The notes: generated from the letters alone by a model not told the origin. Shown: positions 1 through 60,440, numbered from the stretch's first letter. The stretch: DNA of 60,440 bases from Bacteroidota bacterium (GCA_026390935.1 JAPLEZ010000119.1:2073-62512), one strand, 5' to 3'. Translations and numbers: made by a program.

Positions 1-1165
1 TGATTCCAGTGGCACTGTTGGTGATGGTAAAATTATTTTGACCACCATTCAACACCAAAATATTTAAATAAAAATCTGCTGTAGTAACCCTGGTAATACT
101 CACCGTTCTTGATCCTGTGCAAACTATTGGAGGAAGAAGTGCACCACCCACTTCATTACCAAAACCCGAAACATGCAAAACATAAGCTGGATGCGACGTT
201 TCAATATATTCTGAAGCCAGTGTAACTTGATAATTGTAAATTTGACCAGCGTTGATTGTAGTTTTTAAAACTCCTCCAATTTTAATCGTGGTATTGTTTT
301 CTGTAGCACAAATCACCGCTCTGTCACCAGTATTGACATCAGGCGCGCTTAAAAAGCCTTTATTTACGATATAATTGGTCCCTGCTATACTCACTGGCAC
401 CATTTGGTCACCAATCAAATCTAAACCATCACCTTGTAATACTGAGTCATCCTTTATAGTAACAGCAATTGGTTTATTTGAAGAAATTAATGTGCCACCC
501 AAATGATCCACACCTAACGTTCCGGTAGCCATTGCTGAATAGGTTTGCCCTTTATTTAATACAATAGAAAAAGGGATTCCTGCAGCATGACCAACTATAT
601 TTTTTGTTGGAGTAATGGTGATGGTCGTATTATCTTCTGTTGCTACAACATCAATTGCTGAATTTCCGGCCAAAGACCAATCTACTTTTCCATTTTGCAA
701 TATATCTTGAAACGGCGTGTAAAATTTGGTACCTAAGGCATTTGCGCCTTTTAACACAAAGAGATCCGAGTTCAGCACTCTTCCTGTTGCAGTACCTACT
801 ACTTCGTAATAAACATTAATATTTTGTGTGGATGTAATGTGCAAGCCTTTATTCTCAACTACATTGGCTGCAGGACTACCATTTTCAATCATGTCAATCC
901 ATACAGATAAATCTTGAGAATAAGTAGTATTGGCTGCAATTGATAAAACGATTGGACTACCTCCATTAAACGAAGCTGCATTGGCAGGCTGCTCAATGGT
1001 AACAGTGGCTGCAGCAGCTCCTGTAGACAATCGTAAAAATACTGGTCTATCGGCATGCGTGCTGGTAACTTCAGGAGCAACAAACCAAAAATCATTATCT
1101 GTTTGCGCTACCGTAACGATAGGCAAAGAAATTAATGACAATATATATAAGACATGCTGTTTCAT
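1..1165 (-). CDS. IgGFc-binding-like secreted protein, C-terminus cut by window edge
   Basis: I translated this open frame by hand: 388 codons run leftward to the window edge without a stop, so the gene is partial. The ATG at 1165 gives MKQHVLYILSL and a signal peptide ending TVA before QTDNDFW; in-frame ATGs at 1174 and 1180 would only add a few residues. The mature part starts with DNDFWFVAPE and holds repeated patterns such as ATEDNTTITITP and CATENNTTIKIGG, which resemble the IgGFc-binding N-terminal domain (PF17517 type) found in many Bacteroidota proteins that end in a gliding/T9SS sorting domain. That end would lie outside the window, so T9SS export is an inference. Function is probably adhesive or surface-associated. 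Confidence 0.75.
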   Translation of the reverse strand, partial: MKQHVLYILSLISLPIVTVAQTDNDFWFVAPEVTSTHADRPVFLRLSTGAAAATVTIEQPANAASFNGGSPIVLSIAANTTYSQDLSVWIDMIENGSPAANVVENKGLHITSTQNINVYYEVVGTATGRVLNSDLFVLKGANALGTKFYTPFQDILQNGKVDWSLAGNSAIDVVATEDNTTITITPTKNIVGHAAGIPFSIVLNKGQTYSAMATGTLGVDHLGGTLISSNKPIAVTIKDDSVLQGDGLDLIGDQMVPVSIAGTNYIVNKGFLSAPDVNTGDRAVICATENNTTIKIGGVLKTTINAGQIYNYQVTLASEYIETSHPAYVLHVSGFGNEVGGALLPPIVCTGSRTVSITRVTTADFYLNILVLNGGQNNFTITNSATGI

Positions 1166-1384
1166 AAATTCCATGAACATAGTATACGGGATCTAACTAG
1201 ATAGGTTCCAAATAAATACGAAATGCATGAAAAATACGCCATCCCACTTAATTGCCTCACGAACAAATACGTAGATGATTTAAGGATTAAATCGCAGCGC
1301 AATCCTGCGTTTTCAATTCAACGATAGAAAAGGCAGAAAAATTCACAAAGGATACTTCAACGTGAACAGAATTGAAATACTTTC

Positions 1385-1801
1385 TTAGGAGCGGGTTTTA
1401 TTGTATTTCATTTTTAATAAACTCCAGTAGTAATCAATCCAGCCTTTTTTAAAGGTTTCGGCAACAACAGCAGGAATATTTTTATGGGTAAAAACAATTT
1501 TACTTTTTGTTTTGTCTACTTTTTTAAATTCGAAAATCACTTCGCTCATGCACTCTTCAGGCCATTTTTCTTCATGCGCTCTCCACGACTGAACAATTAA
1601 CTTACCAGGAATAATTTTTAAATTTTTACCATAAGCATAACCGTCATAAACCGAAAAGCTGTCGCCTACTTTTTTACCAATCACAGCTTTTGCACCTGAT
1701 AAATCGGAGTGTTTTTTCGAATCCATTATTTGCTCGAAAAGCTCATCAACAGAAGCATTCAATGTTACTTGTTGCTTGAAAGAAGTTAATTTTATTGCCA
1801 T
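1385..1801 (-). CDS. SRPBCC (AHSA1-like) domain protein
   Basis: A 138-residue protein from the ATG at 1801 (MAIKLTSF). A longer frame exists upstream but its first 53 residues lie inside the TfoX-like gene and look like out-of-frame translation. The sequence has the START/SRPBCC pattern: an N-terminal strand, NASVDELFEQIMDS helix, several strands, and a long C-terminal helix with the WIDYYWSLL signature of AHSA1-like proteins. These bind hydrophobic ligands or act as Hsp90 co-chaperone-like factors; the ligand here is unknown. It is the last gene of mscL-TfoX-SRPBCC, with one base between the upstream stop and this ATG, so translation is probably coupled. Confidence 0.8.
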   Translation of the reverse strand: MAIKLTSFKQQVTLNASVDELFEQIMDSKKHSDLSGAKAVIGKKVGDSFSVYDGYAYGKNLKIIPGKLIVQSWRAHEEKWPEECMSEVIFEFKKVDKTKSKIVFTHKNIPAVVAETFKKGWIDYYWSLLKMKYNKTRS

Positions 1802-1802
1802 A

Positions 1803-2150
1803 CTATTTTTTCTTTTTTTTACTTGCTTTTGCTTTCGGATTAAATTCAATCGCCAGTTCAATCCACGACTGTAAATCATCGTCCATATCCACCCCTTCCG
1901 GCGAAACAAACACGTAGCCCTGCATTGGTTTTTTAGTAAAATCCATGATGCGTGCACCATTTCGTTTTAAAACCTCCTCTTGTAAATCTGGATCAAAACG
2001 AACCATCAGCTCATTTTTTACAACTCCCACACACATCTTATCATTGAGTAAATAACACAATCCACCCATCATCTTTTTTTCTTCAACAACAATTTTCTTT
2101 TCCTTGAAAATTCTTGTGATACGCTCACCCAAGTACTCGTCGAAGGCCAT
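1803..2150 (-). CDS. TfoX/Sxy N-terminal domain protein
   Basis: A 115-residue protein starting MAFDEYLGERI at 2150; the seven upstream in-frame residues overlap the mscL stop and are unlikely. It matches the TfoX N-terminal domain: an early helix, then KKMMGGLCYLLNDKMCVGVV (the usual MFGG-type core), VRFDPD, and a C-terminal helix ending in a lysine-rich tail. There is no TfoX C-terminal domain, so it is the short stand-alone form. In Gammaproteobacteria TfoX controls competence; single-domain versions in Bacteroidota have no known role. It sits one base after mscL and one base before the SRPBCC gene. Confidence 0.85.
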   Translation of the reverse strand: MAFDEYLGERITRIFKEKKIVVEEKKMMGGLCYLLNDKMCVGVVKNELMVRFDPDLQEEVLKRNGARIMDFTKKPMQGYVFVSPEGVDMDDDLQSWIELAIEFNPKAKASKKKKK

Positions 2151-2151
2151 A

Positions 2152-2532
2152 TTATTTTTTAAGTAAATCACGAATCTCAGTCAGCAACACTTCTTCTTTT
2201 GTTGGTGCAGGAGCGGCTGCAGGAGCTGCCGCTTCTTTTTTCTTGGAAGCATTCATTCCTTTAATGACCAAAAAAAGCACAAAGGCTACAATGATAAAAT
2301 TGATAACGCTTGATAAAAAAACGCCATACTTCACGGATCCAAAAGCAGTTAAATCCTGAATTTTATCCATATGAGCTCTTTCCAACAAAGGCTGCAACAA
2401 CAATGGCGTGATGACATCTTCAATAAAGGAAGAAATTATTTTTCCAAAGGCACCGCCAATAATCACTGCTACGGCCAAATCCACAACATTGCCCCTCATT
2501 GCGAATTGCTTAAATTCTTTTATCATGCTCAT
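2152..2532 (-). CDS. mscL: Large-conductance mechanosensitive channel MscL
   Basis: A 126-residue inner-membrane channel that opens under membrane tension and releases solutes on hypo-osmotic shock. The N-terminal amphipathic helix ([20 protein letters not shown]) and the glycine-rich pore helix with [11 protein letters not shown] are diagnostic. TM1 spans about 14-45 and TM2 about 70-95; an Ala-Pro-rich linker leads to the C-terminal bundle helix [14 protein letters not shown]. Length is close to the family norm. Either ATG at 2532 or at 2526 could be used. First gene of a three-gene minus-strand operon. Confidence 0.97.
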
Positions 2533-2627
2533 AAATTAAAATTTTAGTTTGTGAATGTTAATACAGCAAAAATGAAAGAAAAAAAGATCATCTCTATGCT
2601 TTGCAATAATATATACTACGAATTAGA

Positions 2628-3221
2628 TCAAAAACAATAGTTTACTCCAATAAAACTATCATTCCTCCACTCCTGTGAACTGTCATTGTATAAACTTAAA
2701 TAGGAAACCTCGCAGCGAATGAAAGCAGCAACTTTTTCATGAAAACGAAAAGAGAGTTCTGGCAAAATTGTATGTGATATTCCATTGCTGTAAAACCGCG
2801 TCCAACATGGCACAGCAAAAAAAAGTTTTTTGTGCGAGCAATGAACACCCAAACTCAAAAAAGGTTCGGCGCTACTCACAGCTGTGCTTCGTTGATCATT
2901 AACTAAACGAATGCGTGCATCCAATCCGAATCCTGCAGAAAATTGCAACGATTTAAATTTACGTGGAATAACATACTCCAAATGTGGCGTAATATCATAT
3001 GCGCTTAAACTAAACACATACAAAGTACCATACGATCGCAAACGCAATGATACTTTGGTATTAATCGACTTTATAATCGGACTGGTGTATTTCAAATTTG
3101 TAATTGGATACAAATATCTATTGCGTAGGCTACCAAAATCCATCGACAAATTATGCTGCGCTAACACTGAAAAATATCCAGTCAAAAGAAAAAACACTAT
3201 TGTAAATATTTTCTTTTTCAT
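2628..3221 (-). CDS. Small outer-membrane beta-barrel-like protein, function unknown
   Basis: 197 residues. A signal peptide (MKKKIFTIVFFLLTGYFSVLA) ends before QHNLSMDF, following the glutamine rule. The mature part is made of alternating hydrophobic/polar strands with many Tyr, Phe and Arg residues, and the last residues are FIGVNYCF, a terminal aromatic strand typical of outer-membrane barrels. No named family is recognised. Its ATG overlaps the stop of the heparinase-like lipoprotein gene by four bases, so the two are co-translated and may act together, for example in handling a polysaccharide or its breakdown products. That link is inference. Confidence 0.65.
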   Translation of the reverse strand: MKKKIFTIVFFLLTGYFSVLAQHNLSMDFGSLRNRYLYPITNLKYTSPIIKSINTKVSLRLRSYGTLYVFSLSAYDITPHLEYVIPRKFKSLQFSAGFGLDARIRLVNDQRSTAVSSAEPFLSLGVHCSHKKLFFAVPCWTRFYSNGISHTILPELSFRFHEKVAAFIRCEVSYLSLYNDSSQEWRNDSFIGVNYCF

Positions 3222-4027
3222 GGCGCTACTTCACTAAATGATTTGCCAATTTTAATTTCATCAAAGAAAACAATGTTGCTGTGTTCAGTTTTCTCTTTAC
3301 CACGATACTGGCCAAACTTAAAGTAGTTGCCGCTTCTGTTAAACAAATTTCTTTTGTAAAATTTGTAATCGCTCCCATTGAAAGGAGTTAAATAATTTCC
3401 ATTGATCCATGCTTCAACAAAAGCATCCTCTTCATCCGACCAATACACATGAAATACCACATCATACCACAATCCTTTTTTTGCATTTGCAAAAGACGCA
3501 ACGGTAAACGTATGATCATTTGAACTAGGATTTTCATTCATCTTTAAATCCAAATTCCCATCGGCATACACCAAAGCCATTGGCGGTGAAGAACCTCGCA
3601 ACACAGGAGAAGGCGTCCACCATTCCCCTTGCTCATAATTGGGCAAATCCTGCCATTGACAGAGTAAATTGTAATGCATGTCGGAGTAGTTGCTATCAAT
3701 CAAAAAGCTAAATCCATAATACACTTCAGTTTTGTATTTGGCACAATCGTAAATAGCAAATTCAGCACGGTAACCATTGTTAATGAAATCATCGGGACGC
3801 AAAGTGTTTTTAAGTGCATACTTTCCCTTTCGAACCGGATTCGTAACCAGTACGGTGTTGAATGTTGTATCAGGAACCAAATAATGAAATCCATCAATAC
3901 TGGCATTTTCAAAATCAAAAACCATTGATTGTACTTCAGCATTCGGGGCTGGGGAAGGAACCTTACCACAAGATAAAATCAATGCAAAAAAAGTAAAACA
4001 GATAATAAGTTGAGTTGCTCTCTTCAT
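3218..4027 (-). CDS. Polysaccharide lyase-like lipoprotein (heparin lyase I fold)
   Basis: About 269 residues from the ATG at 4027 (MKRATQLIICF); an ATG two codons upstream at 4033 is equally open. A lipobox, ALILSC, marks a lipidated cysteine at about residue 20, so it is membrane-anchored. The remainder resembles the heparin lyase I family (PF14099 type): DFENASIDGFHYL opening, GKYALKNTL, YRAEFAIYDCAKY, YNLLCQWQDLPNY, then KGLWYDVVFHVYW and a final FFDEIKIGKS. These enzymes cleave uronic-acid polymers by beta-elimination; the substrate here cannot be read. It overlaps the downstream barrel gene by four bases. Confidence 0.7.
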   Translation of the reverse strand: MKRATQLIICFTFFALILSCGKVPSPAPNAEVQSMVFDFENASIDGFHYLVPDTTFNTVLVTNPVRKGKYALKNTLRPDDFINNGYRAEFAIYDCAKYKTEVYYGFSFLIDSNYSDMHYNLLCQWQDLPNYEQGEWWTPSPVLRGSSPPMALVYADGNLDLKMNENPSSNDHTFTVASFANAKKGLWYDVVFHVYWSDEEDAFVEAWINGNYLTPFNGSDYKFYKRNLFNRSGNYFKFGQYRGKEKTEHSNIVFFDEIKIGKSFSEVAP

Positions 4028-4130
4028 TTGCATATTAAGTACAGGCGCTAATTTCAGAAAAGAAAATTAGAATTCAGAATTTGAATTTTCACAAAATCCA
4101 CTTCGTAGCACGACCAATTAATTTTCTACC

Positions 4131-4475
4131 ATGGCAAACATCTCTCCTGAGTACCTTTATCAAAGCATATTAAATTTTTGCAGCAACGATGAGAGTTCAG
4201 CGAAGGAATTACTGGCGCTCATTAAGTCTTCTGTAGCGGAATCATATGAAACAATTAGTGCTTTGCAACTGAAAGAAAACAGCGAGGAAATTGCTCAAAT
4301 AGCACATCGCTTGCGATTTTCATTTTCAGTGATTGGCTACACAGAGATGCAAGACGATGCTGCAAACATTGAAAACACAATAGTAGAGAAAGAAATAAAT
4401 GATGGACTGGAAAAGGAATTTGAGCAGTTCAAAAATAAATTCAATGATCTAAATACAACACTAAAATTAATGTAA
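4131..4475 (+). CDS. Hpt (histidine phosphotransfer) domain protein
   Basis: 114 residues, all alpha-helical by pattern, matching a stand-alone Hpt domain. The phosphoacceptor is His59 in QIAHRLRFSFSVIG, followed by the conserved small-residue turn. Hpt proteins pass phosphate between a hybrid kinase and a response regulator. The last base of its stop codon is the first base of the next ATG (TAATG), and the next gene is a receiver protein, so the two are almost certainly partners. No histidine kinase lies nearby; it would have to come from elsewhere in the genome. Confidence 0.85.
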   Translation: MANISPEYLYQSILNFCSNDESSAKELLALIKSSVAESYETISALQLKENSEEIAQIAHRLRFSFSVIGYTEMQDDAANIENTIVEKEINDGLEKEFEQFKNKFNDLNTTLKLM

Positions 4476-4969
4476 TGAGCAAGCAAGATAAATTAACGAT
4501 TTTGGTGGTGGATGACGACGTGTTTTATTTAAAATCCATTATTATCGGATTAGACGGCAAGTATCACGACAAAGTAAATTTTAAATATTTTTTCAATCCA
4601 ATTGATTTGCTCAATCAATTGAAAGCAAATGAATTTCAAGTCGACCTAATACTTTTAGATTACAATTTAGACAACAGTATTTCAGGCATTGAACTGATAC
4701 AAAGAATAAAGGCAATCAATCCACAATTTGACATTGTGATGGTAAGTTCGCAACAAAATTTACAGACTGTATTTTCTACTATAAAAAGTGGTGCTAGAAC
4801 TTATATTCAAAAAGGAAGCAATATCTTAAAGGATTTACAAGATTGCGTTGACAACAAAATCGCCTCTAAGGAAGACGAAAGACTAGCAAAGAAAACAAAG
4901 AAGATTGCAATATTTGCAATTCCGATTTTAGTAGTGATTCTTTTTACTCTTTATTTGTTGAAGAAATAA
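4475..4969 (+). CDS. Response regulator receiver domain with C-terminal membrane anchor
   Basis: 164 residues. Residues 7-125 form a CheY-like receiver: acidic triad Asp13-Asp15 in VVDDDVF, phosphoacceptor Asp62 in LLDYNLD, switch Ser91 in VMVSSQ, and conserved Lys113 in YIQKG. There is no DNA-binding or enzymatic output domain. Instead a charged linker (KEDERLAKKTKK) leads to one strongly hydrophobic segment, residues about 143-162, ending in two lysines, which looks like a C-terminal tail anchor. Such an arrangement is uncommon. It probably acts as a phosphate sink or docking switch at the inner membrane, paired with the upstream Hpt protein. Confidence 0.85.
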   Translation: MSKQDKLTILVVDDDVFYLKSIIIGLDGKYHDKVNFKYFFNPIDLLNQLKANEFQVDLILLDYNLDNSISGIELIQRIKAINPQFDIVMVSSQQNLQTVFSTIKSGARTYIQKGSNILKDLQDCVDNKIASKEDERLAKKTKKIAIFAIPILVVILFTLYLLKK

Positions 4970-4983
4970 GGCGAGTGCTAGCA

Positions 4984-5020
4984 AAAAGCAGCAGTTATTT
5001 TATCGTCTTCTGCTGCTTTT
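4984..5020. terminator. Bidirectional terminator between converging REC and PorP/SprF genes
   Basis: An 11-bp perfect stem (AAAAGCAGCAG at 4984-4994 with CTGCTGCTTTT at 5010-5020) with a 15-base loop. It has T runs in both directions. The right arm and part of the loop lie inside the last codons of the PorP/SprF gene and encode its Ser-Ser-Arg-Arg end. Confidence 0.7.
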
Positions 5021-6037
5021 GTAAGTATTGGCCAGCATATAACTTGCTGATATTTCAAACCCACCTAATCCTCTTGTAGCGGTTCGTAAATCAGAATGAT
5101 TAACATCGTAACTTAGACCAAAACGATAGTCGGAAAATTCATATTGAAACACTGCCACAAATGCATCGGCCAAGCGATGAAACAATCCGACAGAAAATGC
5201 CGAGCCTTTAACAAAACCTGTGTATCGGCTGGATTGATTCAAACCATATCTCATTAAAGCACCATAAAAAAACTCCAAAGAACTTCCTTGATTGTAAAAA
5301 GTAAATCCTGGAGCCACAGCCATATTTGAATTACCCAAACTAAACAGTCCTTGTCCGTGCAAAACTATTTTCATGTACATTGGATCTGCCAATTGCGTGA
5401 AAGAAACATCGGGTCTGTTGACGTGAAAAACCGAAAGTCCGACATTAAATTTCTTATAATTATTTCCAATTACTTTCGCCGTAAATGCGCGATTGCTGTA
5501 AGTCCAATTAATTCCTAAAGCACAGTCTACATAAATTTTGGAGGGCAATCCATCTATTTCATTGCTTGGCAAATTAGGATCATAATAAGTTCCGTTGTAT
5601 TGACTACCCCACTGAAAATTTCCGTAATTAATTCTTCTTTGCGCAAATCCACCTTGCAATCCACCTCCCAGCACATTATTAGCATTCAATTTAACGTGAT
5701 AAGCTAAAGTGAAATTAATTGCATCAATTCTCAATTTGGAAGACCCTGCATCATCGTTAAATAAATTAACTCCAGTGGCCCAATAACTCTTCGATTTTTT
5801 CCTGTTGTTTAACTTCATATCAAACGATGCTGATGAAGTTGAAAAAGGTTGCGCTACTGTGCCCCACTGATTTTTGTAATTGATGTTCGCTTGCATATCG
5901 TACACTGCACCAGCCAATGCAGGATTTTGCATCAGCGGCGCAGTGCTAAACTGACTGAAATGCTGATCTTGTGCAACAACACTAAAGCTGCACAAAAACC
6001 ATAAAACAAGTTGATATGTTTTTATATACTTCAGCAC
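5000..6037 (-). CDS. PorP/SprF family type IX secretion membrane protein
   Basis: 345 residues. A signal peptide ends VVA before QDQHFSQ, then the PorP/SprF hallmark HFSQFSTAPLMQNPALAG follows at the mature N-terminus. The rest is a predicted 14-strand-type outer-membrane barrel with repeats such as YKNQWGTVAQPF and LGGGLQGGFAQRR. PorP/SprF proteins bind T9SS shuttle components and are often dedicated to a neighbouring type B cargo. Here the gene follows directly after the stop of the giant GH8 protein with no spacer, on the same strand, so it is very probably the dedicated partner for that cargo. Confidence 0.93.
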   Translation of the reverse strand: MLKYIKTYQLVLWFLCSFSVVAQDQHFSQFSTAPLMQNPALAGAVYDMQANINYKNQWGTVAQPFSTSSASFDMKLNNRKKSKSYWATGVNLFNDDAGSSKLRIDAINFTLAYHVKLNANNVLGGGLQGGFAQRRINYGNFQWGSQYNGTYYDPNLPSNEIDGLPSKIYVDCALGINWTYSNRAFTAKVIGNNYKKFNVGLSVFHVNRPDVSFTQLADPMYMKIVLHGQGLFSLGNSNMAVAPGFTFYNQGSSLEFFYGALMRYGLNQSSRYTGFVKGSAFSVGLFHRLADAFVAVFQYEFSDYRFGLSYDVNHSDLRTATRGLGGFEISASYMLANTYKSSRRR

Positions 6038-9000
6038 TTATTGCACTATACTTAAGTTTCCTCTTTTGTGAACAACTTCTCCACCTAATAACTTTGCATC
6101 CAGAACATAAATGAATTCTCCCGAGTTCATTTGCATAGTTCTAAAAACTCCATCCCAACACAATTCTTGATCTTCCGTTTCAAAAACTTTTTCTCCCCAA
6201 CGATCAAAAATCACAAAATGCATAGTCTCAATACAACTTCCGTACACACATAATTTTGCATTTTCTTCATTCCCACTTTTCGGATTCAATGCATTGGGAA
6301 CAAACACTTCACTGCAATCTTCTACAATGATATTCACTGTGTCTTGCGACTTACAATTTTTATTGCTTCCACTTACGATATAGGTAATATTTTCTGATGG
6401 TTTTGATTTTGGAGAAGAACAATCAGTGCAGCTTAAATCGGTTGATGGCGTCCACAAATAATTGCTGGCTCCGCTTGCTTGCAGTTGAACAGTTTTTCCA
6501 CGAGGAATTTTCATATCATCAGAAACTTTTAATTGAGGAGTATTTACTATCTCCAGCGTGTCCTTTGCAATAACTGCAGCACATCCACCAACAGCAGCTA
6601 TGGTATTTGTGATATAATAAACTCCTGCAGCGCTTGCACCAATATTTACAATTCCCGAAACAGAATCAATCACCAATCCAACTGATGAATGGAATTTTCC
6701 TGAAACACTTCCACCACTTAAAATAGGAGAAATTGAAATTGAATCTTTACAATATTCTTTATCAGGATAAGAGAAATTAGCTTTTCCTTGAATGCTGATT
6801 TCTACACTTTGAGTTGCACTCGCTGAACCACAACCCGCTACTCCAGCAATATCATTGGTAACGGTATATTTACCAGCTGCACTAGTTGTTAAATCAATTG
6901 TTCCATTAACAGAATTAATAGTTAATCCTGCAGGACTTGCCGAGAAAACACCGGCGCTGGCACCTGCAGCTAATTTCACTTTTGCACTTCCAGCACTCGT
7001 GCACAACGATGAGGACGAATAAGAAAAATTAGCATTAGGACTACTTGGGTAAATCACCACCAAACCAGTATCACTAACCTGAGCGCAACCACCAGTTGCG
7101 GCAATCGTGTTTGTCACAACATATGTACCTGCTGTACTTCCAGCCAAATCAACCACCCCACTTGAAGCATTTATTTTCAATCCCACTTTTGCAGTAAATA
7201 CTCCGCTCACACCTCCATTAATAAAAACGGGAGTTGCGGTACCTGCCGACTGGCAATATGGACCGCTATATACAAAATCGGCCACAGATGCATCGTTAAT
7301 GACAACAGTAGTTGTGCTGCTATCGCTTCCACAAGAATTAGAGACTTTATTTTTTACTGAATAAGTTCCTGCTGTGCTATTCACTATATCAAGTTTTCCG
7401 CTAGTAGCATCAATTACTAAACCACTTGCAGAACTAAAAACACCCAACGCACCACTTCCAAAAACATAATCAACATTTGCGCTTGCAGTGCCTTTGCAAA
7501 AAGGTCCCTTGTAAGAAATTGTAGCAGCCTTAGGAGCAGCAATAATATTTATAGTCACTGTATTAGAAGTATCTTTTGATTTTGCTGTGCAACTTAACGA
7601 GCTTGTCAAAACAACTTTTACTACATCACCATTTTTAAAAGTAGTGGTGAAATTTGAATCTGCACTTGCAGAAGAAACTCCGTTTACGAGCCATATGAAT
7701 GATGGAGTAGCTCCTCCATTTTTCACAGTCGCTTTAAATGCAATGGTAGTTCCTGCACACACTGCACCTGGATCATTGATAACAACATCTGCTACTGCTC
7801 CTGCACTCACGGTGATATTCACAACATTAGAGGTGTCGCTTGATTTATTAATACAAGTGGCGTTCGACTTCATGATCACACTCACTGCATCACCATTTTT
7901 CAATGTTGTGCTGTTAAACAAACTATCGGTTTTACCTACTATATTGGCGCCGTTCAATTGCCATTGAAAAGTAGGCGTTGTTCCTGCATTTGCTTTTGAT
8001 GACACTTTAAAGCTCACCTCTTTTCCACTGCAGATAGTTGTGTTGTCAGCCGTGATTTGTACATCGGGATTTTGTTTGCTATTCACTTTAATTTTCAACG
8101 CTGATGAGTTCACAGTTTTAATTGAAGCACAACTTGAACTGCTTGTCATTTCAACATAAACACTATCGCCATCTTTAATGCTTAAAGGAGTATAAGAGGT
8201 ATCGGTAACGCCAGTATTCACGCCATTTAAAAACCATTTATACGTGGGTGCATTCCCTTGTCCGCTTCTGCTGCCCAAAGAAAATTTAACTGATGTTCCC
8301 TCGCAAATTGTTGTTCCCTGATCCGATGTAATAGATACTTTAGGAACCAATGCTGAAGTAACAGAAATTAAAATTTTATTGGACGATACCGGAGAATTGG
8401 AAACACATTTTTCATTCGAGGTCAATACCACCTTTAACGAATCACCATTTTTCAAAGTGCTTGAATTGTAGGTATCTGATGTTGCGCCAACCACTGCAAC
8501 TCCATTCAAATACCATTGATAAGTAGGAGTAGTTCCTCCCAAAGTTGGAGTTGCTTTTAGCACTACCGCTTCACCACTACATATCGGTCCCGGATCGTTC
8601 ACTACAACACTAGCGGTGACACTGGTGACAATTTCAATTCTCACCGATCCTGTAAATACTGTATCGCAAGTTCCGGAAATTACTTTTCGACGGAAATAAG
8701 TTGTAGTATTCAATTTTGGAGGTAAATAGGATAGTGAAGTGGCCGATGCAATGTCGGTCCATTTTATAAGATCAGTCGATGATTGCCATTGATAGCTATA
8801 AATTCCAGTACCACCTGTTGGTAGTAAAATATATTTAATGCTATCGGGATTCACCGCGCTGCATACTGTTTGGTTTTCCCCAATGCTTCCCGAAGTTGTT
8901 AATCTAGGATACACCGAAATTTTTATTGGCAAGGTGCTAATTGTTCCGCACAAAGTACCAGTGATATTTCTGCGGTACCATCGCGTTTCAGTTAATGCCG

Positions 9001-12000
9001 CAGGAGCATAATCTTTTGCTGTTGCGGCAGCAATATCAGTAAACACGGAACTATCAGCTTCTGTTGACTCTTGCCATTGATAATTGTAGGGAGGAGTTCC
9101 TCCTGAAGCATCGGCTGTGCTGGTTAATTTTGCAGGGACTTGATTGTAGCAAATAATTTGTGAAGCTGAAATTGTTCCTGCCGACAAAGTTCCGTTCACC
9201 GTAATTTTTATTCCCGCAGTGTATGCAAAGGTGGTTGCATCAGTCACTTTTCTTCTGAAATAAGTAGTAACCGCCAATACGCCCGGTGCGTAAGCAGTAT
9301 CGGTTGCCAATGCAATGGCATCCCACTTCGAACTATCTAGTGACGATTCCCATTGGTAAGTATAAGGAGGCGTACCTCCGCTTGCAGTAGTTAAATTATT
9401 TATTTTTTTAGGTGCTGTTCCTCCGCAAATGGTTTGCTTAGTACCAATGGTTCCTGGCAACAAAGTACTCGCCACAGCGCCACACGTTGCTACGTTTTGT
9501 GCACCGATGGAATCAACTGTTAATCCAAATGCGTTGACATAAGCAATGTTGATTATTTTTCCGTTGGCAGGACATGTAGCCAATTTCGCAACTACAGTGT
9601 ATTCCACTGAATCATTGTATAAAACCGGACCAGCACGTTTTGGCCATTTTACGCGCGGAGCAGTGTAAGTGCCCCCGGCTGTTGCACTCACGAAAGTTAA
9701 GGAAGTTGGCAAAGGATCCGACACCTCTAAATCAAAAGCCGAATCGAAATGCGCATCCCAACTTAATATCTTTGGTTTACTCCAAACGCCGCTGCTTTTT
9801 GCAGCATCCCCTTGCGCAAAACCAGCATACCCAGCATCAGTAGAAGTAAATCCGGTAAAAGTTTTAAATGGCAAACCAGTGATATCGTTGAGCCATAATT
9901 TCATGGTACCGTCAATCAACTCAAATTTAATTTTTGCTTTATCAAATGGTGCAGCGTAACCTTCAGGCGCAATAGTATATTTTAACACACCATTTTCCCA
10001 TATTTTTATTCCTGCCATATTTCCCCAATAAGCCATTTCCATTTCCACATAAATTCCTTGCACCGCAGTTGAAGGACGTTGCCCGCTTTTGTAACGAAAT
10101 ACAAAACCGAATTTTTCCTGTCCATCATGATCGATATCGGCCACTAAGGTTCCATTTTTTCCATGTGAATATTTTTCTTTGATGAACAACGCATTTTTAC
10201 CGTTAAAGTCCATGCCACCTGCACCAAAAGTTGGCAAATCGCTAGCTGACCCGTCAATTGCCGACCAGCGTGTTGCGTCGCTCATAGCAGGGCGAGATGT
10301 AGTACCAATGGTTTGTTTAAACTTTACTGTGTAATTGATATTTTCATTCAAAGCATAAGCCGCTTTGTCGGATTTCTTTGTCATCGTTGTGCCGCTTACT
10401 GGCGGTGACACAAAAGCACAAGTAAGCGTAACATCGGCTGAAGAAGATGTTGGTGAATCGGTAGACGATGAAATCCAAACAGTGTTTGTTACTTTTTTAT
10501 CGGGCATTCCCGGACAAGTTCCTTGCGCTTTGGCCACATATTTTATATCACCATAAATACCTACCAACATCACAGGAACAGTCCATTTAATAATTTCTCT
10601 ACCTCCCGAAACGGTCATGGTAGCTTTTACTCCCGCCAAAGTATCGTCGGTAAATTTCACAAATTTGAAATCCAAAGGAATGGTGTCCACCATAAACACA
10701 TCATACATTTCTCGTCCTGGAAGCGGACCTTCACCAGAAACTCGTCTCCAGGTAAATCCATCATATTCCTCCACCAGCAATTTATCATAAATTTTATCGG
10801 GAGTAAAAATTGCTGTGCACGCATCCTTATCAAATCGGTCCATTACTAAGCCAACACTTGAGGTAGGATCAGCATAGTTTGGACCGATTAAAAAATAAGG
10901 TTCGGCACCACTTCCAACGGCATTTTTAAAAGAAGAAGATTTATATGACCAATCGTCTTGAACTCTTCCGGTAAAAAGTGGATTTGGTGGATTGGACTCC
11001 ATTTGAACCGAATACCAAATGGGGCGCAACGCACCTTTGTGCAATTGATATCTGTTGCCTAAGTGCGACAATACTGCATGTGTTGGCGCGGTGATATCGG
11101 CAGGGAATTTAATGATTAATCGTTGATCCCATTTTTTTCCTGCATCATCCCCCACTGGAATAGGCTGACCTTTAAAATCGAAATCGGCCAATAAACCTGT
11201 TTGCAAATTTTTTCCGATTAAGGTCCATCCAAAAGGATTTGTTGCAGCATTGTAAATTCCCTTATTCACATTATCAAACATGAAATACGACACTCTATAA
11301 TTTGCTAAGTTGATGTATGCTTCTTGCGCATTGTTCCAGTTTCTAAACAAATGAAAATAAGAGTTCGGACCAGCCTCCGCGTATGCATAAGAAAAGTTTA
11401 CATTTTTTCTACCGCCGTTCAACCAACCACCATCCGAAGAATTTTTGGCCACCAAGGTAAAAGTCACGTCACTGCCCGGATTCACTTCAGTTTTATCTGC
11501 AGTTTTTTCAACGACAAGAGATCTGTTTTTCAAAATATCCACACAATTTCTTTGCATGTTGTAGGTAGCATTGTTTGGATATTCGTTGCTAGTCCAACCA
11601 GAACCATTGGTCGCTGTGATTGTTGCTACTTGACAAACTCTGTCCACTGTTTTTGGGCTAAGCACTTTCACTGTAAAAGTTTTTTTGCCGGTAGTGGGCA
11701 CTATACCACTTGCACTTTTAAAGCCGGGAACGGTACCAATTGTAAAAGTTAAATTTGAACCAGACACCACTCCTCCACCAGCATTCACCACTTGATATTG
11801 CGCAGATATAGGAACGGTGATCACCACACCAGTAGCATCCAATTTTCCGTAATTTCTGTAATCAATCGTATAAGTAATTTGATCTCCCGTAAAGGCAAAA
11901 GTTTTATCCACCGACACATAAACTTTCATGTTTGCGCCTGCCACCATTTCTTCAGGAGCGTGATAGTTTCCTGAAAGCGTGAGCATGCCTAAAATTCGAA

Positions 12001-13516
12001 ACCAACCATGAAAATATTCCGCCTCACTTTGAACGATAATCGTATCACTTTCTTTTAAACCTTTATTGACGTCGTCCCATTTCAACTCGCACTGGCGATA
12101 CAATTCAGCAATTAACGTTTCATCTCCAAAAGCCACAGCAGATGGCGCAGCTGTTCCCAATGAAAAATTTATTTTATCGGGGCCAACCAGTGTGCCACTA
12201 CCTAAAATATTGTCTACAATCTGAGAAATTCCTTTATGATTTACAGTGGTTGAAACAGGATCAGGAGAAGATCCTAAAGAAGAACAAACTCCGGGATCTT
12301 TAAAAAATGTAGCCAAACGAGTAGCGTTGTCTTTCATAGTTGTGTTGGTACCCAAAGAATAAGCATGTGTTGCAGGATTCCAGGTGTATATTCCGTCACC
12401 TCTCCACATATAGTTTAAAATTGTTCGCCAAGGCATACGAAATGCCTCTCCTTTACTTTTTCCTTGCGTTGGATCACCATCTTTAAAAGTAACAGCGCTT
12501 CCGTTCACGTCATAAGCACCGGCATAAGGTAAACGGCCTTGCGCATAACTTTGCGCCATCAGCCATTCGGTGGAAGCCTCAGCTCTTTTAAATTGTTCTA
12601 TGCACCAAGGTGATCCACCGTTGGCTTGTAAAAATGTTGCAAATGAGCGATAGTAAGCCGGAGCGATGTAACTGCCAAATCCATCTTGATTGTAATCGTT
12701 GCTTGGTACTTCAACCGATGGCCTGAACGGACCATTCAATATCCCCCAATCGGTATTTTCACCAAAGGTATTTCCACCTTTAGGATAACCATCGAGACCA
12801 ATATGACCAGAAAGATAACCATCAATTCCATTTCCACTTCCGTCATCAATCCCTACTGTGTCTGCCAATTCAGTAATAATGTTTTTTGCTTCTTCTAAAT
12901 ACGACATTGTTTTAGTACCTCCGCTTCCGTTGTTTACTATAACTCCAGAAAGCGATCCCCATTGCTTGGTGGCCACCAATAAAGCTAAAGCAATGTCGTA
13001 ATCACCATCGGCAGCAGCGTCACCACTACCTTCTTTGATGGTGTGAACACCATAGCGGTAGGTAGGCCATGTTTTAATGCCGTCTCTGTATCGAGGCACT
13101 TCGGTCACCATATCGTCGTGCACGCGCATCCATAAACCATTGAATGTAACTTGATCGCCCATATACGCTGCGGCAAGCATGGCGTATCCTTCTCCTTCGG
13201 CGCAATCATAAGGGCAACCTAAATTTCCTTTTATGTATTTCACTCCTCCGGCGGTAGCGCCTGTATAACGAAAATGATTGGCCATAACTTGATAGGCCTC
13301 CCGCATGGCTTTTTCCATATCGGCATGAGTAACTCCTTCAGCGTTATATTTGGCTAATGTTTTTCCTTTGGTATATTCTAAAAATTGAGGAAAAGGATAA
13401 TTTGGATTACCTGAATTTATATTTACTGGAACCTGGGCAATAGCACTTTGCGCAATGCAAATTAATGCAAGAAAACACAAACTCTTTAAAATGGCTTTTT
13501 TATAAAACGTGATCAT
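6038..13516 (-). CDS. Giant T9SS cargo: GH8 glycoside hydrolase, DUF11 domains, Ig-like repeats, type B sorting domain
   Basis: 2492 residues from the ATG at 13516 (MITFYKKAIL); a longer frame adds 23 residues with no signal. The signal peptide ends AIA before Gln28. Residues about 40-520 are a GH8 (alpha/alpha)6 domain: the general-acid region CAEGEGYAMLAAA (Glu107) and the DGDYDIALALL motif (Asp170-174) are clear, and a later helix has GEAFRMPWR. GH8 enzymes cut cellulose, chitosan or xylan; the substrate is not decided. After it come DUF11-type domains (from about 528, 664 and about 1080), the last with a concanavalin/LamG-like insert, then three, four and four Ig-like repeats, and a final 92-residue T9SS type B domain (SEVFVPNALNP, FDRWGEKVFE, SGEFIYVL). 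It is secreted and surface-linked, probably through the PorP/SprF encoded downstream. Confidence 0.93.
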   Translation of the reverse strand: MITFYKKAILKSLCFLALICIAQSAIAQVPVNINSGNPNYPFPQFLEYTKGKTLAKYNAEGVTHADMEKAMREAYQVMANHFRYTGATAGGVKYIKGNLGCPYDCAEGEGYAMLAAAYMGDQVTFNGLWMRVHDDMVTEVPRYRDGIKTWPTYRYGVHTIKEGSGDAAADGDYDIALALLVATKQWGSLSGVIVNNGSGGTKTMSYLEEAKNIITELADTVGIDDGSGNGIDGYLSGHIGLDGYPKGGNTFGENTDWGILNGPFRPSVEVPSNDYNQDGFGSYIAPAYYRSFATFLQANGGSPWCIEQFKRAEASTEWLMAQSYAQGRLPYAGAYDVNGSAVTFKDGDPTQGKSKGEAFRMPWRTILNYMWRGDGIYTWNPATHAYSLGTNTTMKDNATRLATFFKDPGVCSSLGSSPDPVSTTVNHKGISQIVDNILGSGTLVGPDKINFSLGTAAPSAVAFGDETLIAELYRQCELKWDDVNKGLKESDTIIVQSEAEYFHGWFRILGMLTLSGNYHAPEEMVAGANMKVYVSVDKTFAFTGDQITYTIDYRNYGKLDATGVVITVPISAQYQVVNAGGGVVSGSNLTFTIGTVPGFKSASGIVPTTGKKTFTVKVLSPKTVDRVCQVATITATNGSGWTSNEYPNNATYNMQRNCVDILKNRSLVVEKTADKTEVNPGSDVTFTLVAKNSSDGGWLNGGRKNVNFSYAYAEAGPNSYFHLFRNWNNAQEAYINLANYRVSYFMFDNVNKGIYNAATNPFGWTLIGKNLQTGLLADFDFKGQPIPVGDDAGKKWDQRLIIKFPADITAPTHAVLSHLGNRYQLHKGALRPIWYSVQMESNPPNPLFTGRVQDDWSYKSSSFKNAVGSGAEPYFLIGPNYADPTSSVGLVMDRFDKDACTAIFTPDKIYDKLLVEEYDGFTWRRVSGEGPLPGREMYDVFMVDTIPLDFKFVKFTDDTLAGVKATMTVSGGREIIKWTVPVMLVGIYGDIKYVAKAQGTCPGMPDKKVTNTVWISSSTDSPTSSSADVTLTCAFVSPPVSGTTMTKKSDKAAYALNENINYTVKFKQTIGTTSRPAMSDATRWSAIDGSASDLPTFGAGGMDFNGKNALFIKEKYSHGKNGTLVADIDHDGQEKFGFVFRYKSGQRPSTAVQGIYVEMEMAYWGNMAGIKIWENGVLKYTIAPEGYAAPFDKAKIKFELIDGTMKLWLNDITGLPFKTFTGFTSTDAGYAGFAQGDAAKSSGVWSKPKILSWDAHFDSAFDLEVSDPLPTSLTFVSATAGGTYTAPRVKWPKRAGPVLYNDSVEYTVVAKLATCPANGKIINIAYVNAFGLTVDSIGAQNVATCGAVASTLLPGTIGTKQTICGGTAPKKINNLTTASGGTPPYTYQWESSLDSSKWDAIALATDTAYAPGVLAVTTYFRRKVTDATTFAYTAGIKITVNGTLSAGTISASQIICYNQVPAKLTSTADASGGTPPYNYQWQESTEADSSVFTDIAAATAKDYAPAALTETRWYRRNITGTLCGTISTLPIKISVYPRLTTSGSIGENQTVCSAVNPDSIKYILLPTGGTGIYSYQWQSSTDLIKWTDIASATSLSYLPPKLNTTTYFRRKVISGTCDTVFTGSVRIEIVTSVTASVVVNDPGPICSGEAVVLKATPTLGGTTPTYQWYLNGVAVVGATSDTYNSSTLKNGDSLKVVLTSNEKCVSNSPVSSNKILISVTSALVPKVSITSDQGTTICEGTSVKFSLGSRSGQGNAPTYKWFLNGVNTGVTDTSYTPLSIKDGDSVYVEMTSSSSCASIKTVNSSALKIKVNSKQNPDVQITADNTTICSGKEVSFKVSSKANAGTTPTFQWQLNGANIVGKTDSLFNSTTLKNGDAVSVIMKSNATCINKSSDTSNVVNITVSAGAVADVVINDPGAVCAGTTIAFKATVKNGGATPSFIWLVNGVSSASADSNFTTTFKNGDVVKVVLTSSLSCTAKSKDTSNTVTINIIAAPKAATISYKGPFCKGTASANVDYVFGSGALGVFSSASGLVIDATSGKLDIVNSTAGTYSVKNKVSNSCGSDSSTTTVVINDASVADFVYSGPYCQSAGTATPVFINGGVSGVFTAKVGLKINASSGVVDLAGSTAGTYVVTNTIAATGGCAQVSDTGLVVIYPSSPNANFSYSSSSLCTSAGSAKVKLAAGASAGVFSASPAGLTINSVNGTIDLTTSAAGKYTVTNDIAGVAGCGSASATQSVEISIQGKANFSYPDKEYCKDSISISPILSGGSVSGKFHSSVGLVIDSVSGIVNIGASAAGVYYITNTIAAVGGCAAVIAKDTLEIVNTPQLKVSDDMKIPRGKTVQLQASGASNYLWTPSTDLSCTDCSSPKSKPSENITYIVSGSNKNCKSQDTVNIIVEDCSEVFVPNALNPKSGNEENAKLCVYGSCIETMHFVIFDRWGEKVFETEDQELCWDGVFRTMQMNSGEFIYVLDAKLLGGEVVHKRGNLSIVQ
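6545..7535 (-). repeat. Four tandem Ig-like repeats (about 77-80 residues each) in the GH8 protein
   Basis: Four coding repeats share the pattern FSYsGpyC near the start, a GVFSA-type strand, a LxIDxxSGxxD core and a SxAGxYxVTNxI ending (for example STAGTYVVTNTI and SAAGKYTVTNDI). The strong likeness between units suggests duplication inside the gene. Boundaries are approximate. Confidence 0.8.
7540..8630 (-). repeat. Four tandem Ig-like repeats (about 83 residues each) in the GH8 protein
   Basis: Each unit has ICSG/ICEG with the first cysteine, a TPTYQWYLNG-type tryptophan strand, a STLKNGDSLKV-type strand and a second cysteine near the end (SNEKCVSN, SSSCAS, SNATCIN, SSLSCTA). This is the usual Bacteroidota surface-protein Ig/PKD-like repeat. 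Boundaries are approximate. Confidence 0.8.
8630..9465 (-). repeat. Three tandem Ig-like repeats (about 90 residues each) in the GH8 protein
   Basis: Units share a QTICGG/QIICYN/QTVCSA opening, SGGTPPYTYQWESS-type core and a TTYFRRKV ending. They come between the DUF11 part and the next repeat class. Boundaries are approximate. Confidence 0.8.
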
Positions 13517-13967
13517 GAAATGATTAATGTATAATGTTAAACAATAAAGCAAAGTGAAATTGGCGCTAAAAAACACCGATAACAACCTATAAAACTCTAT
13601 ACAAAAGTTAGCAACGCTTCATGTGAGCGTTAGAAAGAAATCACAGAAAATCCCCACAATTATTCTGTGTATAAAAATTTAATCTAAAAATGATACCCTA
13701 CCTGAATAATAAATTCAATCCTGTTTCAGCATTGAATCGATAACCCAGTATAAAACAATCCTAGATCATAAATGTTACAGCTTCGCTAACTTTTGCACAG
13801 CTCTCACGAAATTATCGATACAGGATCTTTTAGTATGTAAATAATCATTCACATAATACAAGTTTTCATTCAAAGTAAATTACTGAAAAAAGACTATAAT
13901 GTCTAGTAGAACACTAAAATCATTAACGAAATTCCAAAAAGAGAAAATCACCAGTGTTTGCAGGCTA
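13517..13967. other. 451-bp intergenic region upstream of the GH8 gene
   Basis: No intact gene is supported here; frames on both strands are short and broken by stops. It must hold the GH8 promoter and 5' leader, but I find no good TTG/TAnnTTTG match close to the start. Minus-strand sequence around 13690-13760 reads like two pieces of an outer-membrane C-terminal strand region (GYRFNAETG, then IEFIIQVGYHF and a stop) in different frames, so it may be the eroded end of an old barrel gene. The stretch around 13640-13670 resembles a decayed copy of the CACAGAAAATC...CTGTG palindrome seen complete at 49169. Confidence 0.4.
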
Positions 13968-14936
13968 CTATTCAATGTGCAAAACATACAACAATGTTTG
14001 CCCAACTGCTTTCAAGGTTTGTCGACTAATATTTTCAATATTGTCATCATGCTTGTGCCAGGTTCTGGCAAAACCGGGAGTGGATCTGTCAATAAGATCA
14101 ATACATGGAATAGAAGTATATCTGTTGACATATGCATGATCATCTGTAATCGCCGACGTTTCTTCGTATGAAAAATATTGTGCGTAACCTAAACCATGCG
14201 CCGAGCGCCAAACCTTATCCAATACACTTTTTGCCGTTTGCACTGAAACTCCTTCGTAAGTAAATTTCGCATTGACATCACCTACCATATCCAAGTTAAT
14301 TCCATAAAAGGGCTTATACTGGAGAGGGAAATTTTTAGCCCAGTATTGAGAACCATAACAATACGAATCCTCAAATTCCGGTTTACCATAATCTTCAACA
14401 TCGAACAACACAAAGTCGACACCCACATTTAATTTTTCTTTGGAAATAACTCTAGCTAACTCCATCATGATGCCAATTCCACTTGCACCATCGTTGGCGC
14501 CATCAAAAGATTTTTGTGGTTCCTTGCTGTCTTGATCAGCCCATGGACGGGTATCCCAATGCGCTGAAATCATTACACGATTTGTTTTTTCGGGTTGGTA
14601 TTGTGCGGTGATATTATTAAAATTCAATGTCTTCCCATCGTAGGCTTGTAAGCTTCCCTTTTGCTGATGAATTTTCATTCCATGGGATTCAAAAAATTTG
14701 ACCAGGTATGCTGCACAAAGATCATGTGCTTTTGTATTGGGAATACGCGGACCGAAATCGACTTGCTTTTTCACGTAGGACAATGCGGAATCCGCGTTGA
14801 ATTCAGGAACAGAAATTTTTGATTTGCTCTCGCTTTCAACTGGAATATTTTTTGGCGCATCGGGACCACATGAAGTAAAAAAAATAACAATCAACACCAC
14901 AAACTTTAGGGCTTTGATCAAAAGAATTTTTTTCAT
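13968..14936 (-). CDS. M28-family lipoprotein, probable glutaminyl-peptide cyclotransferase
   Basis: About 322 residues from the ATG at 14936, chosen because AAGGAG lies five bases upstream on the minus strand and because MKKILLIKALKFVVL leads to the lipobox FFTSC. The longer frame to 15029 runs into cysS. Zinc-site motifs of M28 enzymes are present: SAHWDTRPWAD, FDGANDGASGIGIMMELAR, LFDVEDYG and ITDDHAYVNR, with GFARTWHKHDDNIENIS. This order matches animal-type glutaminyl cyclases of Bacteroidota, which make pyroglutamate at exposed N-terminal Gln in the periplasm. An aminopeptidase activity cannot be excluded from sequence alone. Confidence 0.82.
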   Translation of the reverse strand: MKKILLIKALKFVVLIVIFFTSCGPDAPKNIPVESESKSKISVPEFNADSALSYVKKQVDFGPRIPNTKAHDLCAAYLVKFFESHGMKIHQQKGSLQAYDGKTLNFNNITAQYQPEKTNRVMISAHWDTRPWADQDSKEPQKSFDGANDGASGIGIMMELARVISKEKLNVGVDFVLFDVEDYGKPEFEDSYCYGSQYWAKNFPLQYKPFYGINLDMVGDVNAKFTYEGVSVQTAKSVLDKVWRSAHGLGYAQYFSYEETSAITDDHAYVNRYTSIPCIDLIDRSTPGFARTWHKHDDNIENISRQTLKAVGQTLLYVLHIE

Positions 14937-15018
14937 CATATCTCCTTCTCCGCTTCTTCTTTTTTCAATTTCAGATTTTTGAAAAAGATTGGAAACATCC
15001 TCTAACAATTGATTTCTT

Positions 15019-16491
15019 TTAGTTCTCATAATTCCATTCTGCTCCGTCTTTTGTGTCTTTCACAGTGATTTTCAAATCTTTTAATGTGTCGCGAATTTTA
15101 TCGGACATCGCGTAATTTTTATTCTCTTTTGCGTCCTTTCTCAATTCCAAAATAACGTCCATCAATCCTTTTGACAAACCATCATTTTCGTCGGCACTTT
15201 CCAGTTTCAGTCCCATGATGTCAAAAAGGAAATCGTTGAACAATTTTTTCAAAGACTCCAAGTCACTTTGTGATATGGCTTTAGTTCCCGCTTTAAGTAA
15301 ATTGATTTCTTTCACTGCATCAAACAATACCGCAACTACCATTGGTGTGTTGAAATCATCGTTCATGGCCGCATAGCAGCGTTTATTTAAATCAGCAACA
15401 TCTACATCCGATTTCTCGGCCACCTTAATTTCATTCAACTGATTCAATGCAATCAATACTCTTTTATAGCCTTTTTCTGCCGCTTGCAATGCTTCGTTGG
15501 AAAAATCCAAGGTACTTCTGTAATGACATTGCATCATAAAAAAGCGCACTGTCATTGGCGAATAAGCTTTGTCGAGTAATTCGCTTTCACCAGAAAAAAG
15601 TTGAGAAGGAAGAAAAAACTTACCCGTGCTCTTCGACATTTTTTCTCCGTTTAACGTCAGCATATTCGCATGCATCCAATATTTAACAGGCTCTTTACCA
15701 TTGGCAGCTTTATTTTGCGCCACTTCACATTCATGGTGCGGAAATTTCAAATCCATACCTCCACCATGAATATCAAATTGCTCTCCTAAATATTTCGTGC
15801 TCATTACCGAACATTCTAGATGCCAACCCGGAAATCCTTTTCCCCATGGCGAATTCCACTGCATAATGTGCTCTGGCGAAGCTTGTTTCCACAAAGCAAA
15901 ATCCAAAGAACTTCTTTTGTCTTCCTGACCATCGAGATTCTCCCGAGTTGCAGATAATAATTCATCAATTTTTCTTCCCGACAATTCGCCGTAACTATTA
16001 GTTTCCGCGAATTTCTTCACATCAAAATATACCGAACCGTTGGATTCATAAGCAAATCCGTTATCGATGATTTGCTGGGTAGTTTCAATTTGCTCCAGCA
16101 AATGTGCTGTAGCAGTAGGCTCTATGCTTGGAGGTAAATTATTGAAATCCTTCATTACATCGTGAAAACCATTGGTGTACTTTTGTACGATTTCCATCGG
16201 CTCCAGATTTTCCAGCTTTGCTTTTTTTGCAATTTTATCTTCTCCTTGGTCAGCATCATTTTCCAGATGCCCCACATCCGTTATATTTCTTACATATCTA
16301 ACTTTATAACCTAAATGAGTAATATAACGGTAGATGATATCAAAAGAAATAAAAGTGCGGCAATTGCCAATGTGCACATCATTGTACACTGTTGGACCGC
16401 ACACATACATCCCTACAAACGGGGGATTCACGGGTTTAAACTCTTCCTTTTTGCGGGATAAGGTATTATAAATGACTAGTTCACTTTGCAT
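15019..16491 (-). CDS. cysS: Cysteinyl-tRNA synthetase
   Basis: 490 residues, class I synthetase that charges tRNA-Cys. The zinc and ATP site region [17 protein letters not shown] holds Cys31 and the HIGH-type HIGN at 40-43; later zinc ligands are seen in WHLECSVMS and HHECEV, and the KMSKS loop is [11 protein letters not shown]. The C-terminal DALR/anticodon part is present and the length is normal. It lies upstream of the glutaminyl-cyclase-like gene (83 bases apart) and downstream of the MORN-type gene on the same strand. Confidence 0.98.
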
Positions 16492-16575
16492 TTTTCTGAC
16501 TTTGTAAAAACGAAAGGTGAAATTAAGAATAAAAGAGAAGAGTTAAAACAAAAGCAAGTGCTTAGAAATAAAGAC

Positions 16576-17463
16576 TTATCTGCCTGCTTCCTCGTGATTG
16601 ATAATCTGCACGATCTTGCCTTGCTTGTACACGGTGGTTTTAAATAATTTACCGTCGGAAGTATATTGAAAAACTTTACCCTCTTTCAAAAATCCATTTT
16701 CAAATAAGCCCTGACGTGCAACGCGGCCCTGACGGTCTTTCAAGCGATACATACCATTTCCGTCAAAAACACCATCTTTATATTTCACCTCTTCACCTCC
16801 ATCATTTGCTGGAGCTGGATCTTTATCCTTAACTGGTTCTGCTTTTACAGATGCCGTGCTGTTAATAGGTGATTTTCTTTCGTAAACTTTAGATGTTGCT
16901 GCGTCAAATTTACCATCCTGATAATTCTTCTCTGATTTCAATTCGCCGTTTTCGAAGTACTCTTTCACTACTCCAGTTTCCTTTCCATCAGTCCATTCCC
17001 CCTCAATCATCAGCTTTCCGTTTTCGTGATAGTATTTTTGAACACCAGTTCGTGTTCCCTGATTGTTGTATTTCCAGTCGCTTGCGATTTGTCCGTTTTC
17101 GTAGTAGTATTTGTACTCCCCTATCCATCGGTTATTTTTCCAAATACCTTCTTCTCGTTTATTACCATTAGGATAATAAAATATAGCGTAACCATTAGGG
17201 CGGTTACCCACATAGGTAATTACGTCTTTAATTTTATCGTTGTTAAAGTAATGTGTCCATTTACCGTTTTTCTGGTCATCAAGGTAATCACCTTCTTCTA
17301 CTTTCTGGTCGTCTCTATAATCAGGCAATTTTTTGTCTCTGTTGAAATATATCCAGTGACCTTGTTTTAGATTGTTTTGATCAATGACGTTATAGGTGCC
17401 GGTTTGCGCCATACTAGGGAAGCCTAGTCCTGCAATTATCAATATGGCAAACCAATTTTTCAT
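16576..17463 (-). CDS. Secreted MORN_2-repeat protein
   Basis: 295 residues. The signal peptide ends SMA before QTGTYNV. The body is a series of about 20-23-residue MORN_2-type units of the form GxWxxYxxNGxxxxEgxY, for example NGKWTHYFNNDKIKD, GYAIFYYPNGNKREEG and GVQKYYHENGKLMIEG. This family is common in Bacteroidota (often labelled YwqK-like antitoxin), mostly without proven function; it forms an extended beta sheet suited to binding. No toxin partner is next to it. It stands alone between cysS and aspS. Confidence 0.85.
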   Translation of the reverse strand: MKNWFAILIIAGLGFPSMAQTGTYNVIDQNNLKQGHWIYFNRDKKLPDYRDDQKVEEGDYLDDQKNGKWTHYFNNDKIKDVITYVGNRPNGYAIFYYPNGNKREEGIWKNNRWIGEYKYYYENGQIASDWKYNNQGTRTGVQKYYHENGKLMIEGEWTDGKETGVVKEYFENGELKSEKNYQDGKFDAATSKVYERKSPINSTASVKAEPVKDKDPAPANDGGEEVKYKDGVFDGNGMYRLKDRQGRVARQGLFENGFLKEGKVFQYTSDGKLFKTTVYKQGKIVQIINHEEAGR

Positions 17464-17583
17464 CCTTGTTTATTAGAGTATCAATCTATACTGTTTTTTA
17501 CTTGCATTTAACAAAAATTGTTACGTTTCACAGAATAATTTCCGTGTAAACACGTAGCCCCCTTTTTCAAATATAAAGCCATT

Positions 17584-19332
17584 TTATTTATTTATTGTTA
17601 AGCTAAGGTCAAGTAATTGTTTTGCATCAATAACAGAAGGGGAATCGATCATTACATCTCTACCCGAATTATTTTTCGGGAAGGCAATGAAGTCACGTAT
17701 TGAATCCTTTCCTGAGAAGATGGCACACATTCTATCGAAACCGAACGCCAAACCAGCATGTGGAGGTGCTCCATATTCAAAGGCATTCATTAAAAAGCCG
17801 AATTGATTTTGAGCTTCTTCGTCAGTAAAACCAAGTATACTAAACATTTGTTTTTGCAATTCTCTGTTGTGAATTCTCACCGAACCTCCACCCAGTTCAA
17901 CACCATTGATCACCATATCGTAAGCATTGGCTCTAACTTTTCCAGGATCTGAGCTCATCAAAGCAAAATCAGCTTCCATTGGAGAAGTAAAAGGATGGTG
18001 CATGGCAAAGAAGCGCTTTTCATCTTCGTTCCACTCGAGTAAAGGAAAATCAAGTACCCACAATGGTTTAAAAACCTTAGGATCTCTCAAGCCAAGTTCA
18101 TCTGCAAGATGCAAACGCAATTCAGATAAAGCTTTGCGGGTTTTATCGGCCCCACCAGCCAGCACCAAAATTAAATCGCCTGCTTTGGCGCCAAAGACAG
18201 CAGCCCATTTCGCCAATTCCTCAGGAGAATAAAATTTATCTACAGAGGATTTATAAGTTCCATCCAAATTGCATTTCAGGTAAACCAATCCAGTAGCACC
18301 TATCTGCGGTTTTTTAACGAAATCGGTTAAGGCATCCAACTGTTTACGGGTATATTCCGAACAGCCGGAAGCGTTGATTCCCACTACCAATTCAGCAGAA
18401 TCAAAAACAGGAAATCCTTTCTCTTTAACGATACTGTTCATTTCCACAAATTTCATATCAAAACGAATATCGGGCTTATCGCAACCATAATAAGTCATGG
18501 CGTCGGCGTAAGTCATTCGTGGAAAAGTAGGCAATTGAACATTCAATACTTTATTGAACAAATGAGTGATTAAGCCCTCAAAGGTTTGCAATACATCTTC
18601 CTGAGTAACGAACGACATTTCACAGTCGATTTGTGTAAATTCAGGCTGACGATCAGCTCTCAAGTCTTCATCCCTGAAGCATTTTACAATTTGGTAGTAG
18701 CGATCAATTCCCGCAACCATTAACAATTGCTTGAAAGTTTGAGGTGACTGTGGCAATGCGTAAAATTCACCCGGATTCATGCGTGATGGCACCACGAAGT
18801 CACGCGCACCTTCAGGTGTAGATTTGATTAAATAAGGTGTTTCAACTTCTAAAAAGTTAAAGGAATCCAAATACTTTCTAGTTTCAATAGATAAGCGGTG
18901 ACGCAATTCCAATGCTGTTCTTACCGGAGTTCTACGGATATCGAGATAACGGTATTTCATACGCAGTTCATCGCCACCATCAGTATCGTCTTCAATAGTA
19001 AAAGGAGGCGTTTTTGATTTGTTGAGTAAGGTTAATTTAGCAACCAGAATTTCGATATCACCTGTTGGGATATTGGCGTTTTTAGAAGATCTTTCAATTA
19101 CTGCACCCTCTGCACTGACTACATCTTCCCTGCTTAAACCTCTTGCTATAGAAAGAATGGCAGCATCTGATTTTCCTTCTTCCAAAATTAATTGGGTAAT
19201 GCCATAACGATCTCGAAGATCTATCCACAACATTCCGCCTTTGTCTCTTACCTTTTGAACCCAACCGCTCAAAACAACCGTTTTACCAACATTTTCAATT
19301 CTTAGCTCTCCGCAAGTATTTGTTCTTAACAT
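17584..19332 (-). CDS. aspS: Aspartyl-tRNA synthetase
   Basis: 582 residues, class IIb synthetase of the bacterial type. An N-terminal OB-fold anticodon domain (residues about 1-105) is followed by the catalytic core with [16 protein letters not shown], the ATP-binding [18 protein letters not shown] motif 2, the inserted GAD-type domain (about 285-400), and motif 3 GLAFGFDRM near the C-terminus. Full length. It lies on the same strand as trpS and cysS and is separated from trpS by an intergenic repeat. Confidence 0.98.
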
Positions 19333-19340
19333 ATTTATTT

Positions 19341-19408
19341 AGTTCAATGTTCAAAGTCCGAAGTTCAATGTTTGCTAACTTTCAACATTGAACATTACAC
19401 TTTGAACT
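19341..19408. repeat. Short palindromic repeat between trpS and aspS
   Basis: Two nested inverted repeats: GTTCAATGTT (19363-19372) with AACATTGAAC (19384-19393), and GTTCAAAGT (19349-19357) with ACTTTGAAC (19399-19407). The words AGTTCAATG and TTCAAAGT recur inside it and a related stretch is seen at about 58685-58730. It looks like a dispersed intergenic REP-type element and could form a hairpin in the mRNA between the two genes. Confidence 0.65.
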
Positions 19409-19411
19409 AAG

Positions 19412-20380
19412 TTAATATCCCAGCGCCTTTCTTACTCTTGTAAGTGTTACCGAAGCAATGCTTCTGGCTTTATCGGCACCAATTTTTAATTTTTTATCTA
19501 ATTCTTCTTTATTCAACATGTAATGATTGTAGGCTTCACGCTCTTTGGAGAAGCGACGCACCAATTCTTCAAACAACTCTTGCTTGGCGTGGCCGTAACC
19601 GTAACCACCTTTTCGGTAATTGTCCTTCATCACCGCAACCTTCTCCGGAGAAGCAATCAACTCATATAATTTAACCACATTGCATGTTTCAGGATCTTTG
19701 CTTTCTTCCAAACCTTTGCTATCAGTCACTACCGACATCACTACTTTGCGCAATTCTTTGTCGGCAAGGAACACATTAATGGAATTGCCATAAGATTTGC
19801 TCATCTTGCGGCCATCAGTTCCAGGGACATACATTGTTTTTTCATTGAATCTTACTTCAGGAACCACCAATAAATTGGGGTGCTGGAAGTTCAGCTTATC
19901 AGCCAAATCCCTAGTAAACTCAAGATGTTGCTTCTGATCCTTTCCAACCGGAACTATTTCAGCATCATACAACAAAATATCAGCTGCCATTAAAACCGGA
20001 TACACGAATAATCCTGCATTTACTTCACTAACATTTTCAGATTTATCCTTAAACGAATGCGCCAGTTGTAAGCGATTGTACGACATATAACAATTGAGAT
20101 ACCATGCCAATTCGCACACTTCGGTGGCATCCGACTGGCGGTAAAAAACATTTTTTTCAATGTCAAATCCGCAAGCCAACCACGTTGCAGCCACCGAATA
20201 GGTGTTCTCCCTACGCAAATCAGCATCTTTAATTGTAGTTAAGGAATGCAAGTCGGCAATGAATCCAAAGGTTTCGTTGGCCGAGTCTTTTGAAGATTCC
20301 ACCACAGGAATAATAGCCCCCAAAAGGTTTCCCAAATGAGGAATTCCGGTGCTTTGTATGCCTGTTAATATTCTAGCCAT
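19412..20380 (-). CDS. trpS: Tryptophanyl-tRNA synthetase
   Basis: 322 residues, class I synthetase that charges tRNA-Trp. It opens with ARILTGIQSTGIPHLGNLLG, holding the HIGH-type HLGN signature, and carries the KMSKS loop GRKMSKSYGNS near the middle. Length fits the family (about 330). A good promoter lies just upstream on the minus strand (20395-20424), giving a leader of only about eight bases. Second of three minus-strand synthetase genes in a row. Confidence 0.98.
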   Translation of the reverse strand: MARILTGIQSTGIPHLGNLLGAIIPVVESSKDSANETFGFIADLHSLTTIKDADLRRENTYSVAATWLACGFDIEKNVFYRQSDATEVCELAWYLNCYMSYNRLQLAHSFKDKSENVSEVNAGLFVYPVLMAADILLYDAEIVPVGKDQKQHLEFTRDLADKLNFQHPNLLVVPEVRFNEKTMYVPGTDGRKMSKSYGNSINVFLADKELRKVVMSVVTDSKGLEESKDPETCNVVKLYELIASPEKVAVMKDNYRKGGYGYGHAKQELFEELVRRFSKEREAYNHYMLNKEELDKKLKIGADKARSIASVTLTRVRKALGY

Positions 20381-20394
20381 TGATCAAATTTGCA

Positions 20395-20424
20395 CAAAAC
20401 TAGTCAATTAACTAAATACTACAA
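20395..20424 (-). promoter_or_regulatory. Bacteroidota-type promoter for trpS
   Basis: On the minus strand TTG (20424-20422), 19 bases, then TAGTTTTG (20402-20395) matches the Bacteroidota sigma consensus TTG-N17..23-TAnnTTTG. Transcription would begin about 20388, eight bases before the ATG. Confidence 0.65.
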
Positions 20425-20430
20425 GATTAT

Positions 20431-20922
20431 TCACTTTGTTTGAGGAGGGGTTTCAATGACATTGCTCTTATGTCCGGCGCGATCCACCATCATCAGCTTC
20501 CATTTATAAGGATAAGGAGTTTTGTAATTATAAACTGGCGTTACATCAGGATAGGTTTTAATGATTTGCAAGAATGTACCTTCAATACCTTTATTGTTCC
20601 CATTCGACGTTAATTTAGGAACAGAAACAGCTCTATCTAGATCAGGCTGATGAACAAAGCCATTGCCGTCGTCTTCATAATAGGACATGAATAAAGATTC
20701 AACACTTTCATCGTCACTTCCCAAATCTCCATCTCCATCAGTAAAGGCGAAAGTTAGGTACGCTGAATCTCCGAAAAACTTACCATCTATTGAATCGTAA
20801 AAAACTGTATAATTTTGAAAAGTCAGTTCGGGCACTACATTAAATTCTTTTTTCTTGATGCAGGAAGCAAGAAGAAAAATAATCCCAAAAAGTACCGCTA
20901 TCTTTGACGTCAATAATCGCAT
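20431..20922 (-). CDS. Lipoprotein of unknown function
   Basis: 163 residues from the ATG at 20922 (MRLLTSKIAVLFGIIF) with lipobox LLASC at about residue 21. An upstream in-frame ATG at 20952 would add ten residues and overlap the divergent gene. The mature part has a beta-rich, acidic character with the motif FAFTDGDGDLGSDDESV and ends with YPYKWKLMMVDRAGHKSN; this looks like a small Ig/cadherin-like fold seen in many Bacteroidota lipoproteins, but I know no function. It is divergent from the LuxE-like gene, with only two bases between the two ATGs. Confidence 0.7.
   Translation of the reverse strand: MRLLTSKIAVLFGIIFLLASCIKKKEFNVVPELTFQNYTVFYDSIDGKFFGDSAYLTFAFTDGDGDLGSDDESVESLFMSYYEDDGNGFVHQPDLDRAVSVPKLTSNGNNKGIEGTFLQIIKTYPDVTPVYNYKTPYPYKWKLMMVDRAGHKSNVIETPPQTK
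20899..20906 (+). promoter_or_regulatory. Possible -7 element for the LuxE-like gene
   Basis: TATCTTTG matches TAnnTTTG exactly and lies 18 bases before the ATG at 20925, inside the 5' coding part of the divergent lipoprotein gene. No TTG is found at the right distance upstream. Confidence 0.4.
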
Positions 20923-20924
20923 TA

Positions 20925-21902
20925 ATGAATATTTCACAACTTGAAAATACAATATTTAGTCTGCATTCGGAAAATGATTTTTTTGAAGCAGCGCTGGAAG
21001 TATTCGCTTATCAATATGAAAACAATGCGGTTTATATGGAGTTTGTAGATCTCTTGCCTTCCTTCAAAAAAGAAAAAATTAAATCTGTAAACGATTTTCC
21101 TTTTTTGCCAATTCAGTTTTTCAAATCAAAACAAATCATCAGCACCACAGCCGCCCAATACACCATTTTTAAAAGCAGCGGCACCACTTCAGAAAACCCT
21201 GGAAAACATTATGTTTCTGATATAAAATTGTACGAGAAAAGTTTTTTAAAAAGCTTTCGTCAATTTTACGGAGATCCTGAAGGATTGTGTATTATCGGTT
21301 TGCTTCCCTCTTACTTGGAACGACAAAATTCGTCGCTGATATACATGGTGCAGCATTTAATTCAATTGTCGAAAACTCCAAAAAGCAGATTTTCACTTCA
21401 GCCCGATGATGAACTCATTTATTTTTTGACCACTTCTGACGAACCTAAAATATTATTCGGAGTTACTTTCGCACTGCTTGATTTTGCTGATAAAATTAAA
21501 GCTCCTCTAAAAAACACCACCATAATTGAAACCGGCGGAATGAAAGGAAGGGGAAAAGAATTGACTCGATTGGAATTGCATGCTACTTTAAGCAGCAGCT
21601 TCGCCTGCCCAATCCGTTCGGAATATGGCATGACAGAATTATTGTCTCAGGCTTATTGCAATGACGACCTCACTTTCAAGGCTCCATCTTGGATGAAACT
21701 TTTGGTTAGAGATCCCAACGATCCCTTTCAAATTACAACTCAGGGAAAAGGTGCTTTAAATGTGATTGACCTCGCCAACATTAACTCCTGCGCTTTCATA
21801 GCAACTGATGATCTCGGACAAGTGCATTCCAACGGAACTTTTGAAGTGAGCGGAAGATTGGACAATTCGGATTTAAGAGGTTGTAATTTATTGGTGCTGT
21901 AA
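20925..21902 (+). CDS. LuxE-like acyl-protein synthetase/acyltransferase domain protein
   Basis: 325 residues from the ATG at 20925 (MNISQLENTIF); the frame extends 21 bases further, but into the divergent gene. It resembles the LuxE/adenylate-forming family: an SSGTTSENPGKHYVSD loop like the SSGTTG phosphate loop, ETGGMKGRGKELTR, and SEYGMTELLSQAY in the adenylation region. LuxE activates fatty acids as acyl-AMP and passes them to a protein thiol. No lux, acyl carrier or reductase gene is near, so the substrate and acceptor are unknown. It converges on tyrS with one base between the stops. Confidence 0.75.
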   Translation: MNISQLENTIFSLHSENDFFEAALEVFAYQYENNAVYMEFVDLLPSFKKEKIKSVNDFPFLPIQFFKSKQIISTTAAQYTIFKSSGTTSENPGKHYVSDIKLYEKSFLKSFRQFYGDPEGLCIIGLLPSYLERQNSSLIYMVQHLIQLSKTPKSRFSLQPDDELIYFLTTSDEPKILFGVTFALLDFADKIKAPLKNTTIIETGGMKGRGKELTRLELHATLSSSFACPIRSEYGMTELLSQAYCNDDLTFKAPSWMKLLVRDPNDPFQITTQGKGALNVIDLANINSCAFIATDDLGQVHSNGTFEVSGRLDNSDLRGCNLLVL

Positions 21903-21903
21903 A

Positions 21904-23178
21904 TTACTCCACCACTACTAAGTGATAATTCTTTTTCCCTGTTTGGATCAAAATATATTTATCACTGATCAAATCATTATGATCAATGTTCTTAGTCTCA
22001 TTCACTTTAGCTTTGTTGATAGCTATCGCATTTCCCTGAATACTTCTTCGTGCTTCGCCTTTAGATGCAGACACCTTTGTGACTTCAGATAAAAAGTCAA
22101 TGACAGCAATTCCTTGCAACAATTGTTCTTTCGCTACTGAACTGCGCGGAACTCCAGCAAATATTTCCAGCAAATCCTGCTCACTTAAATTGCGTAAAGT
22201 TTCTTCCGTCGCTTTACCAAAAAGTATTTGCGACGCCTCAACTGCGCGATTATAATCTTCTTCTGAATGAACAGTGATGGTTACTGCTTTCGCCAACGCC
22301 TTTTGTAAAGCACGCTGCCCCGGATCAGCATTATGTTCCGCAGCAATACTCTCAATTTCTTCTTTCGATTTTGTGGTGAATATTTTAATGTATTTCAACG
22401 CATCCACATCAGATGAATTCAACCAAAACTGGTAAAATTGATAAGGCGAAGTTTTCTTCGCATCTAACCACACATTTCCTCCTTCTGATTTCCCAAATTT
22501 TGTTCCATCCGATTTTGTAATCAATGGCCCTGTTAAAGCAAAAGCTTCTCTGTCGCTTTTTCTTCTGATCAATTCGGTTCCAGTGGTAATATTTCCCCAC
22601 TGATCTGAACCACCCATTTGCAATTTGCAATTGTGTTTTTCATTCAAATGAAAAAAATCATAGCCTTGAATCAACTGGTAAGAAAACTCAGTAAACGACA
22701 ATCCTGTTTCCATTCTGTTCTTTACAGAATCCTTGGCCATCATATAACTTATAGTGATGTTTTTTCCTGCATCGCGCAAAAAATCCAACAATGAAATATC
22801 TTTGAACCAATCGTAATTGTTCACAATAATAGCAGCATTGGCCCCGGCAGAAAAATCTAAAAATTTTTGCAATTGATTTTTGATGCATTCCTGATTGTGG
22901 CGCAAAGTATCTTCGTCCAAAAACTTACGTTCAGCCGATTTCCCCGAAGGATCACCTACCATACCCGTAGCTCCACCCACCAATGCATAAGGCTTATGAC
23001 CGCATACCTGAAAATGCTTTAGCAACATAATGGCAGCCAGATTTCCAACATGCAATGAATCGGCCGTTGGATCAAAACCAACATATCCTGCAGTCATTTC
23101 TTTTTGCAATTGTTCTTCGGTGCCAGGCATCATATCCTGCAGCATACCTCGCCATTTCAATTCTTCAATAAAATTCAT
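21904..23178 (-). CDS. tyrS: Tyrosyl-tRNA synthetase
   Basis: 424 residues, class I synthetase. The HIGH-type signature is [10 protein letters not shown] in the N-terminal Rossmann fold, tyrosine-site motifs [12 protein letters not shown] and YQLIQGYDF are present, and the KMSKS-type loop is [13 protein letters not shown]-terminal S4 RNA-binding domain (about 355-420) is complete. Its ATG is 68 bases from the divergent SDR gene, and a TATATTTG on the minus strand lies close upstream. Confidence 0.98.
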
Positions 23179-23197
23179 GTTGCCTATTTATAAAGAG

Positions 23198-23230
23198 CAA
23201 ATATAGAATTTATTAAAATCACTATCTTCG
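23198..23230. promoter_or_regulatory. Divergent -7 elements for tyrS and the SDR gene
   Basis: On the minus strand TATATTTG (23205-23198) lies 20 bases before the tyrS ATG; on the plus strand TATCTTCG (23223-23230) lies 16 bases before the SDR ATG. Both fit TAnnTTTG or its close variant. TTG boxes at proper spacing are not clear. Confidence 0.45.
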
Positions 23231-23246
23231 CCAACAAACGATTTAA

Positions 23247-24242
23247 ATGAATTTTGTAACAGGGGGAACAGGCATATTAGGCTCAAGGTTGATTTACGAT
23301 TTATTGTTGAGCGGCGAAAAAGTGCGCGCCTTAAAAAGGAAAGACAGCAATCTTGATAATTTCAATAAAATCATTCGATTTTATACTGGCGATAAAAACA
23401 TTCTAAACAATTTAGAATGGGTAGAAGGCGATATCAATGATATTTCTTCATTAGAGGCAATGGAAGGCTGCGACTATGTATACCATTGCGCTGCGGCGGT
23501 TTCGTTTTTTAAAAATGATAGAGACCATCTTTTCAAGGTAAATGTAGAAGGCACTACAAATGTGGTGAACACCGCTTTGAAAACCAAGGTTAAAAAATTC
23601 TGCCATGTCAGTTCCACTGCTGCTTTGGGTGGATCTGTGGTAGACGGAAAAATTACTGAAGAGTCTTTTTGGGTTAGTGATGAAGGAAGATCAAACTATG
23701 CCATCACAAAAAAATTAGCTGAACTGGAAGTTTGGCGTGGAATTGAAGAAGGTCTGAATGCTGTTATCGTGAATCCTTCGGTGATATTAGGTCCTGGAAA
23801 TGACAAATCCAGCGCAACTATTTTCACTAAAGTAAGAGATGGTTTAAGATTTTACACACATGGTATCAATGGCTATGTAGACGTGCGAGATGTGTCCAAC
23901 ATCATGATAAAACTAATGCACAGTGATATTTCGGGAGAAAGGTTTTTGGCGATTTCAGAAAACATTTCCTTTAAAGAACTATTTGATAGTATTGCAGAGC
24001 ACTTGCAGAAACCAGCACCTAGCATGGAAGCAAGAAAATGGATGGCGGCTATTATATGGCGCCTAGAAGCATTGCGATCAGCGCTATTCAACACTCCAGC
24101 TTTTGTTACTAAAGAAACAAGTAATTCGGCCTTTTCCAAATCATACTATTCCAACGAAAAAGCAAAGTCAATGCTGAAACACGACTTCATTCCAATTAGC
24201 ACTTCCATTAAAGAAATCAGTCGCTTTTACAAAAATAGCTAA
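23247..24242 (+). CDS. NAD-dependent epimerase/dehydratase (extended SDR)
   Basis: 331 residues. The N-terminal Rossmann motif is VTGGTGILGSRL, the catalytic Ser lies in CHVSSTAALGG and the YxxxK pair in SNYAITKKLAE. The overall pattern is that of dihydroflavonol-4-reductase/3beta-HSD-like extended SDRs, which reduce or epimerise a sugar or keto group using NAD(P)H. The substrate is not known. In Bacteroidota this type of gene is commonly found beside DUF4296 and dihydroorotase genes, as here; it converges on the DUF4296 gene with two bases between the stops. Confidence 0.88.
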   Translation: MNFVTGGTGILGSRLIYDLLLSGEKVRALKRKDSNLDNFNKIIRFYTGDKNILNNLEWVEGDINDISSLEAMEGCDYVYHCAAAVSFFKNDRDHLFKVNVEGTTNVVNTALKTKVKKFCHVSSTAALGGSVVDGKITEESFWVSDEGRSNYAITKKLAELEVWRGIEEGLNAVIVNPSVILGPGNDKSSATIFTKVRDGLRFYTHGINGYVDVRDVSNIMIKLMHSDISGERFLAISENISFKELFDSIAEHLQKPAPSMEARKWMAAIIWRLEALRSALFNTPAFVTKETSNSAFSKSYYSNEKAKSMLKHDFIPISTSIKEISRFYKNS

Positions 24243-24244
24243 GC

Positions 24245-24622
24245 TTACTTTTTTGCACTTGAATCAGGCACCGCCTTCAGCTTAGCTTGCTTTTCACTTA
24301 GAATTTCGAGCACCTTTGTATATAGGTGATCAAATTTCACCGGACGTGCCGAATAGTAATTCATTGTTGAATCCCACTGAGACTTTGGAATATCGTAATT
24401 TTTTAAAACGCCGATGTACTGACTATACTTATTACTATTTTTTCTGTTGTCGGGAAACATTTGAAATTTCGAACCTGCATCAACAATATGCATATCAGCA
24501 ATAATTGCAACAAAGGTATTGGTGTCGATTAAGCCTTCAGGCATAAGCTCCTCCGATGATGCATCATTTGGAGCACAAGAAAAGAGAATGAAAAAAACGG
24601 AGACACAAAAAAAATACTTCAT
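24245..24622 (-). CDS. DUF4296 lipoprotein
   Basis: 125 residues with signal MKYFFCVSVFFILFSC and a lipidated cysteine at 16. The core IIADMHIVDAG, then YIGVLKNYDIPKSQWDSTMNYY and a helix before the charged C-terminus, is the DUF4296 pattern, a family restricted to Bacteroidota. Function is unknown; conserved location near dihydroorotase and glycosyltransferase genes has been noted in other genomes (recalled, not tested here). Confidence 0.85.
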   Translation of the reverse strand: MKYFFCVSVFFILFSCAPNDASSEELMPEGLIDTNTFVAIIADMHIVDAGSKFQMFPDNRKNSNKYSQYIGVLKNYDIPKSQWDSTMNYYSARPVKFDHLYTKVLEILSEKQAKLKAVPDSSAKK

Positions 24623-24749
24623 ATTTAAGGGCGATTATTTAGAAATCTGTAAAGTTTTTACAACTTTTGCAATCTAAATTAGAAAATTACGCGTAAGAAG
24701 GTTGAGTATTTTTTAATATCTTAACCGCGTCTTAAAAAAATAAGTAAGT

Positions 24750-25175
24750 ATGAGAAAGGCATTTTTGATTGTATTATTAATTACTTCGGTGCTTTATTCC
24801 GGTGAATTAAACGCGCAGTGTTTTAAAGGAAATTGTTACGAAGGCAGTGGTTCATTCAAATTCCCAAATGGCGATCAGTATGAAGGACAATGGGTAGCCG
24901 GAAAACCTCATGGCAAAGGAACCTACATCTTTGTAAATGGAGACAAATACTTTGGAAGTTTTGTTGGTGGGAAAAGAGAAGGTATGGGACAATACACTTG
25001 GGCAAAAGGCGGAAAATACATTGGTAATTGGAAAATGGACAAAAGAGATGGATACGGAAAGTACACGTGGATAAATAGCGCACAATATATTGGCTACTGG
25101 AAAGATGATCAAATCATCGATATGAATGTAAATACCATTACTGATTCACAAGCTAAACCAGTAGAAGGAAATTAG
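24750..25175 (+). CDS. Secreted MORN-repeat protein
   Basis: 141 residues. The signal peptide ends LNA before QCFKGNCYEG. Four MORN units of the classic YxGxWxxGxxxGxGxxxxxxG type follow: GDQYEGQWVAGKPHGKGTY, GDKYFGSFVGGKREGMGQY, GGKYIGNWKMDKRDGYGKY and a shorter AQYIGYWKDDQ. MORN repeats form a beta ladder; here exported, so probably in the periplasm. The gene is inserted, in opposite orientation, between DUF4296 and pyrC. Its terminator lies inside the 3' end of pyrC. Confidence 0.85.
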   Translation: MRKAFLIVLLITSVLYSGELNAQCFKGNCYEGSGSFKFPNGDQYEGQWVAGKPHGKGTYIFVNGDKYFGSFVGGKREGMGQYTWAKGGKYIGNWKMDKRDGYGKYTWINSAQYIGYWKDDQIIDMNVNTITDSQAKPVEGN

Positions 25176-25177
25176 AA

Positions 25178-26521
25178 TTATCGGGAATAACGAATTTGCT
25201 GAGCGGCTCTGTTTTCAATAACAGAGCCGTTTTTGTATACCAATGTGCCATTTACCCATGTAGCATTAACTTTCGCGTCAAAGGTAGTTCCTTCAAAAGG
25301 ACTCCATCCGCAGTGGTACAATATATTGCTTTTGTCCACTGTCCATGGATCATTCAAGTCTAGCATCACCAAATCGGCATGATATCCTTTGCGAATAAAG
25401 CCTCTCTTTTCAATGGAGAAACAAGTAGCTGGAGCATGACACAATTTTTCAATTGCTCTTTCCAAAGTGATGCGTCCCTGCTTCACCATTTGCAACATCG
25501 CCGGAAGTGCGTGTTGCACCAAGGGTCCGCCAGAAGGCGCTTTTAAATAACCGCCTTGCTTTTCTTCCATTGTATGCGGAGCATGATCTGTGGCTATTAT
25601 ATCAATATTGTTTTCTAAAATTCCTTTCCAAATGGCATCTCGGTCCTTAGTTGTTTTTACGGAAGGATTCCATTTAATCCAAGGACCCTTCTTTTCATAA
25701 TCCTCGTTGCTGAACCACAAGTGATGAGTGCAGGCCTCTGCCGTTATTCTCTTTTGTGCTAAAGGAACATTGTTTTCAAACAAGCCCACTTCACTGGCAG
25801 AAGAAATGTGGAGGATATGGAGTCGCGTATTGTGTTTTTTAGCAAGTGCCACTGCAAACGAAGAAGACTTGTAGCAAGCCTCTTCACTCCTAATTAAATG
25901 GTGAACCTCAAAAGGAATATTTTCTCCGTATTTGGCTTTATACAGCGCCAAATTATCTTTAATCGTTTGCTCATCTTCACAGTGCGTAGCGATTAACAAT
26001 TTTGCTTTACTAAAAATTTCGTTGAGCACGACATGATTATCTACTAGCATGTTTCCTGTTGAGGAGCCCATAAATATCTTAATACCCGCTGTGATGCTTG
26101 GATCTGCCGCTAAAAGCTGAGCAATATTGTCATTGGTAGCGCCAATAAAAAAAGAATAATTGGCGATGCTATTTTTTGACGCAATATCAAACTTATCTTC
26201 CAGCAACTCAACGGTTGTAGTTTGTGGATTGGTGTTAGGCATCTCCATAAATGAAGTGATTCCTCCCGCCACTGCAGCGCGTGATTCACTGTAAATATTT
26301 CCTTTGTGTGTCAATCCGGGTTCACGAAAATGAACCTGATCATCAATCAATCCGGGGATAATGTACTTACCCTTGGCTGAAATTATTTCGGTGTTTTCAT
26401 CCTTGTACTCATGAGCAGCATCGGTGAAAATTTCAGCAATCAAGCCATTTTCAATCAATATACTTCCGAAAAATATTTTTCCTTCGTTGACTATTGACGC
26501 GTCTTTAATTAGAAGTTTCAT
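25178..26521 (-). CDS. pyrC: Dihydroorotase (class I, Bacteroidota type)
   Basis: 447 residues, zinc amidohydrolase that makes dihydroorotate from carbamoyl-aspartate in pyrimidine synthesis. The metal motif near residue 60 reads IDDQVHFREPG: the first His of the usual HxH is Gln, a variant I recall from other Bacteroidota dihydroorotases. Other zinc/catalytic motifs are present: IATHCEDE, LHILHISS, and IATDHAPHTMEEKQGG. The overlap of 17 bases with the upstream glycosyltransferase gene indicates an operon. Confidence 0.95.
   Translation of the reverse strand: MKLLIKDASIVNEGKIFFGSILIENGLIAEIFTDAAHEYKDENTEIISAKGKYIIPGLIDDQVHFREPGLTHKGNIYSESRAAVAGGITSFMEMPNTNPQTTTVELLEDKFDIASKNSIANYSFFIGATNDNIAQLLAADPSITAGIKIFMGSSTGNMLVDNHVVLNEIFSKAKLLIATHCEDEQTIKDNLALYKAKYGENIPFEVHHLIRSEEACYKSSSFAVALAKKHNTRLHILHISSASEVGLFENNVPLAQKRITAEACTHHLWFSNEDYEKKGPWIKWNPSVKTTKDRDAIWKGILENNIDIIATDHAPHTMEEKQGGYLKAPSGGPLVQHALPAMLQMVKQGRITLERAIEKLCHAPATCFSIEKRGFIRKGYHADLVMLDLNDPWTVDKSNILYHCGWSPFEGTTFDAKVNATWVNGTLVYKNGSVIENRAAQQIRYSR
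25204..25234 (+). terminator. Terminator of the MORN gene, inside the pyrC 3' end
   Basis: A perfect 10-bp stem CGGCTCTGTT (25204-25213) / AACAGAGCCG (25220-25229), 6-base loop, then TTTTT on the plus strand. It is embedded in the coding sequence of the convergent pyrC gene. Confidence 0.8.
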
Positions 26522-27254
26522 TGGCCTGCTTGTATTTGGTAAACCATGATTTTACTTTCATGGCAATAACTCCCCAAAGCGCTTCTTTGATAATGCCCTT
26601 GCTCATTTTGGAAGCACCTTGAGTTCTGTCTTGAAATATAATGGACACCTCTTTTATATTAAATCCATGTTTCCAGGCTCTGAATTTCATTTCTATTTGG
26701 AAGCCGTAACCAATCAACTTAATTTCATCAAGATTGATGGTTTCCAGCACTACTCTCTTGTAGCATTTAAATCCAGCTGTGGTATCACGAATGGTCATCC
26801 CTGTGATTGCTCGCACATAAGCCGAACCATAATACGAAGTCAACACCCTGGACATTGGCCAGTTCACTACATTTACTCCATTTACATAACGAGAACCGAT
26901 GGCCAAATCAGCACCATCTTTACAAGCCTGAAACAAACGTATTAAATCATCAGGATTGTGCGAGAAGTCGGCATCAATTTCAAAAATGAAATCGTATTTA
27001 TTTTCGATGGCCCATTTAAATCCGAAGATGTAAGCTGTACCCAAACCTAATTTACCTGATCTTTCTTTTAAATGAAGTCGATTAGGATATTCCGCCTGTA
27101 AATTCCTAACAATTTGTGCTGTTCCATCGGGTGAACCATCATCCACAATTAGCATTTCAAAGCTTTCAGGATAAGACAAAACCTTGCGGACAATAGCCTC
27201 AATGTTTTCCTTCTCGTTATAAGTTGGTATGATGACAAGTGATTTCAATGGCAA
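26505..27254 (-). CDS. Polyprenol monophosphomannose synthase-like GT2 glycosyltransferase
   Basis: 249 residues. It opens LVIIPTYNEKENIEAIV and has MLIVDDGSPDGT, FEIDADFSHNPDDL (DxD-type metal site) and LAIGSRYVNG, the order of DPM1-like GT2 enzymes that move mannose from GDP-mannose to a polyprenyl phosphate. There is no C-terminal membrane region, so it is the soluble DPM1 type. It may feed O-mannosylation or lipid-linked glycan synthesis. It is translationally coupled to pyrC by a 17-base overlap. Confidence 0.92.
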   Translation of the reverse strand: MPLKSLVIIPTYNEKENIEAIVRKVLSYPESFEMLIVDDGSPDGTAQIVRNLQAEYPNRLHLKERSGKLGLGTAYIFGFKWAIENKYDFIFEIDADFSHNPDDLIRLFQACKDGADLAIGSRYVNGVNVVNWPMSRVLTSYYGSAYVRAITGMTIRDTTAGFKCYKRVVLETINLDEIKLIGYGFQIEMKFRAWKHGFNIKEVSIIFQDRTQGASKMSKGIIKEALWGVIAMKVKSWFTKYKQANETSN

Positions 27255-27271
27255 AATTTCAGATGGTTAAA

Positions 27272-28039
27272 TTAGTGGTTTTTAAGGAAACTAAGAACTA
27301 CAGCTAAAAATTCTTCAGGTTGCTCAGCATGAACCCAATGACCCGACTTAGGTATTGTTGCTAACTTGGCACTTGGAAAAATCTGAGTTATTAAATCAAT
27401 ATCATCATCTAAAATATAGTTTGATTTTCCTCCTCGGATAAATAAAGTTGGATTTGGAAAATAGGCAGAATCAGGCAAAGCTTCACCAATGTTTTCAACT
27501 TCTTTAGTCAATCCGCTTAAATTAAATTTCCAGGAAAAACTTTCGCCAGATTCTCTTTTTAAATTTTTCATCAACCATTGAACGACACCAACATCTTTCA
27601 ATTGTTGCATTAGGTGAATTTCAACCTCTTGTCGAGTACTAATCGTAGTTAAATCAACTGAATTCAATGCCAATAATATTTGCTGATGGTGTTGCGGATA
27701 ATATTTTGGACCAATATCCACCACTATTAATTTATCAACTCTTTCAGGATGTTGCGTTGCAAAAAACATGGCGGTTTTTCCACCCATGGAATGTCCTAAA
27801 ATATGTGCAGATGAAATATTTTGCTGCTCCATGAAATCCAGTAAATCATTTTCCATGAGCATATAATTGTGCTTTTGAGCATGCTCACTTTTTCCGTGAT
27901 TGCGCAAATCAATAATGTACACTTTATAAGATAACGACAATTCTTTAGCCAGCGATTGCCAGTTGTCAAGCGAACCCAAAAAACCATGTAAAATGATCAG
28001 TGGCTGTCCCTCACCCGTTACTTTATAATTCAGCTGCAT
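27272..28039 (-). CDS. Alpha/beta hydrolase (YbfF-like esterase)
   Basis: 255 residues. The oxyanion region is [15 protein letters not shown], the nucleophile Ser84 is in [11 protein letters not shown], the acid is probably in [14 protein letters not shown], and the His in [14 protein letters not shown]. The pattern [10 protein letters not shown] after the first strand is typical of YbfF-type short acyl esterases. The natural substrate is unknown. Its start overlaps the pdxJ stop by 17 bases, so the two are co-transcribed. Confidence 0.88.
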
Positions 28040-28751
28040 TTCTTAATTGTCGGAGATATAATTGAATGGTGTTTTCCAAACCGAAGTACAAAGCATCGGC
28101 AATCAAAGCATGACCGATAGACACTTCCAGAAGGCCTTTGGTATTGTTTGCAAAATATTCCAAATTGGTCAAACTCAAATCATGCCCCGCATTTAATCCC
28201 AAGCCCAATTCAAAAGCTTTTTCAGCAGCCTTTTGATAAGGGAGAATTGCTTTCTCTTTATTTGCAGGATAATTCACCGCATAAGCTTCCGTATACAATT
28301 CAATTCTGTCACAACCGGTTTTAGCTGCCCATTCTATTTGCTCTTCATCGGCATTCATAAAAACGGAAGTGCGAATTCCCTTGTCCTTAAACGCTTTTAT
28401 CACCTCCTGTAAAAAAGAAAAATGCTTTTTGGCGTCCCAGCCTGCGCTGGATGTAATAGCTTCAGGAGGATCGGGCACCAAAGTCACCTGATCGGCCTGA
28501 ACATCAAAAACCATTTTCATGAAATCAGGAGAAGGATAACCTTCAATGTTAAATTCTGTGCTCACCACTTTTTTTAAAGCGTAAACATCAGCGTAACGAA
28601 TGTGGCGCTCATCGGGCCGCGGATGCACTGTAATCCCTTGCGCACCAAACCTTTCGCAATCTTTTGCAACCTGGATAAGATCTGGAACATTGCCTCCTCT
28701 TGAATTCCTGAGGGTAGCTATTTTGTTAATATTTACACTTAATCGCGTCAT
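28023..28751 (-). CDS. pdxJ: Pyridoxine 5'-phosphate synthase
   Basis: 242 residues, TIM-barrel enzyme that joins 1-deoxyxylulose 5-phosphate and 3-amino-2-oxopropyl phosphate in vitamin B6 synthesis. The start [14 protein letters not shown], the phosphate motif [24 protein letters not shown] and [11 protein letters not shown] are family signatures. Start ATG at 28751. It is divergent from the CBS-ACT gene. Confidence 0.97.
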
Positions 28752-28793
28752 GAATGGAACATAAATAAGAAAGTAAAAGTAAAAAATACTGAG

Positions 28794-28801
28794 TATGTTT
28801 G
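28794..28801 (+). promoter_or_regulatory. -7 element for the CBS-ACT gene
   Basis: TATGTTTG is an exact TAnnTTTG match 20 bases before the TTG start at 28821. It supports a short leader and therefore the TTG start. No clear TTG box lies upstream. Confidence 0.5.
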
Positions 28802-28820
28802 TTTAATTAAAAGTATTCGA

Positions 28821-29486
28821 TTGCAAGCACAAGAATTAATATCCTACGATCTTCCCTTCCTGAAACCTCAGGAAAGCGGCGATGATGCGTTAGCCATGAT
28901 GGATGAAAACAGGGTTTCTCATATACCTCTGGTTAAAGACGGCGAATATTTAGGTCTTATTTCCGATAATGACATTTACAATTTCTTTGAGGATACTGCA
29001 GATGAGATCAAAAGTCAGAAATTGTCCCTCATGCGCCCCTTCGTTAAAGCACAAAACCATATTTTTGAAGTGATTAAAATAATGGGGGAAGCACGTATTT
29101 CAGTGGTCCCAGTTTTAGATGACAAAGAAAATTTCATTGGCTGCATTCTTTCTCAGGACATAGCTTATACTTTATCAAAACTCACGTCTGCAAATGAACC
29201 TGGAGGGGTGATTGTATTAGAACTCAATGTAAATGATTATTCCTTGTCGCATATTGCGCAAATTGTTGAATCTGACGGCGCAAAAATTTTAAATTGTTCC
29301 ACCTCTACACCCAACGATTCCACAAAACTGGAAGTGGTTTTAAAAATCAATAAAATAGACTTGTCGCGCATCATTCAAACTTTTGATCGATTCAAATACA
29401 ACATCAAGGAAAGCTACCATCAAAGCACCTTTGACGAGGATTTACAAAGACGCTACGACTTGTTTATGAACTACCTCAACATGTAA
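28821..29486 (+). CDS. CBS-domain pair with C-terminal ACT-like domain
   Basis: 221 residues, starting with TTG at 28821: no in-frame ATG exists upstream, and the first internal ATG (residue 26) would cut into the first CBS domain. Two CBS motifs are visible (MMDENRVSHIPLVKDGEYLG and MGEARISVVPVLDDKENFIG), followed by an ACT-like region with GGVIVLELNVNDYSLSHIAQ and ILNCSTS. CBS pairs sense adenine nucleotides. It begins the plus-strand cluster leading to nadK and bamA; stop and next ATG are three bases apart. Confidence 0.85.
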   Translation: MQAQELISYDLPFLKPQESGDDALAMMDENRVSHIPLVKDGEYLGLISDNDIYNFFEDTADEIKSQKLSLMRPFVKAQNHIFEVIKIMGEARISVVPVLDDKENFIGCILSQDIAYTLSKLTSANEPGGVIVLELNVNDYSLSHIAQIVESDGAKILNCSTSTPNDSTKLEVVLKINKIDLSRIIQTFDRFKYNIKESYHQSTFDEDLQRRYDLFMNYLNM

Positions 29487-29488
29487 CA

Positions 29489-30877
29489 ATGTTTAAAATA
29501 GTTGCATTTGCAGGACTATTATTCCTCTGTACTTTCTCTCTTTCAGCTCAAAATAGTATTGTCATCAATAAAATTTTTATTGAAGGCAACAAAATCACTC
29601 AACCTTACATTATTCACAAGGAGCTTACCTTTCATGAAGGCGACACCCTTTCACTACCTGATTTTATAGAAAAAACCGTTCAATCAAGAAAAAACCTGCT
29701 CAACACTTCCTTATTCAATTTTGTAGACATTTTATACAACAATGACAGCTTAGACTTCAACGTAACTATTGCTGTGAAAGAAAGATGGTATACCTGGCCA
29801 CAACCTATAGCAATAGTGGAAGACAGAAATTTTTTCGATTGGTGGCAATACAAAACCCTTGATAGATTGAGCTATGGCTTGTACTTATATCAGTATAATT
29901 TATGGGGGCGCAGAGAATCCATTGAGACAAAACTTAAACTTGGGTATTCGCAGGAAATTGGCGTAGCGTACAAAATTCCCTATCTCGTAAAGCACAAAAA
30001 CCATGGTTTGAATTTCTCCTTCCTGTCCGTTAAGCGGCATGAGATCTACTACAAAAGCTTCAACGACAAAATCACTTACATGAAAGATCACAATAATATA
30101 ATGCGGACGGAATTCAATGCCAACGTAGAATATGTTTACCGAAACAAAATATACCAGCAACATTCGTTAAAATTTGATTACGATGAAGTAGAAGTTCGCG
30201 ACACAATCGTCAATCCTATTGAAAACCCTAACTATCTCATTGATGGTAAAAACCATGCTTCGTATTTTTCATTCCGCTACTTATATAAAAAAGACAAACG
30301 CGACTCAAAAAACTATCCGTTGGAAGGATATGATTATGATGTAGAAATAAAAAAAATAGGCTTCAATTTCGGAGCTGGTAACATCAACACTGCTTCCCTA
30401 ACCTGTACCGCTGAAAAATTCTGGAAATTAAAAGAGAAAATATATTTCGCAGCCGGACTTAGAGCTAGGGCGTTCGCCACTCCTACCGCACCTTTTTACA
30501 TTGCGCGTGGCCTAGGTTTTAGTCCCGATTACGTGCGAGGATATGAACCCTACCTCATCAGCGGAACCAATTTCGTCGTTGTAAAATCTAATCTCAAGTA
30601 TCAACTATTAAAACCTCGAATCTTCAAAATACCTTACCTCAAAATTGAAAAATTCAACACTTTCCATTACGCCTTTTACATCAACGCCTTATTCGACGTG
30701 GGATACATTCAAGATAAAACCTATACTACAAATAATTCCCTAGCAAATACTTTATTGATAGGTTATGGTGTAGGACTCGACTTTGTGACCTACTACGACA
30801 AAGTATTGCGGGTGGAATATTCTTTAAATAAAAAAGGACTCTCGGGGATTTATCTTAGCTTTATAGCACCTATTTAA
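29489..30877 (+). CDS. BamA/TamA-like outer-membrane protein with one POTRA domain
   Basis: 462 residues. The signal peptide ends SLSA before QNSIVINK. Residues about 22-100 form a single POTRA (INKIFIEGNKITQPYIIHKE, LLNTSLFNFVDILY, NVTIAVKERW), and the rest is an Omp85-type barrel with the conserved GLGFSPDYVRGYEPYL stretch near lid loop 6 and a final LSGIYLSFIAPI strand. It is smaller than BamA and is probably a lineage-specific assembly or translocation factor. Two genes downstream of the CBS start and just before nadK. Confidence 0.85.
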   Translation: MFKIVAFAGLLFLCTFSLSAQNSIVINKIFIEGNKITQPYIIHKELTFHEGDTLSLPDFIEKTVQSRKNLLNTSLFNFVDILYNNDSLDFNVTIAVKERWYTWPQPIAIVEDRNFFDWWQYKTLDRLSYGLYLYQYNLWGRRESIETKLKLGYSQEIGVAYKIPYLVKHKNHGLNFSFLSVKRHEIYYKSFNDKITYMKDHNNIMRTEFNANVEYVYRNKIYQQHSLKFDYDEVEVRDTIVNPIENPNYLIDGKNHASYFSFRYLYKKDKRDSKNYPLEGYDYDVEIKKIGFNFGAGNINTASLTCTAEKFWKLKEKIYFAAGLRARAFATPTAPFYIARGLGFSPDYVRGYEPYLISGTNFVVVKSNLKYQLLKPRIFKIPYLKIEKFNTFHYAFYINALFDVGYIQDKTYTTNNSLANTLLIGYGVGLDFVTYYDKVLRVEYSLNKKGLSGIYLSFIAPI

Positions 30878-30886
30878 GTTACAAAT

Positions 30887-31762
30887 ATGAAGTTGGCCAT
30901 TTTCGGAAAAGAATACAACGAGCAGAAAAAAGATATTTTTCTTGACTTCTTTCGTTATCTGGATGCCCACAAAACCATTGAATACACTATTTACGAGCCT
31001 TTCTTAAAAAAAATTTCACACAAGATATCTTTTCTAGAAAATGCTTCCACGTTTAACCATCCCGACGAAATAAAAGGCATCGACTTTTTATGCAGTTTAG
31101 GTGGCGACGGAACGATATTGGAATCACTGCTCATGGTGCAAACGGGAACTCCAATTATCGGTATCAATACCGGTCGACTAGGATTTTTGTCCAGCATCAC
31201 TTCTCCTGATACAATAAGCTCTATTGAAAGCATATTGAATGGCGACTATTTCATTGACGAAAGAAGCATGGTGAAAGTAATTACCAATGACAAGCTGTTT
31301 GGAGAAACCAATTATGCCCTAAACGAAATTACCATCCATAAGAAGGACTCATCCTCCATGATCATTGTTCATGCTTACATTGACGATGAATATTTGGCCT
31401 CTTACTGGGCAGACGGACTAATTATTTCAACTCCAACAGGTTCCACAGGCTACTCATTGAGTTGTAATGGCCCTATCGTTATGCCACAATCTGGTGTTTT
31501 TATCATAACACCTATCGCTCCGCACAATTTAAATGTAAGACCTTTGATTATCCCTAACACCAAAAAAATAAAACTAAAAATGGAAGGGCGCGGCAACGAA
31601 TTTTTGATTTCGCTCGACTCCAGAAACTACAGCGTAGACGAGAAAACTGAACTTATCATTGAAAAAGAAGAGTTTAAAGCCAATATCGTGCGTATCAAAG
31701 GCCATTCATTTGCAAACACCCTTAGGAATAAATTGAATTGGGGCCTTGACACAAGAAACTGA
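30887..31762 (+). CDS. nadK: NAD kinase
   Basis: 291 residues; makes NADP from NAD and ATP. The GGDG motif is in LCSLGGDGTILES, the NAD-binding NE motif is in NYALNEITIHKKD, and the third motif is STPTGSTGYSLSCNGPI. Length and order match bacterial NadK. Ten bases separate it from the upstream barrel gene. The next gene has its own promoter inside the end of this one. Confidence 0.97.
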   Translation: MKLAIFGKEYNEQKKDIFLDFFRYLDAHKTIEYTIYEPFLKKISHKISFLENASTFNHPDEIKGIDFLCSLGGDGTILESLLMVQTGTPIIGINTGRLGFLSSITSPDTISSIESILNGDYFIDERSMVKVITNDKLFGETNYALNEITIHKKDSSSMIIVHAYIDDEYLASYWADGLIISTPTGSTGYSLSCNGPIVMPQSGVFIITPIAPHNLNVRPLIIPNTKKIKLKMEGRGNEFLISLDSRNYSVDEKTELIIEKEEFKANIVRIKGHSFANTLRNKLNWGLDTRN

Positions 31763-31772
31763 AAAAATCTGT

Positions 31773-31801
31773 TTGGTGCTGGCTTATTTTTTTTATATTT
31801 G
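31773..31801 (+). promoter_or_regulatory. Consensus Bacteroidota promoter for the first porG-like gene
   Basis: TTG (31773-31775), 18 bases, TATATTTG (31794-31801): an ideal match to TTG-N17..23-TAnnTTTG. Transcription would begin near 31808, about 16 bases before the ATG at 31824. This separates the T9SS/BAM part of the cluster from the nadK part. Confidence 0.8.
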
Positions 31802-31823
31802 CCTCTACGTGAAAAATAATTCC

Positions 31824-32729
31824 ATGAAATATCTTATTGCTTTCCTGAGCATAATTGTGCTCTCTACTTCTGCTAAAGCACAAACTTATGCGCAGTGGAA
31901 AAGACTCAGATACGAAGTATGCTTTGGCTTAGGTGTAGCCAATTTCCTTGGGGATTTAGGAGGAGCCAACATGATTGGAACCGATTATTTTAATGACCTT
32001 GAAATTAACACCACTCGCCCTTCTGTTAACATTGGGATGCGTTATAAATTAGATCCTCGCCAGGCTGTTAAAGTCGACTTCACGTGGGGGATAATTGCAG
32101 GAGATGATAGATTGACTGCATGGGCAAACAGAAACAACCGTTTATTACAATTCAGGTCACATATTTTCGAATTCGGAGCACGTTATGAGTTCATGGCCAT
32201 CAAAGAACGTGTAGGTCACCGTTACAGACTTAGAGGTATCAAAGGTCAAAAAGCATTAGAGTTGTATCCATATGGTTTTGTTGGTATAGCAGGATTTTAT
32301 TTCAATCCTCAAGGAATGGATGCGGCTGGTACATGGAGAAATTTAGCTCCTTTGCACACTGAGGGACAAACAATGATTGCAACACGCCAGCAATACAGTC
32401 AGTTTCAATTGGCCATCCCAATGGGTATCGGATTCAAATACGCTATCGACAAACTATGGCTCATTGGTATTGAATACGGCATGAGAAAAACTTTTACTGA
32501 TTATATAGATGACGTTAGTACTACTTACTTTGATAATGCAAGCATTATGGCAGTAAACGGTGCATCTGCTGCTTATTTGGCTGATCCAAATTTAGGCGCA
32601 AACATTGACTACGCTGCTGGACAACAGCGTGGAGATCCTACCGACAAAGACGTATATATGTTCTTGATGGTTTCTGTGAACTATAAGCTTAAAACAGGAA
32701 GAAACAACCTTCCTAAATTCGGCAACTAG
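31824..32729 (+). CDS. porG: PorG-like type IX secretion protein (DUF6089), first copy
   Basis: 301 residues from the ATG at 31824 (MKYLIAFLSIIVLS); the longer frame from 31746 overlaps nadK and includes the promoter. The signal peptide ends AKA before QTYAQWKRL. It has the PorG/DUF6089 pattern: EVCFGLGVANFLGDLGG, RYEFMAIKERVGHRYRL, LYPYGFVGIAGFYFNPQG and GMRKTFTDYIDDVSTTYFD. PorG is an outer-membrane barrel that interacts with the periplasmic PorK/PorN ring of T9SS. The family call is strong; whether this copy or the next is the true PorG is open. Confidence 0.85.
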   Translation: MKYLIAFLSIIVLSTSAKAQTYAQWKRLRYEVCFGLGVANFLGDLGGANMIGTDYFNDLEINTTRPSVNIGMRYKLDPRQAVKVDFTWGIIAGDDRLTAWANRNNRLLQFRSHIFEFGARYEFMAIKERVGHRYRLRGIKGQKALELYPYGFVGIAGFYFNPQGMDAAGTWRNLAPLHTEGQTMIATRQQYSQFQLAIPMGIGFKYAIDKLWLIGIEYGMRKTFTDYIDDVSTTYFDNASIMAVNGASAAYLADPNLGANIDYAAGQQRGDPTDKDVYMFLMVSVNYKLKTGRNNLPKFGN

Positions 32730-32775
32730 CAATTTTCTTTTAGCAATGGCGTTTCATGGGCATAGAATTTATAGT

Positions 32776-33606
32776 ATGCTTCATAAATGCTCGTTAGTTT
32801 TATTGCTGCTGTTGTTTTCAATCCCTTTTAAAAGTTACTCTTCTTTTACGATAAGGCCATATTCGGAAATTGGAATTTTCGGTGGAACATCTTACTACCT
32901 TGGGGAACTCAACCACGTTCATTTTCCAATGAAATTATTACAACCGGCAGGTGGCCTATTTTATCGATACAACCTAAATGGTCACTACGCACTCCGGTCC
33001 TTCATTAATTACTCGGAAGTCAAAGGCTACGATGTGTATTCAAATAACGTTTTTGAAAAAAACAGAGGTCTCTCTTTTGCATCAAAAATTTTAGAAGTAG
33101 GGTCAATTTTAGAATTCAACTTCTATGAATTTGCCTTGTACAAAGATGCAAAACGAAAAATCACCCCCTTCATTTTTGGTGGACTTAATTACTTTTATTT
33201 TAATCCGCAAGGAAACATTGGCGGAAGCTGGGTTGACCTTCAGCCTCTCGGTACTGAAGGACAAGGCACGTCGGCTTTCCCAAACAGACACAAATATTCT
33301 CTTCATCAGATTGGAATGCCTATGGGAATAGGAGTAAAAGTGAAAATTCAAAGATTTGCCATTACAGCGGAATGGGGAATACGAAAAACTTTTACCGATT
33401 ACATCGATGATGTCAGTACTACGTATGTAAATCCGAATTTACTTTCAGGGGAAGCTGCCCAATTGGCCAACCGCGGCACTGTTCCTTCAGCCACCTTAAC
33501 CGACAAGCAGAGAGGCAACAGTAAAACCAGCGATTGGTACGTGTTTACCGGCATCACTATTTCATTTAAACTAGCGAAAGAAGCACCCTGCCGGGACAAC
33601 AACTAA
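32776..33606 (+). CDS. PorG-like type IX secretion protein (DUF6089), second copy
   Basis: 276 residues from the ATG at 32776 (MLHKCSLVLLLLLF), which gives a clean signal peptide; an ATG at 32746 would add ten residues. It is a clear paralogue of the previous gene: YYLGELNHVHFPMKL, LNYFYFNPQG, MPMGIGVKVKIQRFAIT and RKTFTDYIDDVSTTYVN all align with it. The tandem pair sits 46 bases apart and continues into uppS. A duplication with divergence is likely, perhaps giving two subunits or alternative ring contacts. Confidence 0.85.
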   Translation: MLHKCSLVLLLLLFSIPFKSYSSFTIRPYSEIGIFGGTSYYLGELNHVHFPMKLLQPAGGLFYRYNLNGHYALRSFINYSEVKGYDVYSNNVFEKNRGLSFASKILEVGSILEFNFYEFALYKDAKRKITPFIFGGLNYFYFNPQGNIGGSWVDLQPLGTEGQGTSAFPNRHKYSLHQIGMPMGIGVKVKIQRFAITAEWGIRKTFTDYIDDVSTTYVNPNLLSGEAAQLANRGTVPSATLTDKQRGNSKTSDWYVFTGITISFKLAKEAPCRDNN

Positions 33607-33693
33607 AATCCCAAGAAAATCAAGGGTTTAAGTATAAAAAATATTGAAAAAAAAACTACATTTACACCGCTTTAAAAAAGGCCTTATTAAGAA

Positions 33694-34437
33694 ATGTCAT
33701 TACTGGAGAAAATAAATAAAAACAATGTTCCTAAACATGTTGCCATTATTATGGATGGTAATGGCCGATGGGCAAAGAAAAAAGGGATGATGAGAATCTT
33801 CGGACACCAAAACGGTGTTAAAGCAGTGCGTGCTGCGCTGGAAGCATCGGTTAAAAGTGGTGTTCAAAACCTTACTCTTTACGCCTTTTCTACTGAAAAC
33901 TGGAATCGTCCACAAGCAGAAATCAATGCCTTAATGGAATTATTGGTGGACACAATAAATGGCGAAACCAAGACACTAAATGAGAATGGCATTCGTTTGC
34001 ACACCATTGGAAATGTTGAATCATTGCCGCAAAAGTGTCAAAACAAATTACAGGAAGCCATCAACAACACGAAACACAATACAAAATTAAATTTGATTCT
34101 GGCTTTGAGTTACAGCTCTAAATGGGAAATGACCTCTGCTGTAAAAAACATTTGTGCCGACGTTGTTTCAGGCAAACTGAAACAAGAAGAAATTGAAGAA
34201 AAAACCATTAGCGCCTACTTAAATACCGCTCCTTTTCCTGATCCCGAACTCATGATCCGCACAAGCGGTGAATACAGAATAAGCAATTTCCTTTTATGGC
34301 AACTGGCTTATGCTGAACTTTATTTTACCGAAACATTGTGGCCCGATTTCAGGGAAGATGATTTTTTTAAAGCGATCATAGATTTTCAGCAAAGAGAAAG
34401 ACGATTTGGAATGACAAGTGAGCAAATTACAGCCTAA
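33694..34437 (+). CDS. uppS: Undecaprenyl diphosphate synthase
   Basis: 247 residues, cis-prenyltransferase that builds the C55 lipid carrier for cell-wall and O-antigen synthesis. Signature motifs are in order: IMDGNGRWAKKKG (catalytic Asp), GHQNGVKAVR, YAFSTENWNRP, and PELMIRTSGEYRISNFLLWQ. Length is typical. Its stop lies two bases before the bamA ATG, so the two are coupled, as in many Bacteria. Confidence 0.98.
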   Translation: MSLLEKINKNNVPKHVAIIMDGNGRWAKKKGMMRIFGHQNGVKAVRAALEASVKSGVQNLTLYAFSTENWNRPQAEINALMELLVDTINGETKTLNENGIRLHTIGNVESLPQKCQNKLQEAINNTKHNTKLNLILALSYSSKWEMTSAVKNICADVVSGKLKQEEIEEKTISAYLNTAPFPDPELMIRTSGEYRISNFLLWQLAYAELYFTETLWPDFREDDFFKAIIDFQQRERRFGMTSEQITA

Positions 34438-34439
34438 AC

Positions 34440-36884
34440 ATGAAGTATTTAATTTCCATCTTCCTTCTATTTATTTCGCTTAGCGGATTTTCACAAATCA
34501 ATACTCAGGCTGATATTCAGCAAGAATACATCATTGACAATATTGACGTTTCTGGAGAAGTTACTTTTCCTAAATCCAGTATCGTTTCATGGTCGGGATT
34601 GTATGTAGGTAACGTTTTTAAATGGCCGGGGGATCAGGCAGCAAGCGCCATCAAAAAATTATGGGACCTGGGATATTTTGAAGACATTCAAATTTTATAC
34701 ACCAACATCGACGGCAACAGAATCAACTTACTAATCGTTGTGAAGGAACGCCCCAGACTAGTGTCTTATACCTTTTCAGGCGTGAGCAAAACCGACAAAA
34801 AAGACCTACGCGAAAAAATCAATTTACAAAAAGACAAACCTATTACCGAAAATCTGTTACGCAACACCAAAAACCTTATCATCAAACATTATGTTGATAA
34901 AGGCAGAGCAAATGTTAAAGTAGATATTCAGGAGAAAGCGGACTCTGCTGACGCTAGTAAAGTAACGTTGAAAATCATTGTCAACAAAGGTGAAAAAGTA
35001 AAAATTCAAGATATTAATTTTCATGGAAACACTGCTCTAAGCGATGCCAAATTGCGTGGCGCCATGAAAGAAACCAAACGCTACAGATGGTGGAATGTGT
35101 TTAAAGATGGCGCCTTCTCAGAAAGCGATTACAATAGCGAATTGGCGCAAATTGTTACAAAATACAACGCCAAAGGCTTCAGGGATGCGCGTATTGTAGC
35201 CGACACTGTTAAAAAACTCAATGCAAAGAGATTGGTGATTGAAGTTTATATAGAGGAAGGAAAAAAATTCTATTTCAGAAATATAACCTGGGTAGGAAAT
35301 ACCAAATACACCACCGAAGATTTAAACCGACTATTGGCCATCAAAAAAGGAGATGTGTACAATATGGAAAATCTCAATTCAAAACTTACAATGGATCCTA
35401 ACGGACAAGACATAAGCTCATTGTACCTCGACGATGGTTACTTGTTTTTTAATATTCAGCCAAAAGAAATAAAAATTGAAAACGATTCTGTGGATGTTGA
35501 AATGCGCATATACGAAGGAAAGCAAGCGCGAATCAACAAAGTGACCTTGATTGGAAATACTAAAACAAGTGATTTTGTGGTGATGCGAGAAATTCGTACT
35601 AAACCCGGACAATTGTTTCGCCGCTCAGACATCATCCGTTCTCAAAGGGAATTATCTCAATTGAAATATTTCAACGCACAAAAAATGTCGGTGAATCCTA
35701 AACCAAATCCAGCCGATGGTACAGTTGATATTGAATACATTGTAGAAGAACAACCTTCCGATCAGGTGGAATTATCTGCTGGATATGGCGCAGGGAGATT
35801 GATCGGAACACTTGGATTGTCTTTCAATAACTTTTCTACCAAAAGATTCCGCGACCCAAAAGCTTGGTCGCCGCTCCCTTCAGGAGACGGACAAACATTA
35901 AGTATCAGAGCGCAATCCACTGGTTCATACTATCAAGGCTACAACTTATCATTTATTGAGCCTTGGTTAGGTGGGAAAAAACCAAATTCATTGAGCTTTT
36001 CTTTGGCGCACACACGTTACAGCACTTTGGATGGCAGCGGATCGAGCACGGGGCATCAGTTCGTCTCTACTGCAACTGTAGGTTTCGGAAAAAGATTAAA
36101 ATGGCCTGATGACTTTTTTACTCTTCAAACTTCATTGACCTACCAATACTATGATGTATTGAACTTTGCTAACTTGAATGCCAACGGTTTCTTAAACAGT
36201 TTTAATGGCAAAGTAGTATTGTCGCGAAATTCAGTAGATCAGCCAATTTACCCAAGAAGCGGATCAAACATCACCTTAACACTGCAGGTGACTCCACCTT
36301 GGAACTACCTGGTAAAAGAATTTACTCCTGGTGTTGATCCCGCAAAATTCAATTGGATAGAATACAATAAATTTAAAATTCAAGCGGAGTGGTACAACAA
36401 AATATTCGACAATCTGGTGTTGTACACCAAGGTGAACTTTGGTATTCTGGGCAGATACAACACCTCACTTGCCTACTCACCATTTGAACGTTTTTACTTA
36501 GGCGGTAGTGGATTAGCTAACTTCAACGTAGATGGACGTGAGATTATTTCACTTAGAGGCTCGAAGGGAGAATACGCAAACGAAAACATTACCCCTGCCT
36601 TAGGTGGAGTTGCCGCAGTAAAATACACCATGGAATTGCGTTATCCAATTTCACTCAATCCAAGCGCAACAATATTTGCATTGGCATTTGCTGAAGGAGG
36701 AAGAGCTTGGTCGGAAGTATCACGTTTCAGTCCGTTTGAAGCAAGAAAATCAGCAGGTGTTGGTGTTCGCATATTCATGCCGATGTTCGGTTTACTCGGA
36801 CTCGATTTAGGATATGGCTTTGATGCAGTTGTTCCAAGCTGGCAAACAACGTTCATGATTGGCGGTAACTTTAGCGGGTGGTAA
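34440..36884 (+). CDS. bamA: Outer-membrane protein assembly factor BamA
   Basis: 814 residues. The signal peptide ends GFS before QINTQADIQ. Five POTRA domains (about 30-420) are followed by an Omp85 barrel; typical pieces are IDNIDVSGEVTFP, LWDLGYFEDIQI, INFHGNTALSDAKL, ITWVGNTKYTTEDLN and VTLIGNTKTSDFVV. The lid-loop region and the final strand TTFMIGGNFSGW, ending in Trp, are intact. It inserts barrel proteins, including the PorP/PorG type, into the outer membrane. The two Skp-like chaperone genes follow. Confidence 0.97.
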   Translation: MKYLISIFLLFISLSGFSQINTQADIQQEYIIDNIDVSGEVTFPKSSIVSWSGLYVGNVFKWPGDQAASAIKKLWDLGYFEDIQILYTNIDGNRINLLIVVKERPRLVSYTFSGVSKTDKKDLREKINLQKDKPITENLLRNTKNLIIKHYVDKGRANVKVDIQEKADSADASKVTLKIIVNKGEKVKIQDINFHGNTALSDAKLRGAMKETKRYRWWNVFKDGAFSESDYNSELAQIVTKYNAKGFRDARIVADTVKKLNAKRLVIEVYIEEGKKFYFRNITWVGNTKYTTEDLNRLLAIKKGDVYNMENLNSKLTMDPNGQDISSLYLDDGYLFFNIQPKEIKIENDSVDVEMRIYEGKQARINKVTLIGNTKTSDFVVMREIRTKPGQLFRRSDIIRSQRELSQLKYFNAQKMSVNPKPNPADGTVDIEYIVEEQPSDQVELSAGYGAGRLIGTLGLSFNNFSTKRFRDPKAWSPLPSGDGQTLSIRAQSTGSYYQGYNLSFIEPWLGGKKPNSLSFSLAHTRYSTLDGSGSSTGHQFVSTATVGFGKRLKWPDDFFTLQTSLTYQYYDVLNFANLNANGFLNSFNGKVVLSRNSVDQPIYPRSGSNITLTLQVTPPWNYLVKEFTPGVDPAKFNWIEYNKFKIQAEWYNKIFDNLVLYTKVNFGILGRYNTSLAYSPFERFYLGGSGLANFNVDGREIISLRGSKGEYANENITPALGGVAAVKYTMELRYPISLNPSATIFALAFAEGGRAWSEVSRFSPFEARKSAGVGVRIFMPMFGLLGLDLGYGFDAVVPSWQTTFMIGGNFSGW

Positions 36885-36960
36885 AATTGGATCGGTGTTT
36901 GCAAGGACAATTCAATATCTGCTATTAAATTTTTAACTTCGTCGGCATTTGACAAATAAA

Positions 36961-37464
36961 ATGAGAGCTTTTTTAATCATATTTTCTCTTCTTCTCACTG
37001 TATCGCTCAGCGCCCAAAAGGTAGGTTGTGTGGACACCAAGTATATTCTGGATCATATTCCCGATTACAAATCAGCGGAAAATAAGTTAGAACAAATGTC
37101 CAATGAATGGCAAAAAGAAATTGAAGTAAAAAAAGTTGCCATTGAGCAGATGTACAAAAATTACCAGGCCGACAAAATTTTGCTTTCACAAGAAATGCGC
37201 TTAAAAAAGGAGCAAGAAATTGAGCAAGCAGAAAAGGAATTACAAGACCTTCAGGAAAAATATTTCGGTATTGATGGTGAATTAATCAAACAAAGAGAAA
37301 AGCTCGTTAAACCAATTCAAGACAAAGTATTTGCAGCCATCAAACAAATGGCAGAATCAAAAGGATACAACCTCATTATTGATAAAGCCGGCAGCACATC
37401 GGTTTTGTACATAAGCTCAAAGAACGAACACAGTAATGATATTTTAAAACAACTCGGATACTAA
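36961..37464 (+). CDS. skp: OmpH/Skp-family periplasmic chaperone, first copy
   Basis: 167 residues from the ATG at 36961 (MRAFLIIFSLLLTVS); an in-frame TTG at 36949 is less likely. The signal ends SLSA before QKVGCVDTKYILD. After a short strand comes a long charged coiled coil (about 45-120, with QADKILLSQEMRLKKEQEIE) and a C-terminal strand VLYISSKNEHSNDILKQLGY, the Skp tentacle layout. Skp carries unfolded barrel proteins to BamA, which is encoded just upstream. Confidence 0.92.
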   Translation: MRAFLIIFSLLLTVSLSAQKVGCVDTKYILDHIPDYKSAENKLEQMSNEWQKEIEVKKVAIEQMYKNYQADKILLSQEMRLKKEQEIEQAEKELQDLQEKYFGIDGELIKQREKLVKPIQDKVFAAIKQMAESKGYNLIIDKAGSTSVLYISSKNEHSNDILKQLGY

Positions 37465-37478
37465 TTAATCTAAACCAA

Positions 37479-38042
37479 ATGAAAGCTCCAAAAATTTTTT
37501 TAACTCTAGCCATTGCCTTAATGTGCAATCTTTCCTCTTTTGCACAAACACAAAAAATAGGGCATGTCAACTCTAGCGACATCATCATGGCGATGCCAGA
37601 AAAAGATACCATTCAACAAAAACTAAAAGACTTCGTTGATTTTTTTCAAAATGAATTGAAAGAAAAAAATGCAGAATATGAAAAGAAAGTCAGCGAATAT
37701 CAACTTGCACTTAATGGTCCTAATAAAATGTCAGAAACTATCCGACAAATAAAAGAAAACGACATTATCGCGTTGAGAGATCAAATGAGTGGAATTCAAG
37801 AAGGAATGCAAGCACAGTACCAACAAGAAGAACAAAAATTATTGGAGCCTGTTCAAAAGAGAGTTCAAGATGCCATTGAAAAAGTTGCTAAAGCTCACAA
37901 ATACAGCTATGTTTTTGATATGAGCACGGGTGCAGCGCTTTACTCTGATAAAGCATATGACATCACAGAATTGGTTAAAAAAGAATTAGGAATAGCAACT
38001 ACTCCTGCAGCCACAACAACGGGAGCAACAACTAAACCATAA
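37479..38042 (+). CDS. OmpH/Skp-family periplasmic chaperone, second copy
   Basis: 187 residues. The signal ends SFA before QTQKIGHVNSSDIIM. The coiled-coil tentacle runs about 45-130 (for example FFQNELKEKNAEYEKKVSEY), then YSYVFDMSTGAALYSDKAYD and a tail rich in Ala and Thr. Paralogue of the gene 15 bases upstream; tandem skp genes after bamA are usual in Bacteroidota. Followed by a strong terminator. Confidence 0.92.
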   Translation: MKAPKIFLTLAIALMCNLSSFAQTQKIGHVNSSDIIMAMPEKDTIQQKLKDFVDFFQNELKEKNAEYEKKVSEYQLALNGPNKMSETIRQIKENDIIALRDQMSGIQEGMQAQYQQEEQKLLEPVQKRVQDAIEKVAKAHKYSYVFDMSTGAALYSDKAYDITELVKKELGIATTPAATTTGATTKP

Positions 38043-38049
38043 AGTACTC

Positions 38050-38079
38050 AAGCGCCCTTTTCAAGAGGGCGCTTTTTTT
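38050..38079 (+). terminator. Rho-independent terminator after bamA-skp-skp
   Basis: Stem AAGCGCCCT (38050-38058) / AGGGCGCTT (38066-38074) with a 7-base loop and seven T residues. It ends eight bases before murI, which therefore may be reached by read-through only or has its own promoter. Confidence 0.88.
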
Positions 38080-38084
38080 ATACA

Positions 38085-38900
38085 ATGGCAGCATCCAACC
38101 AACCCATAGGAATTTTTGATTCAGGCATTGGAGGACTTACTGTTGCCAACGCCATTCAAAAATTATTACCCAACGAGAAAATCATTTATTTCGGAGATAC
38201 GGCTCACGTTCCTTACGGAGATAAATCATCAAGCGCTATCCAGTTTTATTCTAAAAACATTGCCGATTTTTTGCTCACCAAAAAATGCAAACTCATTGTT
38301 ATTGCCTGCAACACCGCATCGGCTGCGGCGCGCAAAACAACAGCTGAACACATCAAAGAAATTCCTGTGCTCAATGTAATTGATCCAGTGGTGGAATTTA
38401 CTGCAACGCATTTCCACAAATCCACAGTTGGACTCATTGGCACTAAAGGCACCATACAATCACGAGTGTATCCTAATGCCATAAAAAAGGCCAACAAAAG
38501 CATTCAAACCAATTCACTGGCAACACCTTTATTGGCACCAATGATAGAAGAAGGTTTCTTCAACAACAACATTAGTAAAACAGTAATTTCTGCCTACCTG
38601 GAAAAAAGCGCATTAAAAGAAATTGACGCCTTGATTTTAGGCTGCACCCACTATCCGCTTATTCAAAAAGAAATTGAAGCGATATACAAAAAGAAAAAGC
38701 AAAAAATTAAAATTCTCAATAGCGCCGATATCGTTGCGCACTCTGTGAAAGACGCTTTAAAAGCACAAAAGCTTTTATCCAAAACAGAAAATCCAAAACA
38801 CGAATTTTACGTATCCGATTACACTAAATCTTTTGAGGAATCCACCAAGATTTTCTTTGGTGCTGCGGTGAAATTGAAGGAAGTGAATTTGTGGAAGTAA
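38085..38900 (+). CDS. murI: Glutamate racemase
   Basis: 271 residues; makes D-glutamate for peptidoglycan. The acidic residue Asp12 is in IFDSGIGGLTV, and the two catalytic cysteines are Cys75 in IACNTASAAA and Cys187 in LGCTHYPL. Full-length and intact. Last gene of the plus-strand envelope cluster. Confidence 0.97.
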   Translation: MAASNQPIGIFDSGIGGLTVANAIQKLLPNEKIIYFGDTAHVPYGDKSSSAIQFYSKNIADFLLTKKCKLIVIACNTASAAARKTTAEHIKEIPVLNVIDPVVEFTATHFHKSTVGLIGTKGTIQSRVYPNAIKKANKSIQTNSLATPLLAPMIEEGFFNNNISKTVISAYLEKSALKEIDALILGCTHYPLIQKEIEAIYKKKKQKIKILNSADIVAHSVKDALKAQKLLSKTENPKHEFYVSDYTKSFEESTKIFFGAAVKLKEVNLWK

Positions 38901-39200
38901 TTAAACCTCACTTCTCTTTCCAAAACAATTATAAGTATATCCCAAATATAGGATTGCTTCAATTTTTGAGTACAAAAATTGAAGCAATGACGGCGTGATC
39001 CTTATGCACTGCGTGCGTGTTTGATTTGATTGTGCGTTGCACGAGCATGGCCGCTAACTTCGAGCGAAGGCCCGAGCCAAGAGGCGAGCGAGCGCATGAT
39101 TTTTCGTGCGGTGGCAGCATCTCTTGGCTCTTGAATTTTTTGGATACTTTTTGTTTCAAGACAAAAAGTATCGATTTGCTTCTTTTAAAAGAAGACATAA
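38901..39200. other. 300-bp structured intergenic element between murI and the gamma-CA gene
   Basis: No gene is supported. It holds four inverted repeats: a 16-bp perfect stem (38953-38968 / 38973-38988), GAGCCAAGAG (39074-39083) with CTCTTGGCTC (39121-39130), a 12-bp stem (39143-39154 / 39161-39172), and a 16-bp palindrome (39179-39194). The core at about 39005-39125 is clearly richer in G and C than its surroundings and contains CGAGCGAGCGCA, a word shared with the hairpin element near 45319. It may be a dispersed repeat, a terminator set for two convergent genes, or a structured RNA. Confidence 0.6.
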
Positions 39201-39713
39201 TTATTTAAACCACCCCGAATATTTCACATAATTATTCGCGATTCTATTGATCTCCCCTTCTTGCAATTTGATGTCCACCTTTTTAATAAACTTAGCTGGA
39301 ACACCAGCAAAAATGGAACCTGGCTCAACAATAGTTCCCTGCGTTAACACAGCACCAGCAGCGATGATGGAATTTTCACCAATCACACAAGCATCCATTA
39401 CGATGGCACCCATACCAATCAAAACATTGTCGTGTACGGTACAACCATGCACAATAGCATGGTGACCAATAGAGACATTATTTCCGATATTAGTAGGGAA
39501 TTTCTGATAAGTAGCGTGAATGCAAGCACCATCCTGAACATTCACTTTATTGCCCATTTTAATGTAATGCACATCACCACGCACCACGGCATTGAACCAA
39601 AAACTGCACTGATCTCCACACACAACATCTCCAACAATAGTGGCATTTTCAGCGATATAACAATCATTACCAAACTGTGGGGCTTTTCCCTGAACTTCTT
39701 TAATCAATGCCAT
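39201..39713 (-). CDS. Gamma-carbonic anhydrase-like hexapeptide-repeat protein
   Basis: 170 residues of left-handed beta helix with hexapeptide repeats (for example IGDVVCG-type turns, NVLIGMGAIVMDACV, NSIIAAGAVLTQGT) and a C-terminal helix. The three zinc histidines are in ACIHATYQK and GHHAIVHGC. The closing VEPGSIFAGVPAKFIKKV is the YrdA/PaaY family hallmark. Carbonic anhydrase or thioesterase activity varies in the family, so the exact reaction is not sure. Two bases after the T9SS protein gene. Confidence 0.92.
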   Translation of the reverse strand: MALIKEVQGKAPQFGNDCYIAENATIVGDVVCGDQCSFWFNAVVRGDVHYIKMGNKVNVQDGACIHATYQKFPTNIGNNVSIGHHAIVHGCTVHDNVLIGMGAIVMDACVIGENSIIAAGAVLTQGTIVEPGSIFAGVPAKFIKKVDIKLQEGEINRIANNYVKYSGWFK

Positions 39714-39715
39714 AC

Positions 39716-41101
39716 TTATAATTTTACAATGCGTGTTACAAATTTTTTATCGGCTTTCCACATGACCATGAGGTATACTGCTGAGGACAAATGCGACAAA
39801 TCCAAAAATAACGTTTGCTGCGTAAAGTTACTAAAGGCTTCCATTTCCTTACCTTGAACATCATAAATGAAAATTTTAAAAGTCGCAGGGGAAGATCCCG
39901 TGTTAACATACACTCCATCTATAAAAGCAGTTGGAGAAACAGTATAATCAAATAATTCTGGAGGAACTTTTTCCACGTTAGAAATATCCGGCACGGTACA
40001 AGTCACTACTTGATTTCCGGTAACATAAACCAAAGCCGCAAAATCCTTTTGATATTGCTTGCCTCCTTCAGTAATACTGAAACGATGCACAAAAGTATAG
40101 GGTGCAGCTCTTCCATCACTCAATAAAGTAGTCCATTCTAAGGTATCAGAAACAGATGAGGAACTAAGAACAGGATTGGAACTTACGCTAGCACCTGTAT
40201 TGTTCCAGGTAGAATAAGTAATGGTATGCGTTCCTGCCAGAGAAATACTGCTACCGTATTTCAAAACATCTGCCGGATTGATAGTATGCTGGCCAGCCAC
40301 AAACTGAGGATCCAATGAAAATATGGGCGCAGTGGTAAATTCTGTTGAAACGTAAAGCACAAAATCAATGGAACTCTCTCCTATTTTCTTTCCCTTCCTG
40401 AATTCATTCACCTTTACCGAAAAAGCGTATCTTCCTTTTAAGGGATTTGTCCACGTTAATATTCCAGTTAGAGAATTAACACTGACACCTGTCGGAATAA
40501 AATAATTTTCCACTGCTAAACCATTCACTCCTCTGCAATTAATCAGTTCATAACTCAAACTATCTCCATCCGCATCATACAAACCAAAGGAAGTACTATA
40601 CTCTACTCCTTGATAGGCATAAAAAATAGGAGTAAGCTGATATTCTGCAGAGTTGTTCACACATACTGAAAGGCTGGCATACACTGGCACAATCGCCGCC
40701 AAATATATATTTGTAAAAGCTGAATTTCCAGCATTAATATTGAGAATACTGCCTTGACGGAAATTCTCAGAAATAAATACCTGAAAATTTCCTTCGCTGG
40801 TATAAGTGTATTGTCCTTTATAAATGCTTTTCAGAATAGCGGTATTCACTTTAGTTCCGCTACCATTCACACGAGGTAAAACCACTGAATTACCATCGCC
40901 GCAAAAAACAGTGAGCATGTCTTTGTCACTTTGTGGATGATCAGTGGCGGTAAAAGCTATTACAGTGTATTCATAGGTAAAACCGCCCAATGATTTATAA
41001 GAAATACTGGCACCTAAATAATGATCAGCCTTTAAGGAAAAGCTAAAAGTAAAAAGGCAAAAGCCAAAAAGAAGATATTTCAAATTTGCAGACAATATCA
41101 T
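39716..41101 (-). CDS. Secreted protein with T9SS type A sorting domain
   Basis: 461 residues from the ATG at 41101 (MILSANLKYLLFGF); five extra residues are possible. The signal peptide ends LKA before DHYLGASISY. The body has PKD/cadherin-like strands (YDADGDSLSYELINC, LTGILTWTNPLKGRYAFSV, FVHRFSITEGGKQYQKDF). The last 80 residues form a type A sorting domain: KIFIYDVQGKEMEAFSNF, LDLSHLSSAVYLMVMW and a final RIVKL. It would be exported by T9SS to the cell surface. The start DHYLGASISYKSLGGFTYEY is found in other Bacteroidota proteins of unknown function. Confidence 0.85.
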   Translation of the reverse strand: MILSANLKYLLFGFCLFTFSFSLKADHYLGASISYKSLGGFTYEYTVIAFTATDHPQSDKDMLTVFCGDGNSVVLPRVNGSGTKVNTAILKSIYKGQYTYTSEGNFQVFISENFRQGSILNINAGNSAFTNIYLAAIVPVYASLSVCVNNSAEYQLTPIFYAYQGVEYSTSFGLYDADGDSLSYELINCRGVNGLAVENYFIPTGVSVNSLTGILTWTNPLKGRYAFSVKVNEFRKGKKIGESSIDFVLYVSTEFTTAPIFSLDPQFVAGQHTINPADVLKYGSSISLAGTHTITYSTWNNTGASVSSNPVLSSSSVSDTLEWTTLLSDGRAAPYTFVHRFSITEGGKQYQKDFAALVYVTGNQVVTCTVPDISNVEKVPPELFDYTVSPTAFIDGVYVNTGSSPATFKIFIYDVQGKEMEAFSNFTQQTLFLDLSHLSSAVYLMVMWKADKKFVTRIVKL

Positions 41102-41175
41102 GTAAATGTAAAACACACTAAATTATTGTATTTATCCTGAATAAAATACCTAAACTTGAATTCAAATCTCAATGA

Positions 41176-41529
41176 ATGAAAAAAATCTTCTATCTAAAAA
41201 CCTGTTCTACCTGCCAAAAGATTTTAAAAGAAGTAAAACCTGGAAAGGACGTAGAACTACAAGACATCAAAAGCGAAAAAATGACCCCCGAACAAGTTGA
41301 TGCCATGGCGAAACTGGCGGGATCGTACGAAAACATTTTCACTCGAAAATCTCAAAAATATCGCAGCATGGGATTGGCCGATAAAAAACTCACCGAAAAA
41401 GATTACCGTAAACTCATCATTGAAGAGTACACTTTTTTAAAACGACCTGTTAGCGTGATTGGAAATGAGATTTTCATAGGCAATAGCAACGCCGCTATTG
41501 AAGCGCTGAAAGTCAAATTGAAAAAATAG
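41176..41529 (+). CDS. ArsC/Spx-family thioredoxin-fold protein
   Basis: 117 residues. The active-site region is LKTCSTCQKIL, a CxxC pair at 10-13. The remainder, QDIKSEKMTPEQVDAM, IFTRKSQKYRSMGL and a near-terminal FLKRPVSVIGNEIFIG, matches the ArsC/YffB family. The arsenate-reductase arginines are not clearly present and no ars genes are near, so a general thiol-redox function is more probable. Its stop is one base before the EamA gene. Confidence 0.85.
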   Translation: MKKIFYLKTCSTCQKILKEVKPGKDVELQDIKSEKMTPEQVDAMAKLAGSYENIFTRKSQKYRSMGLADKKLTEKDYRKLIIEEYTFLKRPVSVIGNEIFIGNSNAAIEALKVKLKK

Positions 41530-41530
41530 A

Positions 41531-42415
41531 ATGACAAAAAACACCCTCGCACATATCACACTTACTATCGTGAGTATTGTGTATGGCGCCAATTATGTAA
41601 TCATTAAGTTTGTTTCGCCAGAACCAATGGGGCCTAGCGGACTTGTTCTTATTAGAACCATAATGGCTGTTGCGTTTTTTTGGGTGGCGGGCATCTTTGT
41701 CAAAAAACAAAAAGAAATTGAAAAAGCCGACTGGCCTAAAATTGTTTTGTGCGCCTTTTGCGGATCAGCTTTTAATCAATTGTGCTTTTTCCAGGGAGCA
41801 GTAAACACTTCGCCTATTGATGCGTCACTTATCATGACCAGCAATCCCATCATCGTTTTGCTTTTTGCTTCGGTACTGCTGAAAGAAAAAATCAACTCCA
41901 CCAAAATGCTTGGAATAGCGCTAGGTTGCATTGGAGCTGTGTTTATCATCATGCAAAAAGAAGGTGGAAATACTTCTTCCAGCTTATATGGAAATACCAT
42001 GATTTTTGTGAATTCCATTCTTTTCGGACTATACATCGTGCTTGTAAAACCACTAATCACGAAATACGACACCATTACTTTAATGAAATGGATTTTCTTG
42101 TTCGGATTGCTAATGCTTATTCCTTTTGGATATAACGAAGTAATGACTGTAAACTGGGCTAAATTCGATGATAAAATTTGGTGGTCATTTTTCTACTCCT
42201 CAGCCATTGTCACCTTCTTCGCGTATGTCCCTAACATACTAGCATTGCGCTGGGTTTCGTCGGCATCGGTTAGCTCCTACTTGTACGTGCAGCCTGTAAT
42301 CGCTGTAGTATTGGCGATGTTGTGGCTCAATGAAGCGCTTTCGTTTTCTGCGATATTCGCTGCTATCCTCATTTTTATTGGGGTTTACCTCGTTGGTAAA
42401 GAAAGCAAAAGCTAA
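41531..42415 (+). CDS. EamA/DMT-superfamily transporter
   Basis: 294 residues with about ten membrane segments arranged as two EamA repeats: YGANYVIIKFVSPEPMGPSG in the first, LGCIGAVFIIMQKEG at its end, and LALRWVSSASVSSYLYVQPV in the second. Members export amino acids, nucleobases or other metabolites; the substrate cannot be read. It is translated right after the ArsC-like gene. Confidence 0.9.
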   Translation: MTKNTLAHITLTIVSIVYGANYVIIKFVSPEPMGPSGLVLIRTIMAVAFFWVAGIFVKKQKEIEKADWPKIVLCAFCGSAFNQLCFFQGAVNTSPIDASLIMTSNPIIVLLFASVLLKEKINSTKMLGIALGCIGAVFIIMQKEGGNTSSSLYGNTMIFVNSILFGLYIVLVKPLITKYDTITLMKWIFLFGLLMLIPFGYNEVMTVNWAKFDDKIWWSFFYSSAIVTFFAYVPNILALRWVSSASVSSYLYVQPVIAVVLAMLWLNEALSFSAIFAAILIFIGVYLVGKESKS

Positions 42416-42430
42416 TCCTTCTCCCACTTT

Positions 42431-42461
42431 TTGGGAATCTTTCCTGAATCATGTATGTTTG
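42431..42461 (+). promoter_or_regulatory. Bacteroidota-type promoter for yicC-gmk
   Basis: TTG (42431-42433), 20 bases, TATGTTTG (42454-42461). Transcription would begin about 42468, eight bases before the ATG at 42476, which argues against the longer frame starting at 42431. Confidence 0.65.
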
Positions 42462-42475
42462 TTAAAAGAAAGTGC

Positions 42476-43348
42476 ATGATAAAATCAATGACGGGGTTCG
42501 GGAAAAGTGAAGCACAGCTGGCCGGCAAAGTCATCACTGTTGAAGTAAAATCACTCAACAGCAAACAGGCCGACATTAGCTTACGCATTCCGAATCAGTA
42601 CAAATCGAAAGAAATTGAATTGAGAAACCTATTGTCTCAAACTCTAAACAGAGGGAAAATAGATTTTTCAATGTACAGCGAATCCGCTGGCGACAATACT
42701 TCCGTGAAGATCAATAAAGATCTTGCGCTCTCCTATTACGCGCAAATCAAACAACTGGAACCTTCTCTGGGCGATCAACTTTCAGTAGAAATGATTTCAA
42801 TGCTCCTGCGCATGCCCGATGTCATGAATACCGATAAAGCCGAGTTGGATGAAAGCGAATGGGTGCACATTCATAAAGCTGCACTGGCTGCTATTGCCAA
42901 CATGGATGAGCACAGAGTGAGTGAAGGAAAAAATTTGGAAACTGAATTATTGAAAAACATTCAGAATATTAGTGACCATCTGCTTAAAATCACCGAATTG
43001 GATAAAGTGCGCATGGCTAAAATCCGCGAACGTCTGGAAAAAGCAGTTTCGGAAATGAAAGAAGGAATGGTAGATAAAAACCGTTTCGAACAGGAATTGA
43101 TTTTTTACATTGAAAAGTTAGATATCAACGAAGAAAAAGTTCGATTGAAAATACATCTCGATTACTTCTTACAAACTATAAAGGACGAACAATATCCTGG
43201 AAAAAAATTAGGCTTCATCGGACAAGAAATCGGACGCGAAATCAACACCATTGGTTCAAAATCCAACGATGCAGATATGCAGAAGTTAGTAGTGCAAATG
43301 AAAGACGAATTAGAAAAAATTAAAGAGCAAAGTTTAAATGTACTCTAA
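42476..43348 (+). CDS. YicC/YloC-family endoribonuclease
   Basis: 290 residues from the ATG at 42476 (MIKSMTGFGKSE), the usual N-terminus of the family. YicC_N (about 1-155; VEVKSLNSKQADISLRIP) is followed by the DUF1732 C-terminal domain with ERLEKAVSEMKEGMVDKNRF and LGFIGQEIGREINTIGSKSN. YicC is an RNase involved in sRNA and mRNA decay in E. coli. It overlaps gmk by 11 bases, a conserved pair. Confidence 0.93.
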   Translation: MIKSMTGFGKSEAQLAGKVITVEVKSLNSKQADISLRIPNQYKSKEIELRNLLSQTLNRGKIDFSMYSESAGDNTSVKINKDLALSYYAQIKQLEPSLGDQLSVEMISMLLRMPDVMNTDKAELDESEWVHIHKAALAAIANMDEHRVSEGKNLETELLKNIQNISDHLLKITELDKVRMAKIRERLEKAVSEMKEGMVDKNRFEQELIFYIEKLDINEEKVRLKIHLDYFLQTIKDEQYPGKKLGFIGQEIGREINTIGSKSNDADMQKLVVQMKDELEKIKEQSLNVL

Positions 43349-43922
43349 TGCACATAAAGGAAAACTGATTATTTTTTCTGCTCCATCTGGTGCAGGAAAA
43401 ACAACCATTGTTCACCATTTGCTGAAAAAAGATTTCGGTTTGGAATTTTCAGTATCGGCCTGTACGCGCAAACAACGCGAAGGTGAAGTGCACGGAAAAG
43501 ATTACTACTATTTATCCATTGCCGACTTCAAACAAAACATCGATTTGGATGAATTTGTGGAATGGGAAGAAGTGTACAAAGACAATTTCTACGGCACTTT
43601 AAAATCAGAAATTGAACGCATCTGGAAAAAAGGCAAACACGTTATTTTTGATGTGGATGTAGATGGCGGACTCAATCTCAAAAAAGCTTTTGGCGACAGA
43701 GCCCTCGCTATTTTCGTAATGCCTCCTTCCATTGAAGCCTTGCGTGAACGACTGGAACAACGCGACACCGAAACTCCCGAAAGCATCGCTCGCCGAATAG
43801 GAAAAGCTCCCCTTGAATTGGAAAAATCATCACTGTTTGATACCATCATTGTAAACTCCGATTTAGAAATTGCATGCGCAAAAGCGGAGCAAGTGGTGGG
43901 AGAGTTTTTGAAAGGGAAATAA
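43338..43922 (+). CDS. gmk: Guanylate kinase
   Basis: 194 residues; GMP to GDP. The P-loop is FSAPSGAGKTTIVHHLL, the GMP-binding region is SACTRKQREGEVHGKDYYY, and RLEQRDTETPESIARR provides the lid arginines. Complete. It ends 12 bases before a 31-bp perfect inverted repeat. Confidence 0.97.
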   Translation: MYSNAHKGKLIIFSAPSGAGKTTIVHHLLKKDFGLEFSVSACTRKQREGEVHGKDYYYLSIADFKQNIDLDEFVEWEEVYKDNFYGTLKSEIERIWKKGKHVIFDVDVDGGLNLKKAFGDRALAIFVMPPSIEALRERLEQRDTETPESIARRIGKAPLELEKSSLFDTIIVNSDLEIACAKAEQVVGEFLKGK

Positions 43923-43934
43923 AATGACGAGAGT

Positions 43935-44020
43935 GGCGATAGATCCTTCCTTCGTCAGGAGGACAACCTAGTGTAAAAATGGATGAGTATGTCCTCCTGA
44001 CGAAGGAAGGATCTATCGCC
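43935..44020. repeat. 31-bp perfect inverted repeat between gmk and nadD
   Basis: The arms are 43935-43965 and 43990-44020 and are exact reverse complements over 31 bases, with a 24-base loop. The arm starts GGCGATAGATCCTTCC and contains TTCGTCAGGAGGAC. Words of this kind (tgacgaaggaaggatct) are known to me from intergenic repeats in Bacteroidota genomes. It is very likely a REP/MITE-like dispersed element; a role as an mRNA hairpin is secondary. Confidence 0.9.
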
Positions 44021-44034
44021 CAATAAATAACAAA

Positions 44035-44610
44035 ATGAAAAAAGTAGGTTTATTTTTCGGTTCTTTCAATCCCATTCACAATGGCCACATGATACTGGCC
44101 AATTACATGTTGGAATATACCGATGCCGAAGAAATATGGTTTGTGATTTCCCCACAAAATCCACTCAAAGAAAAATCAACTTTACTTTCCGAAAATCACC
44201 GTTATCAATTGGTTTTAGAAGCCATTGAGCAAGAGCCAAGATTCAAAGCGTCGAATATTGAATTTAAATTACCACAACCCTCTTACACCATAAATACTTT
44301 GGTGCACCTCAACGAAAAATATCCTAATTATAAATTCTCTTTAATCATCGGTGAAGACAACCTGAAATCCTTTTCCAAATGGAAAAATTACGAAAGGATT
44401 TTAGAACTCTGCCAGCTCTTGGTTTACCCTCGCCCCAACTGTGAAAAAACTGAATTTCATTCACATCCAAATGTATCCATCCTCAACGCACCACAAGTAG
44501 AAATCTCTGCCGACTTTATTCGTAAAGCCATCAAAGAAGGAAAAAATGTGCAATATTTTGTTCCGGAAAGAGTTTGGAAATATATGATGGAGATGGGGTT
44601 TTATAAATAA
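44035..44610 (+). CDS. nadD: Nicotinate-nucleotide adenylyltransferase
   Basis: 191 residues; NaMN to NaAD in NAD synthesis. The nucleotidyltransferase signature is GLFFGSFNPIHNGHMILANY (GxFDPxHxGH type) and the second one is ISADFIRKAIKEGKNV (ISSTxIR type). Intact. The 31-bp inverted repeat lies right upstream, so its promoter may be within or before that element. Confidence 0.96.
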   Translation: MKKVGLFFGSFNPIHNGHMILANYMLEYTDAEEIWFVISPQNPLKEKSTLLSENHRYQLVLEAIEQEPRFKASNIEFKLPQPSYTINTLVHLNEKYPNYKFSLIIGEDNLKSFSKWKNYERILELCQLLVYPRPNCEKTEFHSHPNVSILNAPQVEISADFIRKAIKEGKNVQYFVPERVWKYMMEMGFYK

Positions 44611-44619
44611 GAATATACT

Positions 44620-45162
44620 ATGGTACTACAATTTGAACTGGAAGAAGGCGATTACTTAACCTATCAACTTTTTATCGCTTCCAGATCTGAAAGCATAAAA
44701 AAGAAAAGAAAAAAGTCGCGAATCACTGTCCCTATTATCTATTTAGGATTTGCTATTTTTCTTTTTTACATTGAAGGCTATTTTATAGGAAGCTTATTCC
44801 TAATGTTTGGAATGTTATGGTATTTATTCTTTCCTAAATGGGAGAAGAAACGTTATGTTAAGCATTATCGAAATTTCATCAAGGAAAACCATTCCTCTAA
44901 ACTTGGAAAAAGAATTCAAATCGAAATTACAGATGGCTTTCTTATTGCTAAATCCGAAACCAGCGAATCAAAAACGAGTCTTCCATCAATTCAAGGATTT
45001 ATTGAATTGAAAGATCTGGTTTTAATAAGAATTGATGAATCTCAATCCTTCCTTATCCCAAAACGAAACATATTTGCAACTGAATGGATAAGCGAACTAA
45101 AAAAAACTGCAGCGAAGCATAATAAGGCGTACATTGAGGAACAACAATGGAATTGGGAATAA
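44620..45162 (+). CDS. Small membrane protein, YcxB-like
   Basis: 180 residues. Residues 1-30 form a soluble start (LEEGDYLTYQLFIAS), then two adjacent membrane segments (about 36-55 and 58-72), then a cytoplasmic beta-rich part with IEITDGFLIAKSET, a DLVLIRIDESQSFLIPKRNI strand pair and a final helix. This is the YcxB-like layout, a family of unknown role. Ten bases after nadD. Confidence 0.75.
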   Translation: MVLQFELEEGDYLTYQLFIASRSESIKKKRKKSRITVPIIYLGFAIFLFYIEGYFIGSLFLMFGMLWYLFFPKWEKKRYVKHYRNFIKENHSSKLGKRIQIEITDGFLIAKSETSESKTSLPSIQGFIELKDLVLIRIDESQSFLIPKRNIFATEWISELKKTAAKHNKAYIEEQQWNWE

Positions 45163-45183
45163 CAATCCATCTTACACCCTAGC

Positions 45184-45319
45184 TCCGTTCAGTTTAGCGA
45201 AGCGTAACTGGACGGAATCTTTTCTTGAAGCTTTCAGCTTCTTTTAGACAAAAAAAAATCAAAGTAAATCGAAGCTGAAAGCTTCAAAAAAAGATTCCGC
45301 TAAGTTGAAAACTTAGCGG
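45184..45319. repeat. Three consecutive hairpins after the YcxB-like gene
   Basis: Hairpin A pairs 45184-45194 with 45206-45216 (10 of 11). Hairpin B pairs 45213-45241 with 45271-45299 (28 of 29 bases), and each arm is itself nearly palindromic (GAAGCTTTCAGCTTC). Hairpin C pairs CCGCTAAGTT (45297-45306) with AACTTAGCGG (45310-45319). Together they fill the gap between the convergent YcxB-like and prfB genes. It looks like a composite REP-type repeat; no coding sequence is seen. Confidence 0.8.
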
Positions 45320-45360
45320 AGCGAGCGCAACCACTCTCTAAACTCACTCTCACACTGATT

Positions 45361-46435
45361 TCAACCCCCGTATTCCATCAAATACGCCTTAATAAACGGC
45401 ATTAACTCACCGTCCATCACAGCGCCCACATTGCTTGTTTCATGAGAAGTACGCATGTCTTTCACCATCTTGTATGGATGCATCACATACGATCGAATTT
45501 GTGATCCCCACTCAATTTTCTTTTTATTTCCTTCAACAATAGCTTGTGTTTCCAAACGCTTGCGCATTTCCGCTTCATACAATTGCGACTTCAGCATTTG
45601 CAAAGCCTTCTCTTTGTTTTGCAACTGAGAACGTGATTCTTGATTTTTTATAATAATCCCCGATGGCTTGTGATACAAGCGCACCGCGGTTTCCACCTTG
45701 TTTACATTTTGTCCGCCGGCACCACCTGCGCGGAAAGTATCCCATTCAATATCTCCTGGATTGATTTCAATGTTTAAAGTATCATCGATCACAGGATAAA
45801 CATAAACAGAAGCAAAGGAAGTATGACGCTTGTTAGCCGAATCAAATGGTGATAAGCGCACCAAACGATGCACACCATTTTCTCCTTTTAAATAGCCGTA
45901 TGCATATTCCCCTTCAAATTCAATGGAACATGATTTTATGCCCGCTTCTTCACCATCCTGTATCTCGAGCATTGTCACCTTGTACCCACACTTGTCTCCA
46001 AACATTTTATACATCCGCATGAGCATGCTTGCCCAATCCTGACTCTCTGTTCCGCCCGCTCCGGGATTAATTTCCAGAATGGCACTCATGTGATCTTCAG
46101 TTCCTGAAAGCATGTTTTTAAATTCCATCGCCTCCAGCTTATATATAGCTTTTTGATAAGTAGCTTCAATTTCTTCTTCGCTCTCTTCCAGCTCAATCAT
46201 CACGTTCAAATCTTCAATCAAAGCTTGCGCCTCATTGTATCCTTCTATCCACGATTTTTTTTGTTTGATCTGACGCAGCATTGCCTCCGCAGCTTTTGGA
46301 TTGTCCCAAAAACCAGGTGCCTGGGTTTTTTCCTCTTCTTCTTGAATTTCTATGAGTTTCCTGTCGAGGTCAAAGATAGCCCCTTAACTCTCCGAGGCGC
46401 TTTAGGATTCCTTTATATTGTTCGGAAGTAACCAT
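45361..46435 (-). CDS. prfB: Peptide chain release factor 2, with programmed +1 frameshift
   Basis: The gene is read in two frames. Frame 1 starts at the ATG at 46435, encodes 21 residues ([20 protein letters not shown] plus Leu) and meets an in-frame TGA at 46372-46370. After a +1 slip, translation resumes with Asp at 46371 and runs 336 residues to 45361, giving 357 in total. The release factor motifs are intact: SPF tripeptide in [13 protein letters not shown] and GGQ in [15 protein letters not shown]2 reads UGA/UAA; low RF2 favours the frameshift and so raises RF2. The gene itself ends in TGA. Annotating only the long frame (from 46281) loses the N-terminus. Confidence 0.95.
46369..46384 (-). 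promoter_or_regulatory. Programmed +1 frameshift site of prfB
   Basis: Minus-strand sequence AGGGGCTATCTTTGAC: an SD-like AGGGG lies three bases upstream of CTT TGA C, the classic RF2 slip site. The CTT-bound tRNA slips to TTT when UGA decoding is slow. Confidence 0.95.
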
Positions 46436-46443
46436 TATTGTCT

Positions 46444-46451
46444 TACTTTTG
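46444..46451 (+). promoter_or_regulatory. -7 element for the membrane protein at 46472
   Basis: TACTTTTG fits TAnnTTTG; a TTG at 46418-46420 is 23 bases away, at the long edge of the usual spacing. Predicted transcription begins about 46458, 14 bases before the GTG. Confidence 0.45.
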
Positions 46452-46471
46452 CTGTAAATTTAGAATTATCC

Positions 46472-47434
46472 GTGGAAACATCATCATTCAATAAAGTATT
46501 TAGTCTGCAATCCGGCGAATACTGCCATTTTTACAATGAGCTGGTTGTCATTAACGACAGGACTTTGGTAGAGAAAAGAGATCTGAATATGGATATGAAT
46601 AAAACTGCCGATTACAAAAAATTGCGGTTAGCAGTGAACGTACTTTTCACTTTGAGTATCCTCACTATGGTCATCATTACTGGATTTTATCCACTGGCTT
46701 TATTAGTTTTTGTGTCGGTTTGGAATTTAAAAAACATCAAACGTCAGAATTTGCCCACTTTAGTGAGCGATTGCTTTCCGGTAAAAAATATCAGCTCTGC
46801 AAGATTCATTGGCGGGAAACTCGGATTTAATGAAATTGATCTCACCATAGTGAACGATCAAGGTAAAGAAATGACGAAGGTTTTAAAGCTCTACGACAGC
46901 AAGGAAGAAACAATGAAGGCCATTGGTATTTTCCAGCACTTGGGTTTGATTCAAGACAATCCTCTCGACATCAACAAAACCATTTTAGTGAACCAAAAAT
47001 CTTTTAAAATCAGCGCAACAGAAAATTTGTATGTTTTAGAAAATGAAGTGGTCATCAGCAAAAAAAATGAGTACCCTGAACGAGGTGAATTTGTAGGCAT
47101 CAACAACATCATTTTTCTTTTTGTGCAGCTTTTACTTACCGGTGCTATCTGCATTAAAACCTACCAAACATTTATTAAAGATCCACTTCATGTGGCCGAC
47201 TTTGTAGTGATATTGTTACTGTTATTGCTTTATCCATTGCCCTTCAAATACTTTAATAAATCTACTGCCGATCTTATACAACGAAAAGATGTTTTGAAAA
47301 CCTATATCCAAGAAAAGAAAGGGAAAAACACGTTGGTGATTGAATTTAAAAGCGACTGGTATTTTCCATTAAAAAGAAAGATTTTGTTTGAGGATGCTGC
47401 AGAAGCGAAGGCGGCTCTAGATGAATTAAAATAA
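46472..47434 (+). CDS. Membrane protein of unknown function
   Basis: 320 residues starting at GTG 46472 (VETSSFNKVF). The longer frame from 46418 overlaps the prfB start and the promoter, so it is not preferred. It has a soluble start, two membrane segments (about 50-90), a 120-residue cytoplasmic beta-rich part (FIGGKLGFNEIDLTIVND, KVLKLYDSKEETMKAIG), two more membrane segments (INNIIFLFVQLLLTGAICI and VADFVVILLLLLLYPLPF), then a short domain ending LFEDAAEAKAALDELK. I do not recognise the family. Divergent from prfB. Confidence 0.65.
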   Translation: METSSFNKVFSLQSGEYCHFYNELVVINDRTLVEKRDLNMDMNKTADYKKLRLAVNVLFTLSILTMVIITGFYPLALLVFVSVWNLKNIKRQNLPTLVSDCFPVKNISSARFIGGKLGFNEIDLTIVNDQGKEMTKVLKLYDSKEETMKAIGIFQHLGLIQDNPLDINKTILVNQKSFKISATENLYVLENEVVISKKNEYPERGEFVGINNIIFLFVQLLLTGAICIKTYQTFIKDPLHVADFVVILLLLLLYPLPFKYFNKSTADLIQRKDVLKTYIQEKKGKNTLVIEFKSDWYFPLKRKILFEDAAEAKAALDELK

Positions 47435-47461
47435 AAAGGCTGCCTTTGCAGACAGCCTTTT
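47434..47461. terminator. Bidirectional terminator between convergent genes
   Basis: Stem AAAAGGCTG (47434-47442) / CAGCCTTTT (47453-47461) with a 10-base loop and A/T tails on both sides, between the stop at 47434 and the lipoprotein stop at 47480. Confidence 0.85.
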
Positions 47462-47479
47462 CAAATGAGCTAAATCTTA

Positions 47480-48610
47480 CTAATTCTTTTTCCAGCTTTT
47501 TTTCTTGGTTTGCTCATCCCATGGTCCAGTGATGTCAGTCCAAACACCTTCCATATCGGTTTTGAAATCCTCACCATATACTTGCAATACATCTTCTGAA
47601 GTATTGTCTTTGTAATAAATGTATAAACGAACAGAGTCAGGCGCTACTTCAAACAATTTTAAATCACCAATTTTTGCTCCATCGTAACTCACCGTAGCGC
47701 TGATTTTTGAATTCACCTGATCAACAGTTGCCGCATCGCCTAAAGCAGCAATTTCAGATACTTTCACATTAGCTGCGACTTCAAATTTTTCAAAGCCAAA
47801 AGTTCCTTTCACCAAAGTAACATCTTCATCAATAACACTGGAGTAATCGGAAGTAGCTAAATCAATCTCTACATCTACATCATAAACACATGAACTATTG
47901 TTCGACATATCAAACTGAACTGTAAAGTTGTTTCCAACTTTAGTTTCCTTTAATGTAATAACATATGGATCAATGTACGCACTTACGTCAACCGCCACAG
48001 GGAAGTAAGAAGAATCCGCTTGATATTCAAAATCGATGTTGTTTAAACTTAACTCCAAAGTTTTTGAACCATCTACAGCAACTGTGATTTTGCCACTTTC
48101 AGGATATAAGGTTGTATCTCCATCATTAATGTACTGTTTCGTCACCAATTTGGTAGAAGTAATTTGCACATTACTAGTGGTTTTGTTTTTATCTGACGGG
48201 AAATTAACAATGATTTTATCTGTTGGTGCACTAGAATAAGTCCACTGCTTGGTTCCTACTGTATAAGTGTATGTTCCTGCTGCATTATCAAAATTAAAAC
48301 CATCTGTTTCATCGAAAACGTTCTCTGCAACAACAGAACCTAAACTATCCAATAATCCTTTCACAAAAGTAGTGTCCAGCGCATCTCCGTTGACCACATT
48401 GAAAAAATCAACAACAGACTGAACTCCCTTACCATCGTGCAAAGCTTTTACACAAGAAATCAATCCGTTTTGAGTAGCAGCCAGGCTTGCCTTATCTTGC
48501 GCAACAGTTGTTACTACCGTTGTGTTATCATCATTTCCATCGTCTTCCTTGCTACAAGACGACAAACTAAGTAGTGCTAATGCACCGAATCCTAAAATCA
48601 ACTTTTTCAT
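47480..48610 (-). CDS. Lipoprotein of unknown function
   Basis: 376 residues. Signal MKKLILGFGALALLS with lipobox LSSC (Cys19), followed by an acidic, low-complexity linker (SKEDDGNDDNTTVV). The mature part is beta-rich with Asp, Ser, Thr and Val in excess, for example NAAGTYTYTVGTKQWTYSS and AVDGSKTLELSLNNIDFEYQ, suggesting a surface or periplasmic beta sandwich. The C-terminus is basic (TKKKSWKKN). No family recognised. Single gene between convergent terminators. Confidence 0.8.
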   Translation of the reverse strand: MKKLILGFGALALLSLSSCSKEDDGNDDNTTVVTTVAQDKASLAATQNGLISCVKALHDGKGVQSVVDFFNVVNGDALDTTFVKGLLDSLGSVVAENVFDETDGFNFDNAAGTYTYTVGTKQWTYSSAPTDKIIVNFPSDKNKTTSNVQITSTKLVTKQYINDGDTTLYPESGKITVAVDGSKTLELSLNNIDFEYQADSSYFPVAVDVSAYIDPYVITLKETKVGNNFTVQFDMSNNSSCVYDVDVEIDLATSDYSSVIDEDVTLVKGTFGFEKFEVAANVKVSEIAALGDAATVDQVNSKISATVSYDGAKIGDLKLFEVAPDSVRLYIYYKDNTSEDVLQVYGEDFKTDMEGVWTDITGPWDEQTKKKSWKKN

Positions 48611-48671
48611 ATTACAATTTATTTGGTTTATAAACTAGGCTTAAAACGCTATAAACGAAAAAAGGTTTCCT

Positions 48672-49142
48672 CTATTTAACTATGCCTTCTATGATTTGCA
48701 ACACTAGATCAGACTCAAAGCCTTTACCAGCAATATAACGGAAAACCTTTCCTTTTTGATTGTACAGAGATTCGCCTTTTACCTCACGCAACTTTTTTAA
48801 GGCTAGCTTACTTATTGTTTCCCGGTATAAAACAGGATCAATTTCCTTTTTTGCCTTGGCTATGCAGTACGATGATATTTTTCTTTGTCGAAGTTCATTC
48901 TCAATTTTAATCCAACCCCACTCGTTATTTTTAAATTTTCCACGAGCGTATGCACATGAGAAGCGCTCTTCGTTAAGAAAATTTTGATTCACCAATTCGG
49001 CAATCACATTTTCAATGATTTCTTCCTCCAAACCTAAACCAGAAAGACTTTCCCGTACTTCTTCCTGACAACGTTCCTGGTAAGCGCAATACTTTTGCGC
49101 CTTTTGCAGAGCCTGAGTGTAGGTGTATATCTTCTTTTCCAC
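48672..49142 (-). CDS. recX: RecX-family RecA regulator
   Basis: 156 residues, starting at GTG 49142 (VEKKIYTYTQALQKAQ). The frame also has an ATG at 49184, but that lies inside the palindromic repeat. It is made of helix repeats typical of RecX: YCAYQERCQEEVRESL, IENVIAELVNQNFLNEERF, AYARGKFKNNEWGWIKIENE and KVFRYIAGKGFESDLV. RecX caps RecA filaments and limits recombination. No recA gene is present here. Confidence 0.9.
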   Translation of the reverse strand: MEKKIYTYTQALQKAQKYCAYQERCQEEVRESLSGLGLEEEIIENVIAELVNQNFLNEERFSCAYARGKFKNNEWGWIKIENELRQRKISSYCIAKAKKEIDPVLYRETISKLALKKLREVKGESLYNQKGKVFRYIAGKGFESDLVLQIIEGIVK

Positions 49143-49168
49143 GGTGAACAAATTTAGCACAAAAAAAA

Positions 49169-49231
49169 TTCCCACAGATTCCACAGATTTTCACAGAATA
49201 GCTCTGTGAAAATCTGTGGAATCTGTGGGAA
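49169..49231. repeat. 29-bp perfect inverted repeat between rng and recX
   Basis: Arms 49169-49197 and 49203-49231 are exact reverse complements, loop ATAGC. The arm contains the internal near-repeat CCACAGATT twice, so it is a palindrome of short repeated words. The sequence family (AAATCTGTGGAATCTGTGGGA) is familiar from intergenic repeats of Bacteroidota. It lies between two same-strand genes and could attenuate or process the message. Confidence 0.9.
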
Positions 49232-49241
49232 AATATTCTTC

Positions 49242-50792
49242 TTAATTCAAATCTATTTCAACACCTTCTTTGTCAAAGTACCTCAACTCAATTAAATCGT
49301 AAGAATCCAAAGGCTGAACTTCTACTTTTCCACCGTATTTAGTGCCAAGCTTGCGGCGGATAGGCCACCAACCTTTTGTAAGGTATGCGGAAACAAATGG
49401 GTGAACAGTAATGATCACGTGCTTTTTCTTTAGATCCTGGAAGATGTATTTCACATCAGCTTCAATTTTATCCATCATCACGATACTTGGCTGAACGTGA
49501 CCAGTACCTCTGCAAGTAGGACAGTTTTCGTCTGTCACCACATCGGTTGCCGGACGAACACGTTGACGAGTAATTTCAATAACACCAAATTTGCTTGGAG
49601 GCAAGATGCTGTGTTTTGCACGATCATCTTTCATGTTATCGCGCAAATGCTGGAAGAGTTGCTTGCGGTGATTTGGATTTTTCATGTCGATAAAATCCAC
49701 CACAATAATTCCGCCCATATCACGCAAACGCAACTGGCGCGCCACTTCTTCCGCAGCTTCAAGATTTACCGCTAAAGCGTTTTCCTCCTGACTCATTTCG
49801 GTTTTTGAACGGTGACCGCTATTGATATCAATAACGTGCATCGCTTCAGTGTGCTCTATAATTAAATAGATACCACTTTTCAGGGTTACTGTTTTTCCGA
49901 AGGAAGTCTTGATTTGACGTGCAATTCCAAATTGTTCAAAAATGTGTAAACGATCTTTGTACAGTTTTAAAATATTAACCGACTCAGGAGATTTATCCAT
50001 TAAATACTCCTTGACCTCTTCAAACACGTACTCATCATCCACATAAATACTGTGGAACGAAGCATTAAGCAAATCTCTAAGTATAGAAGACGTACGACTT
50101 AACTCACCCAACAATCTGTCGTTAGGTTTTGCACCTTTTAAATTATCACATACCTGCTTCCAGCGCTCCAAAACATCCGTTAAATCCCTTTCCAAATCAG
50201 CAGCATTTTTCTCTACCGCATTGGTACGAATAATGACACCGAAATTTTTAGGTTTTAAACTGGTAATGATTTGCTTTAAGCGGTTTCTTTCACCGTTATC
50301 GCGCACCTTTTGAGATACCGACACACGGTCGGAAAAGGGCACTAACACAAGATATCTTCCGGGGATAGATATCTCTGATCCGATTCGAGGACCTTTGGTA
50401 GAGATGGGCTCTTTAGCCACCTGCACCATCACTTCCTGTCCGGGCTTAACAACTTCAGTGATCGATCCTGATTTTTGAATATCAGGTTCGTTTTTGAAGT
50501 ACATTAAATTGCTTGTATTCTCCTTCCCTTCACGCGCTTTTGCTAAATATTTATTTAGCGAATTCACCTGAGGGCCTAAGTCGAAGTAATGCAAAAAAGC
50601 GTCTTTTTCATACCCAACGTCAACAAAGGCGGCATTTAGTCCTGGAACTACTTTACGTACTTTTCCAAGATAAATGTCTCCTACTGAAAACTTTGTGTCT
50701 CTCGACTCGCGATGAAGTTCGACTAACTTTTTTTCTTTTAGAATTGCGATTACTACTTCGGAAGGAGAAGAATTGATTATTAATTCATTCAC
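49242..50792 (-). CDS. rng: Ribonuclease E/G family (RNase G)
   Basis: 516 residues. It has an N-terminal S1-like domain (FSVGDIYLGKVRKVVPGLNA), a 5' sensor region, the DNase I-like catalytic motif MHVIDINSGH and GGIIVVDFIDMK, and a zinc link in ENCPTCRGTGHV. There is no long C-terminal degradosome scaffold, so it is of RNase G length. It matures rRNA and starts mRNA decay. The gene follows HU, TPR and the COX24-type gene on the minus strand. Confidence 0.95.
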   Translation of the reverse strand: MNELIINSSPSEVVIAILKEKKLVELHRESRDTKFSVGDIYLGKVRKVVPGLNAAFVDVGYEKDAFLHYFDLGPQVNSLNKYLAKAREGKENTSNLMYFKNEPDIQKSGSITEVVKPGQEVMVQVAKEPISTKGPRIGSEISIPGRYLVLVPFSDRVSVSQKVRDNGERNRLKQIITSLKPKNFGVIIRTNAVEKNAADLERDLTDVLERWKQVCDNLKGAKPNDRLLGELSRTSSILRDLLNASFHSIYVDDEYVFEEVKEYLMDKSPESVNILKLYKDRLHIFEQFGIARQIKTSFGKTVTLKSGIYLIIEHTEAMHVIDINSGHRSKTEMSQEENALAVNLEAAEEVARQLRLRDMGGIIVVDFIDMKNPNHRKQLFQHLRDNMKDDRAKHSILPPSKFGVIEITRQRVRPATDVVTDENCPTCRGTGHVQPSIVMMDKIEADVKYIFQDLKKKHVIITVHPFVSAYLTKGWWPIRRKLGTKYGGKVEVQPLDSYDLIELRYFDKEGVEIDLN

Positions 50793-50870
50793 AACTTCTT
50801 AATAGATTGTGGCAGAGCCCTCCATAGGGACCTCCACCTGGTTACACATTCAAAAACTGAAAAAAGAAAA

Positions 50871-50963
50871 CTATTTTTTCTTTTTGTGTCTGTTTTTTCT
50901 CAAACGTTTTTTTCGTTTGTGTGTAGCCATCTTGTGTCTTTTTCTTTTTTTTCCGCTTGGCAT
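50871..50963 (-). CDS. 30-residue COX24/AURKAIP1-type basic protein
   Basis: I read this short gene directly: ATG at 50963, TAG at 50873-50871, 30 residues. It starts MPSGKKRKRHKMATHK and goes on with RKKRLRKNRH and lysines, so almost every second residue is Lys, Arg or His. The KRKRHKMATHKRKKR core fits the COX24 C-terminal/AURKAIP1 domain, related to mitochondrial ribosomal protein mS38. In Bacteroidota this tiny gene is, as I recall, found near rng and HU. It probably binds rRNA in the small subunit. It is 18 bases after the TPR gene stop and 78 bases before rng. Confidence 0.85.
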   Translation of the reverse strand: MPSGKKRKRHKMATHKRKKRLRKNRHKKKK

Positions 50964-50981
50964 AATGTTGTTTTTTAATAA

Positions 50982-51443
50982 TTATTTTAAATGTTCTATA
51001 ATTTGCTGTATCGATTCTTTTTGCTTTGAATCGGGAGTGGTTTTGTACAGCTTAACAAAAATACTCCTGGCTTTCGCCGTGTCTTTTAATTCAAGATAAG
51101 TCTCGCCTAATTTCCATTCAGTTTCTAAACTAGGTTTTACTTCTTCCAGTCGTTCTAAATATCCAGCCGCCTTTTCGTGCTGATGGGTTCTTAATGCCCC
51201 AGCAGACAACTGTTCCAGAGCCCTCACATTTTTTGGATCTTGCTCTAAAACCTCTTTTAAAAGTTTTATGCCAGCCATCGGATTGGGCTGAGTATTTATG
51301 ATGTTAATGGCTTCATCCACCTTTTTATCCAAAGATTGATGTTGCTCTGTTTTAACAACAGAAGAACTCTTTACAGGTAAAAAATATAAAAGAACGACGG
51401 CGGCAATGGCGCTTATAATGACTATCAGTTGCTTATTGCTCAT
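50982..51443 (-). CDS. TPR-repeat protein with N-terminal membrane anchor
   Basis: 153 residues. An uncleaved membrane segment (LIVIISAIAAVVLLYFLP) is followed by a linker and then helices with TPR patterns: NPMAGIKLLKEVLEQDPKN, NVRALEQLSAGALRTHQ and WKLGETYLELKDTAKAR. Scaffold for protein contacts at the inner membrane, periplasmic or cytoplasmic side unknown. It lies between HU and the COX24-type gene in one operon. Confidence 0.85.
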   Translation of the reverse strand: MSNKQLIVIISAIAAVVLLYFLPVKSSSVVKTEQHQSLDKKVDEAINIINTQPNPMAGIKLLKEVLEQDPKNVRALEQLSAGALRTHQHEKAAGYLERLEEVKPSLETEWKLGETYLELKDTAKARSIFVKLYKTTPDSKQKESIQQIIEHLK

Positions 51444-51458
51444 CCTGTATTAGCTCAA

Positions 51459-51749
51459 CTACTTTTTTTTTGAAGTAATTTTTACTTTCTCAACAAAAAC
51501 CTTTGCTGGTTTAAATGCCGGCACGTTATGTTCAGGGATGATGATGGTAGTGTTTTTAGAAATGTTTCTACCAGTTTTTTGAGCTCTTTTCTTAACGATG
51601 AAAGATCCGAAACCTCTAAGGTATACGTTATCTCCTTTTGATAAAGAAGTTTTGATGGATTTCATCATTGCTTCAACAGTTGCCTGAACTGCAACTTTTT
51701 CGATTCCTGTTTTGTCTGCGATCTCGTTTACAATGTCTGCTTTTGTCAT
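51459..51749 (-). CDS. HU-family DNA-binding protein
   Basis: 96 residues; dimeric nucleoid protein that bends DNA. The N-terminal helices MTKADIVNEIADKTGIEK are typical, as is VYLRGFGSFIVKKRAQKTGR before the beta arm; the intercalating Pro is within IIIPEHNVPAFKPAK. Basic C-terminus. Preceded by a good promoter at 51803-51831. Confidence 0.97.
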   Translation of the reverse strand: MTKADIVNEIADKTGIEKVAVQATVEAMMKSIKTSLSKGDNVYLRGFGSFIVKKRAQKTGRNISKNTTIIIPEHNVPAFKPAKVFVEKVKITSKKK

Positions 51750-51802
51750 GTCTGTTAATTTATATATCTCAAATAATCAATTAGTTCGTAATTTAGGGGC
51801 TG

Positions 51803-51831
51803 CGAATTTACATTTTTAATTCATTCTACAA
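51803..51831 (-). promoter_or_regulatory. Promoter for HU-TPR-COX24-rng
   Basis: On the minus strand TTG (51831-51829), 18 bases, TAAATTCG (51810-51803). Seven of eight bases fit the TAnnTTTG element. Transcription would begin near 51796, a 47-base leader before the HU ATG. Confidence 0.6.
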
Positions 51832-51886
51832 AAACCCTGAGTGATTTTTTTTCTTTGTAAGTAATTCAATCTTAACTATTTGCTGA

Positions 51887-52918
51887 ATGTTTTCAGAAAA
51901 ACTCATTTCTTGGTACCATCAAAACAAGCGCGAGCTGCCGTGGCGAAACACGCGAGATCCTTATAAAATATGGCTTTCCGAGATCATTCTGCAACAAACA
52001 AGAGTGGAACAAGGACTGCCTTATTACCAAAAATTCATTGCTGCATTTCCAACTGTTGTTTCTTTGGCGAAGGCAAAAGAAGATGAAGTGTTGAAATTAT
52101 GGCAGGGCTTGGGATATTATAGCAGAGCGAGAAATTTACAACATGCTGCGAAATCTGTAGCCACTGACTTTAAAGGAAAATTTCCGTCGGAATACAAAGA
52201 CATATTATCGCTCAAAGGTGTTGGCGAATATACTGCTGCAGCGATTGCTTCTTTTTCTTACGACTTACCTTATCCTGTTTTAGACGGCAATGTGTTTCGT
52301 GTTATTTCTCGTGTTTATGGCTTTCATGAGGCCATTGATTCTTCAATAGGAAAGAAAAAATTTATTGAACACTTGCACACCTTAATTCCTCATAAGGATC
52401 CCGCATCATTCAATCAAGCCATTATGGAGTTTGGGGCAATGCATTGTACACCAAAAAATCCCGATTGCAATGCATGTATTTTTAAAAGTGAATGCTATGC
52501 TGCAAACAATGACAAAGTGGATTTACTGCCAGTCAAAGAAAAAAAGATAGTAAAACGTGATCGATATTTTTATTACAAAGTGAGTCTGGATTCGGAAAAA
52601 AACATTCTCATTCAAAAGAGAAAAGGAAAAGACATTTGGGAAGGGATGTATGAATTCCCGAATGTTGAATCTCCTGTACAGCTTGACAATCCTTTAAAAG
52701 AGCTAAACATCAATAAAAAAGAATTACTCTCTTTTAGCGAAATTCAAAAGCACTTACTCACCCACCAAAATATTTATTTCAGTTTTTACGTGGTAAAAGC
52801 AATCTCTTCAAAAAAAGATTTGTGGGTGAGCGCTGAAAAATTACTGGAATATCCTGTTCCAAAAATAATTCAGGATTTTATCCACAAAACATTAAATTTG
52901 TATCTTCCTCACAAATAA
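51887..52918 (+). CDS. mutY: A/G-specific adenine glycosylase MutY
   Basis: 343 residues; removes A opposite 8-oxoguanine. The HhH-GPD core shows [32 protein letters not shown] and the catalytic Asp in [11 protein letters not shown]. The [4Fe-4S] cluster is in [18 protein letters not shown] with C-x6-C-x2-C-x5-C spacing. The C-terminal NUDIX-like recognition domain (about 225-340) is present. Divergent from HU; it begins the mutY-ssb-gldE-gldD cluster known in gliding Bacteroidota. Confidence 0.97.
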
Positions 52919-52922
52919 TAGT

Positions 52923-53336
52923 ATGGCAGGCGTTAACAAAGTGATTTTAGTTGGAAACCTCGGAAAAGACCCGGAGGTGCGCTATTTAGAAGGAGGCACT
53001 GCTGTAGCAAATTTCACATTGGCCACTACCGAAACATACAAAGACAAAAACGGAAATCGTGTGGAACAAACCGAATGGCACAATGTAGTAGTGTGGCGCG
53101 GATTGGCTGAAATTGCTGAGAAATATTTAAAAAAAGGCAATCAGGTTTATGTGGAGGGAAAACTCCGCACTCGCACCTGGGATGATAAAGATGGCGTTAA
53201 AAGATATACCACTGAAATAATAGCCGACAACATGACCATGCTTGGTGGCAAGCGCGAAGACATCGCGGGAGCTCAGGTTGAAAAACCAAAAAATCAAAAA
53301 AGTACTCCTGACGAATTGGGAGATCTTCCTTTTTAA
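52923..53336 (+). CDS. ssb: Single-stranded DNA-binding protein
   Basis: 137 residues. OB-fold N-terminal part: [18 protein letters not shown], then [40 protein letters not shown] and [15 protein letters not shown]. The linker is short and the tail ends DELGDLPF, the acidic tip that binds partner proteins. TAAATTTG at 52893-52900 upstream may be a -7 element inside mutY. Confidence 0.96.
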
Positions 53337-53410
53337 AAATTACGAATATCGACCCCTACGCTCATATCCATTTATTACTGGTAACAGGCTCCAACACAGC
53401 CATAGTATCC

Positions 53411-54673
53411 ATGTCGCTAATGTTCATAGGTATGCTGGTTTTACTCATTGGCGCTGCATTTATTTCGTCCACTGAAGTCGCCTTTTTTTCTATGGACAAA
53501 AAAGCTCTGGAGTTGCTGGAACTGCGCCATAACAAGGCAGGAAAAATTATTAAAAAATTACTGGACACTCCAGAAAAACTGCTAGCAACCATCCTTATCA
53601 CCAATAGTTTTTTCCATATTTCATTCGTTTTTGTTTCTACCGCTTTTATCCAAAACTTGGAAAGCATAGGCATTGCCAATGTTATTCCAACTGTTGTTCA
53701 AATCATCATTATCAGTATTATGTTAATTCTCTTTGGAGAAATTATCCCAAAAGTTCTGGCTACTAAAAAAGGTGATGCCATTGCGGTTTTTATGGCCGCA
53801 CCAATGAGTTTTTTGATTACCATTCTTAAACCATTTTCAGCCTTTCTCCTCCTTTTCAGCTCACAAAAAAAGAAAGAACAAAAAACAAAAAACATTTCTG
53901 TTGATGAACTTTCGGCAGTGCATGATCTCATACAAAATGAAGAAGCTACTGAACAGGAACAAAAAATACTTTCGGGAATTTTATCGTTTGGTAATACCGA
54001 CGTAAAACAAATAATGACCGCCCGAACAAATATTATTGCACTCAACGAAAGTCATCCTCTGCCAACTGTGATCAATGAAATTCAATCTTCAGAATTTTCA
54101 AGAATCCCCATTCACAACGGCAACATTGATAAAATCACCGGTGTACTTTACATTAAAGACTTGTTGCCTCACCTCAATGATGGCGACAACTTCGATTGGC
54201 GAACATTGAAACGAGAAACTTTCTTTGTTCCCGAAAGCAAAAAAATTGATGATCTCCTGAAAGAATTTCAGGAAATGAAAATGCACATGGCCGTTGTGGT
54301 GGATGAGTACGGCGGAACATCTGGCATTGTCACGCTGGAAGATATTATTGAAGAAATTGTGGGTGACCTGAGCGACGAATACGATGATGAAGATGTGATT
54401 TATTCAAAATTGGATGACAGAAACTACGTGTTCGACGGCAAGACTTTACTCATTGACATGTATCGTGTTTTGGAAATCGACGAAGAACCATTTGAAGCTG
54501 CAAAAGGCGAGGCCGATACGATTGCTGGATTTATTCTGGAACAAACAGGCGTGTTCCCTAAAAAAGATACAGTAGTTGAGTTTGGAGGAATTCGATTTAA
54601 AATTGATAGTCTGGACAAACGAAGAATTGTAAGCATCAAAGCAACTTTACCTCCCGATAAACAAAACAAATAA
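53411..54673 (+). CDS. gldE: Gliding motility-associated protein GldE (CNNM/CorC family)
   Basis: 420 residues from the ATG at 53411. DUF21/CNNM membrane part (about 1-140) with FISSTEVAFFSMDKKALEL, ILFGEIIPKVLATKKG; then two CBS domains (VKQIMTARTNIIALNE, GVLYIKDLLPHLND, AVVVDEYGGTSGIVTLED) and a CorC_HlyC domain (about 345-415, ADTIAGFILEQTGVFPKK). The frame stays open upstream to the ssb stop and encodes NIDPYAHIHLLLVTGSNT, which looks like the usual GldE start (DP near the N-terminus); a non-ATG start between 53339 and 53411 is therefore likely. Gene order ssb-gldE-gldD supports the name. Confidence 0.93.
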   Translation: MSLMFIGMLVLLIGAAFISSTEVAFFSMDKKALELLELRHNKAGKIIKKLLDTPEKLLATILITNSFFHISFVFVSTAFIQNLESIGIANVIPTVVQIIIISIMLILFGEIIPKVLATKKGDAIAVFMAAPMSFLITILKPFSAFLLLFSSQKKKEQKTKNISVDELSAVHDLIQNEEATEQEQKILSGILSFGNTDVKQIMTARTNIIALNESHPLPTVINEIQSSEFSRIPIHNGNIDKITGVLYIKDLLPHLNDGDNFDWRTLKRETFFVPESKKIDDLLKEFQEMKMHMAVVVDEYGGTSGIVTLEDIIEEIVGDLSDEYDDEDVIYSKLDDRNYVFDGKTLLIDMYRVLEIDEEPFEAAKGEADTIAGFILEQTGVFPKKDTVVEFGGIRFKIDSLDKRRIVSIKATLPPDKQNK

Positions 54674-54674
54674 A

Positions 54675-55238
54675 ATGGGAAGATTTTTATTCATCGTAGT
54701 TCTTGTTGTTATGCTATTTGCAGGTTGCAACGAAGAGGTAATTCCAAAACCTAAAGGTTATTTTCACATCGCCTTGCCCGAAAAAAAATATGTTCATTTT
54801 GAAGCCGCTTGTCCTTTCGAATGCGATATTTCTGCAAGCACCAAAATAGCATTAAAAGATTCCATCAACTGTTTTTATAATTTGGAATATCCTAAGTGGA
54901 AAGCAACATTATACCTCACTTACTTGCCCATCAAAAACGACTTAAAAGAATTGATTGACGAGGAGCATCGACGAAAGGAAAAACATATTCAATTGGCTTC
55001 TTCCATTGAAGATTCTGCTTTCGTTTTTTCCGACCGACATGTAAGCGCTACTGTTTTCAATATCAATGGAACAAAAACTGCAACTCCACTGCAATTTTTT
55101 ATTACCGACAGCACCCACCATTTCTTCCGTGGAGCTTTATACTTTTATCATTCTCCAAATAATGATTCAATAGCTCCAATCATCAGCTTTATCAAAGATG
55201 ACGTAAGAAAAATGATTGCAACATTTAAATGGAAGTAG
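54675..55238 (+). CDS. gldD: Gliding motility lipoprotein GldD
   Basis: 187 residues. Signal MGRFLFIVVLVVML and lipobox FAGC, then the GldD signature IPKPKGYFHIALPEKKY. Later NLEYPKWKATLYLTYLPI and FFRGALYFYHSPNNDS are typical. GldD is needed for gliding and T9SS function in Flavobacterium. One base after gldE. The 3' end overlaps the convergent heme A synthase remnant by 14 bases. Confidence 0.95.
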   Translation: MGRFLFIVVLVVMLFAGCNEEVIPKPKGYFHIALPEKKYVHFEAACPFECDISASTKIALKDSINCFYNLEYPKWKATLYLTYLPIKNDLKELIDEEHRRKEKHIQLASSIEDSAFVFSDRHVSATVFNINGTKTATPLQFFITDSTHHFFRGALYFYHSPNNDSIAPIISFIKDDVRKMIATFKWK

Positions 55239-56152
55239 TTTTCTCTTTCAAACCGAAATACAAAACACAGGAATAAGTCAGCAACAAACTCGCCAGCACC
55301 AAATGCGTTGGCTGCATCACTTGTGGAATTTCAAAATACCCCATCACAACACCAGTCAAAATATTTGAAACAATTAAAACTAAAATGGCGCGTACTGCTA
55401 TGTGTTTAATTTTCGCCTCATACAAAAAGTAGATGGCCGCTCCTGCAACTGCGGCATACAACAAGGAAAAAGTGCGGTGGGTTAAAAAGATCCACCCCGA
55501 AAGATCCACCCATTCTTCACGTAGCTCCCCTGCTAAACGCAAATCATCAAAACTTTGACGAACCAGACTTCCCAAAACCAATTGTCCGAGCAAAAGGAAA
55601 ATTGAAATCAGCAACAACTTTTTTATTGATTTGAATTTCCCTTCCTCTAAAACGACTTGCTGTACTACTTTAGATCGGGTGTAAGCCACTACTATCAATA
55701 TTAAAAATGCGGCGTGCAAATGAATGCTGATTTTGTAAGGTTTTAAATTAGAGGAAACCACCATGGCCCATAACGCCCAAAACAGCACCACATAAACGGT
55801 TGATGTATTCAATGATAGTATGCTCGGGTTTAAATATGGCGTAATCATGCTTTTTGTATTGCTCCCACTGACTTTCATCAAAAGCAGCAGAAGGGAGGAA
55901 GTCTTCCTTGGCAACAAGTAATTTATTATCGTGCACGATGATCTGACCTTTCTCAAAGGTTTTTCCCGATTGCCATTGCACTTGCTCCTCATCCAAAGGT
56001 GGCACCCAATAACCATAACATTTAGGCCAATCGGGACACCCCATTCCGGCACCAGTAGCCTTTACGAGACTACCCGCCAAAACAACCAATAAAGAAAAAA
56101 TAAGCGTGAGTCCGCTGAAAAGTTTAAACCGCTTTTCTTTTTTGAAATCCAT
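55225..56152 (-). pseudogene. ctaA: Heme A synthase (COX15/CtaA) with frameshift and internal deletion
   Basis: The N-terminal part (from ATG 56152) reads DFKKEKRFKLFSGLTLIF, AGSLVKATGAGMGCPDWPKC, HTIIEYINRLCGAVLG in one frame and stops at about 55748. The C-terminal part reads VVSSNLKPYKISIHLHAAF, VLGSLVRQSFDDLRLAGE, FLTHRTFSLLYAA and VMQPTHLVLASLLLTY in another frame to 55225. Between EYINRL and the VVSSNLKP strand only about 16 codons remain, where related proteins have about 45, so roughly 80-90 bases including a membrane helix are missing and the frame is shifted. Heme A synthase makes heme A for aa3 oxidase. It is inactive here, unless the assembly is wrong. Confidence 0.85.
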
Positions 56153-56493
56153 TAGTGAACGCTGTCTTTAGGCATCGCAGCAATCTCTTTGATATCTGTG
56201 ATTTGGTAAGCTCCTTCAGCGATAGATTCAACAGCAGACTTGATGGTTTCGGGATCAGTAATCCCGCTATCATAGACTACCAGCGCAGTTTTTGTATCGA
56301 AACTAACCTTTGCCTCCTTAACACCATTTGTTTCCAGCAGCTTATCTTTGATAGTGGGTGCACAGCTGTGTGCACATGACATGCCTTCTACAGTCATCGC
56401 CACATTCTTAATTTCTCCAGGAGTCGATCCGCAGGAAAACAAAACTGCCAATATTGCCAGCAAACTAAATCGCTTTATATATTCCATCTTCAT
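56152..56493 (-). CDS. HMA-domain lipoprotein (periplasmic copper-binding candidate)
   Basis: About 113 residues from the ATG at 56493 (MKMEYIKRFSLLAIL), with an alternative at 56487. Lipobox VLFSC anchors it. The HMA domain has VEGMSCAHSCAPTIKDKLL, so its metal motif is C-x3-C rather than the usual C-x2-C. The rest, GVKEAKVSFDTKTALVVYD, is regular HMA. It shares a base (TAATG) with the ctaA start and overlaps the CopZ-like gene upstream, so all three form one operon tied to copper/heme handling. Confidence 0.85.
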   Translation of the reverse strand: MKMEYIKRFSLLAILAVLFSCGSTPGEIKNVAMTVEGMSCAHSCAPTIKDKLLETNGVKEAKVSFDTKTALVVYDSGITDPETIKSAVESIAEGAYQITDIKEIAAMPKDSVH

Positions 56494-56668
56494 TGATTGC
56501 TGTTTTAATATTTTCAACTGTTTGACTATCCGCATCGGCAATTTCAACGTTGTTTGCTTCCAAATTTACCTTGAAATTATCAGCGCTCAATAAATTATTA
56601 ATTAGCTTAGTAACGTAAGCCGCACAGTGCCCGCAGGTCATGCCTTCTATTTGAATAATGGACTTCAT
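56465..56668 (-). CDS. copZ: Copper chaperone CopZ-like HMA protein
   Basis: 67 residues, a single cytoplasmic HMA domain. It opens MKSIIQIEGMTCGHCAAYVT, with the classic MxCxxC copper site. It ends YKAI and overlaps the next HMA gene by 23-29 bases. It probably hands Cu(I) to an ATPase or to the lipoprotein partner. Confidence 0.88.
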   Translation of the reverse strand: MKSIIQIEGMTCGHCAAYVTKLINNLLSADNFKVNLEANNVEIADADSQTVENIKTAINEDGIYKAI

Positions 56669-56701
56669 GACCCAAAGTTAAGAGGAAATTTAAAAATCTA
56701 T

Positions 56702-56731
56702 TTGTTTATTCAGCTTATTTTATTAGTTTTG
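56702..56731 (+). promoter_or_regulatory. Promoter for rplU-rpmA
   Basis: TTG (56702-56704), 19 bases, TAGTTTTG (56724-56731), an exact Bacteroidota match. Transcription would start near 56738, about 23 bases before the rplU ATG. Confidence 0.75.
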
Positions 56732-56760
56732 CCTCCCTTAATTTTTTAAACGCGAAGAAA

Positions 56761-57078
56761 ATGTACGCAATTGTAGAGATAGCAGGGCAACAATACAAAG
56801 TAGCCAAAGATCAACAGATCTATGTACATCACTTAGGAGCTGAAGAAGGTAAATCACTTACTTTTGACAAAGTTCTTTTGGTTGATGATAACGGAAAGAT
56901 TTCTGTTGGCGCCCCAGCTGTAAGCGGTGCTAAAGTCACTGCTAAAGTAGTTACTCCACTCGTAAAAGGAGACAAAGTTTATGTATTCAAAAAGAAACGT
57001 AGAAAAGGGTATCAAAAGTTGAACGGTCACCGTCAACAATTTACTCAAGTTCAAATTGAAGGCATTAGCTTAAAATAA
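56761..57078 (+). CDS. rplU: 50S ribosomal protein L21
   Basis: 105 residues. It opens [20 protein letters not shown] and ends with the L21 signature [20 protein letters not shown]. Normal length. It is paired with rpmA 26 bases downstream, the universal order. Confidence 0.98.
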
Positions 57079-57104
57079 ACATTAACACTTAAAAAGAAAA
57101 GACC

Positions 57105-57365
57105 ATGGCACATAAGAAAGGGGCTGGTAGTACCACCAACGGTAGAGAGTCAGAGTCGAAAAGACTTGGAGTTAAGAAATTTGGCGGCGAAAAAGTAATC
57201 GCTGGAAATATCTTAGTGAGACAACGAGGAACGGTTCACAATCCAGGCCTGAATGTAGGAATGGGTAAAGACCACACTCTTTTTGCAACAGCTCCTGGAG
57301 TTGTTCAATTCAGAAAGAAAAAAGACAACAAGTCTTTCGTTTCTGTTGTACCTTCTGCTGAATAG
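57105..57365 (+). CDS. rpmA: 50S ribosomal protein L27
   Basis: 86 residues. [20 protein letters not shown] is the standard N-terminus; the start is not preceded by a cleavable extension. It reaches the peptidyl transferase centre. Followed by a terminator. Confidence 0.98.
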
Positions 57366-57387
57366 GCTTAGCATTTGTAAAACATAC

Positions 57388-57428
57388 AAACCTTCTGATT
57401 CGAAAGAATTGGAAGGTTTTTCTTTTTT
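57388..57428 (+). terminator. Rho-independent terminator after rpmA
   Basis: Stem AAACCTTC (57388-57395) / GAAGGTTT (57412-57419), a 16-base loop that has its own ATTC/GAAT pairing, then a T-rich tail TTTTCTTTTTT. Confidence 0.85.
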
Positions 57429-57438
57429 AGCTTAACCT

Positions 57439-58179
57439 ATGAAGGCATTGATGTTTATATGGAAAATATGGTTTTTGATCGTAATGATCATCACTACACT
57501 ATTCTATTTTCCATTTATATACCTGAGCATTGTAGTTCTCAAGCGCTACGATATTACTTACAATATTTTTTACCGTTGCTGGGCCTGGAGCATTTTAATT
57601 CCTATTGGCATCTTTCCTAAAAAAATTATGCAAGGGAAATTCCCTGAAAAACAAGGATTCATCCTGGTGGCCAATCACACTTCGCAATTGGATATTGTAG
57701 TACCCTACACCTTACTTTCGAAACATTTTGCCTTTTTAGCGAAGCGGGAACTGACTAAATTGCCTTTGTTCAGAACCAATTTCAGAGGAATGAATATTAC
57801 AGTGGATAGAAAAAGTTTGATCTCCGGACTAGAATCTCTTACTGAATGCAAAACCAAATTGGATCACGATATCAATATTTTGATTTTCCCTGAAGGCACA
57901 CGTTCTAAAAAAGCACCTGAAATGATTCCCTTTAAAACAGGCGCATTCAAGCTCGCTATCAAAGAACAAGTACCTATAGTTCCAATGGTTTTTCTCGACA
58001 ATTATAAAAGATTAGAAGGTGGCAAAGGCTTGTTCAAAAGCATAGCCGGACCGGGAAGAAGTCGCATGGTAGTGCTAAACCCCATAGAAACAAAAGGACT
58101 CACACAAAAAGATGTGGAGTCCTTAATGGAAAAAGTTTATTCTGTAATGGATAAAACGTTGAAAGAATTTGGTTTGTAG
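57439..58179 (+). CDS. plsC: 1-acyl-sn-glycerol-3-phosphate acyltransferase
   Basis: 246 residues. Two N-terminal membrane segments are followed by the HX4D motif NHTSQLDIVVPY, then FRGMNITVDRK, the FPEGTRSKKAPEM block and VPIVPMVFLDN. It adds the second acyl chain in phosphatidic acid synthesis. The 3' end runs into a palindromic repeat that begins at the stop codon. Confidence 0.95.
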   Translation: MKALMFIWKIWFLIVMIITTLFYFPFIYLSIVVLKRYDITYNIFYRCWAWSILIPIGIFPKKIMQGKFPEKQGFILVANHTSQLDIVVPYTLLSKHFAFLAKRELTKLPLFRTNFRGMNITVDRKSLISGLESLTECKTKLDHDINILIFPEGTRSKKAPEMIPFKTGAFKLAIKEQVPIVPMVFLDNYKRLEGGKGLFKSIAGPGRSRMVVLNPIETKGLTQKDVESLMEKVYSVMDKTLKEFGL

Positions 58180-58246
58180 AGACGCAAGATTTTGCGTCTC
58201 CCACCAAATTCATCATTTTCTGAGACGCAAAATTTTGCGTCTCTAC
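58176..58246. repeat. Paired palindromes GAGACGCAAAATTTTGCGTCTC after plsC
   Basis: Two copies of a 25-bp palindrome, at 58176-58200 and 58222-58246, in opposite order so that they also pair with each other (24 of 25). Each is GAGACGCAA..TTGCGTCTC with a TAC/GTA flank. This sequence is familiar as a dispersed Bacteroidota intergenic repeat. The first copy includes the stop codon of plsC, so the element has landed right at the gene end, and may serve as its terminator. Confidence 0.9.
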
Positions 58247-58257
58247 GGAAAACCTAC

Positions 58258-58677
58258 CTAACAGTATTCCTCAAAAGCAGCAACCAGATTATCAGCAATC
58301 AATTCAGCCGGACGGCCTTCAATCGCATGACGCTCTATCATGTGCACCAGTTTACCATTTTTAAATAAGGCAATGGCAGGAGATGACGGAGGATAAGGCA
58401 ACATATATTGACGGGCACGAGCAACTGCATCGGTATCAAATCCGGCAAATACTGTAGTGAATTTACTTGGCTTTTTTCCGCTTGTTGCAGCAGCTTGTTT
58501 TGCAGCCGGACGAGCATTTCTTGCTGCACAACCGCAAACTGAGTTGATCACCACCAATACTGTTTCGTCTTTTCCTGAATTCAATGTGTTATCTACTTCT
58601 TCCGAAGTACTTAAGTCTGTGAAGCCTGCGCTCACTAATTCTTGCTTTAAAGGGAGTACTATTTCTGCTGGATACAT
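58258..58677 (-). CDS. BrxA/BrxB-family bacilliredoxin
   Basis: 139 residues. The redox motif CGC lies in VINSVCGCAARNARPAA. The thioredoxin-like fold continues with FTTVFAGFDTDAVARARQYM and PYPPSSPAIALFKNGKLVHM (cis-Pro region). In Bacillus these proteins remove bacillithiol from proteins; Bacteroidota of several groups also carry them and make bacillithiol or an analogue. Single gene between repeat elements. Confidence 0.92.
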   Translation of the reverse strand: MYPAEIVLPLKQELVSAGFTDLSTSEEVDNTLNSGKDETVLVVINSVCGCAARNARPAAKQAAATSGKKPSKFTTVFAGFDTDAVARARQYMLPYPPSSPAIALFKNGKLVHMIERHAIEGRPAELIADNLVAAFEEYC

Positions 58678-58762
58678 ATGATATAAGTTTAAAGTTCAAT
58701 GATAAAGGTTTAAAGTTAGCTAACATTGCTATTACAAAAATGTAAAAAATGATAAATAAAAT

Positions 58763-59209
58763 CTATCTCTTCTTTTCAAAAAACGATTGAAGCAACTGAC
58801 GGCTTTCTTCAGCTAAAATCCCTCGACTCACTTCGGTTTTAGGATGCAGCATATCTAAGCTCACCAAACTGTATCCGCGCTTCGGATCAGAAGAACCAAA
58901 AACAACACGCTTCAATCGCGCCCAATAAGCCGCTCCAGCGCACATACAGCATGGTTCCAGTGTAACATACAAAGTACATTCGTTCAAAAATTTGCCACCT
59001 AAAAAATTTGCTGCAGATGTAAATGCCAGCATTTCGGCATGAGCGGTAACGTCGCTCAGTTGTTCGGTTTGGTTGTGCGCACGCGCTATAATCTGATTTT
59101 TACAAACAATCACTGCTCCTACCGGAACCTCATCTTCTTCATAAGCCTGCTGCGCCTCCACCATCGCTTGCTTCATGAAATACTCGTCGGAAAATACACT
59201 TAAGTTCAT
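58763..59209 (-). CDS. tadA: tRNA-specific adenosine deaminase (nucleoside deaminase family)
   Basis: 148 residues. Zinc-site motifs are HAEMLAF (His and catalytic Glu) and EPCCMCAGAAYWARL (two Cys). VPVGAVIVCKNQIIARAHNQ and VVFGSSDPKRGYSLV are typical. TadA converts A34 to inosine in tRNA-Arg; a guanine deaminase in the same family is a lesser alternative. Divergent from the cytochrome gene. Confidence 0.92.
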   Translation of the reverse strand: MNLSVFSDEYFMKQAMVEAQQAYEEDEVPVGAVIVCKNQIIARAHNQTEQLSDVTAHAEMLAFTSAANFLGGKFLNECTLYVTLEPCCMCAGAAYWARLKRVVFGSSDPKRGYSLVSLDMLHPKTEVSRGILAEESRQLLQSFFEKKR

Positions 59210-59235
59210 GAGGTCAAAGTTAAAAGAAGATTCTT

Positions 59236-59243
59236 ACATTTGC
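59236..59243 (+). promoter_or_regulatory. -7 element for the cytochrome c gene
   Basis: TACATTTG fits TAnnTTTG and lies 23 bases before the ATG at 59266. No TTG box is clear. Confidence 0.45.
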
Positions 59244-59265
59244 TCATCTTATAAAACTCAAAAAA

Positions 59266-59886
59266 ATGGAAAGTTATACCATCCTCAGTAAAGCGCATAT
59301 GTTGTTCGCGCTGCTCTTTGTAATTTCAATGTTGATCAAAGTAATTTTGATTTTTAAAAACAATGAAGCCTTTGACAAATACAGAGGAAAAACCAAAATT
59401 GCAGAAATGGTTGTCACCATTTTGTTTTTGGCGTTAGGAATAATTTTAATGGTTCAAAAGGGCGGTGGATTCCACATGCTGTTCTGGATTAAATTAGGAA
59501 TTGTTGCGGCAGGTATTCCATTAGGAATTATTGGCGCAAAAAAACACAGCAAGGCATTGGTTACTTTATCTTTCCTCTGCTTCTTCGGTGCATACGGATT
59601 AGCTGAAGTAGCTAAAAAGAAAGCAGTAGTGCAAGAAGTTGTTGTGGAGGAACCAAGCCAACTAGGCACTGAATTATACAAAGTAAACTGCGTTGCTTGT
59701 CACGGCGAAGACGGCAAAAAAGGATTAGGTGGTGCATCTGATCTATCTGCCTCTGTTTTAAGTGAAGAAGAAGCTAAAAATGTAATTACCAATGGTAGAG
59801 GCGGCATGGCTCCTTATGGCGGACAAATGAAAGAAGAGGAAATTACTGCTTTGGCAACATACTTACAATCATTAAAAGCAAAATAG
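59266..59886 (+). CDS. Membrane protein with C-terminal cytochrome c domain
   Basis: 206 residues. Four membrane segments (about 8-28, 46-62, 69-90, 95-112), with basic residues between, precede a short linker and a class I cytochrome c domain from about 138: heme motif CVACH in YKVNCVACHGEDG, a distal MAPYGGQM region holding the Met ligand, and a final helix ITALATYLQSLKAK. The fusion of a small four-helix membrane module with cytochrome c is unusual but known in Bacteroidota. It probably carries electrons near the inner membrane. hflX follows within four bases. Confidence 0.85.
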   Translation: MESYTILSKAHMLFALLFVISMLIKVILIFKNNEAFDKYRGKTKIAEMVVTILFLALGIILMVQKGGGFHMLFWIKLGIVAAGIPLGIIGAKKHSKALVTLSFLCFFGAYGLAEVAKKKAVVQEVVVEEPSQLGTELYKVNCVACHGEDGKKGLGGASDLSASVLSEEEAKNVITNGRGGMAPYGGQMKEEEITALATYLQSLKAK

Positions 59887-59889
59887 GAA

Positions 59890-60440
59890 GTGGCGAAAAA
59901 AGGATTTGATACACGCGGAAAAGGTTATGAAAGAGCCGTATTGGTGGGTGTTATCACCGATCAATACTCCAAACATCACGCTCAGGAATACATGGACGAG
60001 CTGACTTTTTTAGCCGAAACCGCTGGTGCAAATACACTTAAAGTTTTTCAGCAAAAGTTACCTCGCCCCGACTCTACCACTTACGTTGGAAAAGGAAAAC
60101 TGGAAGAAATTCAACTTTTTGTAAAAGCGGAAAAAGTTGAACTGGCGATTTTCGATGATGAATTATCACCTTCGCAAATCAGAAATATTGAGAAAGTTTT
60201 AGAAATAAAAATCCTCGATCGCACGAATTTAATCCTCGATATTTTTGCAAAACGAGCCACTTCTGCAAATGCTCGCATGCAAGTAGAATTGGCGCAATAC
60301 CAATATCTCCTGCCGCGACTCACAAGATTGTGGACCCACCTCTCCAAACAAAAAGGGGGTATAGGTATGAAAGGTCCCGGTGAAACAGAAATTGAAACGG
60401 ACCGACGTGTTGTACGCGACAAAATATCCTTGTTGAAAGA
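59890..60440 (+). CDS. hflX: GTPase HflX, C-terminus cut by window edge
   Basis: Translated by hand from GTG 59890: MAKKGFDTRGKGYERAVLVG and so on, 183 codons to the edge. N-terminal HflX domain: FLAETAGANTLKVFQQKLPR, STTYVGKGKLEEIQLF, FDDELSPSQIRNIEKVL and LDRTNLILDIFAKRA. The linker has MKGPGETEIETDRR, which leads to the G domain outside the window. HflX splits stalled or hibernating ribosomes. Weak AGGA lies just upstream of the GTG; the cytochrome stop is at 59884-59886. Confidence 0.93.
   Translation, partial: MAKKGFDTRGKGYERAVLVGVITDQYSKHHAQEYMDELTFLAETAGANTLKVFQQKLPRPDSTTYVGKGKLEEIQLFVKAEKVELAIFDDELSPSQIRNIEKVLEIKILDRTNLILDIFAKRATSANARMQVELAQYQYLLPRLTRLWTHLSKQKGGIGMKGPGETEIETDRRVVRDKISLLK

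Follow-up and report, generated by a model that had tools for sequence, protein, structure and literature searches.

Architecture of the gene pair

We analysed a 60,440-nucleotide stretch of DNA from an uncultured Bacteroidota bacterium (GCA_026390935.1; the window) and focused on two adjoining genes, both on the minus strand. The first of these (6038-13516) encodes a protein of 2492 aa, referred to below as the giant GH8 protein. Its mechanical ORF opens at a TTG located 23 codons before an ATG; the ATG start was preferred because it gives a clean Sec signal peptide, as read from the sequence (aa 1-27, MITFYKK...AQSAIA; 13436..13516). The second gene (5000..6037) encodes a PorP/SprF outer-membrane protein of 345 aa. 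Its GTG start abuts the TAA of the giant GH8 gene with a gap of 0 bases, confirming that the two genes follow each other without a spacer. A sigma-70 promoter scan gave matches at chance level.

Pfam matched Glyco_hydro_8, DUF11, Ig_7, Ig_3 and CHU_C in the 2492-aa protein, so the architecture proposed in the initial annotation, with GH8, DUF11, Ig-like and type B domains joined in one gene, was borne out. The GH8 domain (aa 29-528; 11933..13432) is followed by three DUF11 domains. DUF11 no. 1 occupies aa 529-660 (11537..11932; Pfam DUF11 at 531-635), DUF11 no. 2 aa 664-1036 (10409..11527; Pfam and AF2 model) and DUF11 no. 3 aa 1039-1344 (9485..10402; Pfam DUF11 at aa ~1259-1344). The initial annotation had counted several DUF11 domains, one of them with an insert. 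The first part holds, while two of the three domains turned out to be split. The insert in DUF11 no. 3 (about aa 1073-1258; 9743-10300) is conserved and had been described as LamG-like. We found no support for this: the window's insert has no Pfam match, LamG was matched in none of 27 members, and there was no significant sequence match in the PDB. In one relative the second insert matched Gal-bind_lectin weakly (E 0.008).

The DUF11 domains are followed by Ig-like repeats. Pairwise scoring against shuffles sorted eleven units of 81-96 aa into three classes of 3 + 4 + 4, as had been proposed, with z of 9-22 within classes and at most 4.2 between them. Class 1 spans aa 1355-1633 (8618..9454), class 2, which is of the Ig_7 type and also recognised by Pfam, aa 1634-1996 (7529..8617), and class 3 aa 1997-2326 (6539..7528). 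To these we add a twelfth, Ig/PKD-like unit of 74 aa just before the C-terminal domain (aa 2327-2400; 6317..6538), which resembles class 2 weakly (z about 4, at most 4.5). No DNA tandem repeat was detected by TRF, so that the units must be old and diverged. Together, the DUF11 and Ig-like domains would form the stalk of the protein, which ends in a type B T9SS C-terminal domain (CTD; aa 2401-2492; 6041..6316).

The GH8 domain and its catalytic residues

The GH8 domain scored 39.8 bits against PF01270 (cut-off 24). An AF2 model built from a 36-sequence alignment had a pLDDT of 85 and a pTM of 0.89, and its 42 best PDB fold matches (Foldseek) were all GH8 enzymes. The structural comparison suggested in the initial annotation thus led to enzymes and not to non-enzymatic homologues only. 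The best fold match was CelA (1cem, E 3.6e-12, TM-target 0.74), with a glucanase, a xylanase and a chitosanase next behind it. In a profile sequence search with the same domain, glucanase 5xd0 and chitosanases ranked above CelA.

Six residues (E107, D170, D172, D174, E357 and R360) were invariant in the 36 relatives. In a global profile alignment (probability 100) to a canonical GH8 set made up mostly of same-genus proteins, E107 (codon 13196-13198) aligned with the general acid and E357 (codon 12446-12448) with the Asp base. The usual Asp (D278 in CelA), a feature of the classical subgroup, was absent and replaced by Glu in 36/36 sequences. Alignment and invariance together indicate that the base position is Glu across the whole clade. 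A proposal to subdivide GH8 by the location of the base is noted in PMC6173055. We consider catalysis by the domain probable, E107 serving as the acid and E357 as the base. Few GH8 enzymes have a Glu in the latter role, and it might reduce activity.

The domain shares with CelA the (alpha/alpha)6 fold, an acid Glu at the equivalent position (CelA E95) and the R..WR motif. It differs from CelA in sequence (19% identity), in length (about 500 residues against 363), in its Glu at the position of D278, and in that members of the giant GH8 clade are always fused to DUF11 with its insert.

A CBM3-like insert in DUF11 no. 2

A stretch of about 200 residues (aa ~703-910, aligned core ~706-865; 10787..11410) is inserted into DUF11 no. 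2. Among the members scanned, the insert had no Pfam match, CBM_3 included, and for this reason we call it CBM3-like and not CBM3. Its AF2 model (pTM 0.82) matched about 13 CBM3 structures with a Foldseek probability of 1.00 and a TM-target of 0.59-0.73. The top E-values in this search belonged to integrin chains with a TM-target near 0.1 and an rmsd of 20-34 A, which we read as generic beta-sandwich matches. When 41 inserts were compared with 24 CBM3 sequences by hhalign, the probability was 94.1 and the score 52.2, while 100 column-shuffled profiles scored at most 20.8. The comparison with three CBM3 sequences alone was weak (13%), and CBM3 accounted for two of the five marginal PDB profile matches of the insert.

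The likeness to CBM3 (CipA CBM3a, 1NBC; Cel9V CBM3b', 2WOB) therefore consists of the fold and a co-linear profile similarity over about 122 columns, in which the DDWSY of CBM3 corresponds to an NDYS[FY] motif of the inserts. Unlike CBM3, the insert lies within a DUF11 domain, falls below Pfam detection and has mostly changed contact-strip residues. Judging from the profiles and the predicted structure, we regard it as homologous to family-3 cellulose-binding modules. The cellulose-contact strip of CBM3a, which we take to consist of D56, H57, R112 and W118, reads K, N, Q and P in the window's insert; an aromatic residue (Y or W) is kept at the W118 position in 16 of the 41 aligned copies. With the strip lost in the window's insert, its ligand and affinity are unsure.

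In the 16 clade-bearing genomes, 32 inserts paired one-to-one with 32 clade GH8 domains, and the canonical GH8 genes of the same genomes lacked the insert. We also considered whether the insert is a general module. No GH8-free copy was present in these 16 genomes or in 395 phylum genomes, where the matches touched DUF11 ends only, and this possibility was rejected. In our reading, the GH8 domain is obligately fused to a DUF11 domain bearing a divergent CBM3-like module; this module would keep a beta-1,4-glucan chain in place at the GH8 active site or orient it there.

The type B CTD and its probable PorP/SprF partner

The CTD scored 30.4 and 36.7 bits in two CHU_C scans, both above the cut-off of 27, and 32.1 bits with TIGR04131, just under the NCBI cut-off of 35; the usual NGDGxN motif is lost. 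The PorP/SprF protein was recognised over its full length by both PorP_SprF (PF11751; 127 bits vs a cut-off of 22.3, E 1.3e-36) and TIGR03519 (T9SS_PorP_fam; 160 bits vs 90.6). Type B CTDs need cognate PorP/SprF shuttles for secretion (PMC12618676) and bind PorP/SprF for surface anchorage; type B proteins without PorE have been postulated to be mobile (PMC9143113). No PorE-like gene adjoins the PorP gene of the window. We counted only 15 PorP/SprF matches in the genome that contains the window, against 65 for type B CTDs, so that many cargoes must share shuttles or use others.

One close ortholog of the window's PorP was found (67% identity), in genome G004, where it directly follows a giant GH8 gene with a 3-bp gap. 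The genes around the pair differ between the window and G004, suggesting that the two-gene cassette is the conserved unit. The next PorP relatives are outside the genus (best 35-43% identity, against about 31% for own-genus paralogs), and the best non-orthologous matches of the window's CTD are outside the genus as well. At the 20 PorP loci inspected outside the genus there was no GH8 gene, and in 12 of them another type B cargo lay directly upstream of PorP. Most relatives of the giant GH8 gene, in turn, lack an adjacent PorP. The search for the same pair elsewhere recovered the G004 ortholog, and none of the 20 PorP relatives inspected outside the genus had a GH8 cargo; the outcome named in the initial annotation as a refutation, a PorP/SprF gene found mostly without GH8, was largely what we saw. 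A PorP specific to GH8 was rejected on this basis, and the dedicated partner claimed in the initial annotation stands for the CTD-PorP pair and not for GH8.

Linkage of CTD and PorP genes was also seen in 18 other pairs with small gaps. Over 20 pairs, CTD and PorP similarities were correlated (Mantel r 0.59, reached by 0/2000 permutations). The correlation persisted when the GH8 pairs were dropped (6/2000) and when each genome contributed a single pair (1/2000). In an earlier set of pairs, none was seen inside the own genome, which supplied only five pairs, one of them false. By analogy with characterised systems, the PorP protein is the probable shuttle or anchor of the CTD, with GH8 as one cargo among many. 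SprB-SprF and Fjoh_3952-Fjoh_3951 (PMC12618676, PMC9143113) likewise link a type B cargo gene to a PorP/SprF gene. Pairs of the SprB-SprF type carry adhesin-type cargo, whereas the window pair carries a glycoside hydrolase and has no adjacent PorE-like gene. A distant PorP/SprF gene was found divergent beside a clade GH8 gene in four Bacteroidales loci (minus strand; L053 8472-9638, L055 8392-9561, L061 8474-9640 and L071 8330-9499), and the association of GH8 with PorP may have arisen more than once.

Distribution and history of the clade

A scan of GTDB genomes for the giant GH8 clade left 79 loci. The hosts were Cytophaga, Sporocytophaga, Cytophagales MAGs, Paludibacteraceae and other Bacteroidales (many from rumen and horse gut), together with three Flavobacteriales MAGs of the window's genus. 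In 395 sampled genomes of the window's class, strong matches were confined to this genus. Among 65 C-termini of intact reading frames, 26 matched type B and 22 type A. Gut Bacteroidales often carry tandem pairs (L064, L069, L072, L073, L085, L090, L099, L101, L105), in which the gene for a clade GH8 of about 1080-1110 aa immediately precedes that for a second one of about 2600-2900 aa; the larger has a type B-like C-terminus.

In the tree, the window pair formed its own branch (99/93), and the other giant GH8 of the genus (group II) fell inside a Cytophagales/Sphingobacteriales clade (100/100). These separate positions led us to reject the view that the window gene is an ordinary duplicate of the group II gene, and they suggest two gains. 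From the tree, two separate acquisitions of a giant GH8 in the genus appear likely, with the deep placement unsure. The own genome has a second paralog of the group II type, cut by the end of its contig (C35; L018 16693-17217).

Earlier work had described giant GH8 proteins that combine Ig domains with a CTD in C. hutchinsonii and S. myxococcoides, and stated that the function of their large additional regions was unknown (PMC6247017). CHU_1075 and the Sporocytophaga GH8 resemble the window's protein in size (about 2700 aa), in a GH8 domain of about 400 aa, in a long Ig-like region and in a T9SS CTD (PMC6247017, PMC7906972, PMC8564354). By its published description, CHU_1075 differs in that its CTD is of type A (TIGR04183) and that a galactose-binding domain has been reported for it; CBM3 and DUF11 are not mentioned in the text of PMC6247017 on this protein.

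Neighbouring genes and candidate substrate

No cellulase gene was found near the pair in the window. The only polysaccharide enzyme nearby is a putative polysaccharide lyase (PF14099, E 5e-30; 3218-4033, minus strand). Genes for an Hpt protein and a response regulator lie between the lyase and PorP genes on the other strand (4131-4969). A cellulolytic repertoire was evident in the genus: the own genome contains five GH9 matches (one a fragment) and two canonical GH8 genes, one with a GH5 gene beside it. In relatives, the neighbourhood of the giant GH8 genes includes GH5, GH9 and GH26 genes; at the G004 ortholog, a GH26 gene lies just upstream. In genome G003, the giant GH8 region (L022) is a cellulase cluster with an adjoining GH5-CBM6 gene and a GH9 a few kb off; directly before the giant GH8 lies a gene (1561-5847) for a type B CTD protein of 1428 aa that contains PKD domains.

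The initial annotation had named own or prey exopolysaccharide as a possible target. This found no support. The CBM3-like domain and the GH5, GH9 and GH26 genes of the genus speak for cellulose or hemicellulose from outside the cell rather than for exopolysaccharide. We regard external cellulose, or a related beta-glucan of plants or algae, as the most likely substrate.

Interpretation

The reading we favour, and hold to be rather likely, is that of a surface-displayed cellulase-type GH8 with a CBM3-like module, a stalk, a type B CTD and a cognate PorP, acting on an external beta-glucan. Several elements first described for this locus are supported: the GH8 is of an enzymatic kind, it sits on a long stalk of Ig-like units, the protein has a type B CTD, and a PorP/SprF gene lies next to it. 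The CTD would take the protein across the outer membrane by the T9SS. The adjacent PorP/SprF would then take it over as cognate shuttle and anchor, and the protein would be displayed at the surface with its GH8 domain outermost. Both the surface retention and the shuttle function are suggested by analogy with studied type B systems.

Xylanases, lichenases and chitosanases are found in GH8 as well. The same machine might act on hemicellulose, mixed-linkage glucan or chitosan, its CBM3-like domain having switched ligand. This is the best of the alternatives, though we think it unlikely. The closeness of other GH8 activities behind CelA in the fold search, the rank of 5xd0 and chitosanases above CelA in the sequence search, the lost contact residues of the window's insert and the GH26 gene upstream of the G004 ortholog all speak for it. 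Against this, CelA heads the fold matches, and the insert is related to cellulose-binding modules. BcsZ, which acts on bacterial cellulose, also belongs to GH8 and was among the weaker fold matches, as would suit an enzyme that trims own or prey exopolysaccharide in a BcsZ-like manner. Such a role seems improbable: in the fold search, CelA and the glucanases come far ahead of structures of the BcsZ type, the scanned genes flanking the pair form no exopolysaccharide operon, and the relatives come from Cytophaga/Sporocytophaga and herbivore-gut Bacteroidales. A role as an adhesin, whose GH8 and CBM3-like domains would bind glycan without cutting it, with stalk and PorP serving attachment or gliding, would fit the lack of a PorE-like gene beside PorP (such type B proteins being postulated as mobile) and the mostly adhesin-type cargoes, SprB among them, of that literature (PMC9143113), but is very improbable given that all 36 divergent relatives keep the carboxylates at the acid and base positions unchanged.

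Neither giant GH8 proteins that carry Ig domains and a CTD nor type B/PorP pairs are new in themselves. The new elements in our reading of a surface cellulase are the CBM3-like insert with its strict coupling to GH8, the Glu base position and an enzyme as cargo on a PorP cassette. We found no description of the insert, the Glu base or an enzyme-PorP cassette in the open-access literature. We propose, tentatively, that the core of GH8, DUF11 and CBM3-like domain represents an unrecognised class of Bacteroidota cellulases that use Glu as the base and conceal a cellulose-binding domain, placed in this genus under a PorP/SprF-specific type B signal.

If true, this would explain how cellulose is held by the large Cytophaga and Sporocytophaga GH8 proteins, in which the parts outside the catalytic domain had no known role. 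The one-to-one CBM3-like domain gives a testable role to part of this non-catalytic region. It would also extend the relatives of CBM3 in Bacteroidota, where Pfam CBM_3 is rare (above cut-off in 6 of 395 sampled genomes). Finally, the PorP pairing would offer a clear example of an enzyme carried by a type B shuttle; most studies of this system have dealt with adhesins.
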